DNA of 64,000 bases from a virus, in the IMG/VR virus record IMGVR_UViG_3300046559_001153, positions 160,271 to 224,270 of that record. One strand, 5' to 3'. Shown in pieces: positions 1 to 64,000 of the stretch (positions are counted from its first letter, which is position 1; the number at the start of each line of letters is the position of its first letter). The notes below the pieces were generated by a model. It did no database searches and had not been told where the DNA came from. It saw only the letters and a program-made list of their open reading frames with translations. Both the position numbers and the translations under genes were made by a program.

Positions 1-1
1 G

Positions 2-295
2 TCAGCTCCCCAGGCTAACCCATCGGACGAGGATGTGGCTGAGACCTTAGCGTGGACAGATCAGCAAGAGGCTATGAACCGCCACGTTTCGGCCATGTTA
101 TTGGCAATCGTGGAGCTCCTGGTCGACACGTCCATTATCAAACCACCGGCCTTCGAACAGAGGCTGATTGCTGCCCAGCGTACGGTGGACGAGCTGTTAA
201 CCGAGAAAAAAGATCGAGCCGGAATCGACCAGCCACTGAACGAATCTGTCAATTTGGTTCTCAAACGGCTGGGATACAGGGTGGAAGACCGTTGA
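2..295 (+). CDS. 5'-truncated hypothetical protein
   Basis: The reading frame is open from the window edge to a TGA at 293-295, so the true start probably lies upstream; a GTG at 35 is the only nearby internal start and has no good ribosome binding site. The visible ~97 residues are mostly helical and polar, with a short hydrophobic helix (SAMLLAIVELLVD) and no motif I recognise. It runs in the same direction as everything downstream. The function is unknown. Confidence 0.6.
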   Translation, partial: SAPQANPSDEDVAETLAWTDQQEAMNRHVSAMLLAIVELLVDTSIIKPPAFEQRLIAAQRTVDELLTEKKDRAGIDQPLNESVNLVLKRLGYRVEDR

Positions 296-377
296 AAATA
301 CTGTTAAGCTGCTTAAAGTGCCGTTCTACAGGTTAGTTGCAGGCGCCAACTGGTTAGGATGTTGCGTGCTCGAAGGG

Positions 378-542
378 ATGTCGAAAACGAAACAAGGAAA
401 ACAGCGGCGTAACTTCATGTTGGCCGCGGTTGGTGGAGTGACGGATGCGCCCATGTTGCCGTCACACGCTGTCGTCCGCAAACGGCAGCACGGACCTGGG
501 GTAGGGGATCCCGGGGGCTTGAAGAATGGCGATCTCGTTTAA
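378..542 (+). CDS. possible small basic protein (doubtful)
   Basis: A 54-codon frame starts at an ATG preceded by CGAAGGG, with spacing too short for a convincing ribosome binding site. The product would be Lys/Arg/Gly-rich with no recognisable domain. It is listed only because the 271 bases between the neighbouring genes otherwise hold nothing I can name. It may not be translated. Confidence 0.2.
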   Translation: MSKTKQGKQRRNFMLAAVGGVTDAPMLPSHAVVRKRQHGPGVGDPGGLKNGDLV

Positions 543-566
543 CCAAAAATCACCAAGGAACCAGTC

Positions 567-812
567 ATGAAAACTATCGCGTGTCTCTGCTTGATGTTGC
601 TGCCGGCCAGCGCCGACGCTGGGTGGTTATTCGGCTCGAACCACAAAACGGTGGTCATCCACAACCACGGCGCTCCGGTTGCGGCTTACGAGGCGCCCGT
701 GGTCATCTATCGCGCGGAGGCCCCGAGCTATTCGACCCGTGTGGTGACCAAGACGAAGCACAAACATCGCCACGGGAAACACACGACTGTGACCGTTCAG
801 CAGGTCCGTTAA
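567..812 (+). CDS. small exported His/Lys-rich protein
   Basis: This 81-residue protein begins with a short signal peptide: MKT, then a hydrophobic stretch (CLCLMLLPASADA) with a likely signal peptidase site after ADA. The mature part contains a Val/Ala-rich segment and a basic tail with KHKHRHGKH. The start is supported by AAGGAA nine bases upstream. Such small secreted peptides occur in bacteria and some phages; the basic, His-rich tail could bind metal or polyanions, but no function is assigned. Confidence 0.6.
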   Translation: MKTIACLCLMLLPASADAGWLFGSNHKTVVIHNHGAPVAAYEAPVVIYRAEAPSYSTRVVTKTKHKHRHGKHTTVTVQQVR

Positions 813-843
813 AATTCGCATCACCTAGCACAAGGGCCTGACC

Positions 844-1125
844 ATGACAGTCGAATGGGCTGAAGTAATCGTCGCATTGTGCGGCATCCTTATCATGTTG
901 ATCGGCCACGCCTACTGGGTTGGTCGAAAATCAGGCGACGTGATTAACCGTCTGAAGGTCCTCGAAGCCACATTGCTTGGAAAATTTCTGACCAGTGATA
1001 GAGAGGACAGGCATTGTGCCGAAGACCGCAGAGAGATGGACCTGAAGATCAACAAGCTTGGTGGTGTGGTCGAAAAGCATGGGCGAGAGATTACGGCTCT
1101 AAGAGTCGCCACCGAACGCCGATAG
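844..1125 (+). CDS. membrane-anchored coiled-coil protein
   Basis: The protein has 93 residues. Residues ~6-27 form one transmembrane helix (VIVALCGILIMLIGHAYWVG) and the remainder is a charged, heptad-like coiled coil. This N-anchored layout resembles phage i-spanins or small holin-associated proteins, but no family-specific motif is visible, so a lysis role is only a possibility. It sits directly between the exported peptide and the 2H phosphoesterase gene. Confidence 0.6.
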   Translation: MTVEWAEVIVALCGILIMLIGHAYWVGRKSGDVINRLKVLEATLLGKFLTSDREDRHCAEDRREMDLKINKLGGVVEKHGREITALRVATERR

Positions 1126-1135
1126 GAGCGACAAA

Positions 1136-1810
1136 GTGCTGTTACTGTTCGGGGAACTATCACCGCCGAGCTGGGTCCGCGAAGTCTACTGTGCAGGTTT
1201 CGGCATAGGGCAGCGGTTCAAGCAGGCGGATGCCCCGGAAGTAGTGCACGCGCTCTCAGGCATGCTGTATGTTACCCCCTCGAATTGGGGTTTACTGGCC
1301 GTCCCGAACGCCCTGGTTCGTGGCGTTTATAGCGCCATTGACGAGCCGGGTGTTGAACTCCCAAGTCACAGCGAAAAACCAGGCAAACTGGATGCGCACA
1401 TCAGCGTGTTCCGCCCTGAGGATATCGCGGCGATCGGCGGGCCCGGCAAGTTGACCGAGCGTGGCAAACACTTTCATTACACGACCGGGCAGCTCAAAAC
1501 AGTTCAGCCTGCCGGCTGGCCGCAGATGAGCAAGGTCTGGATGCTCGAGGTTAAGAGTCCGGAGTTACAGACGTTGAGACAGTCGTACGGTCTCACTCCG
1601 CTGCCGCACGACAATGACTTCCAGTTTCACATTACTGTCGGAGTCCGTCGCAAGGGTGTACTGGGTCGTAACGAGATCAGCAAGTCGATCCTGGTCGACG
1701 ACAAACCAGCCGACCCGCTTCCCGTACCACGCAAATTTATCTGCAGCGTCTGCGGTCATGATGACTGTGCTGGCTGCACCGGGACAACACAGAGAGTCCA
1801 CGTTCCATGA
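1136..1810 (+). CDS. 2H phosphoesterase superfamily protein
   Basis: The protein has 224 residues and starts at GTG with a strong TAGGAG six bases upstream. It carries the two His-x-Ser/Thr motifs that define 2H phosphoesterases: H88-I-S90 in DAHISVF and H165-I-T167 in FHITVGV, 77 residues apart. Members (LigT/CPDase, T4 Acb1) open cyclic or 2',3'-cyclic phosphodiester bonds in RNA ends or cyclic oligonucleotides. A C-terminal CSVCGHDDCAGC cluster could bind zinc. The gene overlaps the next by four bases. Its substrate cannot be told: RNA-end processing and degradation of CBASS signalling nucleotides are both possible. Confidence 0.75.
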   Translation: MLLLFGELSPPSWVREVYCAGFGIGQRFKQADAPEVVHALSGMLYVTPSNWGLLAVPNALVRGVYSAIDEPGVELPSHSEKPGKLDAHISVFRPEDIAAIGGPGKLTERGKHFHYTTGQLKTVQPAGWPQMSKVWMLEVKSPELQTLRQSYGLTPLPHDNDFQFHITVGVRRKGVLGRNEISKSILVDDKPADPLPVPRKFICSVCGHDDCAGCTGTTQRVHVP

Positions 1811-2871
1811 TCTCCACAGACGAGCAATCGGCCTGGCAGCAGATTGTCGGCCTGGCAGAAGCCAGAGCCGAAGCCTGTCGACCAATGGCCAAATCGGCTC
1901 AGGAGATCCTCGGGCGATTCCCGTTGCCGGATGAAACTGCGCTTACCCAGGGACCAGACAATGAGCTGATCCTGGTCTCTGACGTCAGTGACGATCGGTT
2001 ACACTGGCTTAAATTTGCGTTGGAACACGAGTTGGGTGAAGCCTACCTGGGCTGTGTCCCATCTCGAATTTGGGCTGACCCAGACGGTGACTATGTCAAG
2101 TTGGCCTATTCGCCTGTCGTTCGGTCAATGACAGACACGATGAACTTGACGCCCGGCAAGCTGTTTGGCGTTGTTCCCAATACGCCTGGACCAGTTGCTT
2201 CTATGCTGACATCGGGCTTACTTGGCGCCGGTCTTGGCTACGGGGCGGGATGGATTGGCGAGAAGATGATGCCCAATGATTGGCGTCGCGGGCGTCTCAG
2301 CAAGACGTTGGCCCTGCTGGGTGGTGCGGCCGGCATTATGCCAGGACTGGCATATGGCATGACAAACAAGGCTAAGAATCTCCCGTTCAACGACAATACT
2401 ACGCTTGATCATCCACCCACCGGCGGGATCATGCCAGAGAATCATTTCCCGGTCGCGCCGTTGTTCCGCTCGGCCGTAGATTCGGTCAAAGAGAAGCTGG
2501 GTAGAGACCTGGCGGACAACTCAGGAATGACTGGTGACATCCCGCCAATTCAGGTCGACAAGTTCAATCAGACCATCTGGGGAGACCCGTACGTCTCGCC
2601 GAATATCCCGTTGTCTACTCGAGGGGCAGCCACGTCAGCCGTTACGTTGGCCCAGCAGATGCCGGGTGGAATTGGGGCCGGGTGGGTCACGCCGATGCAA
2701 CTGGGCCATATTGCCGCGGGCATGGGAGTAGGTTATGCTAGCGGTGCACTGGTAGGGGGAGTCCTCGGCCTTTTGACTGGGATGCCTGAGAGTACACAGG
2801 ATCAGCTGAAAAGGACTGGTATGTATGCCGGTATCATTTCTGAGGTCGTTCCCATGCTGTTCGGAAGGTAG
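1807..2871 (+). CDS. glycine-zipper putative virion protein
   Basis: The protein has 354 residues and its ATG overlaps the preceding stop (ATGA). The N-terminal ~110 residues are soluble and acidic. Residues ~125-180 and ~295-345 are Gly/Ala-rich hydrophobic segments (for example SGLLGAGLGYGAGWIG and GMGVGYASGALVGGVLGLL) with GxxxG spacing, as in membrane-inserting or pore-forming proteins. Similar segments occur in products at 3774, 4691, 26141 and in the RNAP-ligase linker, suggesting a shared role, perhaps in internal virion proteins that enter the cell with the DNA. I do not recognise a named family. Confidence 0.65.
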   Translation: MISTDEQSAWQQIVGLAEARAEACRPMAKSAQEILGRFPLPDETALTQGPDNELILVSDVSDDRLHWLKFALEHELGEAYLGCVPSRIWADPDGDYVKLAYSPVVRSMTDTMNLTPGKLFGVVPNTPGPVASMLTSGLLGAGLGYGAGWIGEKMMPNDWRRGRLSKTLALLGGAAGIMPGLAYGMTNKAKNLPFNDNTTLDHPPTGGIMPENHFPVAPLFRSAVDSVKEKLGRDLADNSGMTGDIPPIQVDKFNQTIWGDPYVSPNIPLSTRGAATSAVTLAQQMPGGIGAGWVTPMQLGHIAAGMGVGYASGALVGGVLGLLTGMPESTQDQLKRTGMYAGIISEVVPMLFGR

Positions 2872-2893
2872 TCATTCTAAAAAGGAGTCAGTC

Positions 2894-3286
2894 ATGTCAG
2901 ACCCAACCACACCTGTTACCCCAGCTCCCGCACCGGCGACCGACACGACTACGCTCGTGACCACGGTTAGCCAGGCCATGTCGAAAGTCATGGCGGATTT
3001 CAACGCTGCCAAAGCCAAAGGGCCAATCACGTTGAGTGGGGCAGTCGCTCTGCTCGAAGAGCTCGTCTCTGCCGGCATGCTTGCCGTGAAGCCGTTCTTG
3101 TCACCCGGTGCTGACGTGGCCGGGTTGATCTCGACCATTCTGATGGAAGTTTACACGAAGGAAATTCGTCCTCTCGAGCTGCAGCACTTCGGTGCGATAG
3201 TCTCGACGGCTGTGATTGATCCGTTGATTCATCAGTCGATCCCGCTGCTCGTCGCCGCGGCCCAGAAAGCTTTGCTGCACATATAG
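2894..3286 (+). CDS. small hypothetical, possibly virion, protein
   Basis: The ATG at 2894 follows AAAGGAGT, a good ribosome binding site, and is preferred over in-frame starts inside the previous gene. The 130-residue product has a Pro/Thr/Ala-rich N-terminus followed by hydrophobic, Ala-rich helices (AVALLEELVSAGMLAVKPF and a C-terminal LLVAAAQKALL). No known domain is seen. A hairpin terminator follows. Confidence 0.65.
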   Translation: MSDPTTPVTPAPAPATDTTTLVTTVSQAMSKVMADFNAAKAKGPITLSGAVALLEELVSAGMLAVKPFLSPGADVAGLISTILMEVYTKEIRPLELQHFGAIVSTAVIDPLIHQSIPLLVAAAQKALLHI

Positions 3287-3328
3287 CCCGTCGATGGGTG
3301 GTCTGTCCCCTGTCCGTTGACTGGCGAG

Positions 3329-3360
3329 GCCCTGGGCGCTGCAAAGTGCCCCGGGCTTTC
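3329..3360 (+). terminator. GC-rich hairpin, probable terminator
   Basis: The arms GCCCTGGGCGCT (3329-3340) and AGTGCCCCGGGC (3345-3356) pair with one mismatch around a GCAA tetraloop, followed by TTTC. The short T run makes it a weak intrinsic terminator, or a 3' stabiliser. It lies just before the first copy of the 18-bp palindrome. Confidence 0.55.
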
Positions 3361-3363
3361 GCC

Positions 3364-3384
3364 ATAACTTTATAAAAAGTAAAA
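3364..3384 (+). promoter_or_regulatory. recurrent palindrome, copy 1
   Basis: ATAACTTTATAAAAAGTAAAA matches the six-copy element (best form TAACTTTTTGAAAAGTTA). The next gene starts at 3388 without any Shine-Dalgarno, so the element occupies the initiation region itself. Copy 4 at 29683 is nearly identical over 20 bases. Confidence 0.6.
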
Positions 3385-3387
3385 ACC

Positions 3388-3759
3388 ATGACGGCACTGC
3401 TTACACCTCACCTGCTCGGCAATCACGGCTTGGTGCAATATGCCCATTTGAAGATCTGGGCTGAGCGTGGATTGATCCGTATCGAGCACACAGAAACTGG
3501 TCAGTACGAGATCTTGTCGGTTGCCGATGCGGCCAAGAGGGCCCTGGCAATCAGTGAGATGGCTCGATTGAGACGAAAGAATCCTAAGTGGGTCAAGTAT
3601 TACGACGAGATCGCGGCACAAATGGATTTCGTGGACCGAATGCACGGTGTGCTCCAGAAAGCCCGCGAACAGGGCATGCCGACTGACCCGACAGCCCGAC
3701 GGGATCTGACGCGAAGAATGCCGGTCACAGTGAGTGTCCCGGCTGATATCTATCTTTAG
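3388..3759 (+). CDS. hypothetical protein
   Basis: This 123-residue soluble protein starts at the ATG right after the palindrome; no purine-rich ribosome binding site is present. The central part (residues ~25-60) could be a small helical fold with charged helices (ADAAKRALAISEMARL). No family is recognised. It opens a run of small virion-type genes leading to the RNA polymerase. Confidence 0.65.
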   Translation: MTALLTPHLLGNHGLVQYAHLKIWAERGLIRIEHTETGQYEILSVADAAKRALAISEMARLRRKNPKWVKYYDEIAAQMDFVDRMHGVLQKAREQGMPTDPTARRDLTRRMPVTVSVPADIYL

Positions 3760-3773
3760 CCTGGGAGTCATGG

Positions 3774-4283
3774 ATGACGCCTCGCGATCGTTTCAAAGTG
3801 GCCTTTCTGACTCGACTGGTCGAGTCGGGCATGTCGTTCGATCAAATCGCCGACCATGTCTCAGATCTGCATGGGCAGGTCACGAAGTCCGCCGCTGTTC
3901 CCGGACTGGCCCCGCCTAAACCGCCGACGGCCGAGGTTGGAACCAAGCCCCTGAAGCAGCCGTCTGTGGGATCCGTTCCGGCCCTCAAACTGGCCGAATT
4001 GGGTCTTTCGACGTTACGAGATCTCTGGGGTCTCGGTAAAGATGTCGCTGGCAGCATCGGTACAGCTGGATTGTATGGAGCGGCCGGTGCAGGTATCGCC
4101 GGTGCGGGCGCCGGTTACGGTCTCGGAAAACTGACCGATGTCGACGAGACCGACATTGAGGAAAAGAAACAACACGAGTTGGTCGATCAGTACAAACGCT
4201 GGGCTGAGTACGCCCGGCAGACACAAGCCATGCACGAGCATGTGCAAGCCGCAGGTAAACCGCACTTTGCCGGAAGGTATTGA
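3774..4283 (+). CDS. glycine-zipper putative virion protein
   Basis: The protein has 169 residues. The N-terminus (FLTRLVESGMSFDQIADHV) looks like a small helical domain. A proline-rich linker follows, then a Gly/Ala hydrophobic zipper around residues 97-120 (GLYGAAGAGIAGAGAGYGLG), then a charged helical C-terminus. It contains VTKSA, one of the recurring hydrophobic-x-K-x-A motifs. The start has GGGAGT upstream. It overlaps the next gene by one base. Confidence 0.65.
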   Translation: MTPRDRFKVAFLTRLVESGMSFDQIADHVSDLHGQVTKSAAVPGLAPPKPPTAEVGTKPLKQPSVGSVPALKLAELGLSTLRDLWGLGKDVAGSIGTAGLYGAAGAGIAGAGAGYGLGKLTDVDETDIEEKKQHELVDQYKRWAEYARQTQAMHEHVQAAGKPHFAGRY

Positions 4284-4684
4284 TGGCACCCCCACTTTTG
4301 AAATTCATGAATCAGGTGCAGGACCCGAACGGAGCTGCCGTTCACTGGGGTCGTGCAATTGATGACGGCCTGCCGTTCCGCGGCAAGGCAAGCATGTACA
4401 AGAATGAGGACGAATACGAATCAAAAGTTTCTCGGATCTGCGATTTCAAACTGAAGAAGTTCCTGATTGACGATCCGAAGGACCACGCTGAATACATGGG
4501 CGTAATGGACAAGATCGCCAATCGCTGGTTCAGGCTGTTTTATATCGAGCGGCAAGTGGCAGCCGCTCAGCCATTCATCTATCTTGAATGGGGTGAGTTT
4601 TACATGCAGGAGAGTGGGGAGCGAAAAGCGGTAGCCGCTCCGACCATGCTCAGCATGCCCGAGTTACCTGAAGGAACGGTCTAG
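4283..4684 (+). CDS. hypothetical protein, possible virion component
   Basis: The ATG at 4283 overlaps the previous stop (TGATG), so translation is probably coupled; a TTG three bases upstream is less likely. The 133-residue product is soluble and rich in aromatic and charged residues (WFRLFYIERQVAAAQPFIYLEWGEFYM). No known domain is recognised. It sits between two glycine-zipper genes. Confidence 0.65.
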   Translation: MAPPLLKFMNQVQDPNGAAVHWGRAIDDGLPFRGKASMYKNEDEYESKVSRICDFKLKKFLIDDPKDHAEYMGVMDKIANRWFRLFYIERQVAAAQPFIYLEWGEFYMQESGERKAVAAPTMLSMPELPEGTV

Positions 4685-4690
4685 GTAATC

Positions 4691-5389
4691 ATGCAAAAGA
4701 AAGCTGACCCGGGAATTGATCTCGACGCGGCCCACTCGCAACTGGCGATGGAGCAGTTCAAGAAGATCCTGCTTCTTGGTGCCGGCGCCGGAATGGCTGC
4801 TCGCGGTGCATCTGGTTTTATCCACATGCTCCACCGGAATTCGCAGCCGGCGACGCCGTCGTCTGCCGCAGCCAACGTCCTGCCTTTCAAGGTGCCGACA
4901 AGACCTCAGCGAGAAGAAAAAATCGCCGTACTCGAACCGTACAAGAACACCTGGTGGGCCATGCCGCTGCATGCGACTGGTGCTGTTGGGGCCACTTTCG
5001 GTGGTTACAAATTGATGGACTACCTGCTCAACAAACAACGGCACAAAGGGCTGCAGGAAGAAGTCGATTCGGCCAAGTCAGATTTTGAATCGGCTTTGAG
5101 CCATCAGCCGATTGGTACAGGCAAACGGGCGGATGACAAGGCGTCCAAGCTGTCACAGCAACTGGATGAAATCTTCGACATCTGGCAGAAGCAGGCCAAC
5201 TGGCCAACCTTCGGGGCCGGCACTGCTGCAACCGTCGCCGCCCTTACGGCGGCCATCGGCGGCCATCTCGGGTACAGTGTGGCCAAGAGCCAGAGTGAGG
5301 CGAACCGACTGGATCTGGCCGAGAAAGAACGCCAGAGACGTCGCCAGGTTTCAACGGCTCCGTTCCTGGTCGCCACCCCGGAGGGCTAA
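4691..5389 (+). CDS. putative membrane-active virion protein
   Basis: The protein has 232 residues with at least three hydrophobic or Gly/Ala-rich segments: ILLLGAGAGMAARGASGF near residue 26, ATGAVGATFGGYKLMDYL near 98 and AATVAALTAAIGGHLGYSVA near 180. Between them is a charged coiled-coil-like stretch. It contains MQKKA at the N-terminus and WQKQA in the middle, examples of the recurring K-x-A motif. It directly precedes the RNA polymerase gene. No named family is recognised. Confidence 0.65.
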   Translation: MQKKADPGIDLDAAHSQLAMEQFKKILLLGAGAGMAARGASGFIHMLHRNSQPATPSSAAANVLPFKVPTRPQREEKIAVLEPYKNTWWAMPLHATGAVGATFGGYKLMDYLLNKQRHKGLQEEVDSAKSDFESALSHQPIGTGKRADDKASKLSQQLDEIFDIWQKQANWPTFGAGTAATVAALTAAIGGHLGYSVAKSQSEANRLDLAEKERQRRRQVSTAPFLVATPEG

Positions 5390-5396
5390 TTAGCCC
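5383..5396 (+). promoter_or_regulatory. perfect 14-bp palindrome before RNAP gene
   Basis: GGGCTAATTAGCCC is a perfect inverted repeat with the upstream gene's TAA stop at its centre. It ends nine bases before the ATG of the beta-beta' gene, which has no clear Shine-Dalgarno. It could be an operator, or an RNA hairpin that controls translation of the polymerase. Confidence 0.4.
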
Positions 5397-5404
5397 ATCT
5401 TACC

Positions 5405-8400
5405 ATGTCAATCCTGTCTGGCTCCGGCAGCCTGCTCCAGCCGATGCGCCCTGCGGCCCACGAGGATGAGCCTGACAGCCTCACAGACATGTCCAAAGCG
5501 CGTCAAAGGCTGTTTGACCACACCTTGACGGCTGCGCAAGGCCTGGAGCCCCTGGCGAACTCCAAGCACACGTTAAAGCTGACCGACGTCCACTATTCTG
5601 GCCCGGACGAGTATTCTCTAAAGGACCAGAAGAAAGCCATTCTGACAGGTGACACGCTTGGCCGGACGCTGAAAGGCACATTCCAGCTTCTGGATAACGT
5701 CACAGGCCAGCTGGTCGACCAGAAACGGGTGACACTGGCTAACGTGCCTTACCGGACGGACCGTGGTACGTTCATCCACAATGGGACTGAATACGCCGTT
5801 CGAAATCAGATGCGGTTGTTGCCTGGTGTCTTTACCCGTATTCGAGGCAACGGCGAGATTGAAGCCCACACGAACGTTATGCCTGGGAAGGGGCTGAGCC
5901 ACCGCTACTTTCTAGATCCTGACAAAGGCGTGTTCTACATTCGCGTAGCCCAGTCCAAGACGCCGCTAGTGTCGTTGCTCACCGCAATGGGCGTGACCCA
6001 CCATCAATTGCGTGACGCCTGGGGCCCCGAGTTGGCCGCGACCAACTTGACGCATAACGATCCGGCTGACGTAAAGAAACTGGCCGGGAAATTTCTCCCG
6101 CGGATCCCCGAGAATCAGACCGAGGCGCACACGACTGAGCAACTGGTAAATGCCTTTCAGGCCATGGAGCTCGATCCGGAAGTCACTAAACGAACGCTCG
6201 GGCACCCATTTACCAATGTCGGACCGGAGACCATTCTTCGAACGACACAGAAACTGCTTCAATTGCAAAAGGGCGAAGTTGAGCCCGACGATCGTGACCA
6301 CCTGGCCTACCAGAAAATCATGGCGCCCGAGGATTTGTTCTCGGAACGGATTCGTCGCGATGCTGGCAACATTCGCCGTCAGCTGTTGTTCAAAGCCAGT
6401 CAGCGTGGCAATCTGCAGGGCATTGGTTCCCGACCGTTCCAGAAGCAATTGAACTCGGTCATCCTCACCAGCGGTGTCGGTACGGGTCTTGAGGAAACAT
6501 CACCGCTCGAACTGCTGGACAAGATGTCAACGATCACCAGCATGGGTGTCGGTGGACTACCAAGCACGACAGCCATTCCGTTGGAGTCCCGAGCCGTACA
6601 GCCAAGCCATCTCGGATTCATGGATCCACTGAAGACGCCCGAAAGCGAGGCGGCTGGCGTTATTCTGAATATCGCCGGACAGGTCCGTCGTAAGGCTGAT
6701 GGGCAGCTCGCCAAACAATTCACCAATCTGCACACGGGGCAACTCGAGTGGCGTACCCCGCAGGACGTGGCTGATTCAGCCATCGCCTTCCCGGGTGAAA
6801 TGGCCAAACCGGGCAAACGAATCATAGCCATGTTGAATGGTAAGCTGCAGTATGTGTCCAAAGCCGATGTCAAATACGAGCTGCCGCATTTCGAACACGT
6901 CTTCAGCGACGTCACCAATCTGGTGCCGATGAAGTCGGCTTTGAAGGGCCAGCGGGCAGTGATGGGTGCCCGTATGTTGACGCAAGCCCTGCCGCTCGAG
7001 AACCCCGAAGCCCCATTCGTTCAGTCGGCTGTTCCGGGAACGGGCGGGCAGAAGAGTTTTGACGAACACTTCGGTGGATTCATGGGTGCCGTGCGAGCCA
7101 AGCAGGGTGGTCAGGTCACTGCCGTATCGCCGGAAGCCATCACGGTCAAGCACGACGACGGAACGACGCAGAACTACGAGTTGTATGACTCGTTTCCGTT
7201 CAATCGCCGTAGCCGACTGCACAATACGCCAATGGTGCAACCGGGCCAGCGTGTCGGTCCGGACGATCTTCTGGCTAAGTCCAACTTCACCAACGACAAC
7301 GGGGCAATCGCGATCGGCAAGAACGCCTACATCGGATACATGCCGTATGGAGCCGGCACCTACGAAGACGCCCAGCTGGTGTCGGAGAGCTTCGCCAAGA
7401 AACTGCGATCAGAACATTTGTACCAGCACGACGCGACCTGGGGTGACGCACTCGATAAGAAAGGCAAAGCGCCATACGTGTCGCTGTTCCCGTCGAAGTT
7501 TGACCGAAAGCAGTTGGACACGATCGACGAGGATGGGGTCGTCAAGCCGGGCACGGTTGTTGATTACGGCCACCCACTCATTCTGCTGGCAAAGGGGCGA
7601 GAGCACTCGCAAAGCAAAGTGCATCGCAAGGGCCAGCTACAGCACACCGACGCGTCGGTGACCTGGTCGTACAACTCACCCGGTATCGTCCGCGACGTAG
7701 TGAAGACAGACAAAGGACCGATGGTCACTGTGACGTCTATGCGGTCGACACAGGAGTCAGACAAGTTGAGTGACCGATTCGGCGCCAAGGGTGTTATCGG
7801 CAAGATTCTGTCGGACGACTTGATGCCGCGTGACAGCACGGGTCGCCCATTCGACATGTTACTGAATCCGGCTGGTATCCCGTCGCGACTCAATCCGGTG
7901 AAGATCCACGAAGCCACACTCGGCAAGATTGCGGAAAAGACTGGCAAGCCGTACAAAATTGAGGATTTTTCGAACATTGCCGACCTGCGAGCCTTCGTCG
8001 AACAGGAAGCCCAGAAGCATGGCGTACCCGACACAGAGACGGTCTTCGACCCAGGTACCAACAGATACATCCCCGGCGTGAAGACTGGCGTGCAGTGGAT
8101 CATGAAGCTGCACCATATCGCCGAAGACAAAGAACAGGGTCGCGGTGCCTCGGGTGGTTACACACTCAGCGGTGTACCGGCCAAGGGTGGTGACGGTGAG
8201 TCAAGTAAGAAGCTGTCCATGGGGGAAACGAATGCCCTGTTGTCTCACGGTGCGTTGAATCTGCTGCGTGATTCGCAATTGTTACGAGGCCAGCGAAACG
8301 AACCATATTGGCTGGCCTTCATGCAGGGGCACCGCCCGCCCGAGCCCGGTATCCCGCTTGTTTACGAGGAATTCATCAACGAATTGAAAGCTGCTGGGAT

Positions 8401-9823
8401 CAACCCAGTTCGCAACGGGGCCAGCATGAACGTCATGGCCTTGACGAACAAGGACATTGACCAGTTGTCGGGCGGCCGCGAATTGCAAAATGGGAACACG
8501 GTCAACTTTGACGGTGATCTGAGCCCGGTGGCCGGCGGCTTGTTCGATCCAGCTTTGACTGGCGGGCATATGGGCCGCCGATGGTCGCACGTAACGCTGG
8601 CCGACCCGATGCCCAATCCGGTGATGGAAGAGCCTATACGTAAACTGCTGGCCCTGACTAAGAACAAATTCGAAGGGGTTCTGGCTGGGACTGAATCGAT
8701 CGGTTCGCACGGTACAGGACCGCAAGCTCTGTTCAAAGCCCTGCAGGGGATCAATCTGGACAAGGAGCTTTTGCTCGCCAGGATGCAGATCAAGTCGGGC
8801 AAGAAAACAGCCCGTGATGTGGCCGTTCGCAAACTAGGGTATCTCAAAGCAGCCAAGTCGCTGGGGATCCACCCGTCAGACTGGATGCTCGACAAAGCAC
8901 CAATTCTTCCCCCCCTCTTTCGTCAGGTGGCGAAGATTTCCGATTCGGGCCAACCAATTATTTCCGATGCCAATTACCTTTACAAAGAGCTGATTGACGC
9001 GAATACGACGCTCAAGAAGCTGAAGGGGGTGGTGGGTGAAAACGTGGGTCAAGAACGCCTTGCGTTATATAACTCGTTCAAAGCAGTCACTGGCCTGGGC
9101 GACCCAAGCCATCCGAAACTGGTCGAGAAGGGAGTCAAAGGCCTGCTTGCCGGGATCTTCGGAAGTAGTCCCAAGTGGGGCTCAGTCCAGTCCCGATTAC
9201 TCAGTACCCCTGTGGATATTGTTGGGCGTGCCACTGTACAGCCCAACGCCGACCTCGACATGGATTCCATTGGACTTCCCGAAGAACGAGCCTGGACCGT
9301 CTACAAAAACTTCATAGTCCGTCGCCTTAAACGCCAAGGCATGCCGTTGACGAATGCCCTGCAGGCTCACAAGGATCAGACCCCGCTGGCGAAGAAAGCC
9401 CTGCTTGATGAGCTGGAGACGCGACCAGTTATCTACAGCCGGGCGCCCATCCATCATAAGTACGGGATCATGGCCGCTTGGCCGCAGCTGGTGAAAGGTA
9501 ACGCCGTTCACTTGTCACCGCTGGTGACGGTTGGATTTGGTGCGGACTTTGATGGCGATCAGATGAACTACCATGTGCCTGTGAGTGATGCGGAAGTGCA
9601 GGACGCTGTCGAGCGAATGCTGCCGTCTCGCAATTTGATCAGCCCGGCCGACTTTCGAACGCCCATGTTCATGCCACGGCACGAAATGCTAATGGGATTG
9701 TTCGAATCAACCAGACCGGATAGAATTGGTCGAAGTATCACATTTCGCAATAAGCAAGACGCTATTGCCGCTTATCGACGCGGAGAGTTGACCGTGCAGG
9801 ATTCGGTGACAATTCTCCATTGA
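5405..9823 (+). CDS. RNA polymerase beta subunit fused to N-terminal half of beta'
   Basis: The 1472-residue chain forms the beta half and the catalytic double-psi barrel of a multisubunit RNA polymerase. Beta signatures occur in order: TDRGTFIHNGTEYAV (~residue 118), SHLGFMDPLKTPESEA (~401), DRFGAKGVIGKIL (~790) and NPAGIPSRLNP (~820). Beta' starts near residue 1030 without an obvious N-terminal zinc finger. It continues with VDIVGRATVQP (~1270) and the Mg-binding DFDGD at residues 1381-1385, then LISPADFRTPMFMPRHEM. The chain stops at residue 1472, before the beta' funnel, bridge helix and trigger loop, which are encoded from 16462. Covalent beta-beta' fusions are known in some bacteria (Helicobacter, Wolbachia). 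A palindrome precedes the start. Confidence 0.95.
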   Translation: MSILSGSGSLLQPMRPAAHEDEPDSLTDMSKARQRLFDHTLTAAQGLEPLANSKHTLKLTDVHYSGPDEYSLKDQKKAILTGDTLGRTLKGTFQLLDNVTGQLVDQKRVTLANVPYRTDRGTFIHNGTEYAVRNQMRLLPGVFTRIRGNGEIEAHTNVMPGKGLSHRYFLDPDKGVFYIRVAQSKTPLVSLLTAMGVTHHQLRDAWGPELAATNLTHNDPADVKKLAGKFLPRIPENQTEAHTTEQLVNAFQAMELDPEVTKRTLGHPFTNVGPETILRTTQKLLQLQKGEVEPDDRDHLAYQKIMAPEDLFSERIRRDAGNIRRQLLFKASQRGNLQGIGSRPFQKQLNSVILTSGVGTGLEETSPLELLDKMSTITSMGVGGLPSTTAIPLESRAVQPSHLGFMDPLKTPESEAAGVILNIAGQVRRKADGQLAKQFTNLHTGQLEWRTPQDVADSAIAFPGEMAKPGKRIIAMLNGKLQYVSKADVKYELPHFEHVFSDVTNLVPMKSALKGQRAVMGARMLTQALPLENPEAPFVQSAVPGTGGQKSFDEHFGGFMGAVRAKQGGQVTAVSPEAITVKHDDGTTQNYELYDSFPFNRRSRLHNTPMVQPGQRVGPDDLLAKSNFTNDNGAIAIGKNAYIGYMPYGAGTYEDAQLVSESFAKKLRSEHLYQHDATWGDALDKKGKAPYVSLFPSKFDRKQLDTIDEDGVVKPGTVVDYGHPLILLAKGREHSQSKVHRKGQLQHTDASVTWSYNSPGIVRDVVKTDKGPMVTVTSMRSTQESDKLSDRFGAKGVIGKILSDDLMPRDSTGRPFDMLLNPAGIPSRLNPVKIHEATLGKIAEKTGKPYKIEDFSNIADLRAFVEQEAQKHGVPDTETVFDPGTNRYIPGVKTGVQWIMKLHHIAEDKEQGRGASGGYTLSGVPAKGGDGESSKKLSMGETNALLSHGALNLLRDSQLLRGQRNEPYWLAFMQGHRPPEPGIPLVYEEFINELKAAGINPVRNGASMNVMALTNKDIDQLSGGRELQNGNTVNFDGDLSPVAGGLFDPALTGGHMGRRWSHVTLADPMPNPVMEEPIRKLLALTKNKFEGVLAGTESIGSHGTGPQALFKALQGINLDKELLLARMQIKSGKKTARDVAVRKLGYLKAAKSLGIHPSDWMLDKAPILPPLFRQVAKISDSGQPIISDANYLYKELIDANTTLKKLKGVVGENVGQERLALYNSFKAVTGLGDPSHPKLVEKGVKGLLAGIFGSSPKWGSVQSRLLSTPVDIVGRATVQPNADLDMDSIGLPEERAWTVYKNFIVRRLKRQGMPLTNALQAHKDQTPLAKKALLDELETRPVIYSRAPIHHKYGIMAAWPQLVKGNAVHLSPLVTVGFGADFDGDQMNYHVPVSDAEVQDAVERMLPSRNLISPADFRTPMFMPRHEMLMGLFESTRPDRIGRSITFRNKQDAIAAYRRGELTVQDSVTILH

Positions 9824-9835
9824 GGGGGGAGTTGT

Positions 9836-10408
9836 ATGACTCGACGCAAAATTTGCACATACTGCGGTAAATTGAAAGCGACTAGCGCGTACGGTAAAAA
9901 AGGCGCTGGGCTTAATCATCATTGCAAAGATTGTGACAGCATCAAGCAACAAGCTTTCGCAAAAACCCCCCACGGCCGAGCGGTTAAAGCTTGGAATTTG
10001 ATCAAGTATCGTGTCAGAAACCCGTACGGGAAAAATAAGACGTATGTTGGTGTTGAACTCCGGATGACTCGCGACGAATTCATGACCTGGGCTGTTCCGG
10101 CTTATACCGCATGGGTTACTGATGGAAATCTGATTGAATCGGCTTCTGTGGATCGAAAAGAAGACGGGCATTACGCGATCGGAAATCTTCAGATCATTTC
10201 TCGGGTTGAAAACGCCAAAAAGCAAAAACGTAATAAAAACGTACACGCTCCGGCCGGCCACGCGTGGTGCCCTAGCTGTGTCCAGTACAAATTGAAATGT
10301 GAGTTCTACACGGACAAGGCTAGTTGGAATGGCGTAAGTTGCCGTTGCCGACAATGTCACAACCAATATCACCGCAATTATTACAGACAGCGACAATTAT
10401 CTAAATGA
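9836..10408 (+). CDS. HNH-type endonuclease with zinc knuckles
   Basis: The 190-residue protein has a strong GGGGGAG ribosome binding site. It has paired CxxC knuckles at both ends (C7/C10 with C30/C33, and C145/C148 with C171/C174). The centre carries SVDRKEDGHYAIGNLQ (residues ~104-119), the D-R...GHY..GN pattern common in phage HNH or His-Me homing-type endonucleases. It lies 12 bases after the truncated end of the beta' half-gene. A homing endonuclease at a gene break recalls the split nrdA of phage Aeh1. Whether it is active, and whether it caused the split, cannot be told. Confidence 0.75.
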   Translation: MTRRKICTYCGKLKATSAYGKKGAGLNHHCKDCDSIKQQAFAKTPHGRAVKAWNLIKYRVRNPYGKNKTYVGVELRMTRDEFMTWAVPAYTAWVTDGNLIESASVDRKEDGHYAIGNLQIISRVENAKKQKRNKNVHAPAGHAWCPSCVQYKLKCEFYTDKASWNGVSCRCRQCHNQYHRNYYRQRQLSK

Positions 10409-10544
10409 CGTAAGTCCGAAGCCTGCCGTGAATTACAGCCAGCCCCGAAAATTCCTCCCGATTATTTGGAATTTCGTCTATGGGATCAGCCCTTGATATG
10501 GTCTATTTGCTGGGTGGCTGACAACCTAGAAGGGCTGGTATGCG

Positions 10545-11042
10545 ATGACTGACGCCGAATATCTAGTACAGGCGTATCTTCTGGCTCGCGATCAATCACC
10601 TGACCCCCGCACGCAAAACGCAGCGCTGCTGGTTGAACCTGGCGGCGATGTGGTTTGCCAAGCTGTGAACAAATTTCCCCCCGGAGTCGTCGTATCGGCT
10701 GACAGGTGGGAACGCCCACTCAAGTATGAGTACGTCGAGTGCGCGGAACGCAACTCGATTTATGAGTGCGCGAGACTGGGGATTAAGACCAGTGACCTGG
10801 TGATGTACGCGGCCTGGGCCTCGTGCGCTAATTGTGCCCGAGCGATCATCCAGGCCGGCATCAAACTGCTGGTGACCCACCGACCGGCTGACGCTGACAA
10901 CGGTACGTGGGGTGACATCATCGCGAGAGCTGATGGCATGATGCGTGAGGCGGGGGTTGAACTTCGCTTCGTTACTGAAAGATTGTTTACTCATGATGAC
11001 GAATTTTTTGTTCGTCGAAACGGAAAGGCAATGAAGCCGTGA
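10545..11042 (+). CDS. deoxycytidylate (dCMP) deaminase family protein
   Basis: The 165-residue protein belongs to the zinc-dependent cytidine/dCMP deaminase family, which makes dUMP from dCMP for dTMP supply. The zinc ligand and proton shuttle motif is C66-A-E68 (Cys in place of the usual His of dCMP deaminases, as in cytidine deaminases). The second motif is SCANC (C94, C97), followed by the family's typical ARAIIQAGIK helix. The deviation means the substrate could be dCMP or cytidine. The last bases overlap the next gene, another nucleotide-metabolism enzyme. Confidence 0.85.
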   Translation: MTDAEYLVQAYLLARDQSPDPRTQNAALLVEPGGDVVCQAVNKFPPGVVVSADRWERPLKYEYVECAERNSIYECARLGIKTSDLVMYAAWASCANCARAIIQAGIKLLVTHRPADADNGTWGDIIARADGMMREAGVELRFVTERLFTHDDEFFVRRNGKAMKP

Positions 11043-11416
11043 CGTCAAAGAGAATGAAGTTCAAAACGGGTGCAGTGCGGAGTTCAGATGCGGCGGGAGT
11101 GAGATACGATCTGGTTTCACCGATTGGCCTACGACGACTGGCCGAGACATACGCAGAGGGAGCAGAGAAATATGGTGTGGGTAACTGGCTGAAAGGATTT
11201 CCGGCCAGCGACCTGCTGAATCACCTGATGAAGCATATCGATCAGTGGCGATCGGGGGACAAGACTGAAGACCACTTGGCGCATGCGACTTGGGGTTTGT
11301 TCACTCTGATGCATTTCGAAGAAACCCGACCGGATCTGTTCGATTTACAGAAGTGGATTCCAGAACAGAAAAGGACGAAACGAAAAAGAACAAAACGACC
11401 GGCGAAGAAAGTTTAG
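11039..11416 (+). CDS. MazG-like dATP/dGTP diphosphohydrolase (DUF5664-like)
   Basis: The 125-residue protein starts at a GTG overlapping the previous stop. The core (GLRRLAETYAEGAEKYG, NWLKG, LLNHLMKHIDQWRSG, DHLAHATWGLFTL) matches the all-alpha nucleotide pyrophosphohydrolase pattern of the phage family I remember as DUF5664 (dATP/dGTP diphosphohydrolase), with E/K/H/D metal-site residues on the helices. The C-terminus is a Lys/Arg-rich tail. With the adjacent deaminase it suggests control of the dNTP pool. Substrate is inferred from the family only. Confidence 0.7.
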   Translation: MTSKRMKFKTGAVRSSDAAGVRYDLVSPIGLRRLAETYAEGAEKYGVGNWLKGFPASDLLNHLMKHIDQWRSGDKTEDHLAHATWGLFTLMHFEETRPDLFDLQKWIPEQKRTKRKRTKRPAKKV

Positions 11417-11465
11417 ATGTCAGAAGTTTAAGTACGTTTTTCTTACATGGACCAGGAAGGCAAAA

Positions 11466-11660
11466 ATGCCACGCAAGCTCAAGGACGAACTGCGAAGACT
11501 CCCGGTTAAATCGCAATCACGGAAGGGTAAACGATCGTCGGAGGATGCCGACAAGTCTCTCCAAGTTCTAACTGCCGGCCCCCTGACCGACGGTTCAATC
11601 GATGACGGTGATGACGATCAGGCTGGAGAAGCTGACGGAATTTCAACAGTCGAAACCTAA
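11466..11660 (+). CDS. small charged hypothetical protein
   Basis: This 64-residue protein has a good AGGAAGG ribosome binding site. The N-terminal half is basic (KLKDELRRLPVKSQSRKGKRS) and the C-terminal half acidic (DGSIDDGDDDQAGEADG), giving a disordered, bipolar product. Such proteins are common in phage early regions and may bind nucleic acid or a host protein. No homology is recognised. Confidence 0.55.
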   Translation: MPRKLKDELRRLPVKSQSRKGKRSSEDADKSLQVLTAGPLTDGSIDDGDDDQAGEADGISTVET

Positions 11661-11676
11661 CCCGAGGGAACGGTAA

Positions 11677-12543
11677 ATGCCAAAAAAGCGAGCCAGTAAG
11701 AAACAACCGATTAACAATCTGGTCGTCATCAGCGACACGCACTGCGGGTGTGGGCTGGCGATCATGCCAGGCCCGGTCAAACTTGACCAGGCAAATGTTG
11801 TCCATCCATCACCACTGCAGAAGATCATCAAAGGCCACTGGGACGAGTTCTGGGGCCAGCACGTGCCCGACGCGACTCATGGCGAACCGTACGCCGTTGT
11901 TCACAACGGCGATTGCATTGACGGTGTCCATCACAACTCGACGACGCAGATCACGCACAATCTGGCCACACAGGCTCAGATGGCAATTGATCTGATGAGA
12001 CCGATCGTCGATGGCTGTGATGGGCGTTACTACCACATCCGCGGGACTGAGGCCCATGTGGGGAAGTCTGCGGAGAAGGAAGAAGAAGTGGCCAAGGCGT
12101 TGGGGGCAATTCCCAACGAGGACGGCCTGTTCGCTCGATACGACCTGTGGACGATGGTCGGCACCGGGCTGGTTCACCTGTTGCACCACATTGGGACGAC
12201 AGGTAGTCAGGCGTACGAGTCGACGGCCATCCACAAGGAGCTTGTCGAGTCGTTCACTGAGGCTGGACGATGGGGACGACGCCCACCAGACATCATCGTT
12301 CGCAGCCACCGTCATCGAGCAATCGAGACGAACATTCCCACGCACAACGGCAAAGCTCGTGCTGTTGTGACTGCCTGTTGGCAGGGCAAGACGCCGTTCG
12401 TGTGGAAAATTCCTGGCGGCCGAATCAGTACCCCTCAGTTTGGCGGGCTCGTGATCCGGTACGCGAGAGATTCGAACGTGCTGTTCATTCGTGAACGCAT
12501 CTGGTCCATTGCCCCATCTGCCACGGAGATCATTGAACTATGA
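11677..12543 (+). CDS. calcineurin-like metallophosphoesterase
   Basis: The 288-residue protein has the ordered metal-binding motifs of the family: SDTHCG (D20, H22), HNGDCIDG (D79), HLLHHIG around residue 170 and SHRHR (H211, H213). The normal GNHE motif is replaced by RGTEAH, so the catalytic Asn position is altered while His127 is kept. Phage relatives include DNA or RNA phosphoesterases and 5'-nucleotidases; the substrate cannot be predicted. The stop overlaps the start of the winged-helix gene. Confidence 0.75.
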   Translation: MPKKRASKKQPINNLVVISDTHCGCGLAIMPGPVKLDQANVVHPSPLQKIIKGHWDEFWGQHVPDATHGEPYAVVHNGDCIDGVHHNSTTQITHNLATQAQMAIDLMRPIVDGCDGRYYHIRGTEAHVGKSAEKEEEVAKALGAIPNEDGLFARYDLWTMVGTGLVHLLHHIGTTGSQAYESTAIHKELVESFTEAGRWGRRPPDIIVRSHRHRAIETNIPTHNGKARAVVTACWQGKTPFVWKIPGGRISTPQFGGLVIRYARDSNVLFIRERIWSIAPSATEIIEL

Positions 12544-12845
12544 CGACAAACAGCGAAATCACTTTAGACCAACTGGTCAGCGAGATGAATCGCCTGACCG
12601 CATCAAAGAAAGACAACGACGGAGGTTTTACTTCGAAGGAGCTTCGAATCAGTTCAGGTTACAGCCTGCGTAAAGCGAACGCGGTGCTCCGACAGATTAT
12701 CGAGAGCGGGTTGGTCACTGTCAGACGAAGTCCGCGAAAAAACATTGTCGGGGAGGACTCCATGGTTCCTGTGTATTTCCCCACAGAAAAGCTTATCAGA
12801 CTGAGTAAAAAGAAGGTGCAGAAGAAACAAAAACAAGCTAAATAA
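12540..12845 (+). CDS. putative winged-helix DNA-binding protein
   Basis: The 101-residue protein contains a helix-turn-helix-like stretch, FTSKELRISSGYSLRKANAV, followed by LRQIIESGLVTVRR. This is the usual recognition helix plus wing pattern of MarR/ArsR-like regulators. The C-terminus is a Lys-rich tail (KKKVQKKQKQAK). It overlaps the metallophosphoesterase stop and is followed by a strong terminator, so it ends a transcription unit. It may regulate the island, but no operator can be assigned. Confidence 0.6.
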   Translation: MTTNSEITLDQLVSEMNRLTASKKDNDGGFTSKELRISSGYSLRKANAVLRQIIESGLVTVRRSPRKNIVGEDSMVPVYFPTEKLIRLSKKKVQKKQKQAK

Positions 12846-12872
12846 CCAGCGTTTTCAAGGCATAAACCTTGT

Positions 12873-12906
12873 ATGGGCGGCACTTCGGTGTCGCCCATTT
12901 TCTTTT
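12873..12906 (+). terminator. strong intrinsic terminator
   Basis: ATGGGCGGCAC and GTGTCGCCCAT form an 11-bp stem (one G-T wobble) closed by a TTCG tetraloop and followed by TTTCTTTT. This closes the deaminase to winged-helix transcription unit. Confidence 0.85.
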
Positions 12907-12930
12907 GTATCCCGCTAAAAGGACACACAC

Positions 12931-13407
12931 ATGCCCCTATTCAGAATGACGTACGCCGACCAATTCAAACGGCGCCCGGATGGTGAAGTCGTGAACGAGC
13001 GACGGCCGCACATTATCCCAACAAGTCCCGAAGCGGCTGATTTTCTCGTGAGAGCTCGAACAGACAACAGATGTTTTCGGTCGTTGATCGGCCCCATGTC
13101 GCTGGGCGGCCTGGGAGAAGCTAATGTCGGTGGGGTGTGGGTTCCCTCACTTCGGTATTTGCCGGTCGAGGCCCAGGAGCCCAACTTCGAGATCAATCTG
13201 GTCGAGATGACGGTTAAGCTCGAGCGACGCATGGACCAGTACGAACGAACGAGGCTGGTCACACTCGAGTTGGAAACGGATCTTGACCCGGACACGCTGT
13301 TCGATCGCGTCAACTGTTTGAATACTGCAACGCTCTATTCGAAATCGGGTCAGTTGCTCGGTGAAGTCTTACGTGTGAAAGACGATCCGCTTGAGGTGTC
13401 AGCATGA
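12931..13407 (+). CDS. hypothetical protein
   Basis: The 158-residue soluble protein has an AAAGGA ribosome binding site. The C-terminal half alternates beta-strand-like segments (INLVEMTVKLERRM, RLVTLELETDL). No motif is recognised. The stop overlaps the start of the alpha-CTD-like gene by four bases (ATGA), so the two products are probably translated together and may act together. Confidence 0.6.
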   Translation: MPLFRMTYADQFKRRPDGEVVNERRPHIIPTSPEAADFLVRARTDNRCFRSLIGPMSLGGLGEANVGGVWVPSLRYLPVEAQEPNFEINLVEMTVKLERRMDQYERTRLVTLELETDLDPDTLFDRVNCLNTATLYSKSGQLLGEVLRVKDDPLEVSA

Positions 13408-13799
13408 CCGGCGCAAAGGCCAGACTATTGGCGACATGGCACGAGGCTCAGGCCAAAATGTTACGTGATATGGCTGTTGTTCTTGACCAGCATGAACCGG
13501 CAATCGCTGTGCCTCGGGTTATGAGCGATTTTTCTGGTCTAAACAAAATGACACGAACCAAGGTCGAGAAATTGGAGAAGTCGATCGAAGAATTGTGCGA
13601 AATGAGCATACCGGATTTGTTAATGATCCGAGGTTTCGGATTCTGGACAGTCGAATATATCCGCCGGTTTCTCAAAGACCTCGGTTTGTCGCTCCGAGGC
13701 GACCCTGGCGGTTACATTGATCCAGAGGCATACTCACGATTGCGCGGTGAGGCGATAGCCGTCAGAGACTACCAGAAGAAATTGGCTGGCCCGGAATAA
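13404..13799 (+). CDS. protein with RNAP alpha C-terminal domain-like fold
   Basis: The protein has 131 residues. Residues ~44-99 follow the helix-hairpin-helix pattern of the RNA polymerase alpha subunit C-terminal domain: SIEELCEMSIPDLLMIRGFG, then WTVEYIRRFLKDLGLSLRG, compared with the bacterial IxTVxELxxxxEEDLLKxRNLGxKSLEEIxxxLxxLGLxLR. The N-terminal 43 residues are a different helical segment; no alpha N-terminal assembly domain is present. In bacteria this domain binds UP elements and activators. Its location between the two halves of the phage beta' gene suggests an accessory of the phage or host polymerase. A generic HhH DNA-binding protein is the alternative. Confidence 0.65.
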   Translation: MTGAKARLLATWHEAQAKMLRDMAVVLDQHEPAIAVPRVMSDFSGLNKMTRTKVEKLEKSIEELCEMSIPDLLMIRGFGFWTVEYIRRFLKDLGLSLRGDPGGYIDPEAYSRLRGEAIAVRDYQKKLAGPE

Positions 13800-13816
13800 T
13801 CCGGGCCATTTTCGTT
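13787..13816 (+). terminator. terminator with the stop codon in its loop
   Basis: TGGCCCGGA and TCCGGGCCA form a perfect 9-bp stem. The loop ATAA contains the TAA stop of the alpha-CTD-like gene, and TTTTCGTT follows. It is a compact intrinsic terminator. Confidence 0.75.
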
Positions 13817-13842
13817 CCTGTAACTAATTGAAAGGATTTCAA

Positions 13843-14046
13843 ATGGTTTCCAGTGATCGTCTCCGTCCGAGCTTGGCCAAACGACTCCATCGCCTGGACG
13901 ACGAAGAAGACAAGATTTCGCGACAGACACTGACAGCTCAAAATTTGCGGCGTCTGTGCCGCATCCGTTTGTGTCGGGAACGCGTGATTGAGTATCTCGA
14001 TGCATTCGACATGATGCGAATCAACGCAGTCTACAGCCCGGTCTAA
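13843..14046 (+). CDS. small basic hypothetical protein
   Basis: The ATG at 13843 has AAAGGA upstream. The 67-residue product is helical and highly charged (LAKRLHRLDDEEDKISRQ, LCRIRLCRERVIEYL) with no known domain. It is a single-gene unit between two hairpins, a typical form for small phage early proteins that bind host targets. Confidence 0.55.
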   Translation: MVSSDRLRPSLAKRLHRLDDEEDKISRQTLTAQNLRRLCRIRLCRERVIEYLDAFDMMRINAVYSPV

Positions 14047-14054
14047 CCGGGCTG
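14034..14054 (+). terminator. hairpin centred on a stop codon
   Basis: CAGCCCGGT and ACCGGGCTG form a perfect 9-bp stem around CTA, so the TAA stop spans the loop. No T run follows (CTTCATCCCC), so it may act as an RNA stabiliser or factor-dependent terminator. Confidence 0.5.
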
Positions 14055-14086
14055 CTTCATCCCCCCCCCGCTTAAAAGGTGTAAAG

Positions 14087-14329
14087 ATGACCAAACAAAT
14101 TGATTTGACTGACGGATGGGCTCGGGAAGATCAACGGTTTCGCGATCTGGCTTTGGGGCGATCGAAATTACGATCGATTATGGACATACCGGCAGCGTCG
14201 CCGAAATCGCCATGTTTTGACATACGTCGCAGAACAGTTTTAGCGATTCGTCATGGTCTGGTTGTGATGCTCCACGCTGACCTTGTCGACGACAAATACG
14301 ACGGGAGTAGCCATGAAGAAACCGACTAA
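14087..14329 (+). CDS. small hypothetical protein
   Basis: This 80-residue protein has AAAAGGTG upstream of its ATG. It mixes charged and hydrophobic residues, with a likely beta-hairpin (TVLAIRHGLVVMLHADLV) near the C-terminus. No family is recognised. It overlaps the next gene by 17 bases in another frame. Confidence 0.5.
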   Translation: MTKQIDLTDGWAREDQRFRDLALGRSKLRSIMDIPAASPKSPCFDIRRRTVLAIRHGLVVMLHADLVDDKYDGSSHEETD

Positions 14330-14756
14330 TCGTTTTGCCCATACAGTGGCGAGGCTGGCAATAGCCGCGTTGTCTGAAATGGCAAAGCGGCTAGACAGCG
14401 AGGCCCAGCAGATGCTGCAAGACAAAGTTTTTGACGAGTCTCGCATCATTCGAATACTTTATCAGTCCACCGGGGTGAGCCTGGGTCATGAGCAGCTGCA
14501 CTCGGATTCGGCAAATGATGCCGACGACGAGATGCTAGCCGATCTGGACGCGACGGTGATGCTTTGCCAGACGTCCTGCCGACTGTTAGCGAAATCAGCT
14601 CTGCAGGACAGTTCAGACCCGAAAGCCCACGTTCAACGGGTAACTGAACGGGTTGCCAATCTGCTCATGGCCGATCCGATTATGGGTCCTTTGGCGATGA
14701 AGAGGGCTAAGCTCGATCTCAGAGCTCGTCAGCCCGAACCTGGAACAACAGGCTGA
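14313..14756 (+). CDS. helical hypothetical protein
   Basis: The start is set at ATG 14313 because CGGGAGT lies at the right distance; an in-frame TTG upstream has no such site. The 147-residue product is almost entirely alpha-helical, with a basic N-terminus and several amphipathic helices (LAIAALSEMAKRL, RVANLLMADPIMGPLAMKRA). No known domain is recognised. It is the last gene before a strong terminator. Confidence 0.55.
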   Translation: MKKPTNRFAHTVARLAIAALSEMAKRLDSEAQQMLQDKVFDESRIIRILYQSTGVSLGHEQLHSDSANDADDEMLADLDATVMLCQTSCRLLAKSALQDSSDPKAHVQRVTERVANLLMADPIMGPLAMKRAKLDLRARQPEPGTTG

Positions 14757-14766
14757 CGGATGTAGC

Positions 14767-14800
14767 GGCTGGTAGGGAATTTCCCTATCAGCCTTTTTTT
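14767..14800 (+). terminator. strong intrinsic terminator
   Basis: GGCTGGTAGGGA and TCCCTATCAGCC form a 12-bp stem (one G-T pair) followed by seven T residues. The right arm ends in CTATCAGCC, which is repeated immediately downstream at 14803-14811, so the left arm could pair with either copy. Confidence 0.9.
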
Positions 14801-14849
14801 AGCTATCAGCCTGACCATCTTGCTCCCCTTGACCTTGTCAGCGTATACT
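14801..14849 (+). promoter_or_regulatory. AGCTATCAGCC element and promoter-like sequence (copy A)
   Basis: AGCTATCAGCC (14801-14811) directly follows the terminator T run. TTGCTC (14820-14825), an 18-base spacer and TATACT (14844-14849) resemble a sigma70 promoter that would read into the gene at 14863. The same TTTTTTTAGCTATCAGCC string occurs at 34501-34518 in the same context. Confidence 0.5.
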
Positions 14850-14862
14850 GAGGACTACAAGC

Positions 14863-15063
14863 ATGACTCCTGACCTGCTGCAACTCGAATCATCCTCGTA
14901 CGGCGATCTGCTAGGCCAGATCCGCTATTGGAAAAACCACGGGTATGACCTGGTCTCAGGCACTTTCAGGTATCATCGAAAGTACGTAGTTTTGATGCAG
15001 AAACGAGTCGACCACAAACCGGCCAGACTCGTCGTAAGCATCGGTCGTCCGACATTCAAATAA
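14863..15063 (+). CDS. small hypothetical protein
   Basis: This 66-residue protein starts 14 bases after the predicted -10 box, with GAGGA upstream at long spacing. It looks like a compact alpha-beta fold (SYGDLLGQIRYWKNHGYDLV, then KYVVLMQKR and RLVVSIGRP strands). No family is recognised. It is the first gene of the unit leading back into virion-type genes. Confidence 0.55.
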   Translation: MTPDLLQLESSSYGDLLGQIRYWKNHGYDLVSGTFRYHRKYVVLMQKRVDHKPARLVVSIGRPTFK

Positions 15064-15084
15064 CCAATCGCAAGGAGGCGAAAC

Positions 15085-15411
15085 ATGTCTGCTTCTGTTT
15101 CATTGACTGATCTTCAGCAAGTTGCCGGTGCCGTGGGCGCTGTGAACGCCGCGGGCCACGCAGTTCCACTGACCGTTGTTCCTGTCTGGGCCGGTGCCGA
15201 CCCAGCGGTCGTCAAGCTGATTCCGTCGGCTGACGGTCTGTCGTGCGAAGTTGTCGCAGTCGCCGTTGGCTCGACAGCCTTTACCGTCACAGCCACGTTG
15301 GCTGACGGTACGGTCATCACCGCTCCGTCCGTCCCGGTGACCGTTTCGGCCTCGGTAGCCGTCGGTCTGGTTGTGACCATTGGCACCCCGGAACTCATTC
15401 CGGCCAGCTAA
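15085..15411 (+). CDS. Ig-like domain protein, possible decoration protein
   Basis: The 108-residue protein has a strong AAGGAGG site. Its sequence is beta-rich and Val/Ala/Thr-rich (VPLTVVPVWAG, STAFTVTATLADGTVITAPSVPVTVSA), the pattern of bacterial Ig-like (Big_2-type) domains often displayed on phage particles. The strong translation signal fits an abundant virion protein. No direct evidence places it on the capsid. Confidence 0.55.
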   Translation: MSASVSLTDLQQVAGAVGAVNAAGHAVPLTVVPVWAGADPAVVKLIPSADGLSCEVVAVAVGSTAFTVTATLADGTVITAPSVPVTVSASVAVGLVVTIGTPELIPAS

Positions 15412-15447
15412 TTCCTTTTTTGATTCAGTCCATTGGAGCCACTGGCT

Positions 15448-16185
15448 ATGTCCATCTTGAATCTTGCTGCGCTGCGAATGGCAAAAACGGCTGTTGCAAG
15501 CGCAAAGGTCGCGTTTACTCCAATGGATCCGTCACAGATGGCTGGCCAGCAAGGTGGCCAGCCCGGCGGTGACCCAGGTGCCGCACAGGGCGGCCCTGTC
15601 GATCCGTCACAGATCTCCGGGATCGGCTCGCAGTCTGGCTCGTCTGGTTCCGGCGGTGGCGCCGTAGACCAGGAAATGATTCGAAATGTCCTGCGACAAG
15701 AGTTACAGCAGATTCTGCCCCAAATGGGCGGTGGTGGCGGGGGTGCCGGTGGTGGCATGGGCCCCGGAGGCAAACCAATGAAGCTCGACGTTGGTGTTGA
15801 GCTTCACCGTTTGAACGTCATGCTGGCCAAGATCATCGACGCACTGGGTCTTCAAATCCCGGCGTCTGACATGGTCACGACCGAGGAACAGGGACAGCAA
15901 CCCAGTGCACAGAATGCTGGCATGACGGGAGCTCCACAGCCCCCGGCCAGCTCGATATCGCCGATTCAGCCGATGCAGCCGGCCGGCCCCGGGCAACAGC
16001 AGCAGCATCAGCAGCATCAGCACCAGGCGACCGACAAGGCGTCCCTGGCGGACGAGACGGCCCGCAAATTCATGGACCAGGGTGAGTGCAACTCGGAAGA
16101 AAGCATTCTCCCACTCTCGACGTCGGCCGCCGCGGCCAGCCTTATCATGCGTCACCTGCCCGCCATACAGGACCAGATTGCCTGA
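15448..16185 (+). CDS. low-complexity Gly/Gln-rich putative virion protein
   Basis: The ATG at 15448 has GGAG upstream and is preferred over an earlier in-frame TTG. The 245-residue product has an N-terminus with AKTA (recurring K-x-A motif), a long Gly/Gln/Pro-rich disordered region, and a helical central part (ELHRLNVMLAKIIDALGLQIPASDMV). A Gln/His-rich run and a folded C-terminus (ETARKFMDQGECNSEES, AAASLIMRHLPAIQDQIA) follow. The stop overlaps the next start (TGATG). Confidence 0.55.
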   Translation: MSILNLAALRMAKTAVASAKVAFTPMDPSQMAGQQGGQPGGDPGAAQGGPVDPSQISGIGSQSGSSGSGGGAVDQEMIRNVLRQELQQILPQMGGGGGGAGGGMGPGGKPMKLDVGVELHRLNVMLAKIIDALGLQIPASDMVTTEEQGQQPSAQNAGMTGAPQPPASSISPIQPMQPAGPGQQQQHQQHQHQATDKASLADETARKFMDQGECNSEESILPLSTSAAAASLIMRHLPAIQDQIA

Positions 16186-16424
16186 TGTACATCGAAGCCA
16201 TCGAACGATTCGGTAAGCCGCCCGTGCGGTTGGAAGTCAGTCAGGTCGTCATTTACCGAGACGACGGAACCCCCATCTCGCTGGCCAGTTTGTACGGCCC
16301 CGATGGGGCCATTTTCGTTGAAACGGCCGAGGATCCGGAAAAATTCAACAAGGCCCTGCAGACACTGGGGATCGATAAAACAGTCATCGTCGACAACCTG
16401 GTCATGTCCGAACCAACCCAATAA
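16185..16424 (+). CDS. small hypothetical protein
   Basis: The 79-residue product starts at the ATG that overlaps the previous stop by one base. It contains beta-strand-like stretches (RLEVSQVVIYRDDG, TVIVDNLVM) and an acidic middle. No known domain is recognised. It immediately precedes palindrome copy 2 and the second half of the polymerase. Confidence 0.6.
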   Translation: MYIEAIERFGKPPVRLEVSQVVIYRDDGTPISLASLYGPDGAIFVETAEDPEKFNKALQTLGIDKTVIVDNLVMSEPTQ

Positions 16425-16439
16425 CTTTTTACAAAGTTA
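16422..16439 (+). promoter_or_regulatory. recurrent palindrome, copy 2
   Basis: TAACTTTTTACAAAGTTA overlaps the stop codon of the previous gene. As RNA its outer seven bases pair perfectly. It ends 22 bases before the start of the RNAP beta' C-terminal/ligase gene. Confidence 0.65.
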
Positions 16440-16461
16440 CAGAGACCAGCAGGTAGGCAAG

Positions 16462-19400
16462 ATGCCCGCGACCTTCATAGGGAAAATGGGTCAGCTGCTG
16501 GTCAACGAGGCTCTGCCCGAAGATCTGCGTAACGGTAAGACCCTGGATTCAAGGGGCTTGACCGACCTGCTGCGGGATGTGGCTGAACGTCACCCCGACA
16601 AGTACCGGGACATCTCACACAAGTTGACCCAGCTGGGTGAAGACGCAGCTCAGCAACTCGGCGGCTATTCGTTCGGGCTCAATGCCATGCGACGGGCCGG
16701 GTCAGCCAATGTCATTCGCGATCGCATCAAAAGCCAGGTTCAGTCACTGCTCGACAATGACAACCTGTCAGATGATGCACGCGAGTCCCAGATCGTCAAA
16801 CTCCTGGGTCAGGCCCAGTCAGAACAAGAGAACGCCGTCTACGACGAGAGTTTGAAAGAGAACAATCCGATCGCCTTGCAGATCAAGTCAGGCGCTCGCG
16901 GCAAGAAGATGGCTCTCAATTCTCTGCGTGGGTCCGATCTGCTGTATGTCGACCATCGCGACCGGCCAGTGCCCATCCCCGTCCTGCGGAGTTACCCTGA
17001 GGGCCTGTCGCCGGCCGAGTATTGGGCTGGGGCCTATGGTGCTCGTCACGGCATTGTCAGTGTGAAGCTGGGCACAGCCCAGTCAGGCTTCCTGGCGAAA
17101 CAACTCAATCAAGCGACCCACCGGCTGATTGTGACGCATGAGGATGACGCTCCGGTCGATACGGTCCGAGGCCTGCCAGTCCCTGTCGACGATAACGACA
17201 ATGTGGGGGCCTTGCTGGCCCATCCGGCTGGTGGTTTTGGGCGGAACACGGTTCTGACGCCCAAGGTTCTGAAGTCCCTGCATGATGGCGGCATTCAGAG
17301 AATTCTGGTACGCAGCCCGACTGTTGGCGGGGCACCTGATGGGGGTCTCTACTCACGCGATGTTGGCATTCGAGAAACTGGCGGTCTGCCGCCCAAAGGA
17401 ACGTTCTCCGGTCTGCAGGCCGGTCAGGCGATCTCTGAGCCGTTGTCGCAGGCCACCTTGTCCGCCAAGCACGCAGGGGGCGTTGCCGGAGCATCCAAAT
17501 CAGTGTCAGGCTTTGCCTGGATCAACGCCCTGGTTCAGATCCCCAAGGTATTTCCTGGCGGGGCAACGCATTCAGAAGTAGACGGGCGTGTGCAGCAGAT
17601 TACCAAGGCACCTGGCGGCGGTTTGCACGTGCAGGTGAACGGACTGGAGCATTACGTGCCGCACGGGCTGGCTTTGACAGTTGCCCCGGGCGACGCGGTT
17701 GAAGCTGGCGACGTGCTCAGTGAGGGCATTCCCAGCCCGGCCGAGATCGTCAAGCACAAGGGAATTGGTGAAGGTCGCCGGTACTTTGTGGATGCCATGC
17801 GTAAAGCATTGACCGACTCTGGTGTTCGAAACAATCGCCGAAATCTCGAACTCATCAGTCGTGGTCTGATCAATCACGTCGAGCTCGACGCGGAGATCGG
17901 CGAACACGCGCCAGACGACGTTGTCCCATTCGACACGATCGAACGGGATTACGAGCCGAGAGAAGGCAGTCACACGCTGCCTGTCCACCAGGCAATCGGC
18001 CAGTATCTCGAGAAGCCCTACCTGCACCACACGATTGGTACGAAGGTCAAATCGAGCATGTTGCCGGACTTCAAGCATTTTGGAGTTGAATCGGTTCACG
18101 TGCACAAAGATCCGCCGCTATTCCATCCGCTCATGGTTCGCGGTATGTACAACTTGCAGCACGACCCGGACGCCATGACAAGGAATCTAGGTTCAGGGCT
18201 GCAGGCAAGCTTCCTGGACTCGGTCCACCGTGGCGGCGGCAGCGACGAAAAGGGTACCAGCTATGTTCCCGGCCTGGCCCGTACTGTGGATTTTGGCCGC
18301 ATTGGCGTTATCCGGCCGACTGTGGTTACACCGCAGAGATCGACTATGAAAATCGCAGCTGGCAGCCCGATTGCCCCGGCTCTCGACCCGAAACCGGCTC
18401 CCATCAAACCACTGGCGCCACCACAGCCTCAAATAAAACCGATTGCTCCTCCACCGTCGCCGGCTTTGCAGGCGAAGCCTCAATCTGTGCTGGGCGATAG
18501 TTCGATCAACGGGTTCGGTGACTTCTTCCATCATGCCGGTAATCTGCTGCGTGGGCCCGGGTACGACGCCGGGATGGCACCGGCAACTGCCGGTTTCAAG
18601 AACACGATGACGCCGCAGCAGTTTGGCCAACAGATGCGGACTGATCTTCCCGGTCTGCCTAATCCGGTTGCACCAGCCGCACAACCCGGAGTATGGGATC
18701 AAGCGAAAGCCATAGCGCCTGGCCTGGCTACCAATCTCGGGGTTAATGTAGCTGGGCAGCAGATAGCAAAAAATACGTTGGTGCGAGCCGTTCCCAGATT
18801 AGGAGTAGGTGCCGCCTCAAAGCTCTTGCCTCTCGGTATCGGCGCCGCAGTTGCCGAGCCGATTGGGTGGCTCGGTAAAAAGACCGGAATTCCAGGCTTC
18901 GAAAACGATGCAGCATATGACACCAATGCGTATCGTCAAGAGGCCGAAGGTTTGCACTACGGGATGCCGGCCGGCTGGCGTCAGGACACCAATCGACCGT
19001 GGTATATTCGAATGGGAGACTGGTTGGCCAATGACGCAGGAACAGCCGTAATGCAGCCTCAGACGGCCGTCATGAACGCGTTTGGCAAGTCGAGCGATGA
19101 CGCCTTGGGAATTCCTTCTCGCGACGAGATGGGAGACTTATCCAAGCTCGAAACGGGCAAGCTCTATGACCTGTTTACACAGCTCCATAACGCCACCAAA
19201 GCCGGTCCCCACACTGATCTGAGGATTGGCGATCCGGAGCAGGGGCTGCACTCTTGGGCCGTGCCGAAGGGTTTACCCGAGTCTGGGAAGAAGCATCTGG
19301 CTGTCCACCAGCCAATTCACGAGCATTCCTACGGGGGCTGGTCGGGCACGATTCCCGAGGGCGAATACGGGGCCGGTACGGTCAAGAGTCAGATCAAGGG

Positions 19401-20613
19401 CAAGGCCCTGGTGACCGAGTCGGGTCCGGGCAAACTGCATTTTACGACAGCTCACATGAAGCATCCCGAGCGGTTCACTGTGGTGGCGCCAAAAAGCTTC
19501 GGTGAAAACAATCACCTGCTGCTCAACACGACGCCGACCGAGCCGCTGCCGTACCAGAAGATCCACTACAAGAAAGTTCCGACCGAACAGGTCGAAGGAA
19601 AGTTGAAGGAGTTAGAACCCGGTTCGTCGGTGCAGGCCAAGATTGACGGTGCATCGAGCCTGGTCAAACTGCTCAAGGATCAGCTCGAACTGTATTCGTA
19701 CCGGGCATCAAAGCCGACAGGAAAACCAATCATTCACACGGAGAAGGTGTTACATGGCCGGCCTCGGATTGAGATCCCTCCTGAGTACCACAACAGCATC
19801 CTGCGCGGTGAGTTACACGGGGTCAAGCAAGACTCCGAAGGAAAAGAAACGGTTATTCATCCCAGCGAACTTGGTGGTATCCTCAACTCAACGATTGCTC
19901 ACTCGCTGGCAAAACAAGAGACCTCAGGCGTTCGGCTCCGTAACGCACTGTTCGACATTCAACAGGTTGGCAACACGCCAATTGACTTCTCCAAGACGCC
20001 ATATTCTGAACGTCGGGAACACTTGAAGAGCATTCTGCCGTCGCTGCCGCAGGACATTTTTCACTTGACCGACGAAGCCAAGACACCGGAAGATGCGCTG
20101 AAGTTGTGGAAAGACATTGGTAGCGGGGATCACCCGAAAACTGAGGAAGGAATCGTTATCCACTCTCCAACGGGCAAGCCCCAGAAGGCTAAGTACATTG
20201 AAGATCACGACGTTCACATCCGCGGTATTTTCCCTGGCGAAGGCCGTCTTGCTGGAACTCATGCCGGCGGCTTTGAGTACTCTGCTGAGCCTGATGGTCC
20301 TATTCTCGGCCGTGTTGGCACTGGCTTTTCTGACGATGTTCGTCGCCAGATGCATGATCGACCTGACGATTTCGTGGGGCGGGTTGCCCGGGTGAAGTCC
20401 CAGGAGAAGTTGCAGTCGGGTGCGTTGAGAGCTCCGGCTTATATCGCTCTCCACGAAGATTACCCAGTGTCGTCGGCTTTGAATAAGGCGGCCGAGCTAG
20501 AACGCGTCCGTCTGCGTGTGAAAGAATTGGCAGAGAAAAAGGCGACCGCTTCTCCAATTTCTCTGGCCAGAGAACGCCTTCAAGCTATCCGAGCGAAAAA
20601 TTTGGGCCTATAA
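16462..20613 (+). CDS. RNAP beta' C-terminal half fused to LigD-type phosphoesterase and ATP-dependent DNA ligase
   Basis: The 1383-residue polypeptide begins at the ATG that starts beta' homology (TFIGKMGQLLVNEALPE, as in TTVGRxxxNxxLPxGL). SGARGKKMALNSLRG is near residue 142, the bridge helix (YGARHGIVSVKLGTAQSGFL) near 187-215 and a trigger-loop region (LSQATLSAKHAGG, His337) further on; the beta' C-terminus ends near residue 610. A Pro-rich linker (~635-665) and Gly/Ala hydrophobic segment (~755-800) follow. A LigD 3'-phosphoesterase (H909, H917, D919, R921; SWAVPKG; PEGEYGAGTV) comes next. It ends with an ATP-dependent ligase: nucleotidyl Lys1060 in KIDGASSL, RGELHG, EEGIVIHS, KAKY and a C-terminal OB part. 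I know of no such fusion. Confidence 0.92.
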   Translation: MPATFIGKMGQLLVNEALPEDLRNGKTLDSRGLTDLLRDVAERHPDKYRDISHKLTQLGEDAAQQLGGYSFGLNAMRRAGSANVIRDRIKSQVQSLLDNDNLSDDARESQIVKLLGQAQSEQENAVYDESLKENNPIALQIKSGARGKKMALNSLRGSDLLYVDHRDRPVPIPVLRSYPEGLSPAEYWAGAYGARHGIVSVKLGTAQSGFLAKQLNQATHRLIVTHEDDAPVDTVRGLPVPVDDNDNVGALLAHPAGGFGRNTVLTPKVLKSLHDGGIQRILVRSPTVGGAPDGGLYSRDVGIRETGGLPPKGTFSGLQAGQAISEPLSQATLSAKHAGGVAGASKSVSGFAWINALVQIPKVFPGGATHSEVDGRVQQITKAPGGGLHVQVNGLEHYVPHGLALTVAPGDAVEAGDVLSEGIPSPAEIVKHKGIGEGRRYFVDAMRKALTDSGVRNNRRNLELISRGLINHVELDAEIGEHAPDDVVPFDTIERDYEPREGSHTLPVHQAIGQYLEKPYLHHTIGTKVKSSMLPDFKHFGVESVHVHKDPPLFHPLMVRGMYNLQHDPDAMTRNLGSGLQASFLDSVHRGGGSDEKGTSYVPGLARTVDFGRIGVIRPTVVTPQRSTMKIAAGSPIAPALDPKPAPIKPLAPPQPQIKPIAPPPSPALQAKPQSVLGDSSINGFGDFFHHAGNLLRGPGYDAGMAPATAGFKNTMTPQQFGQQMRTDLPGLPNPVAPAAQPGVWDQAKAIAPGLATNLGVNVAGQQIAKNTLVRAVPRLGVGAASKLLPLGIGAAVAEPIGWLGKKTGIPGFENDAAYDTNAYRQEAEGLHYGMPAGWRQDTNRPWYIRMGDWLANDAGTAVMQPQTAVMNAFGKSSDDALGIPSRDEMGDLSKLETGKLYDLFTQLHNATKAGPHTDLRIGDPEQGLHSWAVPKGLPESGKKHLAVHQPIHEHSYGGWSGTIPEGEYGAGTVKSQIKGKALVTESGPGKLHFTTAHMKHPERFTVVAPKSFGENNHLLLNTTPTEPLPYQKIHYKKVPTEQVEGKLKELEPGSSVQAKIDGASSLVKLLKDQLELYSYRASKPTGKPIIHTEKVLHGRPRIEIPPEYHNSILRGELHGVKQDSEGKETVIHPSELGGILNSTIAHSLAKQETSGVRLRNALFDIQQVGNTPIDFSKTPYSERREHLKSILPSLPQDIFHLTDEAKTPEDALKLWKDIGSGDHPKTEEGIVIHSPTGKPQKAKYIEDHDVHIRGIFPGEGRLAGTHAGGFEYSAEPDGPILGRVGTGFSDDVRRQMHDRPDDFVGRVARVKSQEKLQSGALRAPAYIALHEDYPVSSALNKAAELERVRLRVKELAEKKATASPISLARERLQAIRAKNLGL

Positions 20614-20634
20614 TCGGTCTGAAAGGATTTCGCA

Positions 20635-20841
20635 ATGAGTCTGACCTGGATACTGTACTGGATCTTTGTCGGAATTTTCGTGCTTGGGGATACAGGTTGG
20701 ATGATCTGGGCAATGAACCAGGGGACCGGTCAAGCGATGCCTCCGACGATTTTGCCGCTCATAGTAGGTATTCTCGGTGTTGGATTTTTTGTCGTTGTCG
20801 CTGTCATCATCATCGGAGTGAGAGCGTTACTCGGGCCGTAA
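20635..20841 (+). CDS. small two-helix membrane protein
   Basis: This 68-residue protein has GAAAGGAT upstream of its ATG. Two transmembrane helices are clear (WILYWIFVGIFVLGDTGWMIWA and ILPLIVGILGVGFFVVVAVIII) joined by a short polar turn. It could be a holin-like or other small membrane protein. The neighbours do not show a lysis enzyme, so the role stays open. Confidence 0.6.
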   Translation: MSLTWILYWIFVGIFVLGDTGWMIWAMNQGTGQAMPPTILPLIVGILGVGFFVVVAVIIIGVRALLGP

Positions 20842-20880
20842 ATTTTTGCTGATCGAACTTCTCGTCAAGGATGACGCCAC

Positions 20881-23382
20881 ATGTCCATTCTGCTTGCAGG
20901 TAGCCAGTCGCTCGCGAAACGCGCTAACATCGGCGGCGATCCTGAAGGGAACTTCGAACAATCGTTCGCCTCGCTGGGCTATAACTTCCTGAGTGAAAAA
21001 GCCCCCAGGCTGCTCGAGCACATGCTGGGCTTCCAGCTGCTTGACCGCAACGACGACATGTCACGAGCTGTCGGCGTTTATGGTTTCCAGGCTGATACCA
21101 AGCGACTGTACATGCCTTTGTTTTTCCTGAATGGGGAACTTCGCGGCCAGGAATTGCTCTTCGTTCAGAACAAGGACGAGGGGCAGTTTGTCCCCATGAA
21201 GGAGAACTGGGTCAACTTCCTGCTCAGCAAGTCGCCACACATCATGGGCGAGGCGTCGCAGAAGGATGTGTTCCAGATGGGCGGGATGTGGCCGGACCTG
21301 CGTCCATTCACGAACGCTTACCGCGGTAGCAAATACTCATGCGACATGCCGCGTATCCAAGAGTGGGCCAAGCCGTTCATGCCCGTCTATGCTCGTCTCT
21401 GTACGACCAACCCTCTGCGTGACACTCGTTACGCGAAGATCGCGACAGCCCAAAACCTGCTGAGCGAATCTCCGATGGCCGTGAAAATGGCCATCGATCT
21501 GTGTGACCGATTCCCGAACGTCAAGGCGGCCATGCACCGGTGTTACGGAGCGGACGTCTTTGAGAAGGCTCTACTGACCATCAAAGCCCGACTGACCAAA
21601 GAGGCGTCGGATCGAGGCAGCATTCTCTCGTTCAAGCCGCAGAAGGTGGCAGTCGCGCGTTCCCGATCGAGCATACTGCCCGACCTGACCCCCCAGGACC
21701 CCGTTAAGCTGGGGGCTTTGAAGATTATGCGGGTCGATCCGAATGAACGTTTTACGCACAACATTCCCGATCGATCACGCGAAGAGGCCACTGGCGACAC
21801 CCGCCGCGGCGCCGTCGTGATCACCGACAAACGCTTGCCGCAGGACAAGTCGACCCTGTACAACACGGCGATCCATACGGCCTACACGAATCCAACTCGA
21901 TCTTCCCTGGCTGAGGTGCTGGCCGGGGCCGGCAAGTTCGAGAAGTGCCTGATCATCCATCGCCCATACTCCGGCAAGGGGCAGCACACCTTCGTGACTG
22001 TCGTCCGAGCGGAAGGTCAAAGTTCAGCCCGCAACTGGATCAACTCGGACGCTACGAACATTTACGTTCGCCAGCCGATTGAAAGCCAGTTCGATTTCAA
22101 GACCTGGTTCGACGGATTGTCGTCCGCCAAGATGACCAAGGACAGCACGTATGTCGCGCTGACCGGTGACGGCCGCGGTACATTGCCGTTTACAGTGAAC
22201 AGCGTTCTGGATGATGACTGTTACCGAGTCCAATACGAGACCGGACACAAGCGACCACAGTACGCTCACATGTCGCGAAATTACAGCACCAACGGATTGG
22301 GCGACCGCGACACGCCGCCCAATCCGTCGGGTTACACGGATTACAATGCCTTGCTGCATTTGAACGGCCGTAAGGGCTCCAGCATCCACGCCGTTGGTGG
22401 CGAACTGTGGATCCCCGACAGCGCTAAAATCCTCAAGATCCAAGACCCATTTGACCCAGAAGATGACAGTGACGAAGACTCAATTTCGCCGCTCCAGCCT
22501 GGCAACCTGATTGACGTGCAGAATCAGATCTACCAGAAAACAGCGTCCCTCAAGCTCTGGACGGTTGGGTCAGACGAAATCGCTCTGTCGACAAAGTTTG
22601 GCACGCGCCGCATGAGCAAACAAGCCGCTTACGTGGCGATGGTTGCTGACCTTGGGCTGGGGATTGATGATGCAGACGCGGCCATGGACAAAGTGACCAA
22701 AGCCGGTTCGGCCAAGTTCAGGATTCTGTACGGACCGTTCTACCAGAAGCGGGCTGACGCGTGGCCCGGCTACGGCGGCGACCTGCTTGATCAGGGCCCG
22801 AGTGCTCCCCGAGAAGGGCCGCCACCGACCGGATCCGGCTTCCCGTGGTACGGCGGAGCGATCAACAAGTATCCGCAGGAGGAGTACCTGGAAGTTCCAG
22901 GACTCAATGCCTACTCAACCAATCCCTGGATCTACGATCCCACTCGTATCCCCGATCCAGGGACTGGCCCCGGCGCCTACGGCACAGACCAGGCCGGGTC
23001 GGGAAGCTTCTCTCAGGGTCAGGATTCGTCATCCCAGGGCGTCCAAAATGCGGCGGCATCTGGCCAGAAGGAAGTCTTCGATACGACCATCTTGAGCAAC
23101 CTGCTCAACTCGGTTCGACAGGAGAGCGTGGTCGATCGCTACTTGAGCGACCTGATGACTGGGCTTGACCGAATCGGGCGTATTCTGTTCAGCTTCTACT
23201 GGCACATGGATGACGTCAAAGAGCACTACGGTGCGGCCGAGACGCCCGATCTCATCGATGCCATGCGAAATGCGTTTGAAGAATGCGGCGACGTCACGTT
23301 GAAACTTCGTCAGAACTCGATGAACCCTGACATGGGTGAAATGGGATCGCCGAACGTTGAAGACGTGGCTCGTGCTGACTGA
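20881..23382 (+). CDS. large virion-type protein of unknown family
   Basis: The 833-residue protein lies upstream of the head genes. Residues ~75-130 form a folded domain (YGFQADTKRLYMPLFFLNGE, ENWVNFLLSKSPHIMG). The middle has mixed alpha/beta sequence. Residues ~645-740 are Pro/Gly/Ser/Gln-rich linker, and the C-terminus is helical and acidic. It contains LAKRA near the N-terminus plus MSKQA and YQKRA, so it may be a substrate of the morphogenetic protease. A portal would be expected near here, but I see no portal signature. Its size and position favour a structural role. Confidence 0.6.
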   Translation: MSILLAGSQSLAKRANIGGDPEGNFEQSFASLGYNFLSEKAPRLLEHMLGFQLLDRNDDMSRAVGVYGFQADTKRLYMPLFFLNGELRGQELLFVQNKDEGQFVPMKENWVNFLLSKSPHIMGEASQKDVFQMGGMWPDLRPFTNAYRGSKYSCDMPRIQEWAKPFMPVYARLCTTNPLRDTRYAKIATAQNLLSESPMAVKMAIDLCDRFPNVKAAMHRCYGADVFEKALLTIKARLTKEASDRGSILSFKPQKVAVARSRSSILPDLTPQDPVKLGALKIMRVDPNERFTHNIPDRSREEATGDTRRGAVVITDKRLPQDKSTLYNTAIHTAYTNPTRSSLAEVLAGAGKFEKCLIIHRPYSGKGQHTFVTVVRAEGQSSARNWINSDATNIYVRQPIESQFDFKTWFDGLSSAKMTKDSTYVALTGDGRGTLPFTVNSVLDDDCYRVQYETGHKRPQYAHMSRNYSTNGLGDRDTPPNPSGYTDYNALLHLNGRKGSSIHAVGGELWIPDSAKILKIQDPFDPEDDSDEDSISPLQPGNLIDVQNQIYQKTASLKLWTVGSDEIALSTKFGTRRMSKQAAYVAMVADLGLGIDDADAAMDKVTKAGSAKFRILYGPFYQKRADAWPGYGGDLLDQGPSAPREGPPPTGSGFPWYGGAINKYPQEEYLEVPGLNAYSTNPWIYDPTRIPDPGTGPGAYGTDQAGSGSFSQGQDSSSQGVQNAAASGQKEVFDTTILSNLLNSVRQESVVDRYLSDLMTGLDRIGRILFSFYWHMDDVKEHYGAAETPDLIDAMRNAFEECGDVTLKLRQNSMNPDMGEMGSPNVEDVARAD

Positions 23383-23384
23383 CG

Positions 23385-23402
23385 TAACTTTTTGAAAAGT
23401 TA
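23385..23402 (+). promoter_or_regulatory. recurrent palindrome, copy 3
   Basis: TAACTTTTTGAAAAGTTA is the best form of the element, a near-perfect inverted repeat flanked by G and C. It begins just after the previous stop and ends 14 bases before the ATG at 23417, with a GAGGGA ribosome binding site in between. Confidence 0.7.
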
Positions 23403-23416
23403 ACGAGGGAAAATCG

Positions 23417-23857
23417 ATGGCCGTTCCTTATGAAACACTGGCTTCTGACCTGAATGTGTCAGGGGGCCAGGTCAACTGTTTTCCGATTCCGTTCCCCAGC
23501 CGAACATTCATCGGCAAGCTGATCGTTTTGCAAACTGGTGGTGCCGGATGCACGTTCACTGTTAACGTGTACAACCGCGTGACCGCCTGCGAAAAGATCT
23601 CGATCGCCAATGACCAGGGTAGTGGTCCAGGCCCTGATCCGGCCCCGCTGTACATGGTCATGCCTCCCTTGACCAACATCTACCCGATTCACTTTGTGTC
23701 AGCCTTCGCTCAGGGCGGATTGGGCTGGCCGTTCTTCAATATGGACGGCGATATCGGATTCGGCAATCCTCACATGATCTATCTTCAGATCGCCCCGCAG
23801 GGGTCTGGTCCCAAGGAATTTGCCGCTTCGATTAACGGCGCCAGCGATCTTAACTGA
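23417..23857 (+). CDS. beta-rich putative virion decoration protein
   Basis: The 146-residue protein follows palindrome copy 3 and GAGGGA. It is rich in Gly, Pro, Phe and beta-branched residues (RTFIGKLIVLQTGGAGCTFTVNVYNRV; PHMIYLQIAPQG), typical of a small jelly-roll or Ig-like capsid accessory protein. A second product with a similar feel is encoded at 35063. No family is recognised. Confidence 0.5.
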   Translation: MAVPYETLASDLNVSGGQVNCFPIPFPSRTFIGKLIVLQTGGAGCTFTVNVYNRVTACEKISIANDQGSGPGPDPAPLYMVMPPLTNIYPIHFVSAFAQGGLGWPFFNMDGDIGFGNPHMIYLQIAPQGSGPKEFAASINGASDLN

Positions 23858-23866
23858 CGAGCAAGA

Positions 23867-24901
23867 ATGCCTGTTCTCACCGACTTGGCCTACAAAGGGC
23901 CCGAACTCACTACTGACGACATGGTTTTTGGGGACGCGACCCTGCGGCCTGACTGGCGGTGGGAACGAGTCCTGGACATGGTCAACCATTCACCGTGCCC
24001 ATTACGCAACAAGCGATTCGACGACTCGTACGTCCGCACCATGCGACAGTACATGCTGCAGAACCGCGGCGACAACGAAGAGCGTAAAAAGAATCTGTTT
24101 TTCGAGTACCCGGGTTGCTACCACGCGTTGAAATTGCATCAGGATGTCGACGGGGCCGATATGCGATTGTTTCTGCAATCGCGGTTCCTGGCCAGACAAT
24201 CCATTCCCGATATCGCGAGATACACGGGCATGTTACCCATCTCGATTGAATGGTACGAGAAGCTGTTCTTCAATGTCTCGGACAGGATCAGCGATCAAGA
24301 CTGGATCTTGCGGCATATCCTTGGCCCCGAAGCCAGCCGACAACTCAATAACTACGAACTGGCCATTAAAATGCTAGCTTACCACGGGGGTGTCAGCGTC
24401 CTTAACTTCATGCTGACAGGCTGTCGAGAGCTGGAACATCCGCAGACACCAGAAGAAGTCATCAACTATGTCACCGACTATGCCGTCGACGGAATCATCC
24501 GCAAAGCGGCTCTGGCGGTTTACTGCTACACGCCCAACAAGTATAAAATAGAACAGCTGTTGGACATGGCTCGTCAGGCCAAAGCCGATATGAAGGCCAA
24601 GGAAGACGAGACAGATCGAATCGAAATGGTCGCGGGTGCTGTGCGACATACGTTAGAGGCGATCGAATTCATCAAGGGTGACATGGCTGAGGATTGGTTG
24701 AGAGCCAGGTCACCGCAGTTGCTTGAGTATGACGGTTTTGCGGCCGAGTTACGCGATCAACAGGTTTACGCGGTCGTGACAGGCAATCTGGCGTCTGTCG
24801 AACACATGCGACACAGGAAGTTCCCGGAAGCACCGAAGCGCGAATCCAAGTTGCTAACAGCCAAGGATGGCAAGCATGAAGACCCTCTCGAAACAAGCTG
24901 A
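23867..24901 (+). CDS. helix-turn-helix-containing phage protein
   Basis: The 344-residue protein has a central stretch, FLARQSIPDIARYTGMLP followed by SIEWYEKLFFNVSDRI. This reads as a helix-turn-helix with the EKLFFNVxDRI tail I associate with phage DNA-binding proteins of uncertain function (some resemble terminase small subunits). The C-terminal half is helical and charged. It lies upstream of the protease-capsid block and overlaps the next gene. A packaging or regulatory role is possible but unproven. Confidence 0.55.
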   Translation: MPVLTDLAYKGPELTTDDMVFGDATLRPDWRWERVLDMVNHSPCPLRNKRFDDSYVRTMRQYMLQNRGDNEERKKNLFFEYPGCYHALKLHQDVDGADMRLFLQSRFLARQSIPDIARYTGMLPISIEWYEKLFFNVSDRISDQDWILRHILGPEASRQLNNYELAIKMLAYHGGVSVLNFMLTGCRELEHPQTPEEVINYVTDYAVDGIIRKAALAVYCYTPNKYKIEQLLDMARQAKADMKAKEDETDRIEMVAGAVRHTLEAIEFIKGDMAEDWLRARSPQLLEYDGFAAELRDQQVYAVVTGNLASVEHMRHRKFPEAPKRESKLLTAKDGKHEDPLETS

Positions 24902-26144
24902 GACTCAGCTTCTGTCGGCTGTCAAAAACGTTGTCGGACACGTCGACAATGGGGATGACCCGACTGACGCCGTGGTCAAAGTGGCTCAAGAGCTGGAATT
25001 GCCCCGCGGGCATCTGCAGCTGCTTTGCAGCGCGTACAACACGGGTCGCGTGAACGCCCAGAGGAAGATGGCAGCTGCCAGCATCATGGAGCGGTTTGAG
25101 GATATCCCGCTGGCTGACCACGAGAAGGCCGCCCAACAGATCTGGCCTGACAAAATTGAAACACCGTCCGAGCGCCTGAGCAAAACAGCCGTCTCGGACG
25201 ATTACCGAAAAGCTCCGCACTGGTTAGCACCGTGTCTGACTAGCCCTCCTGCGCGAAAAGCAGCCAGTGCGGAGCCTCTTGTTCTTACCCCGGCGCAACG
25301 CAAAGACGCCGCCTGGAAGACGATCCTTGACGGCCAACGCCGCATTCAAGACGTCCGTCCCAAGTCGTCGGCCGCCCGTGACAACATGGTCGCCTCGATG
25401 CAGACGCTGACCGGATACTTCAAACGGGCCAATTGTCTGCCGTTTTCCGAGGTGCATTACGCAGTCGCGTCAGATCCCGCGGCCGAAGCTCTGATGCAGG
25501 TCGTGGGTGCCAGCCTGGGACGTGAGAAGCAGGCGGCAGTTGTCCCCCGAGTGATGCACTCGGTTGTCTGGACAGAGGCCCCGTACACACTGATCAAAGA
25601 AGCCCTGGCCGCCTGCGAGTTGGCCGTTAACGCCCGTCGTGAACTGGTTGAACTTGAAGCCAGTATTAAGACGGCCCGAGAGGAGGTATACGGCCCCTCT
25701 GGGGCCCATAAAAGTGGGTCTGAAAAAGTGGGGGCTGGAGGATCTATTTTCGGGACAGCGCTTGGAACCACTTTCGGGTCAACATTGCCTAAGCCCAAAT
25801 CTACGGGCGAAAGAGTTGAGTCTGCTGTCACCGCGTTAGACGATCCGGATCACGAAAACGCTATGCGTAACATCCAGATCACGGCCATGCTGCGAGACAT
25901 GATGTCGAATGACGAAGTGATCAAGGGCTACGAGCCGGAAGAGGTTCTGCACGCCTACAATCAAATCTCGCAGACAGCACCAACTGTCGCCATGCACTCG
26001 ATCGCTCTCGGACCTGAGCTTCGATCTGTCCTGCAGCGCAACCGGGCACCGCACGAGACGTCACAACTGGTCGGTCTGGAGAAGGATCTTCGCGGACTAC
26101 GGCCGCCACTCGGGGCGGCGCCTGAAAAGAAGGACACGAAATGA
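24876..26144 (+). CDS. hypothetical virion-type protein with K-x-A motifs
   Basis: The ATG at 24876 is chosen over 24867 because AAGGA at 24863-24867 gives proper spacing only for the later codon. The 422-residue product is mainly helical and soluble. It contains LSKQA near the N-terminus, LSKTA and EKQA further on, and a Gly-rich segment (GAGGSIFGTALGTTFGSTLP) near residue 290. It overlaps both neighbours. No family is recognised; position suggests an internal head protein. Confidence 0.6.
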   Translation: MKTLSKQAETQLLSAVKNVVGHVDNGDDPTDAVVKVAQELELPRGHLQLLCSAYNTGRVNAQRKMAAASIMERFEDIPLADHEKAAQQIWPDKIETPSERLSKTAVSDDYRKAPHWLAPCLTSPPARKAASAEPLVLTPAQRKDAAWKTILDGQRRIQDVRPKSSAARDNMVASMQTLTGYFKRANCLPFSEVHYAVASDPAAEALMQVVGASLGREKQAAVVPRVMHSVVWTEAPYTLIKEALAACELAVNARRELVELEASIKTAREEVYGPSGAHKSGSEKVGAGGSIFGTALGTTFGSTLPKPKSTGERVESAVTALDDPDHENAMRNIQITAMLRDMMSNDEVIKGYEPEEVLHAYNQISQTAPTVAMHSIALGPELRSVLQRNRAPHETSQLVGLEKDLRGLRPPLGAAPEKKDTK

Positions 26145-27241
26145 CGCCCGCAACGCCGCTGGAAGCCACGACGATCAAGGAAGCTGCCGAGATGCTGGCG
26201 AAGCGAATCGTTCTGATTCGTCTTACCAAGCAGGCGGCTGGTTTGTCGGACTACGTCGAGCCGTATGTGAACAAGGCAACCGAGTTCCTCGACAAGACAG
26301 CACCACAGGTTGGCAAATTCTACAGCGAGAACGCGACGCCCATTCACGCCGGATTGGGTGGGGCTGCCTTGGGGGCAGCAATGGGTGGTCTCTCCGGTCT
26401 GACGAGCCCCGACGAGGATCGACGTAACCCGGGCCGAAGTGCCCTCATGGGCGGATTGGCCGGCGGTGCGGTGGGCGGGGGTCTCGGACTGTTAGCTCAG
26501 CACGGGCCTGCTCTGAAGAAGTTGTTTGGCGCATCGAAGTCGATCGATACGGCAAAGAGTGAGGCGGATGCCTCTGGCGGTTTGATCCGCCAGTATCTCC
26601 CTCCTATGAAGCCTGACGCGACGGATCCGACTCGAGCTGGATTGCTGGCCCAGACGCTCGGTGGTGATTATGCTGGCACGACAGCCAAAGTAGTTGCCCC
26701 AGCCGCGATAGGGATCGAGAGCGGGATCGGGTTCAACAATTGGAGAAATGCTCACAATCCATTGACTACGAAAAATATCCGAACCGGTGCTAGCGAGTTT
26801 TTGGGTAAAAAGGATTTTGGCGGACTAGCCAGCACGCTGAATGTTCATCCAAATGTCGGATCGCCGTCAACCTGGATGGGTGCACCCGACGATATCGCAA
26901 AGAAAATGGAAGCAGCATTAACCAATTTGCAGACTGACAAAGCTCCATTTTGGGGCGGCGGGATACACTCCCCTCGAGGGATGGGCAGTTCCTACATGAA
27001 AGAGCTTGGCGGATTGCACGGTCCACCGGGCTGGTATGACAAAACAATGACAGCGATCGGCAACGCTGGAATGAAAGCCAACGCGGTAGAAGCCAGTTCA
27101 GCTGGCGGCATGCTAAGACGAGGCGCCGGCTTCGGCGGGCGTATGCTCGGATACGCGGCTTTGCCTGCTCTGGCCAGCTACTATCAACCACCCGTCGCTC
27201 CAGTTCTTAAACCCGGTCTGACAGATCTCCTGAAGAGATAA
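26141..27241 (+). CDS. glycine-zipper putative internal virion protein
   Basis: The 366-residue protein overlaps the preceding gene by four bases. After a short helical N-terminus with LTKQA comes a strong Gly/Ala zipper (residues ~68-125: HAGLGGAALGAAMGGLSGL, LMGGLAGGAVGGGLGLLA). The C-terminal half is Gly/Pro-rich with a hydrophobic end (MLGYAALPALASYY). The composition matches proteins at 1807, 3774 and 4691 and the linker of the RNAP-ligase protein. A membrane-interacting injected protein is my inference. Confidence 0.6.
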   Translation: MTPATPLEATTIKEAAEMLAKRIVLIRLTKQAAGLSDYVEPYVNKATEFLDKTAPQVGKFYSENATPIHAGLGGAALGAAMGGLSGLTSPDEDRRNPGRSALMGGLAGGAVGGGLGLLAQHGPALKKLFGASKSIDTAKSEADASGGLIRQYLPPMKPDATDPTRAGLLAQTLGGDYAGTTAKVVAPAAIGIESGIGFNNWRNAHNPLTTKNIRTGASEFLGKKDFGGLASTLNVHPNVGSPSTWMGAPDDIAKKMEAALTNLQTDKAPFWGGGIHSPRGMGSSYMKELGGLHGPPGWYDKTMTAIGNAGMKANAVEASSAGGMLRRGAGFGGRMLGYAALPALASYYQPPVAPVLKPGLTDLLKR

Positions 27242-27247
27242 ACTCCC

Positions 27248-29863
27248 ATGATGACCAAAGTGATTAGCCCGGCCGGCTGGGACTTCGGCACTGCCCTGAC
27301 CGAGATGGTCAAGGTATCCAGCCGCGGACTGATTGGCAGTGACCGTAACTCGCTGATCAAGCGAGCCGGTTACGCATTTGCCAACCTGGTCGATCACTCG
27401 GATTTGAAGCCCGGAGACGTCCCCATTCATCAGATTGCGATGGGGGCCACCGAACGTTATCTGGCCAACCGTAACGGAGATGGATTCAAACGGGCCAACC
27501 TGATTCGAACGATCGACACGTTTGTGAAGCGTGCCCGGTACTACCGCAATCACCAGAACAAGGATCCCCGCAAGTCGTACGGGGTGATTAAGAGAGCGGC
27601 TTACCACGACCCGATGGATCGTGTTGAGCTTTTGATCTTTTTGAATGGGACAAAAGAGGCGGCTGACCGTAATGGTGGCCTGGTAGCCGATCGCGAACTT
27701 CAGCAACTCGAAAAGACCGGTGAGCTGGCTGGCAGCATGGCTTGCATCTGGGATCCTGAATCGCTGATCTGCACGCCAAATGGTTATATCCCGATCAAAT
27801 CAATTCGTCCTGGCATGTTGGTGCCTACGCACGCTGACCGATGGCAGAAGGTCACTGAATTGCGACGCAGAAAGTATTCTGGCAAATTGTTATCGATCAA
27901 ACTTGACGGTTTACCTGAACCATTGCAGTTGACATCCGATCACCCGATGTACGCCAAGTTGTTGTCGCAGTACGCGGCGATGTCTCAAGGACAACGACCG
28001 GCAGGCCAATGGGCTCGTGAAGTTTCCGAGGGTGCGACCGCTTTTGAATGGCAATGCTCTGAGCATTTGCAGCCAGGCGACCGGCTTAACTGTCGAAAGC
28101 TTCCGCGTGTGCCCGGTGTGGCGGGCATCTCAAGTATTCCCCTGGCCGCTTTGCTGGGAACATATATCGCAGAAGGTAACGTTAGTTATTGCAAAGATAA
28201 TCCAAATATCGTGGTTTACACTGTCAACGCTGCGGACTGGGCCGTAAGAGGTGTTCCGGCTGCGGTTGAAGCGTACTGGCCGGACGTGACGTGCAATCTG
28301 GAACCTAAAAAGAACAGCAAGGTTTCATTTTCGATCCTGGTTAATTCCTCTGAATTGGCTCGTTGGTGCGTGCGGTTGCACGGGTCTGGTGTGTGGAATA
28401 AAACGATCCCCGCGGAGTTGCTCAACGCCACCAACGAAGCTAAACGAGAATTTATGGGTCGTTGGCTTGACGGCGACGGTTGGTGTGACAAAAAAGGTGG
28501 ACACTGGTCTTCTTGCAATTACGGTTTGATCATGCAGGGTCGTGATCTGTTGCTGACTCTCGGAATCGCCGCATCGATTTACAAAATCGATCACGCAAAA
28601 TGCGAGACTTCCGGCTATCAGGGTTCAGGCATCGAATACACCCTTAATGTTTCCAATTTCGATCTGGAGACTCTGGTTGGGCATTCGCAGAAAATTTCGA
28701 ACAATCCTTATTTGCGATCAGCGAAAGAGAAGAAAAAGGAGCATCAGGTTTGTTTATATCCGGTCGGCGACACGACAGCTTATCGAGTTAAATCAATCGG
28801 AATTACAGAAGCGGAGAATGTGGATGTCTGGAATTTCGAAGTCGAATACGACCATTCGTACTCTCTGGCCGGTGTCATTAGCCATAACTGCACCGTACCC
28901 AACGATGAGTGCTCGTCGTGTGGTAACCTGGCACCGACCCGTGAGGAGTACTGCCTGGGTGAAGACGAGGGCGGCCATTGCAAACATGGCGGATGCCGTA
29001 ACAGGTTGACCCGCGTGTGCGAAGACGGCCATGTCCTGCATGTCGATAATCCGGATCCAACATTCATCGACTTTTCGAATGTGGTCCGTCCGGCTGATCG
29101 AATCGCTTACGGTGGAATGGCTGACTACCTGATGAAAGCGGCAAGTGGCTCAGCGGTCGGCGGTGCCGAATTGGCTGAACAGATCGGTCTGACCGTGCCG
29201 CTGGATATCGCCTTCTCTTACGCCATGCGAGGCCGACCACACGTCGAGCCGCAGTTCAAATTGGCGTGTGCCTTCGCCGTCCTCGAACAGTCTGTACCGG
29301 TATCGCCCGTGTATGGTGCGACGCCGGCGGCACAGTTCTCGACAGCCCAGTTAGGGAAACCCGGTACGACCAAATTCGCCGAGGCGCTGACTGCCCTGGC
29401 GGACGAGGGAATCATTCTGCCGCTGCACACCTTCTGTGAATTGTGGTCGGGCGACGCCAAGGTTGAGAAGGCCGCACAAGTAGCACTGACCGGAATTTAC
29501 ACGCGACTGATTCGATCAGCCGATTTTCCGGAAAAACTTGCGGGCCACATTTTTCAGCCAGCTCGTACAACTACATCCGCGGCAAAAACGTGGGCACGAA
29601 AACAGGCGGCTGACTTCTCGGTACTGCCCGAGCACATCGAAAATCGACGCTGGTTGGCCGCGTTAAATGGCACGACCGACAATAACTTTGTAAAAAGTAA
29701 ACAGGCATCCGACATCACTGAATCAGCTTCGAGCGCGGCTGACGGGATGCAAATCGCCGAGCGCTATGCCGTCTACAAATTGGCAGCACTTTGCAAAATC
29801 GCAGAACTAACTGACGATTTTGCGTTGACAGCAGTGACTGCATTACATCAGAATCACCATTAA
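27248..29863 (+). CDS. putative prohead protease interrupted by an intein
   Basis: The precursor has 871 residues; removing the intein (166-547) leaves 489. The extein resembles phage capsid-maturation proteases: RNGDGFKRANL, then NHQNKDPRKSYG (candidate catalytic His102), MDRVELLIFLN, and SMA/C-TVPNDECSSCGN, in which Ser163 is the candidate nucleophile. The intein sits three residues after Ser163, so splicing would be needed for activity. Cys-rich residues (CSSCGN, CKHGGCRN) follow the junction. The C-terminal part is helical, with several K-x-A motifs and an embedded palindrome copy. Scaffold and capsid genes follow, as expected. Protease identity rests on motif resemblance. Confidence 0.75.
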   Translation: MMTKVISPAGWDFGTALTEMVKVSSRGLIGSDRNSLIKRAGYAFANLVDHSDLKPGDVPIHQIAMGATERYLANRNGDGFKRANLIRTIDTFVKRARYYRNHQNKDPRKSYGVIKRAAYHDPMDRVELLIFLNGTKEAADRNGGLVADRELQQLEKTGELAGSMACIWDPESLICTPNGYIPIKSIRPGMLVPTHADRWQKVTELRRRKYSGKLLSIKLDGLPEPLQLTSDHPMYAKLLSQYAAMSQGQRPAGQWAREVSEGATAFEWQCSEHLQPGDRLNCRKLPRVPGVAGISSIPLAALLGTYIAEGNVSYCKDNPNIVVYTVNAADWAVRGVPAAVEAYWPDVTCNLEPKKNSKVSFSILVNSSELARWCVRLHGSGVWNKTIPAELLNATNEAKREFMGRWLDGDGWCDKKGGHWSSCNYGLIMQGRDLLLTLGIAASIYKIDHAKCETSGYQGSGIEYTLNVSNFDLETLVGHSQKISNNPYLRSAKEKKKEHQVCLYPVGDTTAYRVKSIGITEAENVDVWNFEVEYDHSYSLAGVISHNCTVPNDECSSCGNLAPTREEYCLGEDEGGHCKHGGCRNRLTRVCEDGHVLHVDNPDPTFIDFSNVVRPADRIAYGGMADYLMKAASGSAVGGAELAEQIGLTVPLDIAFSYAMRGRPHVEPQFKLACAFAVLEQSVPVSPVYGATPAAQFSTAQLGKPGTTKFAEALTALADEGIILPLHTFCELWSGDAKVEKAAQVALTGIYTRLIRSADFPEKLAGHIFQPARTTTSAAKTWARKQAADFSVLPEHIENRRWLAALNGTTDNNFVKSKQASDITESASSAADGMQIAERYAVYKLAALCKIAELTDDFALTAVTALHQNHH
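27743..28888 (+). mobile_element. intein with LAGLIDADG homing endonuclease
   Basis: The 382-residue element starts at Cys166 (CIWDPESLICTPNGYIPIKS, block A) and has a block B (LTSDHPMY). LLGTYIAEG and FMGRWLDGDGW are the two dodecapeptide motifs of a LAGLIDADG endonuclease. It ends with WNFEVEYDHSYSLAG and VISHN, followed by Cys548 as the +1 residue. All key splicing residues (C1, block B His, terminal His-Asn, C+1) are present, so it is probably active. It is inserted next to the putative catalytic Ser of the host protein. Confidence 0.92.
29683..29700 (+). promoter_or_regulatory. recurrent palindrome, copy 4 (inside a gene)
   Basis: TAACTTTGTAAAAAGTAA lies within the protease coding sequence and encodes part of NNFVKSK. 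It is nearly identical to copy 1 over 20 bases, although the surroundings are unrelated. It is about 195 bases upstream of the scaffold-like gene at 29895. Confidence 0.5.
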
Positions 29864-29894
29864 CAGTTCACGGACGAACAAGGGAGAACCAAGG

Positions 29895-31157
29895 ATGGCC
29901 GCGACCAAAGAAGCTCGAGTGATGGATCTCGTTGACGAATTGCTGAACAAAGTTGTTCAGAAGCAATCCAACGACGCCAGCATGGGCAAGACGACCCACC
30001 CGTCCGAAGGACTGGAGAATGGGACCCACCCGCCCGAAACTGGTGCCCGCAGCGCCGAGAACACGGAAGTGATCAAACGCGATGTGGTTGGCCAGGCCGT
30101 CGATGACAAATCCGAACTGACCCCGCATGTCGGCACGATGGGTGCCGCTGACGGCACCAACATCGGGATCAAGCAGACGCCGACGGGTGAAGACCCGGGC
30201 GTCGAAGACGATTACGACAAAGACGGCGGCCACCCCGATCATCCGATCGGTGGCGAATCGACCCACCCGGCCAGGACCGACAACTCGGCCATCGTTCCGA
30301 AGTTTGGCAGTGCATCGATGCAGGGGTTGAATGCCCTGAACGAGCAGTTCGCCAAGATCGGCAACGATCTGATGACCGCAGTTACCCTTGAAATGACCTC
30401 GGCCAAGACCGCCGCAGCTCCTGCAGCTACAGCGGCTCCGGTCGCTCCCGCGAAACAGGCGACTGAGACACCGGTCAGTCCCGACGCCGCGGCAGCCGCG
30501 GGCTATGACCTGGCAGGAATGCTGGGAATGGACAAGCAAGCCTTGGACTCCGTGGTCAATGCGGCACTCGTCGAAGTCATGATCAATGCTTCGAGCGAGG
30601 CTGAGAAGGTCGCCAAGGTCATCCACAATTACAGACAGGCCTCGTCCTCGGACGCCTCAGCGGGTGCTTCGCCGGACGAATCGAACTCGTCAGCTCCCCC
30701 GGAATCGCCTCACGAAGAGGCTCCCCCAGGCGCTGGTGGCCCTCCCGGTGATGGTGGTGGTCCCCCGGGCGCCGGTGGTGACGGAGCGTCCGTGCCTGTC
30801 GAACAAGTCATCCAATTGCTGCAAGCCCTCGGTATCTCGCCTGAGATGCTTCAACAGGCTGCGGCTGGTGGCGCTGGTGGTCCCCCGGGTGCCGGTGGGC
30901 CTCCTCCCGGGATGGATCCCGGAGCAGCCGCCGGTGGCCCTCCCCCTGGCATGGACCCGAGCGCTGGCGGACCTCCGCCCGGTGCTGGTGGTCCTCCTCC
31001 CGGTGCCGGCGGTCCCCCGCCGGGCATGGGTGGTCCCCCGCCCAAGATGGGCTCGGCCACCCCAGCAGCCAAACAGGCTGACACGACCAAGTCGGCGGTC
31101 AATCAGATGCGATCATTTATCACTGAAATCGTCTCGCGTTCGGCCAGCATCAAGTAG
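29895..31157 (+). CDS. scaffold-like protein with Gly-Pro repeats
   Basis: The 420-residue protein lies between protease and capsid genes, where scaffolding proteins are usual. It is acidic and low in complexity. It has an N-terminal helix, an extended Gly/Asp/Pro/His-rich region, a central helical part (QGLNALNEQFAKIGNDLMTAV) and an Ala-rich segment with AKQA and DKQA. Near the C-terminus is a run of GGPPPGAGGPPPG-type repeats (residues ~315-385), then a helical tail (SAVNQMRSFITEIVSRSASIK) that could bind capsid protein. Scaffold function is inferred from position and composition. Confidence 0.6.
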   Translation: MAATKEARVMDLVDELLNKVVQKQSNDASMGKTTHPSEGLENGTHPPETGARSAENTEVIKRDVVGQAVDDKSELTPHVGTMGAADGTNIGIKQTPTGEDPGVEDDYDKDGGHPDHPIGGESTHPARTDNSAIVPKFGSASMQGLNALNEQFAKIGNDLMTAVTLEMTSAKTAAAPAATAAPVAPAKQATETPVSPDAAAAAGYDLAGMLGMDKQALDSVVNAALVEVMINASSEAEKVAKVIHNYRQASSSDASAGASPDESNSSAPPESPHEEAPPGAGGPPGDGGGPPGAGGDGASVPVEQVIQLLQALGISPEMLQQAAAGGAGGPPGAGGPPPGMDPGAAAGGPPPGMDPSAGGPPPGAGGPPPGAGGPPPGMGGPPPKMGSATPAAKQADTTKSAVNQMRSFITEIVSRSASIK

Positions 31158-31201
31158 TTCAAAACTCGTTCATTTATCATACTGCCACGGAGGGTGTTAA
31201 A

Positions 31202-31621
31202 GTGAAACCTGAATTGGGCGAGAAGATCGTCAAGTTCGCCGAGATCGCTGGTAAGTTCTCGGAACAAACCATGCCTCTGTTGGCACAGCTCGACGGTCAG
31301 TTGCAGAAGTGTGCATCGACCGCTCCCGCGTTGGTCGAACGCTGTATCAAGTTGAACCTGGTGCCGGCCATCGACAAGGCGGCCGCGGAAAAGCTGTTTG
31401 CTGATCCGATCCAGCTGCCCGACTTGATCAACTCGATTTTGACCAAGTTTGCAGAAGAGCGAGCCGAACGCGTCAAACTGGCCGCGGTCAGTCTGGGCCA
31501 GGGCGAAGGCGACGGTGAAAGCTTCGAAACGGCCGGCACGTCGCCGTTCGTTGGAGCCGTCCGCGGGCAGAAGTCTGCGGCCGACACCAAGTTCCGTGAG
31601 GCCATTTTGAACAATCGTTAA
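31202..31621 (+). CDS. helical hypothetical head protein
   Basis: The 139-residue protein starts at GTG with GGAGGG upstream. It is predominantly alpha-helical (GEKIVKFAEIAGKFSEQTMP, LINSILTKFAEERAERVKLAAV) with a Gly/Asp-rich linker and a basic tail. Position directly before the decoration and capsid genes suggests a head assembly or accessory role. It contains LQKCA, a K-x-A motif. Confidence 0.55.
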   Translation: MKPELGEKIVKFAEIAGKFSEQTMPLLAQLDGQLQKCASTAPALVERCIKLNLVPAIDKAAAEKLFADPIQLPDLINSILTKFAEERAERVKLAAVSLGQGEGDGESFETAGTSPFVGAVRGQKSAADTKFREAILNNR

Positions 31622-31642
31622 GCGTGGTTCCCAGTAAGTTCT

Positions 31643-31661
31643 CGGGCTGAGTAACAGCCCG
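31643..31661 (+). promoter_or_regulatory. stem-loop before the decoration gene
   Basis: CGGGCTG and CAGCCCG pair over a five-base loop. It is followed at once by a strong AAGGAGG ribosome binding site. No T run follows, so it is more likely a 5' mRNA stabiliser or processing site than a terminator. A twin lies before the capsid gene. Confidence 0.4.
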
Positions 31662-31685
31662 TTACAATCAACAAGGAGGTTGAAA

Positions 31686-32228
31686 ATGTCCGTTCCTGGT
31701 CAAATGACCGCAAATACGTTGAACGCGCTCAAGGGCTGGGCTGCGAACATGAACGCGTTGGACTTCCACGCGGCCGTTTCAGCCAACGTCACGGTCACGG
31801 TGATCCCCGGGATGGTGGCCCACTTGAACTCGGTCGGCCAGCTTGAGCTGGGCGTGTCGGGGTTCCAGATGCCGCTGTTCGTGATGCCCAACAATACCGA
31901 TCCTGACGTCACGGTTGCCGGTGGCAACGCAGTTACGGACGTCGGTGCTTTCGTCGCTGGCGTCCCCGCCGGTCAGGTCTTGTGCCTGGTCGCCACGGGT
32001 GCGTATGAGCTGGCTTCGACCTTTTACGACCTCACACAGGCAGCGAGCTATGTTCCGAACGCTGCCCTCAAAGCGATTGCCAACAACTCGTCGGCTACTG
32101 GCGGTCAGTTGACCATCGGTATCGCGGGCACCGACACCATTGTCGGTGTTGTGTCGCGTGGTGTTGTCGGTAACGGCTACGGATTCAACTCCCTGGCCTT
32201 CTGGACCTGCTTCTTGCCGGTCGTCTAG
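31686..32228 (+). CDS. putative capsid decoration/stabilisation protein
   Basis: The ATG at 31686 follows a near-perfect AAGGAGG; an upstream in-frame TTG is rejected. The 180-residue product is beta-rich with Val/Ala/Gly/Thr (SANVTVTVIPGMVAHLNSVG, VAGGNAVTDVGAFVAGVPAG). This suits a small trimeric decoration protein of the kind encoded just before the major capsid gene. Strong translation signals agree with an abundant particle protein. Confidence 0.65.
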   Translation: MSVPGQMTANTLNALKGWAANMNALDFHAAVSANVTVTVIPGMVAHLNSVGQLELGVSGFQMPLFVMPNNTDPDVTVAGGNAVTDVGAFVAGVPAGQVLCLVATGAYELASTFYDLTQAASYVPNAALKAIANNSSATGGQLTIGIAGTDTIVGVVSRGVVGNGYGFNSLAFWTCFLPVV

Positions 32229-32249
32229 TCGTGATTTCCTCGTCAATCC

Positions 32250-32268
32250 CGGGCCTGGTTTAGGCCCG
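32250..32268 (+). promoter_or_regulatory. stem-loop before the major capsid gene
   Basis: CGGGCCT and AGGCCCG form a 7-bp stem with a five-base loop, 14 bases before AAGGAGG. The layout is the same as the hairpin at 31643. Confidence 0.4.
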
Positions 32269-32295
32269 TAAGTTCTAAGCAAGGAGGCTTTTTCG

Positions 32296-33234
32296 ATGTC
32301 CCGCGAAACTCAGGACGAAACGCGTGAGTTGAATATGGCGTTCTTCGAACAGCTCCGATCAGGTGACCGGAACCAAGAGAAGAAAGCCATTGACGCGGCG
32401 AATGACTTCACACGCACGAAAATGCGTGAACAAGGGTTCGCCCGCCGTATCGTTCCGCCCATTCCTGTGGGCCCGTCAGACCTTGTCCGCCAGATGAACA
32501 CGGACAAGCCCGTCATGATCGTTGACAAGGAACCGGATTCGCCGGCCGCTGTCACGGTCGGGTTCGGCACGTTGCCGGACGGGTACATCATCAAGGGCGA
32601 CAGGTACATGGTCGGCTTCGGCCGTCTGTTCACCCCTCGCTTCCAGAAGGACACCTCGGAGCTCATGACCTGGATCATGGACATCCGTCAGGTCCTTTCG
32701 GACAATGCTCTCAAAGATTTGCTAGCAGAGGAAGACTCGCGCTTCATCGGTATGGCAAATACGGCGATGATCTCGCAGGGCACGACCGTGCCGACCAGCG
32801 GTGTTGCACAGTGGCAACGCTATCCGGGCGGTATCACTCGTGACTCGCTGTTCGACAGCAAGAAGATCATCAAGAACACGCCGTTCAACCTGGTGCCCCA
32901 CACGGCCCTCGCCAACCACGTGACGATCGAAGACGTCTGTAAGTTCGGACGTAACGAAGTCGGTGGTGACACGGCCGAAGACATCATGCTCAACGGTTGG
33001 ACCCAGCAGAAGTACATCGGGCTCAACTGGATCATCACGATCAAGAAAACGCTCGTTCCCAATTCGACTATCTACCAGTTTGCAGATCCCGCCTTTTTCG
33101 GGAAATTCTATGAGCTGGTCCCGACTACCATGTACATCGAAACCAAGGCATTTTTGCTTGATTTCTTCTGTTACGAAGAAATCGGCATGACCCTCGCCCA
33201 CTCGGCGTCGGTGGCCCGCGTCGACTACGTGTAG
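32296..33234 (+). CDS. major capsid protein (HK97-fold candidate)
   Basis: The 312-residue protein has a very strong AAGGAGG site and is the last gene before a strong terminator. The N-terminal ~50 residues are charged and helical, followed by a mature-like domain: PDGYIIKGDRYMVGFGRL (candidate E-loop/P-domain strands), FTPRFQKDTSELMTWIMDIR (candidate spine helix) and a C-terminal SVARVDYV strand. The size and the order scaffold-decoration-capsid match HK97-type heads. It contains EKKA at residues 28-31, a possible processing site. The fold call is by pattern and context. Confidence 0.8.
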   Translation: MSRETQDETRELNMAFFEQLRSGDRNQEKKAIDAANDFTRTKMREQGFARRIVPPIPVGPSDLVRQMNTDKPVMIVDKEPDSPAAVTVGFGTLPDGYIIKGDRYMVGFGRLFTPRFQKDTSELMTWIMDIRQVLSDNALKDLLAEEDSRFIGMANTAMISQGTTVPTSGVAQWQRYPGGITRDSLFDSKKIIKNTPFNLVPHTALANHVTIEDVCKFGRNEVGGDTAEDIMLNGWTQQKYIGLNWIITIKKTLVPNSTIYQFADPAFFGKFYELVPTTMYIETKAFLLDFFCYEEIGMTLAHSASVARVDYV

Positions 33235-33255
33235 TCGTCCTGAGTCAGTCAAATC

Positions 33256-33290
33256 ACAAGGCCCTGCAAATTGCGGGGCCTTGTCTTTTT
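33256..33290 (+). terminator. strong intrinsic terminator after the capsid gene
   Basis: ACAAGGCCCTGCAA and TTGCGGGGCCTTGT form a 14-bp stem with one G-T wobble and almost no loop, followed by CTTTTT. This ends the head transcription unit. Confidence 0.9.
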
Positions 33291-33602
33291 GGGTGGCTAA
33301 ATAAAACGCTTGTAGCGGGCATAGACTATGTAAGAGCAAGGATTATTCCTTGGCTCTTTCTCTGCGAGCCTGACCAGAGTAGATCGGGCATCCGACGTTG
33401 GGGTCCCGAGAGACATAAATCCTCGCGCGTCGATTGTCGCACATTGCTGTGACATGTAAGAGCACTTAAGACCCCGCAATTTCGCCCGCAACGTGCCGCG
33501 GGCCAGTCACGACAAGACCGTGACGCAGTCAACCTGGTGGTATTCCAGGCTCTGCATGCTATTGTTTTTTACCCATTTCCCGCTACAGGCAAGGATTGAA
33601 TC
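33291..33602 (+). other. gene-free stretch with small hairpins
   Basis: No frame here has a believable start and ribosome binding site. A hairpin-like GAGCAAGG...CCTTGGCTC (33333-33356) is followed by TTTCTCT, and CCTGG...CCAGG lies shortly before a TTGTTTTTTACCC run. A promoter or a small RNA could be present, but I cannot identify one. Confidence 0.4.
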
Positions 33603-34025
33603 ATGTGTACGACACGAAAGGGAATGATTGGATACCTGCGGCATCTTGTCGCCGACGTGGACAGAAGCAAGGATGATTTTGTCGAGGTTGAGTCGCTCAA
33701 GATATTCAGGCGGGTGTCGAGCAATCTGTTCAGGTCGTCGTACATCGATCTGGTGGTTAAATATCATCAGGGTGTGAATCGAATGCGAGAATATCCGACA
33801 TGCCAGTCGGATATGGTGATCAAATTGATGAACGATATCGAGGCTAAACTGATCGACCTCGCTGACCGAGCAGTTGTCCTCTGGCCAAATATCGGACGTC
33901 TCGTGGATCGCGCTGTTGCACGTCACGGTCATAAGTGGCCATCCGACGCTTATGAACTGAAACGGGTTGAGGCTTCCGATCGTGAGCATGATTACGCTCA
34001 TAGCCACGGTCTTGACCGCGATTAA
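33603..34025 (+). CDS. helical hypothetical protein
   Basis: The 140-residue protein has AAGGATT upstream. It is a charged, all-helical product (MIGYLRHLVADVDRSKDDF, LMNDIEAKLIDLADRAVVL) with a His/Asp-rich end. No domain is recognised. With the next gene it forms a small island inserted between the capsid gene and the following virion genes. Confidence 0.55.
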   Translation: MCTTRKGMIGYLRHLVADVDRSKDDFVEVESLKIFRRVSSNLFRSSYIDLVVKYHQGVNRMREYPTCQSDMVIKLMNDIEAKLIDLADRAVVLWPNIGRLVDRAVARHGHKWPSDAYELKRVEASDREHDYAHSHGLDRD

Positions 34026-34069
34026 CCGAATTGTGGAGTTCCTTTCCCTTCCGCTTAAAGGACTGAATC

Positions 34070-34477
34070 ATGACCGAACAACACCGCTGGTTTAACCGTA
34101 TGGCACCGGGCCAGCGGAACATGGCCGTACTGCCTAGCTACTTGTCAGCGGAATCGCGGATCGAGCTGCAATGTCGCGATACCGTTATAGCTTTTCTAAA
34201 TAAGAAGTTGGAGCCCTGGGTGGCCATCAAACTTTGGGGCGGCAACGGGACCGATGCGGATGCGGTCGAGGTCAACGACATGCTGGAGGCGCTTACGTTA
34301 GCCTCGTTTTGTAGGGCAGCCTGGCATGTCTTGATGGAACACGAGTATTTCAACACGCCGCGGTGGGATGCGCAACTGCGTGCCGCCTGCGAGTTTCATG
34401 TTGATATGGTAGTAGAGGGCGACGCTGAATTGAAATCTCGACTTACGGATACCGCAGTCCTATTGACCGACTGTTGA
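34070..34477 (+). CDS. helical hypothetical protein
   Basis: The 135-residue protein has AAAGGA upstream. It contains amphipathic helices (SRIELQCRDTVIAFLNKKL, LEALTLASFCRAAWHVLMEH) and an acidic C-terminal part. No family is recognised. It ends four bases before a strong terminator, and shares organisation with the last gene of the 9.8-14.8 kb island. Confidence 0.55.
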   Translation: MTEQHRWFNRMAPGQRNMAVLPSYLSAESRIELQCRDTVIAFLNKKLEPWVAIKLWGGNGTDADAVEVNDMLEALTLASFCRAAWHVLMEHEYFNTPRWDAQLRAACEFHVDMVVEGDAELKSRLTDTAVLLTDC

Positions 34478-34480
34478 TCC

Positions 34481-34507
34481 GGGGGCCCATCTTGGGCCCC
34501 TTTTTTT
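34481..34507 (+). terminator. strong intrinsic terminator
   Basis: GGGGCCCA and TGGGCCCC form a perfect 8-bp stem with a three-base loop, followed by seven T residues. The T run leads straight into AGCTATCAGCC, as at 14801. Confidence 0.9.
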
Positions 34508-34549
34508 AGCTATCAGCCGCTTGACACCCCTACATTCTTCTGCAATCAT
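34508..34549 (+). promoter_or_regulatory. AGCTATCAGCC element and promoter-like sequence (copy B)
   Basis: AGCTATCAGCC (34508-34518) is followed by a consensus -35, TTGACA (34521-34526). The expected -10 region reads AATCATAA, a poor match. The downstream gene at 34603 has a strong ribosome binding site. The shared element with 14801 suggests a common activator or polymerase contact site. Confidence 0.5.
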
Positions 34550-34602
34550 AAATTCAGTTGATGCCACAGGACGGCAACCCGCACACCGACAAGGAGGTCA
34601 CA

Positions 34603-35028
34603 GTGTCAGAAGCACAAACCATTCCCGCCCCTGCCGCGGCCCCGATCTCGCAGGCCGAGCAGACCGCCATCTACAAAATGGCCTTCGACAACCTTGAAAC
34701 CAAGGTGCACGCCCAGGTCTTCTTCCGCAAGCTTGCCAGCTTGGGCATTCAAGTCGACAACGAACAGGACGCGGCTGACCTGCTCATGATGGGTCGCCAG
34801 CTTCGCGCCGTTCACGAACCCGAAAACCGTCCGTACCAGAAGATCAGCCAGCACGTCGGCAAGGTGCTTCGTCAGGCTGGCATCGTGACGGACTACGAGA
34901 AATCAGCGGTAGCCAACGAGCGAGCCAACTGGTCTGCCGTGGCTGCCGACCTGATGCGTGACCCCGAGTTGTATACTTCGGTGGTCATTCTGAAGCAGGC
35001 CGAGGCGGCAATGTCCGGGGCTGCTTAG
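34603..35028 (+). CDS. hypothetical virion-type protein
   Basis: GTG at 34603 is chosen because AAGGAGGT lies six bases upstream; the ATG at 34561 and TTG at 34558 have none. The 141-residue product has a Pro/Ala N-terminus and then helices (AEQTAIYKMAFDNLETKVHA, DAADLLMMGRQLRAVHE). No family is recognised. Strong translation suggests an abundant protein. Confidence 0.6.
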   Translation: MSEAQTIPAPAAAPISQAEQTAIYKMAFDNLETKVHAQVFFRKLASLGIQVDNEQDAADLLMMGRQLRAVHEPENRPYQKISQHVGKVLRQAGIVTDYEKSAVANERANWSAVAADLMRDPELYTSVVILKQAEAAMSGAA

Positions 35029-35062
35029 TTTCAATCCCATCTCCAATCCTGGAGCTTGAATA

Positions 35063-35470
35063 ATGGCTACGTTTCAAACAGACTGCATGATGTCTTCCGT
35101 CAGGAACATCGGCACGCAAGCGTATTACTTTGATTTCCTGCCTCCGCACGGCAAGCTGCTCGGCGTCGAACAGGAATACACTTGCTTCGGTTACATCATG
35201 GACTACGTGTCCAACGGTTTGGGCGGCGAGCGATCGGTCTTCGCCCTGGCCAACGCGATCAATCAGGGCCTGCTCGAGATCAAGTACACCCCGCAGCCCA
35301 TCTTCTGGGACAAGGGGCACAAAGAGAGCTCGGCCATTACGGTCTTCAACGGGCAGGTCGTCCAACTCTCACCGTGCTGGCAAAGTGCCGGGCCGGCGAT
35401 TGGACCGGACGGAACGGCCCCGTTCCTGGCCAACGTGGTCTTTGGCCCTCCGGGTCAAGGCAGCCCCTAG
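35063..35470 (+). CDS. putative small virion protein
   Basis: The 135-residue protein is rich in aromatic, Gly and Pro residues and beta-like segments (TQAYYFDFLPPHGKLLGVEQ, AITVFNGQVVQLSPCWQ). It resembles the 23417 product in general character and may be another decoration or neck protein. The AATCCTGGAG upstream gives a moderate ribosome binding site. It is followed by a large hairpin. Confidence 0.5.
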   Translation: MATFQTDCMMSSVRNIGTQAYYFDFLPPHGKLLGVEQEYTCFGYIMDYVSNGLGGERSVFALANAINQGLLEIKYTPQPIFWDKGHKESSAITVFNGQVVQLSPCWQSAGPAIGPDGTAPFLANVVFGPPGQGSP

Positions 35471-35502
35471 TCGTCGAATTCTCCTGGTGCGGTTTGGGCG
35501 AT

Positions 35503-35543
35503 GGAGTCGACAGTTCGTATGGACTGTCGACTCCTATCGTTTT
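35503..35543 (+). terminator. 12-bp perfect hairpin, terminator or operator
   Basis: GGAGTCGACAGT and ACTGTCGACTCC pair perfectly around an 8-base loop, followed by TATCGTTTT. The T run is interrupted, so termination may be partial. It lies between a virion gene and the glycosyltransferase start at 35555. Confidence 0.6.
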
Positions 35544-35554
35544 ATGCTGGGCTC

Positions 35555-36715
35555 ATGCTCTCCATTATCACTCCGACGCACAATCCCCAGTTCCTGGCCG
35601 AGACCCATGCGTCTCTTCAACTGCAGGGCAACATGCCCTTCGAATGGGTCATTACCCCATCGCCAGAGGTCGCTGGACGCCTGCCAGACAGTGTCCTGGC
35701 CGATTCCCGGGTCAGAGTCGTCCCGTACGTCGGCGAGCCGCTCATTGGGGCTATAAAGCGGTTTGCCTTCGGTCAGGGGTTGGGGGACGTCTTGATCGAG
35801 CTTGATCACGACGACATCCTTCTGCCGGGCGCCTTGGCAGCCATCCAGAGACAGGCTGATCTGGGGGCGGATTTCATCTACAGCGACACGGCCAGTTTCA
35901 TGGACGACACCAAGGTACCGGTCCTGTACGACCCGGCTTACGGCTGGCGAAACTACCCGATGGACGTGTACGGCCGGACGTTCTACGCGGCAGAGTCTTT
36001 CGACGTGACGGCCCGGTCACTGTGTGACCTGGCTTTTGCCCCCGACCATGTCCGCTGCTGGACGCGAAAAGCCTACGAGAAACTGGGCGGTCACGACTGC
36101 AACATGGTTGTAGGCGACGACCATGACCTGATTTGCCGAACCTACCTGGCCGGGATGAAATTCGCGTCAACCGGGGCCTGCCATTACCTGTACAGGATCC
36201 ACAACGACAACACGGTATTCAAACGCCATTCGATGATTCAGCAGCAGTCGTGGGAGAACCGGTCTAAGTACCTGCGACCGCTGGTCTCTGAGTGGTCTCG
36301 ACGCCGTGGTTATCCAGGCTGTTACGTGAATGGCTGGCTCGACGACTGGCAGCCTCAAGACAACTCCCTCACGGTTGTTGTTTCAACGAATGTAATGCAC
36401 AGCTGGACGCTCGTTGAATGCATCCGGTTCATGAACACGGCGTACAGGGCGTTGATCCCCGGCGGCTGGCTGTTGATTGATGTGCCAAGTGCCACTGACG
36501 AGAGCCCGCCAAACTGTCGATCGTATCACAGTCCGGAATCGTTCGAATGGTTTACGAATTCCGAGTTTGCTAGCCTCGACCCGCGGATAACCTGCCGGTT
36601 CCAAGCCGTGAACGTGCTTAACGAACCTGCGCAAGGTGACGTTCCCGGGTGGAGCGTTAGAGCCGACCTGATGGCCTTGAAGGGGCAAGTTTCTCCCGGA
36701 TTGTGTAAGATCTGA
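35555..36715 (+). CDS. family 2 glycosyltransferase with methyltransferase-like C-terminus
   Basis: The start at ATG 35555 begins exactly at the conserved GT-A strand (MLSIITPTHNP); upstream codons would run through the hairpin. The GT-A domain (~1-240) has the metal-binding DHDD at residues 84-87, preceded by LIEL and followed by YSD and a VVGDDHDL acceptor-side motif. Residues ~280-320 (SWTLVECIRFMNTAYRALIP, GGWLLIDVPSA) match the last strands of class I methyltransferases (LkPGGxLxIxxP), but no SAM-binding GxGxG is seen, so that domain may be partial. Likely a glycosyltransferase modifying virion protein, lipid or DNA; the target is unknown. Confidence 0.85.
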   Translation: MLSIITPTHNPQFLAETHASLQLQGNMPFEWVITPSPEVAGRLPDSVLADSRVRVVPYVGEPLIGAIKRFAFGQGLGDVLIELDHDDILLPGALAAIQRQADLGADFIYSDTASFMDDTKVPVLYDPAYGWRNYPMDVYGRTFYAAESFDVTARSLCDLAFAPDHVRCWTRKAYEKLGGHDCNMVVGDDHDLICRTYLAGMKFASTGACHYLYRIHNDNTVFKRHSMIQQQSWENRSKYLRPLVSEWSRRRGYPGCYVNGWLDDWQPQDNSLTVVVSTNVMHSWTLVECIRFMNTAYRALIPGGWLLIDVPSATDESPPNCRSYHSPESFEWFTNSEFASLDPRITCRFQAVNVLNEPAQGDVPGWSVRADLMALKGQVSPGLCKI

Positions 36716-36717
36716 TT

Positions 36718-36735
36718 TACCTTTTTGAAAAGTTA
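36718..36735 (+). promoter_or_regulatory. recurrent palindrome, copy 5
   Basis: TACCTTTTTGAAAAGTTA lies just after the glycosyltransferase stop. Its last base is the first base of an ATG (36735), so any RNA hairpin would abut the start codon. Confidence 0.6.
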
Positions 36736-36935
36736 TGCGATTCCGACTGACCCTTGGTTACCTGGAAGCCGTGCAATGCCGACCGTACATCGACGGTGTG
36801 CACGAGGGTAAGGAATTTCGCGACTTGCTGCACCAATTCGATCTCTTTGTAACCCGCGTCACAAAATCGAAACAACAGGTTAAGGATGCCCCTGCTCACA
36901 AAGACGATTGCCGTCAGCGCTCTGAATCCGGCTGA
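36735..36935 (+). CDS. possible small protein starting at a palindrome
   Basis: This 66-codon frame starts at the ATG that abuts palindrome copy 5, with no Shine-Dalgarno. The sequence looks protein-like (FRLTLGYLEAVQCRPYIDG, FRDLLHQFDLFVTRVTKSK) but it overlaps the following, well-supported gene by 50 bases. Copies 1 and 6 also stand a few bases before starts lacking a ribosome binding site, which supports it. Confidence 0.45.
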   Translation: MRFRLTLGYLEAVQCRPYIDGVHEGKEFRDLLHQFDLFVTRVTKSKQQVKDAPAHKDDCRQRSESG

Positions 36936-38496
36936 TGACGGGCAAATCGAGTCGGGCCACGGTCATGGCAATAACCCTGTGTTTAACAACATCGGGTTGA
37001 GTGTCGGCCTGGGCCACCGTGAGTCGGACGATCACTACTGGAACAGTTTCTTCCTGTTTCGCAACATCCCCATCAACCAGGGTGCGACGATTCAGTCGGC
37101 CCATCTGACATTCACTTGTGCCGGTGTCCTGGACAATGCGCAGAACACGGCTGTTCAGTTTGCCATCTGCAACGAAAACAACAGCATTCCCATCGTCAGC
37201 TATCCGGATTTTTTGAATCGGGCAACGATCGCCCCGTACGCCCCGGAGCAGATTCCAACCGGGGTCTTTAATTCGTCCCCGTTGATCGCCGAACAGACCT
37301 ACACAACGCACGACCTGAGCACGGCCGTTCAACAACTGGTGAACCGATCGAGCTGGAAGTCTGGAAACAGCCTGCAAATCCTGACAATCCCGACCGGTGG
37401 GTCCACTGGTGGTTTCAAGGTCTATGCGTCGCCCAGCCCGCAAGCAAAACTTGCCACGCTGAAGATCACCTACATGTCCCCGGATCACATCGTCACGGAC
37501 GTCCTGGGGCCTGTCTTCGATACGAGTCGCTGTAACCTGCCATTCATCCGACGGGTCCAGAGCCTGCTGGTCGCCTTCGACTGTCAGGTGCCCAGCTCCC
37601 CTGACCCGATCAATGAATGCCCCTTTGACGTGTCGATCCCGACCCCGTACGCGTCACCAGGCGCCGGAGCAACCGGTGCTCAAGGTGCCGCGGGCACAAC
37701 CGGCCCAGCCGGCCCCGCAGGCCCAGCCGGCCCGCCAGGACCCCCAGGTGCGGCAGGGGCGGGGGCCGGGGTTGGTCCGGCCGGTCCTGCTGGAGGCGGC
37801 TCAGGCGGCCCTGGCGGAGGGACGGGCGGCCCGCAGGGGGCTCAAACAGGCACGCAAGGCCAGACACTCAACTGGTGGAGAAACGACGGCGAAGATACCT
37901 GTCCGGCTTATGGTGTCTTCCGGGCCTACAATGGGCTGGTCATCAACGCTACGGACGTCATCCTGGGGAAACGGCCTAACGCGTACGGCAGCACCTATCT
38001 GCACTACATCAACGGGGGTCAGGCAGTCGCCCCAGGCCACTATGGTGTCTGCACGAATGTGTCACCATGCATTGGCCTGATGGATCCGAGCGCCGGATCA
38101 ATGACATTTGGAGCCATGCTGGGTACCACCTCTGGCTCGTGGAAATTGTTCAAGACGGTTCACGGGTTTGCTTACATCGGTCCGTCGTATGTGGGTGGGA
38201 CGACGGCCAAAATTCAACGCGTGCCTCTATTGACGCTCAAAGGAAAATGCGTCGGGCTACCGACTGCAGGCTGGTTGGTCGGTACATCAGCGGTCGTCAC
38301 GATCTACGCCGGCACGTATAACTCGCAGGGCCTGACCAACACGGGCGTTGAAACGGCGAACAGTTACACGATCACAGCTTGGAATCGATTCGGTGACATT
38401 CCCCAATTGGATCCCGATGGCAACCCACCATATGTCGAACTGACCTGGGAGCCAGATACGAACGGGTTGGCCGTGACAGCCGCGAGACTCTGCTGA
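36886..38496 (+). CDS. collagen-like surface or fibre protein
   Basis: The 536-residue protein has three parts. Residues ~1-200 are a beta-sandwich resembling DNRLRE/CBM-like domains (SFFLFRNIPINQGATIQSAH, LATLKITY). Residues ~255-325 are collagen-like Gly-X-Y repeats (GPAGPAGPAGPPGPPG and Gly-rich continuations). The C-terminal ~200 residues form a beta-rich, Gly/Tyr/Thr-rich head that may bind receptors. It lies between two glycosyltransferase genes, so it may be glycosylated. The stop overlaps the next start (TGATG). Confidence 0.75.
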   Translation: MPLLTKTIAVSALNPADDGQIESGHGHGNNPVFNNIGLSVGLGHRESDDHYWNSFFLFRNIPINQGATIQSAHLTFTCAGVLDNAQNTAVQFAICNENNSIPIVSYPDFLNRATIAPYAPEQIPTGVFNSSPLIAEQTYTTHDLSTAVQQLVNRSSWKSGNSLQILTIPTGGSTGGFKVYASPSPQAKLATLKITYMSPDHIVTDVLGPVFDTSRCNLPFIRRVQSLLVAFDCQVPSSPDPINECPFDVSIPTPYASPGAGATGAQGAAGTTGPAGPAGPAGPPGPPGAAGAGAGVGPAGPAGGGSGGPGGGTGGPQGAQTGTQGQTLNWWRNDGEDTCPAYGVFRAYNGLVINATDVILGKRPNAYGSTYLHYINGGQAVAPGHYGVCTNVSPCIGLMDPSAGSMTFGAMLGTTSGSWKLFKTVHGFAYIGPSYVGGTTAKIQRVPLLTLKGKCVGLPTAGWLVGTSAVVTIYAGTYNSQGLTNTGVETANSYTITAWNRFGDIPQLDPDGNPPYVELTWEPDTNGLAVTAARLC

Positions 38497-39113
38497 TGTC
38501 GATAATTCTTCCTGATAACGACTTGTGGTCGCAAGAACTTGTCGATCAAACGGAACCATTTCTCGACCCCACGCTGCCGAGAAACTGGGATCGTTTCGCG
38601 CGTGACCGGCGGAAATTCTTCATGCTGGGCCAGTGTCCGTGCTGCGGCTGCCCGTGCAAGACAAAGTACTGGAAAGCGAACATCAACGGATTTTTTGACA
38701 GCATATCTGTCACTGGCGGCAGTTGTGCATCGTACAACGGGGTTTACGTTGTCGGGCCTGGGAATGCGACTTGTTTCTGGCCCTCGCGTTGTGGGCCGCC
38801 CGGCGGGGCAACATGCACATTCGGTGGTCTGGTTCCAGGCGCTGCTATTTTGCAGTGGTATCCGAACGGCTCGTCCGTTACAGATAATCAGGGACACCCG
38901 ATACCGAATGGCCCCGGTGGTGTTTGGGTTCTTCGTCTGAACGTCTCGTCAGAGAACCCGGTCTTTTACAAATTGAACAGTTCGTGGAACTGTACCGCGA
39001 GCAACGTGATGATTGCAGCAGTCAGTTCCGGTACCGGCTGTTGCGTTGATACGGCGATCTCGGCAACGCTCAGTCCGACAACGACCGACTGCCTCGGTCA
39101 TCCTTTACCCTGA
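38496..39113 (+). CDS. Cys-rich putative surface protein
   Basis: The 205-residue protein is translationally coupled to the collagen-like gene. After a charged N-terminus it has CPCCGCPC at ~residues 47-54, then a beta-rich domain with many Cys (CASYNGVYVV, CFWPSRCGPP, CTFGG, SSWNC, GTGCCVD) that could form disulfides. A similar Cys pattern is known to me from Planctomycetes surface proteins, though I cannot test homology. A knob or adhesin attached to the collagen-like fibre is plausible. Confidence 0.55.
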   Translation: MSIILPDNDLWSQELVDQTEPFLDPTLPRNWDRFARDRRKFFMLGQCPCCGCPCKTKYWKANINGFFDSISVTGGSCASYNGVYVVGPGNATCFWPSRCGPPGGATCTFGGLVPGAAILQWYPNGSSVTDNQGHPIPNGPGGVWVLRLNVSSENPVFYKLNSSWNCTASNVMIAAVSSGTGCCVDTAISATLSPTTTDCLGHPLP

Positions 39114-39121
39114 AAGCAATC

Positions 39122-41056
39122 ATGGCCTGTACTGCGTGTGAGATAGCTGCGGCCGAGCTTAAGAAACTGACCGTGGGAATGGCCGTAGCGGACGACTACG
39201 CCACGGCGGCAATGACCATTCAAAGCTTGCGGATGCATCACGGGATGACGCCGGACGAGCTCGAGATTCTGGTCATCGATAACAAGCCCTACACGCCGCA
39301 GGGGCAAAGACTCAAAGTGTTTTGCGAGTCGATTGGCGTGACCTACTCGGCTTTTCCTGACCCTGTCGGGACAGCCCCGCCGCACAATGAGATCTTCTCC
39401 CAGGCAACGGGCCAAGTGGTCTGCGCCATTGATTCGCACGTCCTGCTAGAGATTGGCGTCCTTCAAAAGCTGATGACCTTTGCTCGAGCGAACCCGTTCA
39501 ACCGAGATCTATGGCACGGACCCCTGCTCTACGATCAGCTGGGCGACGCTCGCAATGATCACCTGGCCGAGAAGTGGGGCACTGACTTCATGTACGGGGT
39601 CTGGGAAACGGACGAGCGAAGCAAGGATCCAAACGGACCTCCGTTCGAGATTCCCATGCACGGTATGGGACTTTGTGCCTGCATCAAGGCTTCTTGGCCG
39701 GGGATCCCTGAGGGATTGAAAGGCTTTGGCGGCACTGAGGGGATGATTCACGAGGTGTTTCGACAGAGAAAAAACCGCGTGCTCTGTCTGCCGTTCCTTC
39801 GTTGGTGGCACCTGTTCCGCGGTGACTGGCTGCCCAATCCCAATCCGCCGATGACGGTCGACAAGTTCCGAAACTACCTGATCTGGTACAAGAATCTGGC
39901 CCTCGACCAGGACATTTTGATGGACCTGTTCCGTCCGGTCCTGTCCCAGGCTGAATTTGATCGGGCGATCGCCGAATCACAGGCCGTTTTACCGCCGTCC
40001 CTGGAGACGATGTACCGCCAGGTGGTGCAGCACACGAGCTACATCAACGAACATTGCTCGACGCTCAGACGACTGGCCATGGATTGTGACCGTGTGACCG
40101 AGGTTGTTGATCGAGTGGGCCCGTCAACAGTCGCTTTGCTGTCCGGAAGACCGGACAAAGTGACGAGCTACGTACGATCGACCGAGCAGTTCGGCAAATT
40201 GGCTGCGTTCTCCAGAGGGATGAACCACGAAATCACGATTGACGCTGATATGTGGTTACCGGACCGGCCGCATGAGACGAGTTTGCTCTTCATCGGCGCC
40301 TGCAAAACGTCAGCCGACCTCGCTGCAGTCCTGAAAAACTGCGAAACCTGGTCATCTCGCTGGCTTGTCGTCGCCGGATTGGCGACCTACGGGGATACCG
40401 GTGCCGACGGGCAGCCCGGGATGAACCTGGCGATGGGTGAATTCCTTCGTGCGCATACAAGATGGACGGCTGTCGAAGCACACCCGTACAATAACGGCCT
40501 GCACGTGTTCTCTTGCGACTCGAAAGACAAGCGAGAAGTGCCGTCATGGTGGACGTCGGCAAAAAATTACACCAAAGCCCGGTTCAAATACGAGATGGCG
40601 GGTGAGCCAGACGTCGATGAGGCGGTTTACGACCTGCGTCTTCATGCCTGTTTGATGTGCCCGCATCGCAATGGAGATATTTGCAGCATTTGCACGTGCC
40701 CGGTAGAGGACAAGGCCCTGTGGGCGACTGAAGATTGCCCTGACAAGCCGTCCAGATGGCCCTCACTGACTGTTTTGAGCGACAAAAAAGAGGAGATCAA
40801 GCCGCAGACGGCTGAAAAATCCGTCAAATCACTCGAAGAGCAGGAGATGGATACTCTGCGGGCCGCACTGGCGAGCAAAACTCCGTCCGTGACTCACTGT
40901 CGACATCAAAACGTCACATCAGAAGTCGAAATTACGTCTGGCGAGACGATCACCGCGGCAATTCAGATCAGATGCATGGATTGTTCGACCATTTTCAGTT
41001 TTAAGGACCGACCTGGAGATCCGAAACCCGTATTTCAGCTATCAACACTGGCATGA
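39122..41056 (+). CDS. GT-A-fold glycosyltransferase with C-terminal Cys cluster
   Basis: The 644-residue protein has an N-terminal GT-A domain (~15-260): VGMAVADDYATAAMTIQSLR, LEILVIDNKP, then AIDSHVLL with the D104-S-H106 motif that coordinates metal in GalNAc-transferase-like enzymes, and a later GFGGTEGMIHEVF. The middle (~330-500) has a different alpha/beta sequence (VALLSGRPDKV, SLLFIGACKTSADLAAVLKN) that may be a second domain. A Cys cluster at ~508-540 (CLMCPHRNGDICSICTCPVE) could bind zinc. It flanks the collagen-like and Cys-rich genes, fitting a virion glycosylation module. Confidence 0.75.
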   Translation: MACTACEIAAAELKKLTVGMAVADDYATAAMTIQSLRMHHGMTPDELEILVIDNKPYTPQGQRLKVFCESIGVTYSAFPDPVGTAPPHNEIFSQATGQVVCAIDSHVLLEIGVLQKLMTFARANPFNRDLWHGPLLYDQLGDARNDHLAEKWGTDFMYGVWETDERSKDPNGPPFEIPMHGMGLCACIKASWPGIPEGLKGFGGTEGMIHEVFRQRKNRVLCLPFLRWWHLFRGDWLPNPNPPMTVDKFRNYLIWYKNLALDQDILMDLFRPVLSQAEFDRAIAESQAVLPPSLETMYRQVVQHTSYINEHCSTLRRLAMDCDRVTEVVDRVGPSTVALLSGRPDKVTSYVRSTEQFGKLAAFSRGMNHEITIDADMWLPDRPHETSLLFIGACKTSADLAAVLKNCETWSSRWLVVAGLATYGDTGADGQPGMNLAMGEFLRAHTRWTAVEAHPYNNGLHVFSCDSKDKREVPSWWTSAKNYTKARFKYEMAGEPDVDEAVYDLRLHACLMCPHRNGDICSICTCPVEDKALWATEDCPDKPSRWPSLTVLSDKKEEIKPQTAEKSVKSLEEQEMDTLRAALASKTPSVTHCRHQNVTSEVEITSGETITAAIQIRCMDCSTIFSFKDRPGDPKPVFQLSTLA

Positions 41057-41076
41057 GCCGTTGAATTTGGTATTCT
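41037..41076 (+). promoter_or_regulatory. weak promoter-like sequence
   Basis: AGCTATCA (41037-41044) resembles the element at 14801 and 34508. It is followed by CTGGCA, a 17-base spacer and TATTCT (41071-41076). It would read into the gene at 41113. It overlaps the end of the glycosyltransferase gene and could be a chance match. Confidence 0.25.
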
Positions 41077-41112
41077 GAGTCTACCCAGCCACTGGCCTGC
41101 AAGGATGCATCT

Positions 41113-42111
41113 GTGCCAATTATCGTCCCGCCGAATAGCGCGACTTCGCCCGCATCAGACGTCACATGCGACGATTTGAACAACGTAGCCGCGCCAACGT
41201 CGACTCTCGACGGCTGCCCAATCCTGACACGCGAGCAGGCCTTCGAATTCTCGTCTGGCGTTGCTGCTGTCTTGAATTTTACCGTCCGTAACGACGACGG
41301 AACCCCGATCGACCTGACGAGCTGCATGCCCAACGTAGATTTTGGCATCAGTTCGTCATCCATCTTGCTCGACGCCGATGACGGGGCACCTGTCCGTGTC
41401 CGATTCGGCGAGGTGACCGGTGAATCGCTCTGCGGGGCTCCCTTTATCGAGGTAGCTGGCACCGTACTGAGCAGTGCCCAGGGCCAGATCCAGGTAGCCG
41501 TGCCTCCGCAGGTTTACAACCGCAGCGGGGTCTATGTGACTGACTGGGGGCTCTTCAATGGTCCCGCTCAAATGTTCGGGAAGCGGGCCTACATCTGCAT
41601 CAGCCGGTCATTATTTGACGCTGACGCGATGAGCAACCCGGGGCCCCCGACCCTCAGCGAGATCCGCATGGCCATGCGAGACAGCTCGTTCGTTGAAAAC
41701 AATCTGTTGCAGCGAGTTGAGTTCGACAACGCCGAACTGGGCATGGCCATCTCGCGACCGATCATTGAATGGAACGACATCCCTCCTCCGGTCCCGCCGC
41801 GGTACAGCACCCACACATTTCCTTTCAAGGAGGCGTGGTTATGGGGTATTCAAGGATACTTGCTACAAACGGCCGCCCACACCTACCGTCGAAACCAGTT
41901 GGCCTACCAGGCAGCCGGGGTGGCGATCGACGACATGAACAAGGAACAGCAGTACATTCAGGCGGCCGAACAGATGTTAAGCCAATGGCGTGATTTCACG
42001 ATCACCAAGAAGGTCTCGGTTAACGCTCAACGGGCAATGGGCATCGCCGGATCAGAGTACCGCTGGGCTGGCCTTTACAATGGTGCCGGCGGTCTGGGCT
42101 GGGGCTGGTAA
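41113..42111 (+). CDS. putative fibre-base or baseplate-type structural protein
   Basis: The 332-residue protein starts at GTG with AAGGA upstream. The N-terminal half (~40-180) is a beta domain with FTVRNDDGTPIDLTS and QVYNRSGVYVTDWGLF, similar to the N-terminal domains of fibre-attachment proteins. The C-terminal half is helical (WLWGIQGYLLQTAAHTYRRN, QLAYQAAGVAIDDMNKEQQY), a pattern I associate with phage structural proteins. It precedes the large fibre gene and may anchor it. No precise family is assigned. Confidence 0.55.
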   Translation: MPIIVPPNSATSPASDVTCDDLNNVAAPTSTLDGCPILTREQAFEFSSGVAAVLNFTVRNDDGTPIDLTSCMPNVDFGISSSSILLDADDGAPVRVRFGEVTGESLCGAPFIEVAGTVLSSAQGQIQVAVPPQVYNRSGVYVTDWGLFNGPAQMFGKRAYICISRSLFDADAMSNPGPPTLSEIRMAMRDSSFVENNLLQRVEFDNAELGMAISRPIIEWNDIPPPVPPRYSTHTFPFKEAWLWGIQGYLLQTAAHTYRRNQLAYQAAGVAIDDMNKEQQYIQAAEQMLSQWRDFTITKKVSVNAQRAMGIAGSEYRWAGLYNGAGGLGWGW

Positions 42112-42136
42112 TTCAACGAGTTGAAAGAAGACACGA

Positions 42137-45100
42137 ATGCCTAACAGCGTTTTAGTTATGCAGACCACTGGCGGTGGCGGTGGCGGCGGTGGCGGTGGGA
42201 TATTTCCAACGCTTGTCGCGGTAGCGCCGGCAGATAATCCGGCGTTGCCCGTCGGTTCTGACGTATTTTCGCCGACCATGAGTGGGTCAGCCAGCGGTTT
42301 GGCGCCGATTGTATACGCCTACAACAAGCAGGCTGGGCCTGACAACGCGTTGAGCCTGATGGCCGCTCAACTCGGCTCTACTGACACGTTTTCCATGTTC
42401 GGTCAGACCAATAGCGGCAACGCCACATTGGTCGCCGCGACGTCGCTGGCGCAGACCACCGGTCGCGCGTCGATAGCGACAAGTCCCTCGTTGCCGGCGA
42501 ACAGCATGTATATTCTGTGGGCACAGAACTCCCACGGACGCAGCTTGCCGGTCGCGATCAACAAAACAGAGGCGTGCTGGCTACAGACCCTATCTACCGG
42601 AGGTCAATCGGGCATCGGAGACGGCACCGATGTGCTGTACATTGGTGGTCGCAATCTCTCTAACAACGCAGGGTCGCCTAACTGCGGCGTTTATCTGATC
42701 CCGGTAAGCGGCTCAGGCGGGCGATATCTGACTACGACGTATGTCGACCCCTATTTGGTCACAGCGACCATCCCGGCTGTAGCGACAGGGACATATAACG
42801 TCTGGTGCCACAATTGGCACGGTGGGATCTACGGTTGGTCACTGTGCCCGCAGCAGTTGGTCATCACAACGACGACGGCCCTTGGGATCAATTACAGTGC
42901 CTTTGTTTATACGATGGGTGCACCATCCGGAGGCGATGACACGGCGGCGATCACAACAGGGATTGCGGCTTGTGCAGCACACGGTGGACCTACCACGATC
43001 TTGTTCAACAGTAACGCGACGTATCTGTTCTCGGCGAAGCTCATCCCTAATGGGGCTGCTGGCAATTCAATTTGTTTCAAGGGGACCAATACGACGTTGG
43101 CGACGACAACGGGATTCAATAGCGGATTCGCCATTACGTGGCTGGGGAACCAACAAGGCAAGATGGACGGCGTCAGTTTGACGTGCGCGACCGGAACGTT
43201 TGGCAACACCTTCGTCGGCATAACCGGGTGCGTTTATTTCGTGAACTGCACGATTGACGTGCATCTGGCGGCTGGAGACGGATCGGCAGGCGGCGGAGGG
43301 TGCTGCAACGTTCCGGCCGCCGGCACCGGGATGGTTCTCATGAACTGCACCTTCAAGACCGGAGCATATGCTGTATTCGGAAACCATACTAACAACGTTC
43401 TGATCGACACCTGCACGTTGCTATGCGGTCTGGATCTAAACAGCGGAGGCCCGGTCTCACTGTGGGGCGGCGCCTACGTGATCATGAGGAACTGCCCGTG
43501 CAGTCTGATTGATCCGGTCGCGTTTCACACTGAAGGACGTCTTTTCTTCGGGTCGCAGAGCTGGGCAGACTGCTTGTACATCGGCGGCAATACTACCACC
43601 AACATGCAGGACAGTTCCGGGGACACGAATAAGGGCGAGCAGATCTGCTTTGAGCAGAACCATGAGTCCTTCAGCGGACCCGTGGTATCCGCGTCTCCCA
43701 ACTCATTGTTCATCGCGCCCGCTAGCATCAATTCTGCGTGGGATGGCAATAGACAGATGCATATCTCAGGTGGGACTGGCCAGGGGCAGTGGGCGAACGT
43801 CGTGAGCACGAACGCGACCACTGGAGAGATCGTGATCGATCATCCGTGGTTACTACAGCCAGACGCGACTTCAATTGTGAACATCTTCGGAATCGTCTCC
43901 AGGGCGTTCATCTACAACAACACGTTACAAGTCAACGATACCAACGTCACAGCGGCCGTGGCTGTGCAGTTCTTTGGTGGGGCGTTGGACTGCGTCGTAG
44001 ACAAGACAACCTGCTCCGGCACTACCTATGCCTACGGGACATGGTCAAGGTTCGGTGTCAGTCCGCAGTTGTCTTTCCCCAGCATGTGGAACCTTTACCA
44101 GAACGGCACGTTCACAGGGGTCAAGAAATCAGCGTTGAGAATGTACGGCAATGATGGGCTGCTGGCAGGCGAGACATCCGTTTTCATCGGCAACATCTAC
44201 AGAAACAACTCGATTACGCATGTCGCAGCAAGCGCCACCGAGGGTGTCGATGCTCAGTTCAAGGGTTTGTCTTGTGACCTGAATGTTTTGGATCACACGA
44301 CAATCGTAAATGTTCCGACCGCGATCTCCGAGAACCTCACTGGAACCGCGGCCACGTCGGCTACGGCATTAACGCTTTACAAGAGCAATATCGACCTGGG
44401 AACCGCGACGTTCTATGGATCACTGACCACAAATGGAAAGCCGACCAATTGGACGATCATTCAGAATCCCGCCGGACAACTAACGGGCTTCGAAGACGTA
44501 CTGAAGTTCACTGGCCTCGACAATTGGTGGCAGCTCACGGAAGCGATCTCGTCCGGGACACGTGCGGATTCCATGCCTGCGGGCACGTCAGAGAATCCGG
44601 CGGTAATCAACCTGCTGGACAACTTCACCAACGTATCCAGCGCGGCCGTCGGTCCTAGCAGCACAGTCATGGCGTTCTTTGACGGTTCAGGATCATTCGG
44701 CACGCTTCCATCGTTGTCGGTTCCTAACGCGGACTCCGCTGGGCAGTTGGAAATCTCGCGTTACGTCGGCGGGTTGGGCTCGTGGACCGCGTTCGCCCGC
44801 GTCCGGTACTCCACCCTTCCGACAGGGGCGTCCTATTGCTTCGCCAGAGCCAACAGCTATTTCTGTGGCGCGGATAATACACACAAGTTCAAAATCCAAA
44901 CGTACGACCACACATCCCCCGTTGCCTCGGTCATCACCACGACGTTCAATAATACGACAATCGTGGCGAACCAAATCTACAGCGTCGCGTGGGGCGTGGA
45001 CGCAGCCCGCAACGTTCAGTTCGTTGTCGTAGTCGACTCATCGAACAACCTGGTCCGGGCGGAAGCGTCAATTACGGCTCGCGCCACGTTCTCATTCTGT

Positions 45101-46348
45101 ACAGGAATCTCGCTGGGAGGATTTAGTCAGAGCGGAATCATGAGCGGCTACATGCAACAGGCCATGTTTTCCCGCGGTCCGCAGGGGGCGATGACAGACA
45201 ATCAGATCCTGAAGGCGCACAATCGCGGAGCTCTGCTGCCGTTCAACGCTAACACATTTGCGGCCGACACAAGCGCCGGGCCAGCGCCTTTCTCGAATGT
45301 TACTCTTGTCAATTCCAGCTTCATCACGACCAATGAGCTCGGATCGGAAGGATTGTTCTGGTGCAACTGTCGACGTTTGCGCGACTGGAGTCCGTCACTG
45401 GCCAATGTCCACGGTGACTACATTTGGATGCTGACGGCGGACCATCCGCTGAGCACGGGCGACGGGGTCTACATGGGCTTCTCCTCAAGTCCGTCAATCA
45501 AGCCGGTGTCATGGACCCAGGTTATACCGGGTAACGCGACCTATCACTCCAGCGACGGTTGGCCAGACCGTGTCTCCGTTGACGTGGAAGCCGGCATGTT
45601 CTGCTGGGACGCAGCCAACTCAAAGGTACGCTGCTACGTCCATTCAGAAATTCAAAGCGGTGGCCCATCCGGTTCGGGCATTGCCAGCGGCATCCAAGAA
45701 ACGGTCATGTACGACTCCAGCGATCTGGTCACATGGACCAACCGGGGCGTGATGATTCCGACTTTTCCGATCCCGGGCTCGGGCGGCGTCTCGCACCCAT
45801 ACCCGTCAGTGGGGCCTCCCTACGCCGTCGACCACACAGGGTACGCGACGATATTTGCTCCAGGAGAGCTGCCGGGGCTAACCGGCTGGATTGCTTACCA
45901 CTTGGCGAACCAAGAGGTGGCCATCAGCCGGGTGAGTACGTCAACGGACGGGACGTCATTCGACGCATCCCTGGACTACTCAGAGTTGGACATGAGCGGC
46001 TGGTTCCCGGCTGGGTTCAACGTGATGGAGTGGTGGTCGAATATGTTCGTAGTCGGGAGCAAAGTATACGGAGTCGGCAGGGCATTCGTGCCAGGCGGTC
46101 GCGGGATGGCAATGGCCGAGATCACTCAGGACGTCAACGGTGTCTGGCGAGTGCCTACCGGAAAAATCTGGCAGTTCGGGAACCTGGACACGACCCCATA
46201 TCCGGATTTGGGTTATGGGCAAGACGTCAGGATCTACTACAACTCCATCACCAAAACTCTGCACATATTCGAGTTGTTCGGTTTTTATAAAGTCGACACG
46301 GACAATCCCAAAGAACTCGTGAGCTACTACACGCTGACCATGAATTAA
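42137..46348 (+). CDS. large multidomain tail fibre/tailspike protein
   Basis: The 1403-residue protein has a short N-terminus and ten consecutive Gly at residues 12-21, followed by beta-sandwich, IPT/Ig-like domains (~30-245). A right-handed beta-helix of the pectate-lyase superfamily starts near 250 (SGGDDTAAITTGIAACAAHG, then repeated NCTF, TCTLLCG rungs). Residues ~820-980 look like a ConA/laminin-G-type sandwich (GSWTAFARVRYSTL). A C-terminal beta-propeller-like glycosidase part (~1100-1403; YDSSDLVTWTNRGVMIP) follows. It probably binds and cleaves host surface glycan. Catalytic residues cannot be assigned. Confidence 0.75.
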   Translation: MPNSVLVMQTTGGGGGGGGGGIFPTLVAVAPADNPALPVGSDVFSPTMSGSASGLAPIVYAYNKQAGPDNALSLMAAQLGSTDTFSMFGQTNSGNATLVAATSLAQTTGRASIATSPSLPANSMYILWAQNSHGRSLPVAINKTEACWLQTLSTGGQSGIGDGTDVLYIGGRNLSNNAGSPNCGVYLIPVSGSGGRYLTTTYVDPYLVTATIPAVATGTYNVWCHNWHGGIYGWSLCPQQLVITTTTALGINYSAFVYTMGAPSGGDDTAAITTGIAACAAHGGPTTILFNSNATYLFSAKLIPNGAAGNSICFKGTNTTLATTTGFNSGFAITWLGNQQGKMDGVSLTCATGTFGNTFVGITGCVYFVNCTIDVHLAAGDGSAGGGGCCNVPAAGTGMVLMNCTFKTGAYAVFGNHTNNVLIDTCTLLCGLDLNSGGPVSLWGGAYVIMRNCPCSLIDPVAFHTEGRLFFGSQSWADCLYIGGNTTTNMQDSSGDTNKGEQICFEQNHESFSGPVVSASPNSLFIAPASINSAWDGNRQMHISGGTGQGQWANVVSTNATTGEIVIDHPWLLQPDATSIVNIFGIVSRAFIYNNTLQVNDTNVTAAVAVQFFGGALDCVVDKTTCSGTTYAYGTWSRFGVSPQLSFPSMWNLYQNGTFTGVKKSALRMYGNDGLLAGETSVFIGNIYRNNSITHVAASATEGVDAQFKGLSCDLNVLDHTTIVNVPTAISENLTGTAATSATALTLYKSNIDLGTATFYGSLTTNGKPTNWTIIQNPAGQLTGFEDVLKFTGLDNWWQLTEAISSGTRADSMPAGTSENPAVINLLDNFTNVSSAAVGPSSTVMAFFDGSGSFGTLPSLSVPNADSAGQLEISRYVGGLGSWTAFARVRYSTLPTGASYCFARANSYFCGADNTHKFKIQTYDHTSPVASVITTTFNNTTIVANQIYSVAWGVDAARNVQFVVVVDSSNNLVRAEASITARATFSFCTGISLGGFSQSGIMSGYMQQAMFSRGPQGAMTDNQILKAHNRGALLPFNANTFAADTSAGPAPFSNVTLVNSSFITTNELGSEGLFWCNCRRLRDWSPSLANVHGDYIWMLTADHPLSTGDGVYMGFSSSPSIKPVSWTQVIPGNATYHSSDGWPDRVSVDVEAGMFCWDAANSKVRCYVHSEIQSGGPSGSGIASGIQETVMYDSSDLVTWTNRGVMIPTFPIPGSGGVSHPYPSVGPPYAVDHTGYATIFAPGELPGLTGWIAYHLANQEVAISRVSTSTDGTSFDASLDYSELDMSGWFPAGFNVMEWWSNMFVVGSKVYGVGRAFVPGGRGMAMAEITQDVNGVWRVPTGKIWQFGNLDTTPYPDLGYGQDVRIYYNSITKTLHIFELFGFYKVDTDNPKELVSYYTLTMN
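42170..42199 (+). repeat. poly-glycine codon tract, fibre N-terminus
   Basis: Ten consecutive Gly codons (GGC/GGT with a final GGG) lie near the 5' end of the fibre gene. A second tract of exactly ten Gly codons occurs at 48439-48468. Confidence 0.9.
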
Positions 46349-46376
46349 ACGCCACTTTTGCTCGAGGAGACTCGAC

Positions 46377-46502
46377 ATGGTTGAACTCACATTTTGCGTT
46401 ATGACCGTAACTCTGTGGCTGTCTGCCTACTTGTACGGCTATAATCGAGGCCGATCGGGCGGCATTCGTGACTTCATGAAAATCATCGAGGACGGCAAGT
46501 AA
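46377..46502 (+). CDS. 41-residue membrane peptide
   Basis: A short gene with GAGGAG upstream encodes MVELTFCVMTVTLWLSAYLY, then GYNRGRSGGIRDFMKIIEDGK. This is one transmembrane helix and a charged tail. Its stop overlaps the next ATG by one base, which supports translation. It may be a small membrane or lysis-related peptide; no homology is recognised. Confidence 0.55.
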   Translation: MVELTFCVMTVTLWLSAYLYGYNRGRSGGIRDFMKIIEDGK

Positions 46503-46816
46503 TGGCAGACAAATCAAATCTCGGAGCTGTTCGGTTTTTCCCGAATGGCGTTGATATTTCAAAACTACCCGAATCAGTCAAACAGAGCCTGCCTGACGCC
46601 GCCGTTAAAGCGTTGCAGGCTGTAGCTGCCCCGCCTCAAAACAAGAAATTGAATAACACCCAGTCAGTGCCAGCGATGCAAACAATGCCGCGGTGGCGAT
46701 CCCCACAACGCCCGGATGACGGGTGTTTGGCAAGAACAAAATCAGAGGCCAGAGCGTTCTTTAAGTCGTTGTTTAACGGAAAATTGCCTGCCGGATTTTC
46801 TTTGGAGAAGTACTAA
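46502..46816 (+). CDS. small hypothetical protein
   Basis: The 104-residue protein is coupled on both sides (shares bases with the stop before and the start after). It is polar, with a disordered Gln/Asn/Pro-rich middle (APPQNKKLNNTQSVPAMQTM) and a folded C-terminus (EARAFFKSLFNGKLPAGFSL). It sits between two fibre-type genes and may be a fibre chaperone or connector, but nothing in the sequence proves this. Confidence 0.5.
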   Translation: MADKSNLGAVRFFPNGVDISKLPESVKQSLPDAAVKALQAVAAPPQNKKLNNTQSVPAMQTMPRWRSPQRPDDGCLARTKSEARAFFKSLFNGKLPAGFSLEKY

Positions 46817-48513
46817 TGGCTCTTGCAGCCGCTGGATGCTTGGAAGTCGCCCCGCTGGGTTCCGATGGGAACGCGGGAAACGATTTGAATTCTGGATGGT
46901 TCAATCCGGGCAGCGCCAATTTTCTCACGAATTTATCGTGCGACACGACTACCCCTGGTGTCTACAAGATCTCGTCTGCTAGTTACACGTTCGTGGCCGG
47001 TGACGTGGGGTCTTGGGTTTTCATTCAATCGGGAACGAATTGGCTTCCCGGCTGGTACAAAATCACGTCAGTCGCCGCTGGCGTTGCGACAGTAAACGCT
47101 GCTATCGGCGCCGCGGTCCTCTACTCAACACCCGGGCCGTATGCGGTCAATACTGTCGCTGGTTGCGTTAACGGCTCGTACGTATCTGGGACAGCCTCGG
47201 GGACTGGTGGAGTCGACTACTCTCAGGCCGGGACCGCTTCGTTTACGACAAGCACGGCCACAACGACAGCCACCACAACTGTCACCACAGCATCAGCGGC
47301 GAAGTCGTGGCTCGGCAACGGGCTGTTTATCAGCGGCGGCGGTAACACGACTGGAATTTATGAAGTGACGGCAGTGACGGCTGGTGTCTCGTGCACGGTG
47401 ACAGGTGGTGCGGTGCTCGCCAGCGGGTCGAGCGTTACGGTTACGGTTGGCGGCTGTCTCTTGTCGCCCGGTCAGGCCGGCGCAAACATGGTTGCCGGGA
47501 ACCATGTCTACATCAAAGGCAACAACACCTATTCGATCACATCGGCCACCGGTAACGTGAGCGGCGGTTGCATAACGTTGCCCAATGCCACGGCGAACTC
47601 ACAGATGACGACTGTCATAGGGTACAGCGCTTTGAGGACCGACAATCCAACGGGCAGTACCAGGCCAATCCTGCAGGCAAGCGGTGCGATTTCGGCCTTT
47701 ACGCTTGTTAAGGCGACCGGTCAATCACTCGCGAATTTCCTCATTGTTGATGGCGCGTTGAAGACGACATCGACCGGAATCAACGTACTCCGCGCCTATT
47801 ATGTGACGGCAAAAAATTGCACGGCGAGCGGAATCAACGCAGGCGCTGGCGGTGCTGTTCTGTGCGATACAACCGGCTGCACAACCAGCAACACCATAAT
47901 CGGAAGCGGTCCGATTATTTTCTGCGTCGCATGGTCAAACTCGTTTGGAGGCATCGTAAACGTGCCGATGGCTGTAGGTTGCCTGTCAGTAAACAACAGC
48001 GGGGGGAGCGGCCACGGATTCTTTTCATCAGGCTTTCTCGGAGTGTTTATCAATTGCACGGCTTTCGGGAATGCTGGTGACGGTTTTCGTGCTGCCGCCC
48101 TGGCGATCAACGTCAACGTGACCTGCGTGAATTGCCTTAGTTACGGCAACACGGGAGTCGGGTACAATTGCACCGCCGCGACAAACATCATGCTTCTCCT
48201 CAATTGTGCGGCTGGCAGCAACACGCCTAATTTTGCGACTAACATTTCACTCGACTCGCAGCTTGGTAACATTACTTTGTCAGCGAACCCGTTCAACAAT
48301 TCGGCCGGAGGTGACTTCTCGCTCAATTCAACGGCCGGCGGCGGCGCTCTCTTGCGTGCACTGGGCGCCATTGGAGCCTTTCCAGGCGTGAGCACCTCAA
48401 CGAAGCTGGATGTGGGGGCTGCACAGCATACCGATGCAGGTGGAGGTGGCGGCGGCGGCGGTGGTGGATCTCTTTTCGAGTCGAGCATTATTCAAGGAAG
48501 AGGCATGTTATGA
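46816..48513 (+). CDS. right-handed beta-helix tailspike-like protein
   Basis: The 565-residue protein starts at the TAATG junction. Residues ~1-260 are Thr/Gly/Ala/Val-rich beta sequence (YKISSASYTFVAGDVGSWVF, YKITSVAAGVATVNAA). Residues ~280-510 carry parallel beta-helix-type repeats (FINCTAFGNAGDGF, VNCLSYGNTGVGYNCTA, LLLNCAAGSN). The C-terminus has ten Gly (542-551) followed by the short tail SLFESSIIQGRGML. It is probably a second spike or fibre with a different receptor. Confidence 0.7.
   Translation: MALAAAGCLEVAPLGSDGNAGNDLNSGWFNPGSANFLTNLSCDTTTPGVYKISSASYTFVAGDVGSWVFIQSGTNWLPGWYKITSVAAGVATVNAAIGAAVLYSTPGPYAVNTVAGCVNGSYVSGTASGTGGVDYSQAGTASFTTSTATTTATTTVTTASAAKSWLGNGLFISGGGNTTGIYEVTAVTAGVSCTVTGGAVLASGSSVTVTVGGCLLSPGQAGANMVAGNHVYIKGNNTYSITSATGNVSGGCITLPNATANSQMTTVIGYSALRTDNPTGSTRPILQASGAISAFTLVKATGQSLANFLIVDGALKTTSTGINVLRAYYVTAKNCTASGINAGAGGAVLCDTTGCTTSNTIIGSGPIIFCVAWSNSFGGIVNVPMAVGCLSVNNSGGSGHGFFSSGFLGVFINCTAFGNAGDGFRAAALAINVNVTCVNCLSYGNTGVGYNCTAATNIMLLLNCAAGSNTPNFATNISLDSQLGNITLSANPFNNSAGGDFSLNSTAGGGALLRALGAIGAFPGVSTSTKLDVGAAQHTDAGGGGGGGGGGSLFESSIIQGRGML
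48439..48468 (+). repeat. poly-glycine codon tract, spike C-terminus
   Basis: Ten consecutive Gly codons lie 15 codons before the stop of the beta-helix gene. Together with the tract at 42170 they bracket the whole spike region, and offer short homology for recombination. Confidence 0.9.
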
Positions 48514-49421
48514 GCGTCAGGTCAGCCCAATCAGTTACTATTGCGTTTACCGTTCGTGCTTTTGCAACGGGAGTGCAGTCTGACGCAGATTCTCTGCCGG
48601 CCGGAGCGCTCTACGTAAACGGGGTTCTCAACGGTGCGACTGTCACGATCACCCATTTGGCCACAGGCAAATACACAGCACAAGTCACATTGCCGACGCT
48701 GGCTTTGAATGACATGGCGTCGATCATGATCACCGCCACAGTCAGCTCCATCACGGATAACGCCATTGTTTGGAGGGACACGAAAGACTTCTTTGCTGGG
48801 TCTATTCCGGACCACGCGGCCGGAGCGGTCAGCGGTCTGCCCCTGGTCAACAGCTCAGGTGCGGCGACTGACGTCAATGTGGTCCAATGGGCCGGGGACA
48901 GTGCGGGTATTGGAGTCGATGCAAGCCATTACCCGAAAGTGGACGTCGAAGACTTCCTCGGGACAGCCCCCAATCCGCTGGCAACGCCCGCGACAATTGC
49001 CGCGGCTGTGTTGCCCGTGATTCTTTCCGACTCGACGGCGTTCTCTGGGGCAACAATTGCCAGCCTTACTGCCAGGATTCCGTCAGCCCTGAGCGCAAAC
49101 GGCAACATGAAATCGGACATTGAAGAAATCGCCGGTAACACGGGCGGAGCCGCTCGACTGGATCGATCGGCACGTGCGATCGGTATCGCTACAGTGGGCG
49201 TTGGCAGTTCGACGTCCAGCATCGTGACGTCCAGCCTGTCGCCGGCCGCCTCGGGTGCCAATCAGTTCTTCCAGCGAATCATCATCTTCGACAAGGATAC
49301 GACAACTGTTGCTTTGAGAGGCCAAGGAACGAACATCATCAGCAACACGTCGGGCGGCGTGTTTACAGTCACCCCCCTGACGGCCGCTCCTGTCAGCGGC
49401 GACACCTTCACGATTACTTGA
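48510..49421 (+). CDS. putative fibre-associated beta-domain protein
   Basis: The 303-residue protein overlaps the spike gene (ATGA). The N-terminal ~100 residues look like an Ig-like beta-sandwich (VTIAFTVRAFATGV, GKYTAQVTLPTLALND). The middle has linker-type sequence (SGLPLVNSSGAATDVNVVQW, DVEDFLGTAPNPLATPATI) often found in phage fibres. The C-terminus is a beta domain (FFQRIIIFDKDTTTVALRG). It is probably part of the fibre network. Confidence 0.6.
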   Translation: MSVRSAQSVTIAFTVRAFATGVQSDADSLPAGALYVNGVLNGATVTITHLATGKYTAQVTLPTLALNDMASIMITATVSSITDNAIVWRDTKDFFAGSIPDHAAGAVSGLPLVNSSGAATDVNVVQWAGDSAGIGVDASHYPKVDVEDFLGTAPNPLATPATIAAAVLPVILSDSTAFSGATIASLTARIPSALSANGNMKSDIEEIAGNTGGAARLDRSARAIGIATVGVGSSTSSIVTSSLSPAASGANQFFQRIIIFDKDTTTVALRGQGTNIISNTSGGVFTVTPLTAAPVSGDTFTIT

Positions 49422-49425
49422 AAAA

Positions 49426-49650
49426 ATGCCCCCTTTAACTCAATTGGGATCGGCTGCACCCGGCATCATGGGCCGACAGTACAGCTTTTCTCAGCCTATC
49501 GGTCCCACTCCGCCGCCTCCGACATCCGGAGGGATCACCCAATTGGGTTCAGCTGCCCCGGGGATCATGGGTCGTCGATACGGATTTGTTGGGAGTCCCG
49601 GATCTGTCAGTAGCGGTCTTTTGCTCAGACGCAGAAAGACATTGCAGTGA
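49426..49650 (+). CDS. small protein with two copies of a TQLGSAAPGIMGR motif
   Basis: The 74-residue protein contains TQLGSAAPGIMGR twice, followed by QYSF and RYGF respectively and separated by a Pro-rich linker (PIGPTPPPPTSGG). Short linear repeats joined by a flexible linker suggest a tether binding two copies of one partner, perhaps spike subunits. The start lacks a clear ribosome binding site. It overlaps the next gene. Confidence 0.5.
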   Translation: MPPLTQLGSAAPGIMGRQYSFSQPIGPTPPPPTSGGITQLGSAAPGIMGRRYGFVGSPGSVSSGLLLRRRKTLQ

Positions 49651-50366
49651 TCATTGCCCCAGGTTCTGTGCAGATCTCGGCCGACGTCTTTTTCGCAGAC
49701 GATTCGGGTGCTGCCGTTACAGGCAAAGTTGCTACCGATTTTCCGGCTTGCGCCTGGTCGGGCGGCGGAAACACGGCTGACACGCCGATCGTGTTAACAG
49801 ACCTGCCGTCGATTGTGACTTCCCACCCCAATAACAATGTGGCGGGCGGGGTCAAAGAACGCGAGGGCGGTATCTATCGACTCGATCTGCCAAACAACAT
49901 GTTTGCCTTGGCCGGCAGACGAACCCTGACCTTTGCCGAGACAACCGGAAAACGAATCCTGGCACCGACGTATGACGTGCAATTCGTTCCGTCCTACCTG
50001 ATCAACGCGGCCGACTCGCAGGCCATCCTTACACTTATGGCGTCGTTACAAACGCTGGTCGGTGGTGCTGGGCCCGTTCTGGTCGATCACAATTACGGCG
50101 GTACAAACAACCTGCAGTACACAGATCCCCAAGGTAGTGGTATCGAGGGAGCAGTCATCCAGGCCTTTCGACTGGCAGATTTCAACGCCGGTCGACGGTC
50201 GGCAACTTACATCGTCGGGCAGAGCACAACTGACATCAACGGACATTGGATTCTTCCGATGGCTATGGCGCCCGGGGCTTACATGCTCGTGGCAACAAAA
50301 ATTGGTACAGTTGGTGGATCGGGCAGTTTTGGCCCGCATTTCACCCCGCTCACAGTCGTGGTGTAA
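49647..50366 (+). CDS. putative fibre-type beta-domain protein
   Basis: The 239-residue protein starts at a GTG overlapping the previous stop (GTGA). The N-terminal region (VQISADVFFADDSGAAVTGK, LTFAETTGKRILAPTYDVQF) has the same Ig-like or BppU-like character as the 48510 product. The C-terminal half has a carboxypeptidase-regulatory-like beta sandwich (GIEGAVIQAFRLADFN, TTDINGHWILPMAMAPGAYM). It is likely an accessory fibre or baseplate surface protein. Confidence 0.6.
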   Translation: MIIAPGSVQISADVFFADDSGAAVTGKVATDFPACAWSGGGNTADTPIVLTDLPSIVTSHPNNNVAGGVKEREGGIYRLDLPNNMFALAGRRTLTFAETTGKRILAPTYDVQFVPSYLINAADSQAILTLMASLQTLVGGAGPVLVDHNYGGTNNLQYTDPQGSGIEGAVIQAFRLADFNAGRRSATYIVGQSTTDINGHWILPMAMAPGAYMLVATKIGTVGGSGSFGPHFTPLTVVV

Positions 50367-50370
50367 TCAA

Positions 50371-50388
50371 TACCTTTTCAAAAAGTTA
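50371..50388 (+). promoter_or_regulatory. recurrent palindrome, copy 6
   Basis: TACCTTTTCAAAAAGTTA has the central TTTTCAAAAA, the reverse complement of the TTTTTGAAAA form. It sits between fibre and neck/tail genes, with the next start only six bases after its end and no Shine-Dalgarno. Confidence 0.6.
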
Positions 50389-50393
50389 TTTGA

Positions 50394-51296
50394 ATGCCCA
50401 TCGTCTTACTACCCGCGACGACATCCCCGGCGGCCGCTCTTACGCCCTGTCCAGTGGCTCCATGTATCTCGGATTGCAACCCGTTTTTGCGCGTCGTTGT
50501 GAACAACATCTTCGCCGGCGGGACACGAGTCACGTGGGATCTACGCCCTGACTTCAATGACCCCGGGCCCTTCACGTTCCAATTACAGGTTGGTCGATCA
50601 GGCGTCGCTACGGCAGACGACTGGGAAGACGTCGGCATGTCGATCCAGGACACCTTCTACGCAATCGACCCTGATCAACGAGTTTTCGGCAAAACAAACT
50701 GGACCCACTACCGAGTAGTTTTGAGCGACAGCGCGGGCATCTACTATTCGAATCCCCAATCAGGCGTTGGCGCCCTCGGCGTCCGTGGATGGAGACTGGC
50801 CAGGGAAGTCACCCGCAAGGAATCGATTCGCCACAGATTTGCCAGCACTCGAGGCTTTCTACTCAAACGGAAGTACCACGGCACAAAGTGTCCGGTCTGT
50901 CTCGATTACCAGACCGGCGAGGTTCGACAACCCTATTGTGCCACGTGCTACGGAACAAAATGGGTAGGCGGATATTACCTGCCCCTGCCGTGCGTTTACG
51001 CCGACCTGGGACTCGACGCTCACCACACTCAGATTGACGCGGGCGGTCGCACACAGACCACGGACAGTGTCGCCGTCATGGCCCGGATGCTGGGAGCTCC
51101 CCAACTGGGCGAGGACGACGTCTGGGTCAGTGAAGACGACGATCGCCGATACTACGTGCACAGAATCGTTAACCAGGCAGAGTTCCGCGGCGTGCCGATC
51201 GTCATTGTGGCCGAGTTGCGAGTCGTTCCCTTCTCTGATACCGTTTACCAGATCACGATTCCTGACCATCTGCCCAACATCCAATTGCCGAACTAA
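50394..51296 (+). CDS. zinc-ribbon virion protein, possible neck/connector
   Basis: The 300-residue protein begins with a beta-sandwich-like half (FAGGTRVTWDLRPDF, TFQLQVGRSG, THYRVVLSDSAGIYY). A zinc ribbon follows at ~162-187: CPVC and CATCYGTKWVGGYYLP. The C-terminal domain (ADLGLDAHHTQIDAGGRTQT, DDVWVSEDDDRRYYVHRI) is beta-rich. Similar Cys-pair proteins occur near tail-completion genes of large phages, as here. A head-tail connector or baseplate role is a guess. Confidence 0.55.
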   Translation: MPIVLLPATTSPAAALTPCPVAPCISDCNPFLRVVVNNIFAGGTRVTWDLRPDFNDPGPFTFQLQVGRSGVATADDWEDVGMSIQDTFYAIDPDQRVFGKTNWTHYRVVLSDSAGIYYSNPQSGVGALGVRGWRLAREVTRKESIRHRFASTRGFLLKRKYHGTKCPVCLDYQTGEVRQPYCATCYGTKWVGGYYLPLPCVYADLGLDAHHTQIDAGGRTQTTDSVAVMARMLGAPQLGEDDVWVSEDDDRRYYVHRIVNQAEFRGVPIVIVAELRVVPFSDTVYQITIPDHLPNIQLPN

Positions 51297-51514
51297 TGCC
51301 CCGTATCCCAGACAATTTTGGTCAGTTTCCCCGGTCTCCCGCTTTAGGCCCGGAGCTACCAAAGCCCGTACTGCCGAAAGCACCAACGGTCCCAAAAGCA
51401 CACAGCATTCCCGATTCGGCCAAGTCACCATTCCTTTCCACGATCAGCATTAAAAAGTTCTCGGTTGATCCGGCATCCGTGTTTCGCCAGATGTTTGGTG
51501 CGACCCCCAAATGA
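51296..51514 (+). CDS. small proline-rich protein
   Basis: The 72-residue product starts at a TAATG overlap and ends overlapping the next start (ATGA), so it is embedded in a coupled run. It is Pro/Lys-rich and disordered (LPKPVLPKAPTVPKAHSIP) with a possible helical end (VDPASVFRQMFGATPK). It may be a linker peptide of the particle; the function is unknown. Confidence 0.5.
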   Translation: MPRIPDNFGQFPRSPALGPELPKPVLPKAPTVPKAHSIPDSAKSPFLSTISIKKFSVDPASVFRQMFGATPK

Positions 51515-52155
51515 CTCAGCCCACAAACAACGGTCAGGCCAGCTTCCTCGGGCACCTGGCCAGCAATTTGACGTCGTTGGGCATGCGTCCATTGGTCCTG
51601 ACAGGATTTTTTCGCGATTATCTTATCCGCTGTTTTAATGAGCCGGATCAGATTGAGGAGCCCGATCTCCGGGCCTTCCTGTGGTCTACGGAAGAAGCCG
51701 CGACAATCTTGATTGCCGACGCTTACGACTACGACCCCAACCGAACTGAACGACGTCCGGCCGTCCTGATCAAAAGGAACGCCTACCAGAACGCCAGGCT
51801 GTCTGTCGGCGATTTTGCCGGGTTTGACGCCCGGACAATGGACCAGAAATTCAGCACAATCTGGGTTGGTAGCCACACGATTTTCTGCATCTACGGGACA
51901 GGCGCCGGGGTGGAATTACTGGCCACCGAGGTGCAGCGACGGTTGACGAAATTCACCAGAGCGATTACCACTGAGTTGAATCTGCAGAAATATCAGGTTA
52001 TGCAAGTTGGTGAAATTTCCGTTCTGGAAGAGGCTCAACAGAACTTTTGCGTTCCAATTACAGTCGGGATCGCATACGATGAGAACTGGGAACTCCGGTA
52101 TGAGGCTCCCGTTCTGAGACGAATCGGCTTGAAGGCGTTGTTCGGGTTGAAATAA
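51511..52155 (+). CDS. putative tail terminator/completion protein
   Basis: The 214-residue protein lies directly before the sheath gene, the usual position of tail terminator or completion proteins. It has mixed alpha/beta sequence (RRPAVLIKRNAYQNARLSVG, HTIFCIYGTGAGVELLATEV) and ends with ITVGIAYDENWELRYEAPVLR, similar to strands of neck proteins. No family-defining motif is visible. Confidence 0.55.
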   Translation: MTQPTNNGQASFLGHLASNLTSLGMRPLVLTGFFRDYLIRCFNEPDQIEEPDLRAFLWSTEEAATILIADAYDYDPNRTERRPAVLIKRNAYQNARLSVGDFAGFDARTMDQKFSTIWVGSHTIFCIYGTGAGVELLATEVQRRLTKFTRAITTELNLQKYQVMQVGEISVLEEAQQNFCVPITVGIAYDENWELRYEAPVLRRIGLKALFGLK

Positions 52156-52174
52156 TCCGGCTGGGATTGCCGGA
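52156..52174 (+). promoter_or_regulatory. stem-loop before the sheath gene
   Basis: TCCGGC and GCCGGA pair around a 7-base loop immediately after the stop at 52155. GCAAGGAAG follows as the ribosome binding site of the sheath gene. No T run is present. Confidence 0.35.
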
Positions 52175-52198
52175 GTCTAAGTTGCAAGGAAGCTGCCC

Positions 52199-55000
52199 AT
52201 GAGCTACGTGCTCCCGCAAGTCCAAGTCTTTCAACAGCTGAACAATCTGCCGACCTCGGTCGCGCATCCGCTGAATGCCCACATCACCGCTCCAAATGGC
52301 CAGCTTGTCCGATACTCGCAGGCCTCGGAAAAGGAACAGGGCTTCCTTGGGTACTACGATCCAACCACGCAGAACTGCTACTCCTGGCCCAATCAGCCGG
52401 CCGGCAGCCTGATCGACCTGACCTACACTCAGGTCTGGATCCAGAACGCCCTGCTTAACTACTTCTCTGAGGTGGCGACAGGCGGTGGCGATATCAAAAC
52501 GGTCGCCAACTACCCAAACGAGATCAAGTCACAGAGCCTTTCATTTATCTCGAACGGTACGACTTACCCGCGATCGAGCCAGTTCAATTCCCGCGACGTC
52601 CAGATTGGTGACATCGCCAGGGTGCGAACCGTTATCGGTCCCACCACGTACACCACATGGAGTACCGTGCAGGGCTTCGTCGGTGATGTGATCGCCGCAA
52701 GCGTCAGCGGGGCATTCGTCGACCCGGGCAATCCGTCAGCTCAGTCGTTCAGCGCGAGCGTGATGCGTGTCTCCGGACCCGAAAACTGCGTCAGCGTTCA
52801 GGTCAACGGGGCCGGCTACAACGGTCTGGCCAGCGGTTACGTCAGCGAAACCTACTCGATCACCGTCACCCGTTCGTCGTCGCACGGAAATTACACCACG
52901 GCCACGGTCAAGGTGACCTCAGGCAGCGGCACTGATAATCAGGCGTCTGTTGTGCCTGCCGCGGTCGGCACGCCAACCGCCATCGGTACCCGCGGCCTGC
53001 TAGTCACGTTCCACGAAGACGAGTCGGCCCACTGCTCGATCTCGGCTCAAGCTCAGGGCCACATCTCGGCGGTTGACCTGCTTGTCGGACAGACCTGGCT
53101 GGTTACCGTCAACCAGTCTTACACGCCGTCCGTGCCCACCTCGGGTGGAACCTACACCGGTTTGAACAACACGACCTACATCGTTACAGTGACCCAGGGA
53201 GGGCTGTTCTCTTCCTCGTCTGAACCGCAGATCTCCGTGGCCGACTCGCTCGGGCTGGACATCAGCGGACCGACCACCGTACCCACCACAGGCTTCGCTG
53301 TCCCGATCGGGACGCAAGGCACGACGATCTCGTTTGCCGGCACTGGCCTTCGACTGGGCAATCGATACACGGTCAATGTGACCGCCCAGGCCGCCGGGGC
53401 AATGAAGACGATCGTGCTGGCCAACAACCTGAACCCGAACATCCCGGCCGGCACATCGGTCGACGTGTCTCTGTACATCCTCAAGCCTGCGTTGCAGATC
53501 TCGGCCAACCGTCTCGGGTTCGCTCCTCAGACCAACTGGAACACGTCCGAAACGCAAATCTGCATCCAGGGCGGGATTGTCGGGTACGACCCGACGTGGA
53601 CCAGCGGCGGCGTCATGCTGGCCTTGCCGGTCAACTCGTCTGTGTCGCAGAACTACGGTCGCGTCTATGTCCAGTACAGGGCGTGGCTGACCAACCTGGT
53701 GAGCACGTTCAACAGCTTGAGCGATCCGTCCGGCGTCCTGACGGCCATTCCGGGCCAGTTGGATCCGGATAATCCGCTGTCGTATGGTGTGTTCCTGGCT
53801 TTGTCCAACAGCAACGGTTCCGCGGTCGGTTACACGGCTGTGTCGGACCCGACCTCGATTGCTGCCTGGCAGGCCGCTTTGCAAGTCATCGCCGGAAGAA
53901 CGGACGTTTATGGCCTTGTGCCACTGACGCACAACCAGCAGGTTCTGCAGTTGTGGCAGGGGCATGTGCAAGCCTACTCGTCCCCGACCATCAACCAGTG
54001 GCGTGTCATGTGGACCGCCTTGCAGGATGTGCCGACTTCGGCCGTCGTAAGTTCCGCCACGTCGACTGACGGCAATACCGTTCTGGCAACCATCATCGAC
54101 AATCCGAACGCAGTCGGCATCCAATACAATCTGCTCACCGTTCCGGCTCTCAACGGGCAGTTCGTAACGAATGGCGTTCGAGCCGGTGACATCGTTCGCT
54201 ACCTGTACGTCGGTGACGGATTCGGTAACTTCACCTTCACCGACTTCTCGGTTGCACAGGTGCTCAATCAAGACTCCCTGTTGCTGTCGACGTCCAGCTC
54301 GGTTCCGGTTTCAACGCCACAGAAGGTCGAGATCTGGAGAAATCTGGCGCCGACCGACGAGGCGACAGCCATCCAAGTGCAGGCTGGTGCGTTCGGTTCA
54401 ACTCGAGTACGAGCTGTCTGGCCCGACACGATCAACACCGGTTCGGCCACAATCGACGGGTACTTTCTGTGCTGTGCTCTCGCCGGGCTCCGCAGCGGTG
54501 TTGTCCCGCAGCAAGGCATGACGAATCTTCAGATCACCGGATTCACTTCCGTACCCCGCACGGTCAACAAGTTTGACCGCGACCAGCTCGACCAGATGGC
54601 TGGCAACGGTGTTTGGATCGTGACGTCCAACCCGCAGTCGGGCGACATCTACACGAGACACGCTGTGACGACGGGCCCGTACGCGATTCTCGACGAACGC
54701 GAAGAGATGATCGTTTCGAACATCGACTCGATCTCTTACCGATTCGCTGAGACCTTCGCTCCGTTCATCGGTGTGGTCAACGCGGTTCCAACCCTGCTGA
54801 ACATCTTGACGGTCGAAGGACGAGCTCTGATCGAAGTGTTGAAATCGGAACTGTTCACCCCGAGTCTGGGCGGGCAGATCATCGACGCGACGATCGCGAG
54901 TATCGAAATCAGTGCCCTGTCAGCTGACACGGTCAACATGACTGTCACTGGTACGGCACCGGCTCCTTTGAATCAGTTCGTGATTAACCTTTCGTTCTAG
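52199..55000 (+). CDS. contractile tail sheath protein
   Basis: The 933-residue protein is the expected size for a large phage sheath with inserted domains. The N-terminus (SYVLPQVQVFQQL) recalls sheath N-arms. Several beta-sandwich insertions occur between ~100 and 480. The C-terminal ~160 residues are the clearest: GMTNLQITGFTSVPR, GNGVWIVTSNPQSGDIYTRH, EEMIVSNIDSISYRFAETF and a final TVNMTVTGTAPAPLNQFVIN. This matches the conserved sheath C-terminal domain and end strand. The tube gene follows. Confidence 0.85.
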   Translation: MSYVLPQVQVFQQLNNLPTSVAHPLNAHITAPNGQLVRYSQASEKEQGFLGYYDPTTQNCYSWPNQPAGSLIDLTYTQVWIQNALLNYFSEVATGGGDIKTVANYPNEIKSQSLSFISNGTTYPRSSQFNSRDVQIGDIARVRTVIGPTTYTTWSTVQGFVGDVIAASVSGAFVDPGNPSAQSFSASVMRVSGPENCVSVQVNGAGYNGLASGYVSETYSITVTRSSSHGNYTTATVKVTSGSGTDNQASVVPAAVGTPTAIGTRGLLVTFHEDESAHCSISAQAQGHISAVDLLVGQTWLVTVNQSYTPSVPTSGGTYTGLNNTTYIVTVTQGGLFSSSSEPQISVADSLGLDISGPTTVPTTGFAVPIGTQGTTISFAGTGLRLGNRYTVNVTAQAAGAMKTIVLANNLNPNIPAGTSVDVSLYILKPALQISANRLGFAPQTNWNTSETQICIQGGIVGYDPTWTSGGVMLALPVNSSVSQNYGRVYVQYRAWLTNLVSTFNSLSDPSGVLTAIPGQLDPDNPLSYGVFLALSNSNGSAVGYTAVSDPTSIAAWQAALQVIAGRTDVYGLVPLTHNQQVLQLWQGHVQAYSSPTINQWRVMWTALQDVPTSAVVSSATSTDGNTVLATIIDNPNAVGIQYNLLTVPALNGQFVTNGVRAGDIVRYLYVGDGFGNFTFTDFSVAQVLNQDSLLLSTSSSVPVSTPQKVEIWRNLAPTDEATAIQVQAGAFGSTRVRAVWPDTINTGSATIDGYFLCCALAGLRSGVVPQQGMTNLQITGFTSVPRTVNKFDRDQLDQMAGNGVWIVTSNPQSGDIYTRHAVTTGPYAILDEREEMIVSNIDSISYRFAETFAPFIGVVNAVPTLLNILTVEGRALIEVLKSELFTPSLGGQIIDATIASIEISALSADTVNMTVTGTAPAPLNQFVINLSF

Positions 55001-55010
55001 TCGATAATCG

Positions 55011-55032
55011 CTCGTTCGGTTCGCTGAACGAG
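55011..55032 (+). promoter_or_regulatory. stem-loop before the tube gene
   Basis: CTCGTTC and GAACGAG form a 7-bp stem with an 8-base loop, followed by the strong AAGGAGG of the tube gene. This is the same layout as before the decoration, capsid and sheath genes. Confidence 0.35.
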
Positions 55033-55056
55033 AGTCCCACGCAAGGAGGCGTGAAT

Positions 55057-55524
55057 ATGGCTGCTGACATTTTCTCGGGTGCTGCAAGTCGGTTCGCCGG
55101 TTCGTTCGCGGCACAAAACGCCAGCATCACCTTCTCGAATGGCCAGATCCAGGCCGGTGCCCTGGTTCAGACAGCCAACTTCGGTTACGCCCAGTCCGTC
55201 ACCCGTCTGTACGAAGTGGGACAGGACGTGGTGTACTACATCGGCGGACGAACCCAAGGACAGATCAGCCTGGCTCGAGTGATCGGCCCGTCTGTTCTGC
55301 TGCAAGCCTTCTACGCGACCTACGGCGACGTCTGCCAGGCGGCCATGAACAACATCGCCTTCAACCTGGTCAGCCGCTGTGCGAGCAATTCACCGACGTT
55401 CCTGTGCAAGTATGTGGTGATCACCAACGTGGGCTTTGGCGTCAGTGCCGGCGACATGGTGGTCAATGAAAGCAGCTCGGCCATCTTCTCCGCGATGGAG
55501 TACACCGACCACGGCGGCGGCTGA
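55057..55524 (+). CDS. tail tube protein
   Basis: The ATG at 55057 has AAGGAGG at ideal spacing; the in-frame GTG at 55051 is too close to it. The 155-residue product sits immediately after the sheath and is beta-rich (NASITFSNGQIQAGALVQTA, DVVYYIGGRTQGQISLARVI, CKYVVITNVGFGVSAGDMVV), with the two-sheet composition of T4 gp19-like tube proteins. The call is mostly by position, size and expression signals. Confidence 0.8.
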   Translation: MAADIFSGAASRFAGSFAAQNASITFSNGQIQAGALVQTANFGYAQSVTRLYEVGQDVVYYIGGRTQGQISLARVIGPSVLLQAFYATYGDVCQAAMNNIAFNLVSRCASNSPTFLCKYVVITNVGFGVSAGDMVVNESSSAIFSAMEYTDHGGG

Positions 55525-55615
55525 AAATAAGTTTCCGGGTTGAGTTGGGTTTGTGATAAGCTGCAAGCCCTAGCGCCACTGGCGCGACTAACCGCACCCC
55601 ACCGGAGGTGAGTAG

Positions 55616-58315
55616 ATGGATCTGGTTGATTTTTTTAGGGCCGCGGCCGACCCCCGTATCCAGGAATTGGCTCGCAAATTATCAGGCCTCGCTGCCGGGC
55701 GTGATACGCCTGGTGACTTCGCCGAAAATCCCTGGCTCTCTCGGGCTGTTGATCGACTGTCACAGCCTGACCCGTCCGCGCCCATCAAAATGGGCTTCAT
55801 CCGGGTCGCCATCCCCTACAACAACTGGTACAGCGTACAGATGGAGGCCGGGCAAGGCTTCCAGTACTGCTGTCAGTTAAGCTCGACAGGTCTACAGCCG
55901 GCTGGCGTTCGATGCATGTCGACTCTGCCTGTCGGGGCCCGCGTCCTCGTGTTGAAGATGGCCGGCATGTCGTTTGGCGTCATCCTCGGTGTGGTGCCGT
56001 CCCTGTCCGCGGCGGTCAATTCGAACTTCCTGCCCGACAAAATCAACTACGGCTCTGGCGTCGGCTTCATGGTCGACGGGGCCTACTCGGCTTTCATCAA
56101 GTACCTGTCCAACAAGGGGTTTGTCCAAGACTTCTCTTGCGGCCGCCCGTTGGACGGTACGGGCAGCGGTGAGTTCGGGTACATGTCCGAGACGGGAATC
56201 GGCCTGTTCATGGATTCCTTCCAGGCCTATCTGCGGGTTAACGAGACGTGTGGCCTGTTCCTGAACTACTTCGACAGCTACATGCGACTGGCCGGGTGGA
56301 ACATGGACTGGCAGACAGTCAGTCATGAGCGGCAAATCCGTGATGACGAGGGGGAGATCGCCGACTACGAGGGGATGGCTGTCTACCCGTGGGAGTCAGT
56401 CGGCAGTCTGGACCCAAAAACCGGCATGCTGACGATGAATACGAATGACCAGGGAATCCAATACCAGGGGCTGACGTCGAAGCTAGAGCCCACCTACCCG
56501 GACACACAGCCCTTCTACCGTTGCCAGCGCTACGGCGGCTATCTCGGTCAGGGCGGCCGACGGGCGTTGATCGTGCCGGGCCGGACTGGCGGTGTGCAGC
56601 GATACCAGGATGTGCCAAAGACGACATTGGACCGCGGACTGTTTGACGAGAGCGTCGGCCTGGATGGCTCTTATCTGTTGCGAAGTGCCCACTCGATCTC
56701 CTTCACCAAACGCGTGAACATCCCCGTCCCCAAACGGATTCGTTTGCCAGAAGATCAGCGGAATGACAGCGATAACACGCAGAACTACAAGGCGTCTGGT
56801 CAGTTCGGGTCGGGGCCACCGCACCAGGTTGGCAACCTGCCCGTGCAGCAGGCGCCGGATCCTGCTCCTCTGTTCGGAGCGGCTACGACCAATGATTTCC
56901 GAGCGTACAACGGCAACTGGAAGGCCTTGCATCCGTTCGCCTACCATACCGGGGATTTCAACCTGCCCCAAGAATCGGATTCCGGATGGTCGAATCAGGC
57001 TAAGCTAGACTTCTCCCGATTGACTGGAACAAACGCGGCCAGCTCCCTGCCGTTGCCGCCAGCGAAACAGCTCAACGTCGACAGCCGATACGGGCAGACT
57101 GACTTCTTCCAGTCTGAATCGTACATCCATCAACTGCCAGACGGGGGCGTTGTCTTCGGCGACGGGTACGGGTCAGAGATCTCGATGACCGGGGGAAACA
57201 TCTACATGAGCTGCCCCGGCAGCATCTACATGATGCCCGGTCGCAACCTGGTGGCCTGGGCCGGTGACGATCTGATCGCCCGGGCTCGAAATTCGATAGA
57301 CATCACGGCGACCAACAAAGACGTACGGATCAAGGCCCAGGCCAACATGCAGATGCAGGCTGTCGGCGTGTTGGTTGAGAGCACAGGCTCTGGGCCAACT
57401 CAGGGCTTCGACGGAAAAATCGGCGAAAACGTGCAATCGTCTGGCATCCTGCTCAAGAGCAAGGCAGCCCCGCTGTCAGTCTGGACGGCCGGTGTTTACA
57501 TCAGCACGGGTGTTGGCGACGTGGCTTCGGGCAACATCATATTGGACGCCGGGCAAGGTGCGGCTGACGTGCAGATCAATGCCCGGGACTTTGACCGGTT
57601 CATCACGAACGTCTCTCGAGATATTTTCGGAAGCAACGGCAACATTCAGCAGGTCAATCTTTATTCAGGAATCGCCGCGATCATCTGTACCCCGCTCACG
57701 ATCAATGGAACAACGGCCGTTCTTAGCGGGGGTATGCTCGTCTCTGGCAATGTCGACGTGACAGGAGAAGTCAGTACGCCCGCCCCAGACGGACGCATGG
57801 GCGTTCTCGAGGGAAGATCCTTATCCGAGGTCACGAACGATCTGTCCAAAGACAATCAAAGTGCTCAGTCGGTGGTGCAAGACGGACAAAAGTCTTGGGG
57901 CTACTTCAGCCAAGCCTATTACCAGACCGGCGAGCAGGGAGACAAGGCCCTGGTCCCTCAGATCGGTTTCAGCTACCGCGATGATGGGATTCAATACGGC
58001 ACTCAGTCGTTCATGCTGGTCGAGTCGCGGTGGCAAAGGATGGTTCGTGCTGGTGATGCAACCGGAGGATCTCCGTGGAACGAGAAGGGAATTACCTACC
58101 AGAACAATCAGCTTTACCCGTTCCCCGGCTTGATCGGATTCGGTACGAGCAGCCAGGCCATGCTGTCTCCGGCAGCGTCCACGTTAACTGGCCCAAATGG
58201 TGTTGCCGTCGATCGAACAGCCAGCCAGAGTAATCCGTACACGTCGAATAGCGGGCTGCCTGCGACTGGCAGCTGGCAAAAATTCTCACTTAACACGTTC
58301 CTGTCCCTCGGTTGA
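55616..58315 (+). CDS. baseplate spike / VgrG-gp5-like protein
   Basis: The 899-residue protein starts after CGGAGGTG. An N-terminal OB-fold-like domain (~58-135: KMGFIRVAIPYNNWYSVQME, VGARVLVLKMAGMSFGVILG) resembles gp5/VgrG. A large middle region follows, then a triple-stranded beta-helix-type repeat region (~515-600: SEISMTGGNIYMSCPGSIYM, ARNSIDITATNKDVRIKAQA) as in VgrG and gp5 C-termini. The C-terminal part is an extra domain. It likely forms the membrane-puncturing spike. Its place between tube and chaperone genes is unusual. Confidence 0.75.
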   Translation: MDLVDFFRAAADPRIQELARKLSGLAAGRDTPGDFAENPWLSRAVDRLSQPDPSAPIKMGFIRVAIPYNNWYSVQMEAGQGFQYCCQLSSTGLQPAGVRCMSTLPVGARVLVLKMAGMSFGVILGVVPSLSAAVNSNFLPDKINYGSGVGFMVDGAYSAFIKYLSNKGFVQDFSCGRPLDGTGSGEFGYMSETGIGLFMDSFQAYLRVNETCGLFLNYFDSYMRLAGWNMDWQTVSHERQIRDDEGEIADYEGMAVYPWESVGSLDPKTGMLTMNTNDQGIQYQGLTSKLEPTYPDTQPFYRCQRYGGYLGQGGRRALIVPGRTGGVQRYQDVPKTTLDRGLFDESVGLDGSYLLRSAHSISFTKRVNIPVPKRIRLPEDQRNDSDNTQNYKASGQFGSGPPHQVGNLPVQQAPDPAPLFGAATTNDFRAYNGNWKALHPFAYHTGDFNLPQESDSGWSNQAKLDFSRLTGTNAASSLPLPPAKQLNVDSRYGQTDFFQSESYIHQLPDGGVVFGDGYGSEISMTGGNIYMSCPGSIYMMPGRNLVAWAGDDLIARARNSIDITATNKDVRIKAQANMQMQAVGVLVESTGSGPTQGFDGKIGENVQSSGILLKSKAAPLSVWTAGVYISTGVGDVASGNIILDAGQGAADVQINARDFDRFITNVSRDIFGSNGNIQQVNLYSGIAAIICTPLTINGTTAVLSGGMLVSGNVDVTGEVSTPAPDGRMGVLEGRSLSEVTNDLSKDNQSAQSVVQDGQKSWGYFSQAYYQTGEQGDKALVPQIGFSYRDDGIQYGTQSFMLVESRWQRMVRAGDATGGSPWNEKGITYQNNQLYPFPGLIGFGTSSQAMLSPAASTLTGPNGVAVDRTASQSNPYTSNSGLPATGSWQKFSLNTFLSLG

Positions 58316-58325
58316 AAGGTATCAA

Positions 58326-59459
58326 ATGAGCGAGTTCGTCACGCCCCACACTCTCAAAACCCCAGGCGACCTGATGTCGGCTATGCCGGGTGGCGGCCCC
58401 ACAGCTCCAAACACACTGGGGAGGATGCCGCTGATCGCTGGCGGTGTCTATCGCGTCACTAAGTTAAACCCAAACGAAGAGGCTCAACTTCAGGCTATCG
58501 GTGTAGACACGAGCCAGGGCCTGCCGTCGAACACCGGTGAAATGGTGCAGAGGATCGTGCAGGAAAGCCAGTCGTTCGTGCCGTCTGTTCCGCCGGATTT
58601 CAAACCGACCGGGAAGTACAATCCCATCCCCCTGGACCAGCTGCCGAAAGAGAAACAGGCCCAGATCAGGGCGGAGATCGCTGCGGCTCAGGCTGAGCTT
58701 GCCAGACAGGAGCAAGGGGAAGCTCTCGGTGAACCGGGGAAACCGTTGGCCATTCAGACGGCGTTTGACCAAGCGCAGCGAAGCGTCGAGATTTTCGACG
58801 ACTCGAGCCCGCCGCCGGCCGCGGCTAAAGCAGCTCCAGTCGCCACGGCATCGCCCGCTGCATCCGTGTCGCCAACCGGTGCTGACGCGGCCAATCGAAA
58901 CTGTCCGCACTGCGGCTGGGACCAGGCCGTGTTAGATGACGTGTCTGTTGAATCGACTGACAAGATGGTCTTCCTTCATGCCAGCCTGGGTGACGTGCCA
59001 TTTGAGAAGATCTACAGCCTCTACGACGGCGGGCTGAAGATCACGTTTCGCACACTGACGTCATTTGAGCTTGATGCCATTTACAAGGCTGTGTCTCGAA
59101 AGGTCGAGAGCGACGAGTTGCAGCTGATGCAAGAACGATGGGAGATGATTAACCGTTTCCGCCTGGCCCTGCAGATCAAACGGGTTGACCGCCCCGACAA
59201 AACGGTTGATTTTCCGGACGGGTATGATGCGGATACCAACCCCGGCGCCAAGACCTTCTGGTCTCAGAAAGTGCCAGCCGAGCAATCGCTCGCCCCGATG
59301 GACTGGATCGAATTGCATGTCAGAAGCGTAGCCATGCGTAACGAATCGACTTTCCGTATCATTCAAAAAGCCTGCGGCCATTTCGGCCGTCTGGTCGGCA
59401 AACTGGAGGAGATGGCTGATACACCGGATTTTTGGGAACCGACCGGAGCCTCATCCTGA
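58326..59459 (+). CDS. putative tail assembly chaperone (first reading frame)
   Basis: The ATG at 58326 follows GAAAGG; longer in-frame starts would overlap the spike gene. The 377-residue product has a disordered Pro/Ala-rich N-terminal half, a single zinc-type CPHCGWD at ~195, and a helical C-terminal domain (TFRTLTSFELDAIYKAVSRK, RWEMINRFRLALQIKRVDR). It precedes a second short frame and the tape measure gene, the standard place of tail assembly chaperones. Confidence 0.6.
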   Translation: MSEFVTPHTLKTPGDLMSAMPGGGPTAPNTLGRMPLIAGGVYRVTKLNPNEEAQLQAIGVDTSQGLPSNTGEMVQRIVQESQSFVPSVPPDFKPTGKYNPIPLDQLPKEKQAQIRAEIAAAQAELARQEQGEALGEPGKPLAIQTAFDQAQRSVEIFDDSSPPPAAAKAAPVATASPAASVSPTGADAANRNCPHCGWDQAVLDDVSVESTDKMVFLHASLGDVPFEKIYSLYDGGLKITFRTLTSFELDAIYKAVSRKVESDELQLMQERWEMINRFRLALQIKRVDRPDKTVDFPDGYDADTNPGAKTFWSQKVPAEQSLAPMDWIELHVRSVAMRNESTFRIIQKACGHFGRLVGKLEEMADTPDFWEPTGASS

Positions 59460-59461
59460 GT

Positions 59462-59938
59462 ATGCGAGCGTACGCTGCCGGGCTGATCGATTTCAGTAAA
59501 TCGAGATTCGAAGACCCGGCCTGGTGGCGACGTCTTCGGTTTATTCTGGATGAGCTGGGCGATCAAACCGATAGAGATTACGTCAAATTCAAACATCGGC
59601 ACAGCCTTGCTCTGGTCGGCAGTATCCCGGACAACAACTTAAATATCCAGTTTTTGAAGGACGCGGCAGACGCCTACGACGCCGTCACCAAGCGGATTTA
59701 TCCGTGGCATGACAACACGGCGGTTGAAAAGAGGGAACACGAAGCGATCGCCGAGCAGTACAATACAGCTGTCGGTGACATGAACGATCCGGCTTATCGT
59801 CAGCAGGTGAATCTGCTGGTCGAGGAACTGAATCAACGCCGACTTAGCGCTCTGCAGAGTAACAAGGAACGAGAGGAAGAAGCTCGCAAACTGGCCCTGT
59901 CCAGGGTCAAGCCGCGAACTAGGAACAGGAAACGCTGA
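59462..59938 (+). CDS. putative second tail chaperone frame
   Basis: The 158-residue helical product begins at an ATG two bases after the previous stop (TGAGTATG) without a good ribosome binding site. Its frame is -1 relative to the upstream gene and stays open back to 59420, so a -1 shift near TTTTTGG (59429-59435) could fuse it to the first frame, as in classical G-GT chaperone pairs; simple reinitiation is the alternative. The stop overlaps the tape measure start (TGATG). Confidence 0.6.
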   Translation: MRAYAAGLIDFSKSRFEDPAWWRRLRFILDELGDQTDRDYVKFKHRHSLALVGSIPDNNLNIQFLKDAADAYDAVTKRIYPWHDNTAVEKREHEAIAEQYNTAVGDMNDPAYRQQVNLLVEELNQRRLSALQSNKEREEEARKLALSRVKPRTRNRKR

Positions 59939-62900
59939 TGTCGATGTTTCAATCGCCCAACATGATGCCGACTATCGGCGGGTACGCACCACTTGCGACC
60001 GGTGCGGCCTATCAGCCTTTTAACATGTTTGGCAACGCGTTCGGGAACGGCATGTTCGGAATGGGCATGCAGATGGCGGCTCAACCGTATCTGCAGCAGG
60101 CGATGAGCCAGCAGGGGATGTTCCCGCTGGGTTTTGGCCACTCGCAGAACATGTACGACGTGTCGCAGCGGTTGCAGTTTCAGCGGATGTATGAGCATTC
60201 GATGGACATGTCTCGGCACGCCGAAGCCCAGACAATGATGCACTCAATGCGTGGAATGGCCCACCTGGCCGGAACGCCTTGGAATGTGTCCACAATGGGT
60301 TCGGCCCAGGCCCTGTCAGCCTTCTTGGCTAAAGGGGCCCCTATGATGGCCCAGCTGATGCCGGACGTGCTGGAAGGCCTTGGTGGCCGAATCGGCAGTG
60401 CGTCGCTATTGAACCACAACCTGATGATGGGTGGACGGTACCGGCTGGATCCGGTCACTGGCCAGATGGGAATGTCTGCCGCATCAGCCGCGGCCGTCCG
60501 TGACAGCGTCATGTCGATGTATAACACGGGCGATGCCACAAGAATGTACGGAGTCACAGCCGGCCGAGCTGGTCAGGCGTTCGACGAGCTGACACGGCGA
60601 GGATTGATGCCGTCATTTGACCGGTCGTCAGTGTTGCGTGAAATGGGCCACGACATCAGTGGTATGTCCGGATCTGAGATCGACAAGTTAGCACTGACGC
60701 CAAAAGTCTCCGAAAAACTGCGGGCTTTCGACGCGGGGAAAGTCAAAGATACAATTCAGAAGTATTCGCAGACCATCACGGCCATGCGGGAAATCTTTGG
60801 AGATAATGGGCAGCCGAATGCCCCGATGGCCCAACTGCTGCACAGTCTCGAGTCACTGACGATGGGTGGAATGGCTCAGTTCGACCCAGGCAAGTTGACA
60901 CAGATTGTTCGCAGCACGCACAACCTGGCCAAGGTCGCAGGGATCCCGCTGGAAGCAGCCCAACAGATGACTATGCAAGGCGCCGTGTTCGCTCATCAGA
61001 TGGGTCTCAACCCGGTATTTGGCCCACAGATCGCTCAGGGCGGCATGGCCTTCTACGCTGGCCTGCAGGGGCTGGTCCCCACGTTCGGTCAGCTGGATCG
61101 CAATGCCCAGGCCCAGCTCGACATGACGAAACGGGCCGGAGCGACTGGCTCAGTGATGGCTAATCAGTTGGCAGTGATGATGCGTCTGCGTGCATCAAGC
61201 GGGGGCGGTCAATTCGCCGCCGGGTCGCAAGCTGAACAGTTCGCTCAGTCCATCATTCGTGGCGATGCGATGGATGCCATGCATCAAAAGCCGGGCGAGT
61301 TTATGGAGATGATGCAGGGCGTGGGCTTCACACCCGGCCAAATTCGTGCGGCACTGGGTCAAACTACGGCAAATCAGGAAACCCTGCACCAGTTCAACAT
61401 CGGCGGGATTACCCGGCAGCTGCAGCCAATCGACGCGAAGGAGACCACACGACAGCATCTGCGGAATAACATCTTCAATCAGCTGCGAGAAAAAAATCCC
61501 GGGATGACGCACGAGCAGATCGACGCCCTGGCCACTACGGCGGCCGAAAAAGGAACAGAGGCTCTGTTCAGCATGTCTCGAGAAGACATGTCTAAACCTG
61601 TCGAGAGAAGTCGCGTATTGGGTTCAGCGATCAGCACGGCTGTTGGCGGTCGTCTTGGTAACGCCCATGGAACCATTGGAGATATCGCGTACGGATCCCT
61701 CGATCAGGCCGCGTCAGATAACGCGTACGGTGCGAAGGTTGGATATTTTGTAAATGCTCTTCAAAATAACCATCCGGATAACATCGCCGCGGCCAGTAAA
61801 CAGATGAAGCTCGACACAGCTCGCCAATTGCTTCAGACGCCTCTATCGAAGTTCGCGGCCCCGGATTCGATCCTCGGTAATCTGATGGGTGGATTACAGG
61901 GAATGAAGAAGGGTATGAGAATGCAGGACTACATCCTCAAGATAACGGGGGGTATCGATCTGGGAGCGGCCGGTCAGGCTTTGGGCCCTCAGCTGCAACG
62001 CTTGAAAAATCTACAGGATCGATTCGACTCGGCCTATGCCGATTACGAGAAGGACCAGTCGCCAGCCAACCACGCTAAGCTAATCGCGATCAGGGACGAG
62101 CTGGTCAGTGCTGACAAGAATAATCCGGGAGTGCTGAAAGCCCTGGAAGATATCAAAGGCGTCGGCGACCTGTACAACACGATGGGCCCCAAGGTGGGGA
62201 AAGAAGCCCGTGACGCTGTCAAAGACTTTCACGATGCTCGCAAAATTTTCCGCGATCAGAATCTGTCTCCGGCTGACAGAGATAAATTCTGGGGGTCGGC
62301 CAGCGGTCGGGCGATGCGTGAGTATGCCGGAAACATGATGGGTAGTACGAGCAACCTGCTCGCCGCGGCGATCTCTGGTGACGATTTCATCCTTAAAAAG
62401 GGCGGCCGTCGCGGACTCCGAGCCGCGGAGCGACTGGCCGAAGGAAGAGAAAAACTGCAGATGCTGGCCGACCGGTACACAGGTGGTGACGTGGCCAAAC
62501 TGGCTGCCGGCGATTTGCACGGGGTGGACCCAAGCAAGGTGGGCGATGTCCGCCGAGCGGCTCAACAAGCTCACGATGACATTAAGAGCGGAATGGACGT
62601 GCTGACACGAATCGAAGCCGGGCCGGCAGACCTGGCCAGGAACGGGAACGATGCTGACCTGAAAAAGGACTTGGACAAGTTGCGTGGCCGTCAAGACCCG
62701 AAGGAATTGATGCGTCAGTTGTTGTTGAAAAAGGGGATTTCTAAAGAAGACGCAGAGGACATGATCAGTACCGGCAAAATGGATGCCGGGATCAAGGCAT
62801 TGGCCGGCGGTGAAAAGACAATGCGAGATATGCGGCTGCTTGTCGCTGGACGAAATGCGGCGGGTGAGAAAGCCATCATGGGTGAAGACGGTGAAGTCTT

Positions 62901-63141
62901 GGGCGGAGGCGGTGCAGCAGCCCAGGCGAAGATCATGGAACAGCGGATTATCAAAATGGCGGAGGAAGAGGCTAAGAAAAAGAAGGCCGACGACGATAAG
63001 GTAGCGGATGCGAGTGCGTCGACCATGAAGGTTACAGGCGAGCTCGTTCTCAAGATCGCCGACGGTAAGGGTGAGTTGCGCAACGTGTCCGGTAAAACTC
63101 TTAAATTCGCCGGCCCCGGTGACGCGGCCGCGGTTGGTTAG
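59938..63141 (+). CDS. tape measure protein candidate
   Basis: The 1067-residue protein follows the chaperone pair. It is Met/Gln/Gly/Ala-rich at the N-terminus (GNAFGNGMFGMGMQMAAQPY) and mainly helical throughout, with long charged amphipathic helices in the C-terminal third (RRGLRAAERLAEGREKLQML, MEQRIIKMAEEEAKKKKADD). It ends with a short beta domain (MKVTGELVLKIADGKGELRN). Length, helicity and position match a tape measure that sets tail length; no clear transmembrane segment or lysozyme motif is seen. Confidence 0.7.
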   Translation: MSMFQSPNMMPTIGGYAPLATGAAYQPFNMFGNAFGNGMFGMGMQMAAQPYLQQAMSQQGMFPLGFGHSQNMYDVSQRLQFQRMYEHSMDMSRHAEAQTMMHSMRGMAHLAGTPWNVSTMGSAQALSAFLAKGAPMMAQLMPDVLEGLGGRIGSASLLNHNLMMGGRYRLDPVTGQMGMSAASAAAVRDSVMSMYNTGDATRMYGVTAGRAGQAFDELTRRGLMPSFDRSSVLREMGHDISGMSGSEIDKLALTPKVSEKLRAFDAGKVKDTIQKYSQTITAMREIFGDNGQPNAPMAQLLHSLESLTMGGMAQFDPGKLTQIVRSTHNLAKVAGIPLEAAQQMTMQGAVFAHQMGLNPVFGPQIAQGGMAFYAGLQGLVPTFGQLDRNAQAQLDMTKRAGATGSVMANQLAVMMRLRASSGGGQFAAGSQAEQFAQSIIRGDAMDAMHQKPGEFMEMMQGVGFTPGQIRAALGQTTANQETLHQFNIGGITRQLQPIDAKETTRQHLRNNIFNQLREKNPGMTHEQIDALATTAAEKGTEALFSMSREDMSKPVERSRVLGSAISTAVGGRLGNAHGTIGDIAYGSLDQAASDNAYGAKVGYFVNALQNNHPDNIAAASKQMKLDTARQLLQTPLSKFAAPDSILGNLMGGLQGMKKGMRMQDYILKITGGIDLGAAGQALGPQLQRLKNLQDRFDSAYADYEKDQSPANHAKLIAIRDELVSADKNNPGVLKALEDIKGVGDLYNTMGPKVGKEARDAVKDFHDARKIFRDQNLSPADRDKFWGSASGRAMREYAGNMMGSTSNLLAAAISGDDFILKKGGRRGLRAAERLAEGREKLQMLADRYTGGDVAKLAAGDLHGVDPSKVGDVRRAAQQAHDDIKSGMDVLTRIEAGPADLARNGNDADLKKDLDKLRGRQDPKELMRQLLLKKGISKEDAEDMISTGKMDAGIKALAGGEKTMRDMRLLVAGRNAAGEKAIMGEDGEVLGGGGAAAQAKIMEQRIIKMAEEEAKKKKADDDKVADASASTMKVTGELVLKIADGKGELRNVSGKTLKFAGPGDAAAVG

Positions 63142-63148
63142 GTGACAT

Positions 63149-63742
63149 ATGCTGATTCTAGACGGCTTCCCTGGACGTATCACGGTGATGCGTACCAATC
63201 CGGCCGCCGGTCTCATTCGATTCATCAAGCTCAATCCCATCCTGAGCTTCGATACGCACCGAGTGTTAATCTCTCGAGTGGGCGTGTCAAAGTCTTGCAA
63301 CTACCAGCTGCAGCACAGTCTGGGAAACGTCGTGTATGTCTACGTATTTGGTGACCGAGTAGGCTCAATCGTTATCAGCGGTCTGGCGATTGGTGGTCCC
63401 GTGTCGTACGGTGTTTTCTGCGACTTCGAAAGCGGGACAGGCCTCGACTATGCGATGGCCTATTTCGATCAGAATCGCCTATCCAATCAGCAGAACGCGA
63501 ACAATGAAATCGAGGTTACGGTCGGCACTACAGTGATCCGCGGATTCCTGACTGACATGCAATTGAACATGCTCAATCCTGAATTTCAGATGGCCGAGTT
63601 TACCATGATGATCCGGACTGTCCCTGAGGTGTTGGGTAACAACCCAGGGTTATTTGGCCCCGGTGGTTTGCAGGGATTCGGACAAGGCGGCGCTCCGGCG
63701 AGTTTCCAAAAAGGTGTGGCGATTGCCGGAGCAGGATTCTAG
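63149..63742 (+). CDS. putative baseplate protein
   Basis: The 197-residue protein follows the tape measure gene, with TAGGTGA upstream. It is beta-rich (GRITVMRTNPAAGLIRFIKL, NVVYVYVFGDRVGSIVISGL, EIEVTVGTTVIRGFLTDMQL) and ends in a Gly/Pro-rich tail. Small baseplate hub or adaptor proteins are normally encoded here. No family motif is visible. Confidence 0.6.
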   Translation: MLILDGFPGRITVMRTNPAAGLIRFIKLNPILSFDTHRVLISRVGVSKSCNYQLQHSLGNVVYVYVFGDRVGSIVISGLAIGGPVSYGVFCDFESGTGLDYAMAYFDQNRLSNQQNANNEIEVTVGTTVIRGFLTDMQLNMLNPEFQMAEFTMMIRTVPEVLGNNPGLFGPGGLQGFGQGGAPASFQKGVAIAGAGF

Positions 63743-63744
63743 TC

Positions 63745-64000
63745 ATGATCAATCACATTCGAACACTGTTCGTCAATCTGCCTGGCGACTCCGGGATTTT
63801 CAGCGATGTCCCGGGGGACGAAATAGTAGATCCGACATTCCGCCCATTAGTCTTGCCCACGCCGTTGGCGTCGGTCAGAGCAGCCCTGTGCGGATCGACC
63901 CCAGACAGGACCATGCTCAATTACAGATCCCGCCAACTGCTCGGGATGATTCACGATTCGCGTTATGCGAACTACGCTCTGCAATTCGACCCGCGGGTCA
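63745..64000 (+). CDS. 3'-truncated protein, probably baseplate
   Basis: An ATG two bases after the previous stop opens a frame that continues past the window end. The first 85 residues include MINHIRTLFVNLPGDSG, DPTFRPLVLPTPLASVRAAL and RSRQLLGMIHDSRYANYALQ. The LFVNLPGD start is typical of small baseplate or structural proteins in this position, but the family cannot be named from the part seen. Confidence 0.6.
   Translation, partial: MINHIRTLFVNLPGDSGIFSDVPGDEIVDPTFRPLVLPTPLASVRAALCGSTPDRTMLNYRSRQLLGMIHDSRYANYALQFDPRV

What the first reader, a model, noticed from the sequence alone, without database searches (positions are those of the whole stretch)
16462..20613. RNA polymerase beta' half fused to a LigD-type 3'-phosphoesterase and ATP-dependent DNA ligase
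One uninterrupted frame carries beta' bridge-helix and trigger-loop sequence, then a linker, then the full motif sets of a 3'-phosphoesterase (H909, H917, D919, R921, SWAVPKG) and an ATP ligase (K1060 in KIDG, EEGIVI, KAK). I know of no polymerase-ligase fusion. It could repair nicks or ends in incoming DNA while the first transcription begins, or tether the ligase to transcribed DNA.
Basis: partly seen in the sequence, partly recalled or inferred. Interest (0 to 1): 0.92.

Follow-up and report, generated by a model that had tools for sequence, protein, structure and literature searches.

The report
Phage RNA polymerase fused to ligase
In one uncultured large phage, a subunit of the phage's own RNA polymerase (of a type that a related phage carries inside its particle) is one continuous protein with a DNA-end-cleaning enzyme and a DNA ligase, which suggests that repair tools may enter the cell tied to the polymerase that starts infection.

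Summary
One uninterrupted frame (16462-20613, 1383 aa) encodes the C-terminal half of an RNA polymerase beta' subunit, a ~268-aa low-complexity linker, a LigD-type 3'-phosphoesterase (PE) and an ATP-dependent ligase, all with intact catalytic motifs. Coding signal is continuous through the linker, and the fusion sits between genes that are neighbours in relatives, so a simple assembly join is unlikely. The phage is a 224-kb contig of the metagenomic 'mReC'-like lineage; the rest of the polymerase (beta fused to beta'N) is at 5405-9823. In Salmonella phage Arash the orthologous polymerase is among the most abundant virion proteins (published mass spectrometry), so this one is probably packaged. 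I found >100 relatives of the beta' half; none carries PE-ligase in the same frame. The PE-ligase module is nonetheless typical of the lineage: a separate gene, or part of ORFs of up to 2977 aa with 2H phosphoesterase, SNF2 helicase or NUDIX domains. The fusion is therefore a rare relocation of a lineage-typical module onto a probable virion polymerase, in the manner of 'polyvalent' injected phage proteins. Repair of incoming DNA is the best reading but untested; cleavage of the chain into separate enzymes is the main rival.

The parts
16462..20613 (+). fused ORF, 1383 aa: RNAP beta'C - linker - PE - ATP ligase - tail
   Evidence: start by homology of residues 1-20 with beta'C relatives
16462..18297 (+). 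RNA polymerase beta' C-terminal half (residues 1-612), with bridge helix (~177-222) and trigger loop (~317-345)
   Evidence: Pfam PF04998, PDB beta' chains to 1e-29, alignments A1/A4/A8, model confident to residue 612
18298..19101 (+). linker (613-880): K-x-A element TMKIAAG just after the end of beta'C homology, Pro-rich stretch, Gly/Ala-rich stretch
   Evidence: no homologue found; pLDDT < 50 throughout, with no aligned relatives for this part; coding signal continuous
19108..19521 (+). LigD-type 3'-phosphoesterase (PE) domain; H909 H917 D919 R921 H953 Y957; preceded by AFGKSSDDALGIPSR
   Evidence: Pfam PF13298; PDB 3p4h 8e-12; invariant residues
19552..20460 (+). ATP-dependent DNA ligase, nucleotidyltransferase plus OB fold; K1060 nucleophile
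   Evidence: PF01068 28.0 bits when scanned with the PE alone; AF2 pLDDT 86.9 for PE-ligase; Foldseek hits to DNA ligases incl. LigD ligase domains
20461..20610 (+). C-terminal tail with K-x-A element ALNKAAELE
   Evidence: sequence; low pLDDT
5405..9823 (+). rest of the polymerase: beta fused to beta' N-terminal half, catalytic DFDGD at residue 1381
   Evidence: Pfam Rpb2_6, Rpb2_3, Rpb2_2, Rpb1_2; motif; homologues in 36 loci
1136..1810 (+). 2H phosphoesterase gene (2H-SAK); in relatives this domain is N-terminal in the same ORF as PE-ligase
   Evidence: PF22547 3.5e-11; 40-54% matches to L145/L147/L149 multi-domain ORF N-termini
20881..23382 (+). downstream gene, homologue of the gene that follows beta'C in most relatives; same locus position as virion protein Arash Gp218
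   Evidence: synteny; Gp218 in virion (PMC10585845)
32296..33234 (+). major capsid protein
   Evidence: phrog_2522 9e-7; matches Arash MCP gene

Best explanation
A genuine in-frame gene fusion in a jumbo-size Caudoviricetes of the multisubunit-RNAP lineage. The protein is the C-terminal half of beta' of a probable virion RNA polymerase and completes it together with the beta-beta'N protein (5405-9823). Its long linker carries a LigD-type PE-ligase module that in sister phages sits in other ORFs of the virion/RNAP gene region. Most likely the polymerase is packaged and enters with the genome: RNAP starts early transcription while the tethered PE trims 3'-phosphate or 3'-ribonucleotide ends and the ligase seals nicks in the incoming phage DNA. 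Shown here: the fusion frame, intact motifs, family membership, synteny, absence of another recognisable ligase in the contig. Taken from literature: virion location of the Arash orthologue. Inferred: packaging of this protein, enzymatic activity, DNA (not RNA) as substrate, an intact chain in vivo.
For: Continuous frame and coding signal; invariant active sites over 12 PE-ligases; AF2 model of PE-ligase at pLDDT 86.9 matching DNA ligases, LigD among them; insertion exactly between beta'C and the next syntenic gene, which a single chimeric join would not give; sister contigs L070/L071 (SH-aLRT 94) keep PE-ligase in other ORFs; Arash virions hold Gp206 (3516 spectra), Gp216 (1210) and the helicase Gp217; 17 of 17 records of 100 kb or more found by the PE-ligase query and re-searched encode this lineage's beta', as do 15 of 15 found by the PE query; no NAD-dependent ligase and no other PE-ligase in the contig; phage virion RNAPs fused to other enzymes or virion proteins are known (AR9 HD domain, N4, P23-45).
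Against: No second contig with the same fusion; the exact junction matched nothing else in viral contigs, with the caveat that near-copies of the window's record may be left out. No relative of the fused form, so selection on the fusion cannot be tested. K-x-A elements at the junctions and in-frame start codons before the PE (e.g. ATG 18346, ATG 19051) allow processing or internal initiation. The contig is linear and may be incomplete, so another ligase may exist. Arash lacks the PE.
Confidence: 0.5

Rival explanations
1. Polyprotein: the ORF is a concatenation of packaged proteins that is cut by a phage protease (or also started internally) at K-x-A junctions, so that beta'C and PE-ligase act as separate enzymes; the fusion only couples their dosage and packaging.
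For: PE-ligase lies in ORFs of 560-2977 aa with varying partners; the hydrophobic-x-K-x-A motif is enriched 2-3x in the first 40 aa of cluster proteins, by family 18.6% against 8-9% internally and 6.2% after shuffling, and recurs just before many PE domains; a Pro-rich and Gly-rich tagged gene lies 3' of beta'C in L070/L071 and resembles the linker in make-up. Iyer et al. 2017 (PMC5512222) propose processing of multidomain phage proteins by metallopeptidases.
Against: No protease and no cleavage event shown; the motif could be a packaging signal that is never cut; TMKIAAG at the beta'C end fits the consensus poorly (T at -2).
Confidence: 0.33
2. RNA repair and counter-defence: 2H phosphoesterase, PE and ligase together heal and seal RNA cut by host nucleases, or RNA-DNA hybrid nicks.
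For: 2H + PE + ligase occur in one ORF in L145, L147 and L149 and the 2H gene is present in the window; the ligase of L053 also matches Pfam RNA_ligase; Arash virions hold two RNA ligases.
Against: Closest structural matches are DNA ligases with an OB fold; Pfam places the window's ligase with DNA_ligase_A_M.
Confidence: 0.15
3. Ordinary replication or recombination ligase of the phage, not packaged, whose gene happens to have fused to the polymerase gene.
For: It is the only recognisable ligase in the contig.
Against: The fused partner is an orthologue of an abundant virion protein and lies in the virion gene cluster.
Confidence: 0.15
4. Sequence or assembly error: a lost stop codon or a chimeric join made one ORF of two genes.
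For: Single contig; all relatives keep the parts separate.
Against: Frame-0 coding signal unbroken across 4.1 kb; gene order on both sides as in relatives, so two joins would be needed. A lost stop through a one-base error between two already adjacent genes is not excluded.
Confidence: 0.07

Closest known systems
mReC: multimeric-RNAP-encoding Caudovirales (Weinheimer and Aylward 2020, PMC7481178)
   Same: Large metagenomic tailed phages with bacterial-type beta and beta' homologues that are easy to recognise by sequence
   Different: The paper does not mention a ligase in its text; here beta' is split, beta is fused to beta'N, and beta'C is fused to PE-ligase. Membership was not tested against their tree.
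Salmonella phage Arash RNAP Gp206/Gp216 (PMC10585845)
   Same: beta-beta'N plus beta'C (27% identity), same gene order around them, found in virions
   Different: beta'C ends at 606 aa; a separate helicase gene (Gp217) follows; no PE found
Bacterial LigD (NHEJ ligase)
   Same: PE and ATP ligase domains with the same catalytic motifs
   Different: No primase-polymerase domain in this protein, and Ku was not looked for; fused to an RNAP subunit. A LigD-type PrimPol-PE protein does occur in a relative (L029, probably L054 too).
Phage polyvalent proteins and virion RNAP fusions (Iyer 2017 PMC5512222; N4 vRNAP; AR9 HD domain fused to a vRNAP subunit, PMC7598289; P23-45 TMP-RNAP, PMC10770324)
   Same: Enzymes joined in one chain with a virion RNAP or other packaged protein, genes near virion genes
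   Different: No PE or ATP ligase partner was found in the passages read; Iyer et al. state that polyvalent 2H domains were never seen with RNA ligases, whereas here 2H shares ORFs with PE-ligase in relatives

Membership tests
Multisubunit (two-barrel) RNA polymerase beta' | Rpb1 domain 5 region with bridge helix and trigger loop | tested here: met
   PF04998 3e-17; PDB beta' chains
Multisubunit (two-barrel) RNA polymerase beta' | catalytic DFDGD in the companion chain | tested here: met
   residue 1381 of 5405-9823
Multisubunit (two-barrel) RNA polymerase beta' | zinc-ribbon cysteines in this half, as in bacterial beta' and Arash (not universal in phage enzymes) | tested here: not met
   LTCxAxxGVCxKCYG of Arash is PTVGGAPDGGLYSRDVG here; cysteines also absent from the consensus of the 16-sequence alignment
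LigD 3'-phosphoesterase | catalytic H,H,D,R,H,Y | tested here: met
   invariant in 12 sequences; equivalence to Pseudomonas LigD H42 H48 D50 R52 H84 Y88 from general knowledge
ATP-dependent DNA ligase | KxDG, E, D, EG, KxK motifs and OB fold | tested here: met
Bacterial LigD / NHEJ system | primase-polymerase domain in the same protein | tested here: not met
   no such Pfam match in the ORF
Bacterial LigD / NHEJ system | Ku partner | not tested
   no Ku search was run
Virion RNA polymerase | protein present in the particle | not testable with these tools
   orthologue shown in Arash virions only
Polyvalent phage protein | two or more unrelated enzymatic domains in one chain encoded among virion genes | tested here: met
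mReC lineage | placement in the mReC clade of the RNAP tree | not tested
   their alignment was not available; inferred from type and setting

The most novel reading that the evidence does not exclude
A virion-delivered polymerase with a built-in end-healing and ligation machine, which repairs nicks or breaks in the incoming genome while the first transcripts are made: transcription-coupled repair at the moment of infection.
Probability: 0.25. Interest if true: 0.88.

Novelty: new variant of a known kind. Interest (0 to 1): 0.68.

Why it matters
No natural fusion of a multisubunit RNA polymerase subunit with a DNA ligase was found in the papers searched. More broadly, a large, mostly uncultured phage lineage appears to keep a LigD-type end-repair module (PE-ligase, often with 2H phosphoesterase or helicase) in its virion/RNAP gene region, which raises the testable idea that phages bring DNA or RNA repair enzymes into the cell along with their polymerase. 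The small PE-ligase, which can be expressed alone, and the cultured Arash group make parts of this testable.

Tried and rejected
Whole-protein scan of viral contigs gave nothing because its patterns were taken from one sequence; likewise a PE-only scan from one sequence. Intein or homing insertion as the source of the extra length: inteins are in beta'C of L022, L028 and probably others, but no intein domain was reported in the window's ORF. Chance frame: rejected by motifs and homology. Assembly chimera by one join: rejected on synteny. Literature for a polymerase-ligase fusion or phage LigD: none found. A PDB entry modelling RPOB with DNLJ (9a6z) surfaced in the fold search, but no paper on it was found. 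The PF01068 search of the own contig missed even the fused ligase, so it cannot exclude further divergent ligases.

Full report
OBSERVATION. The window is bases 160271-224270 of a 224,270-base linear virus record. The frame 16303-20613 has no internal stop; beta'C homology begins at the ATG at 16462, and the part upstream of it overlaps another ORF. Pfam finds RNA_pol_Rpb1_5, LigD_N and DNA_ligase_A_M in the same protein. Codon-usage scores favour this frame in every 300-base step from 16462 to the end, through the linker as well.

THE POLYMERASE. The beta' half aligns over its whole length with beta'C proteins of about 600 aa: Arash Gp216 and Vibrio phage D181 at 27% and metagenomic phages at up to 56%. 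The other half of the enzyme is the beta-beta'N protein at 5405-9823 with DFDGD. beta' is thus split after its catalytic barrel, the site also described for jumbo-phage polymerases (PMC7598289). The zinc-ribbon cysteines of Arash are missing here and in the consensus of the close relatives. In Arash, mass spectrometry of particles found Gp206 as the most detected protein (3516 spectra), Gp216 with 1210, the helicase Gp217 with 1148 and Gp218 with 1149 (PMC10585845); that paper notes that carry-over of abundant proteins is possible.

THE PE-LIGASE. PE matches solved PE structures (3p4h, 8e-12). Twelve homologous PE-ligases share all catalytic residues. The model of residues 881-1383 is confident (pLDDT 86.9) and its fold matches DNA ligases, LigD ligase domains among them; no PE structure is among the 50 listed fold matches, so PE rests on sequence. 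The linker (613-880) is modelled with low confidence, but no relative covers it.

RELATIVES. Of 126 loci with a beta'C match, only the window ORF and its own copy L001 also carry PE or ligase; the 126 include repeat fetches of some contigs and a few cellular-type polymerases. In the further records searched in place, PE-ligase and beta' lie at different coordinates. PE or PE-ligase is found instead as a standalone gene of about 560 aa (L151, L152), with SNF2 helicase (L146), with a 2H phosphoesterase N-terminus (L145, L147, L149), with NUDIX (L053), or PE with helicase-like sequence (L043) or with LigD PrimPol (L029). In L173 the PE-ligase gene lies about 0.5 kb upstream of beta'C on the same strand; in several close relatives it is 13-24 kb upstream (coordinates). 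The window's nearest kin by tree, L070 and L071 (SH-aLRT 94, quick method), carry PE-ligase in large separate ORFs. The simplest history is that the module moved next to and fused with beta'C on the window's branch, leaving the 2H domain as its own gene at 1136-1810. Every record of 100 kb or more reached by the PE-ligase query and re-searched also encodes this beta' (17 of 17), so the module is strongly associated with this lineage.

IS THE FUSION REAL. In most relatives beta'C is followed directly or after a small gene by the homologue of 20881-23382. Here the PE-ligase lies exactly between them, so a chimera would need two joins. A one-base loss of a stop codon between adjacent genes cannot be excluded without reads. 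No second contig with the junction was found, and near-copies of the window's record may be hidden from that search.

MECHANISM. Shown: frame, motifs, folds, synteny. From literature: the orthologous polymerase is in virions. From general knowledge of LigD: PE removes 3'-phosphates and 3'-ribonucleotides and the ligase then seals nicks. Inferred: that this protein is packaged and works on incoming DNA. The main rival is a polyprotein that is cut. A motif, hydrophobic-x-K-x-A, is 2-3 times more frequent in the first 40 residues of proteins of these clusters than elsewhere or after shuffling and recurs before many PE domains; it may be a packaging or cleavage signal, which was not tested. A further rival, RNA repair, rests on the 2H-PE-ligase combination.

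COMPARISON AND VERDICT. The protein is built like a phage polyvalent protein on a probable virion polymerase. Known relatives of that idea are N4 vRNAP, the AR9 HD fusion and the P23-45 tape-measure RNAP. The combination with PE and ligase was not found in the literature searched. It is not a LigD, since it lacks the primase-polymerase domain. I rate it a new variant of a known kind, with high interest if the enzyme acts as a tethered repair machine at entry.

Noticed in passing
window and loci L017-L198: A hydrophobic-x-K-x-A motif is enriched in the first 40 residues of proteins in these virion/RNAP clusters (family level 18.6% vs 8-9% internal, 6.2% shuffled) and recurs at joints of multi-domain ORFs; possible packaging or cleavage signal.
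   Followed up: partly
window 27248-29863: Hint and LAGLIDADG matches suggest an intein in this late-cluster gene, which has homologues in 28 loci.
   Followed up: no
L022, L028 (domain matches); L111, L112, L115, L116, L120, L122 (extra length inside beta'C): beta'C carries inteins in L022 and L028, and probably in the other loci, where long insertions interrupt the same gene.
   Followed up: partly
L029:8013-9299, L054:9170-10525: LigD-type primase-polymerase and PE in one protein (L029 by Pfam; L054 by PE match and similar length) next to phage RNAP genes.
   Followed up: partly
L053:9932-14407, L145:6182-15115, L153:4310-10978: Very long multi-domain ORFs (1491-2977 aa) with PE plus 2H phosphoesterase, NUDIX, GNAT, helicase and other domains.
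   Followed up: partly
L122: A Planctomycetia MAG contig carries a close beta'C (48%), a hint at planctomycete hosts for the group.
   Followed up: no
records G066, G068, G076, G086-G090: beta'C lies in frames of 2034-2962 aa, suggesting a single-chain polymerase in part of the lineage.
   Followed up: no
L114:9917-13111: Another beta'C with a ~440-aa C-terminal extension, without PE or ligase.
   Followed up: no
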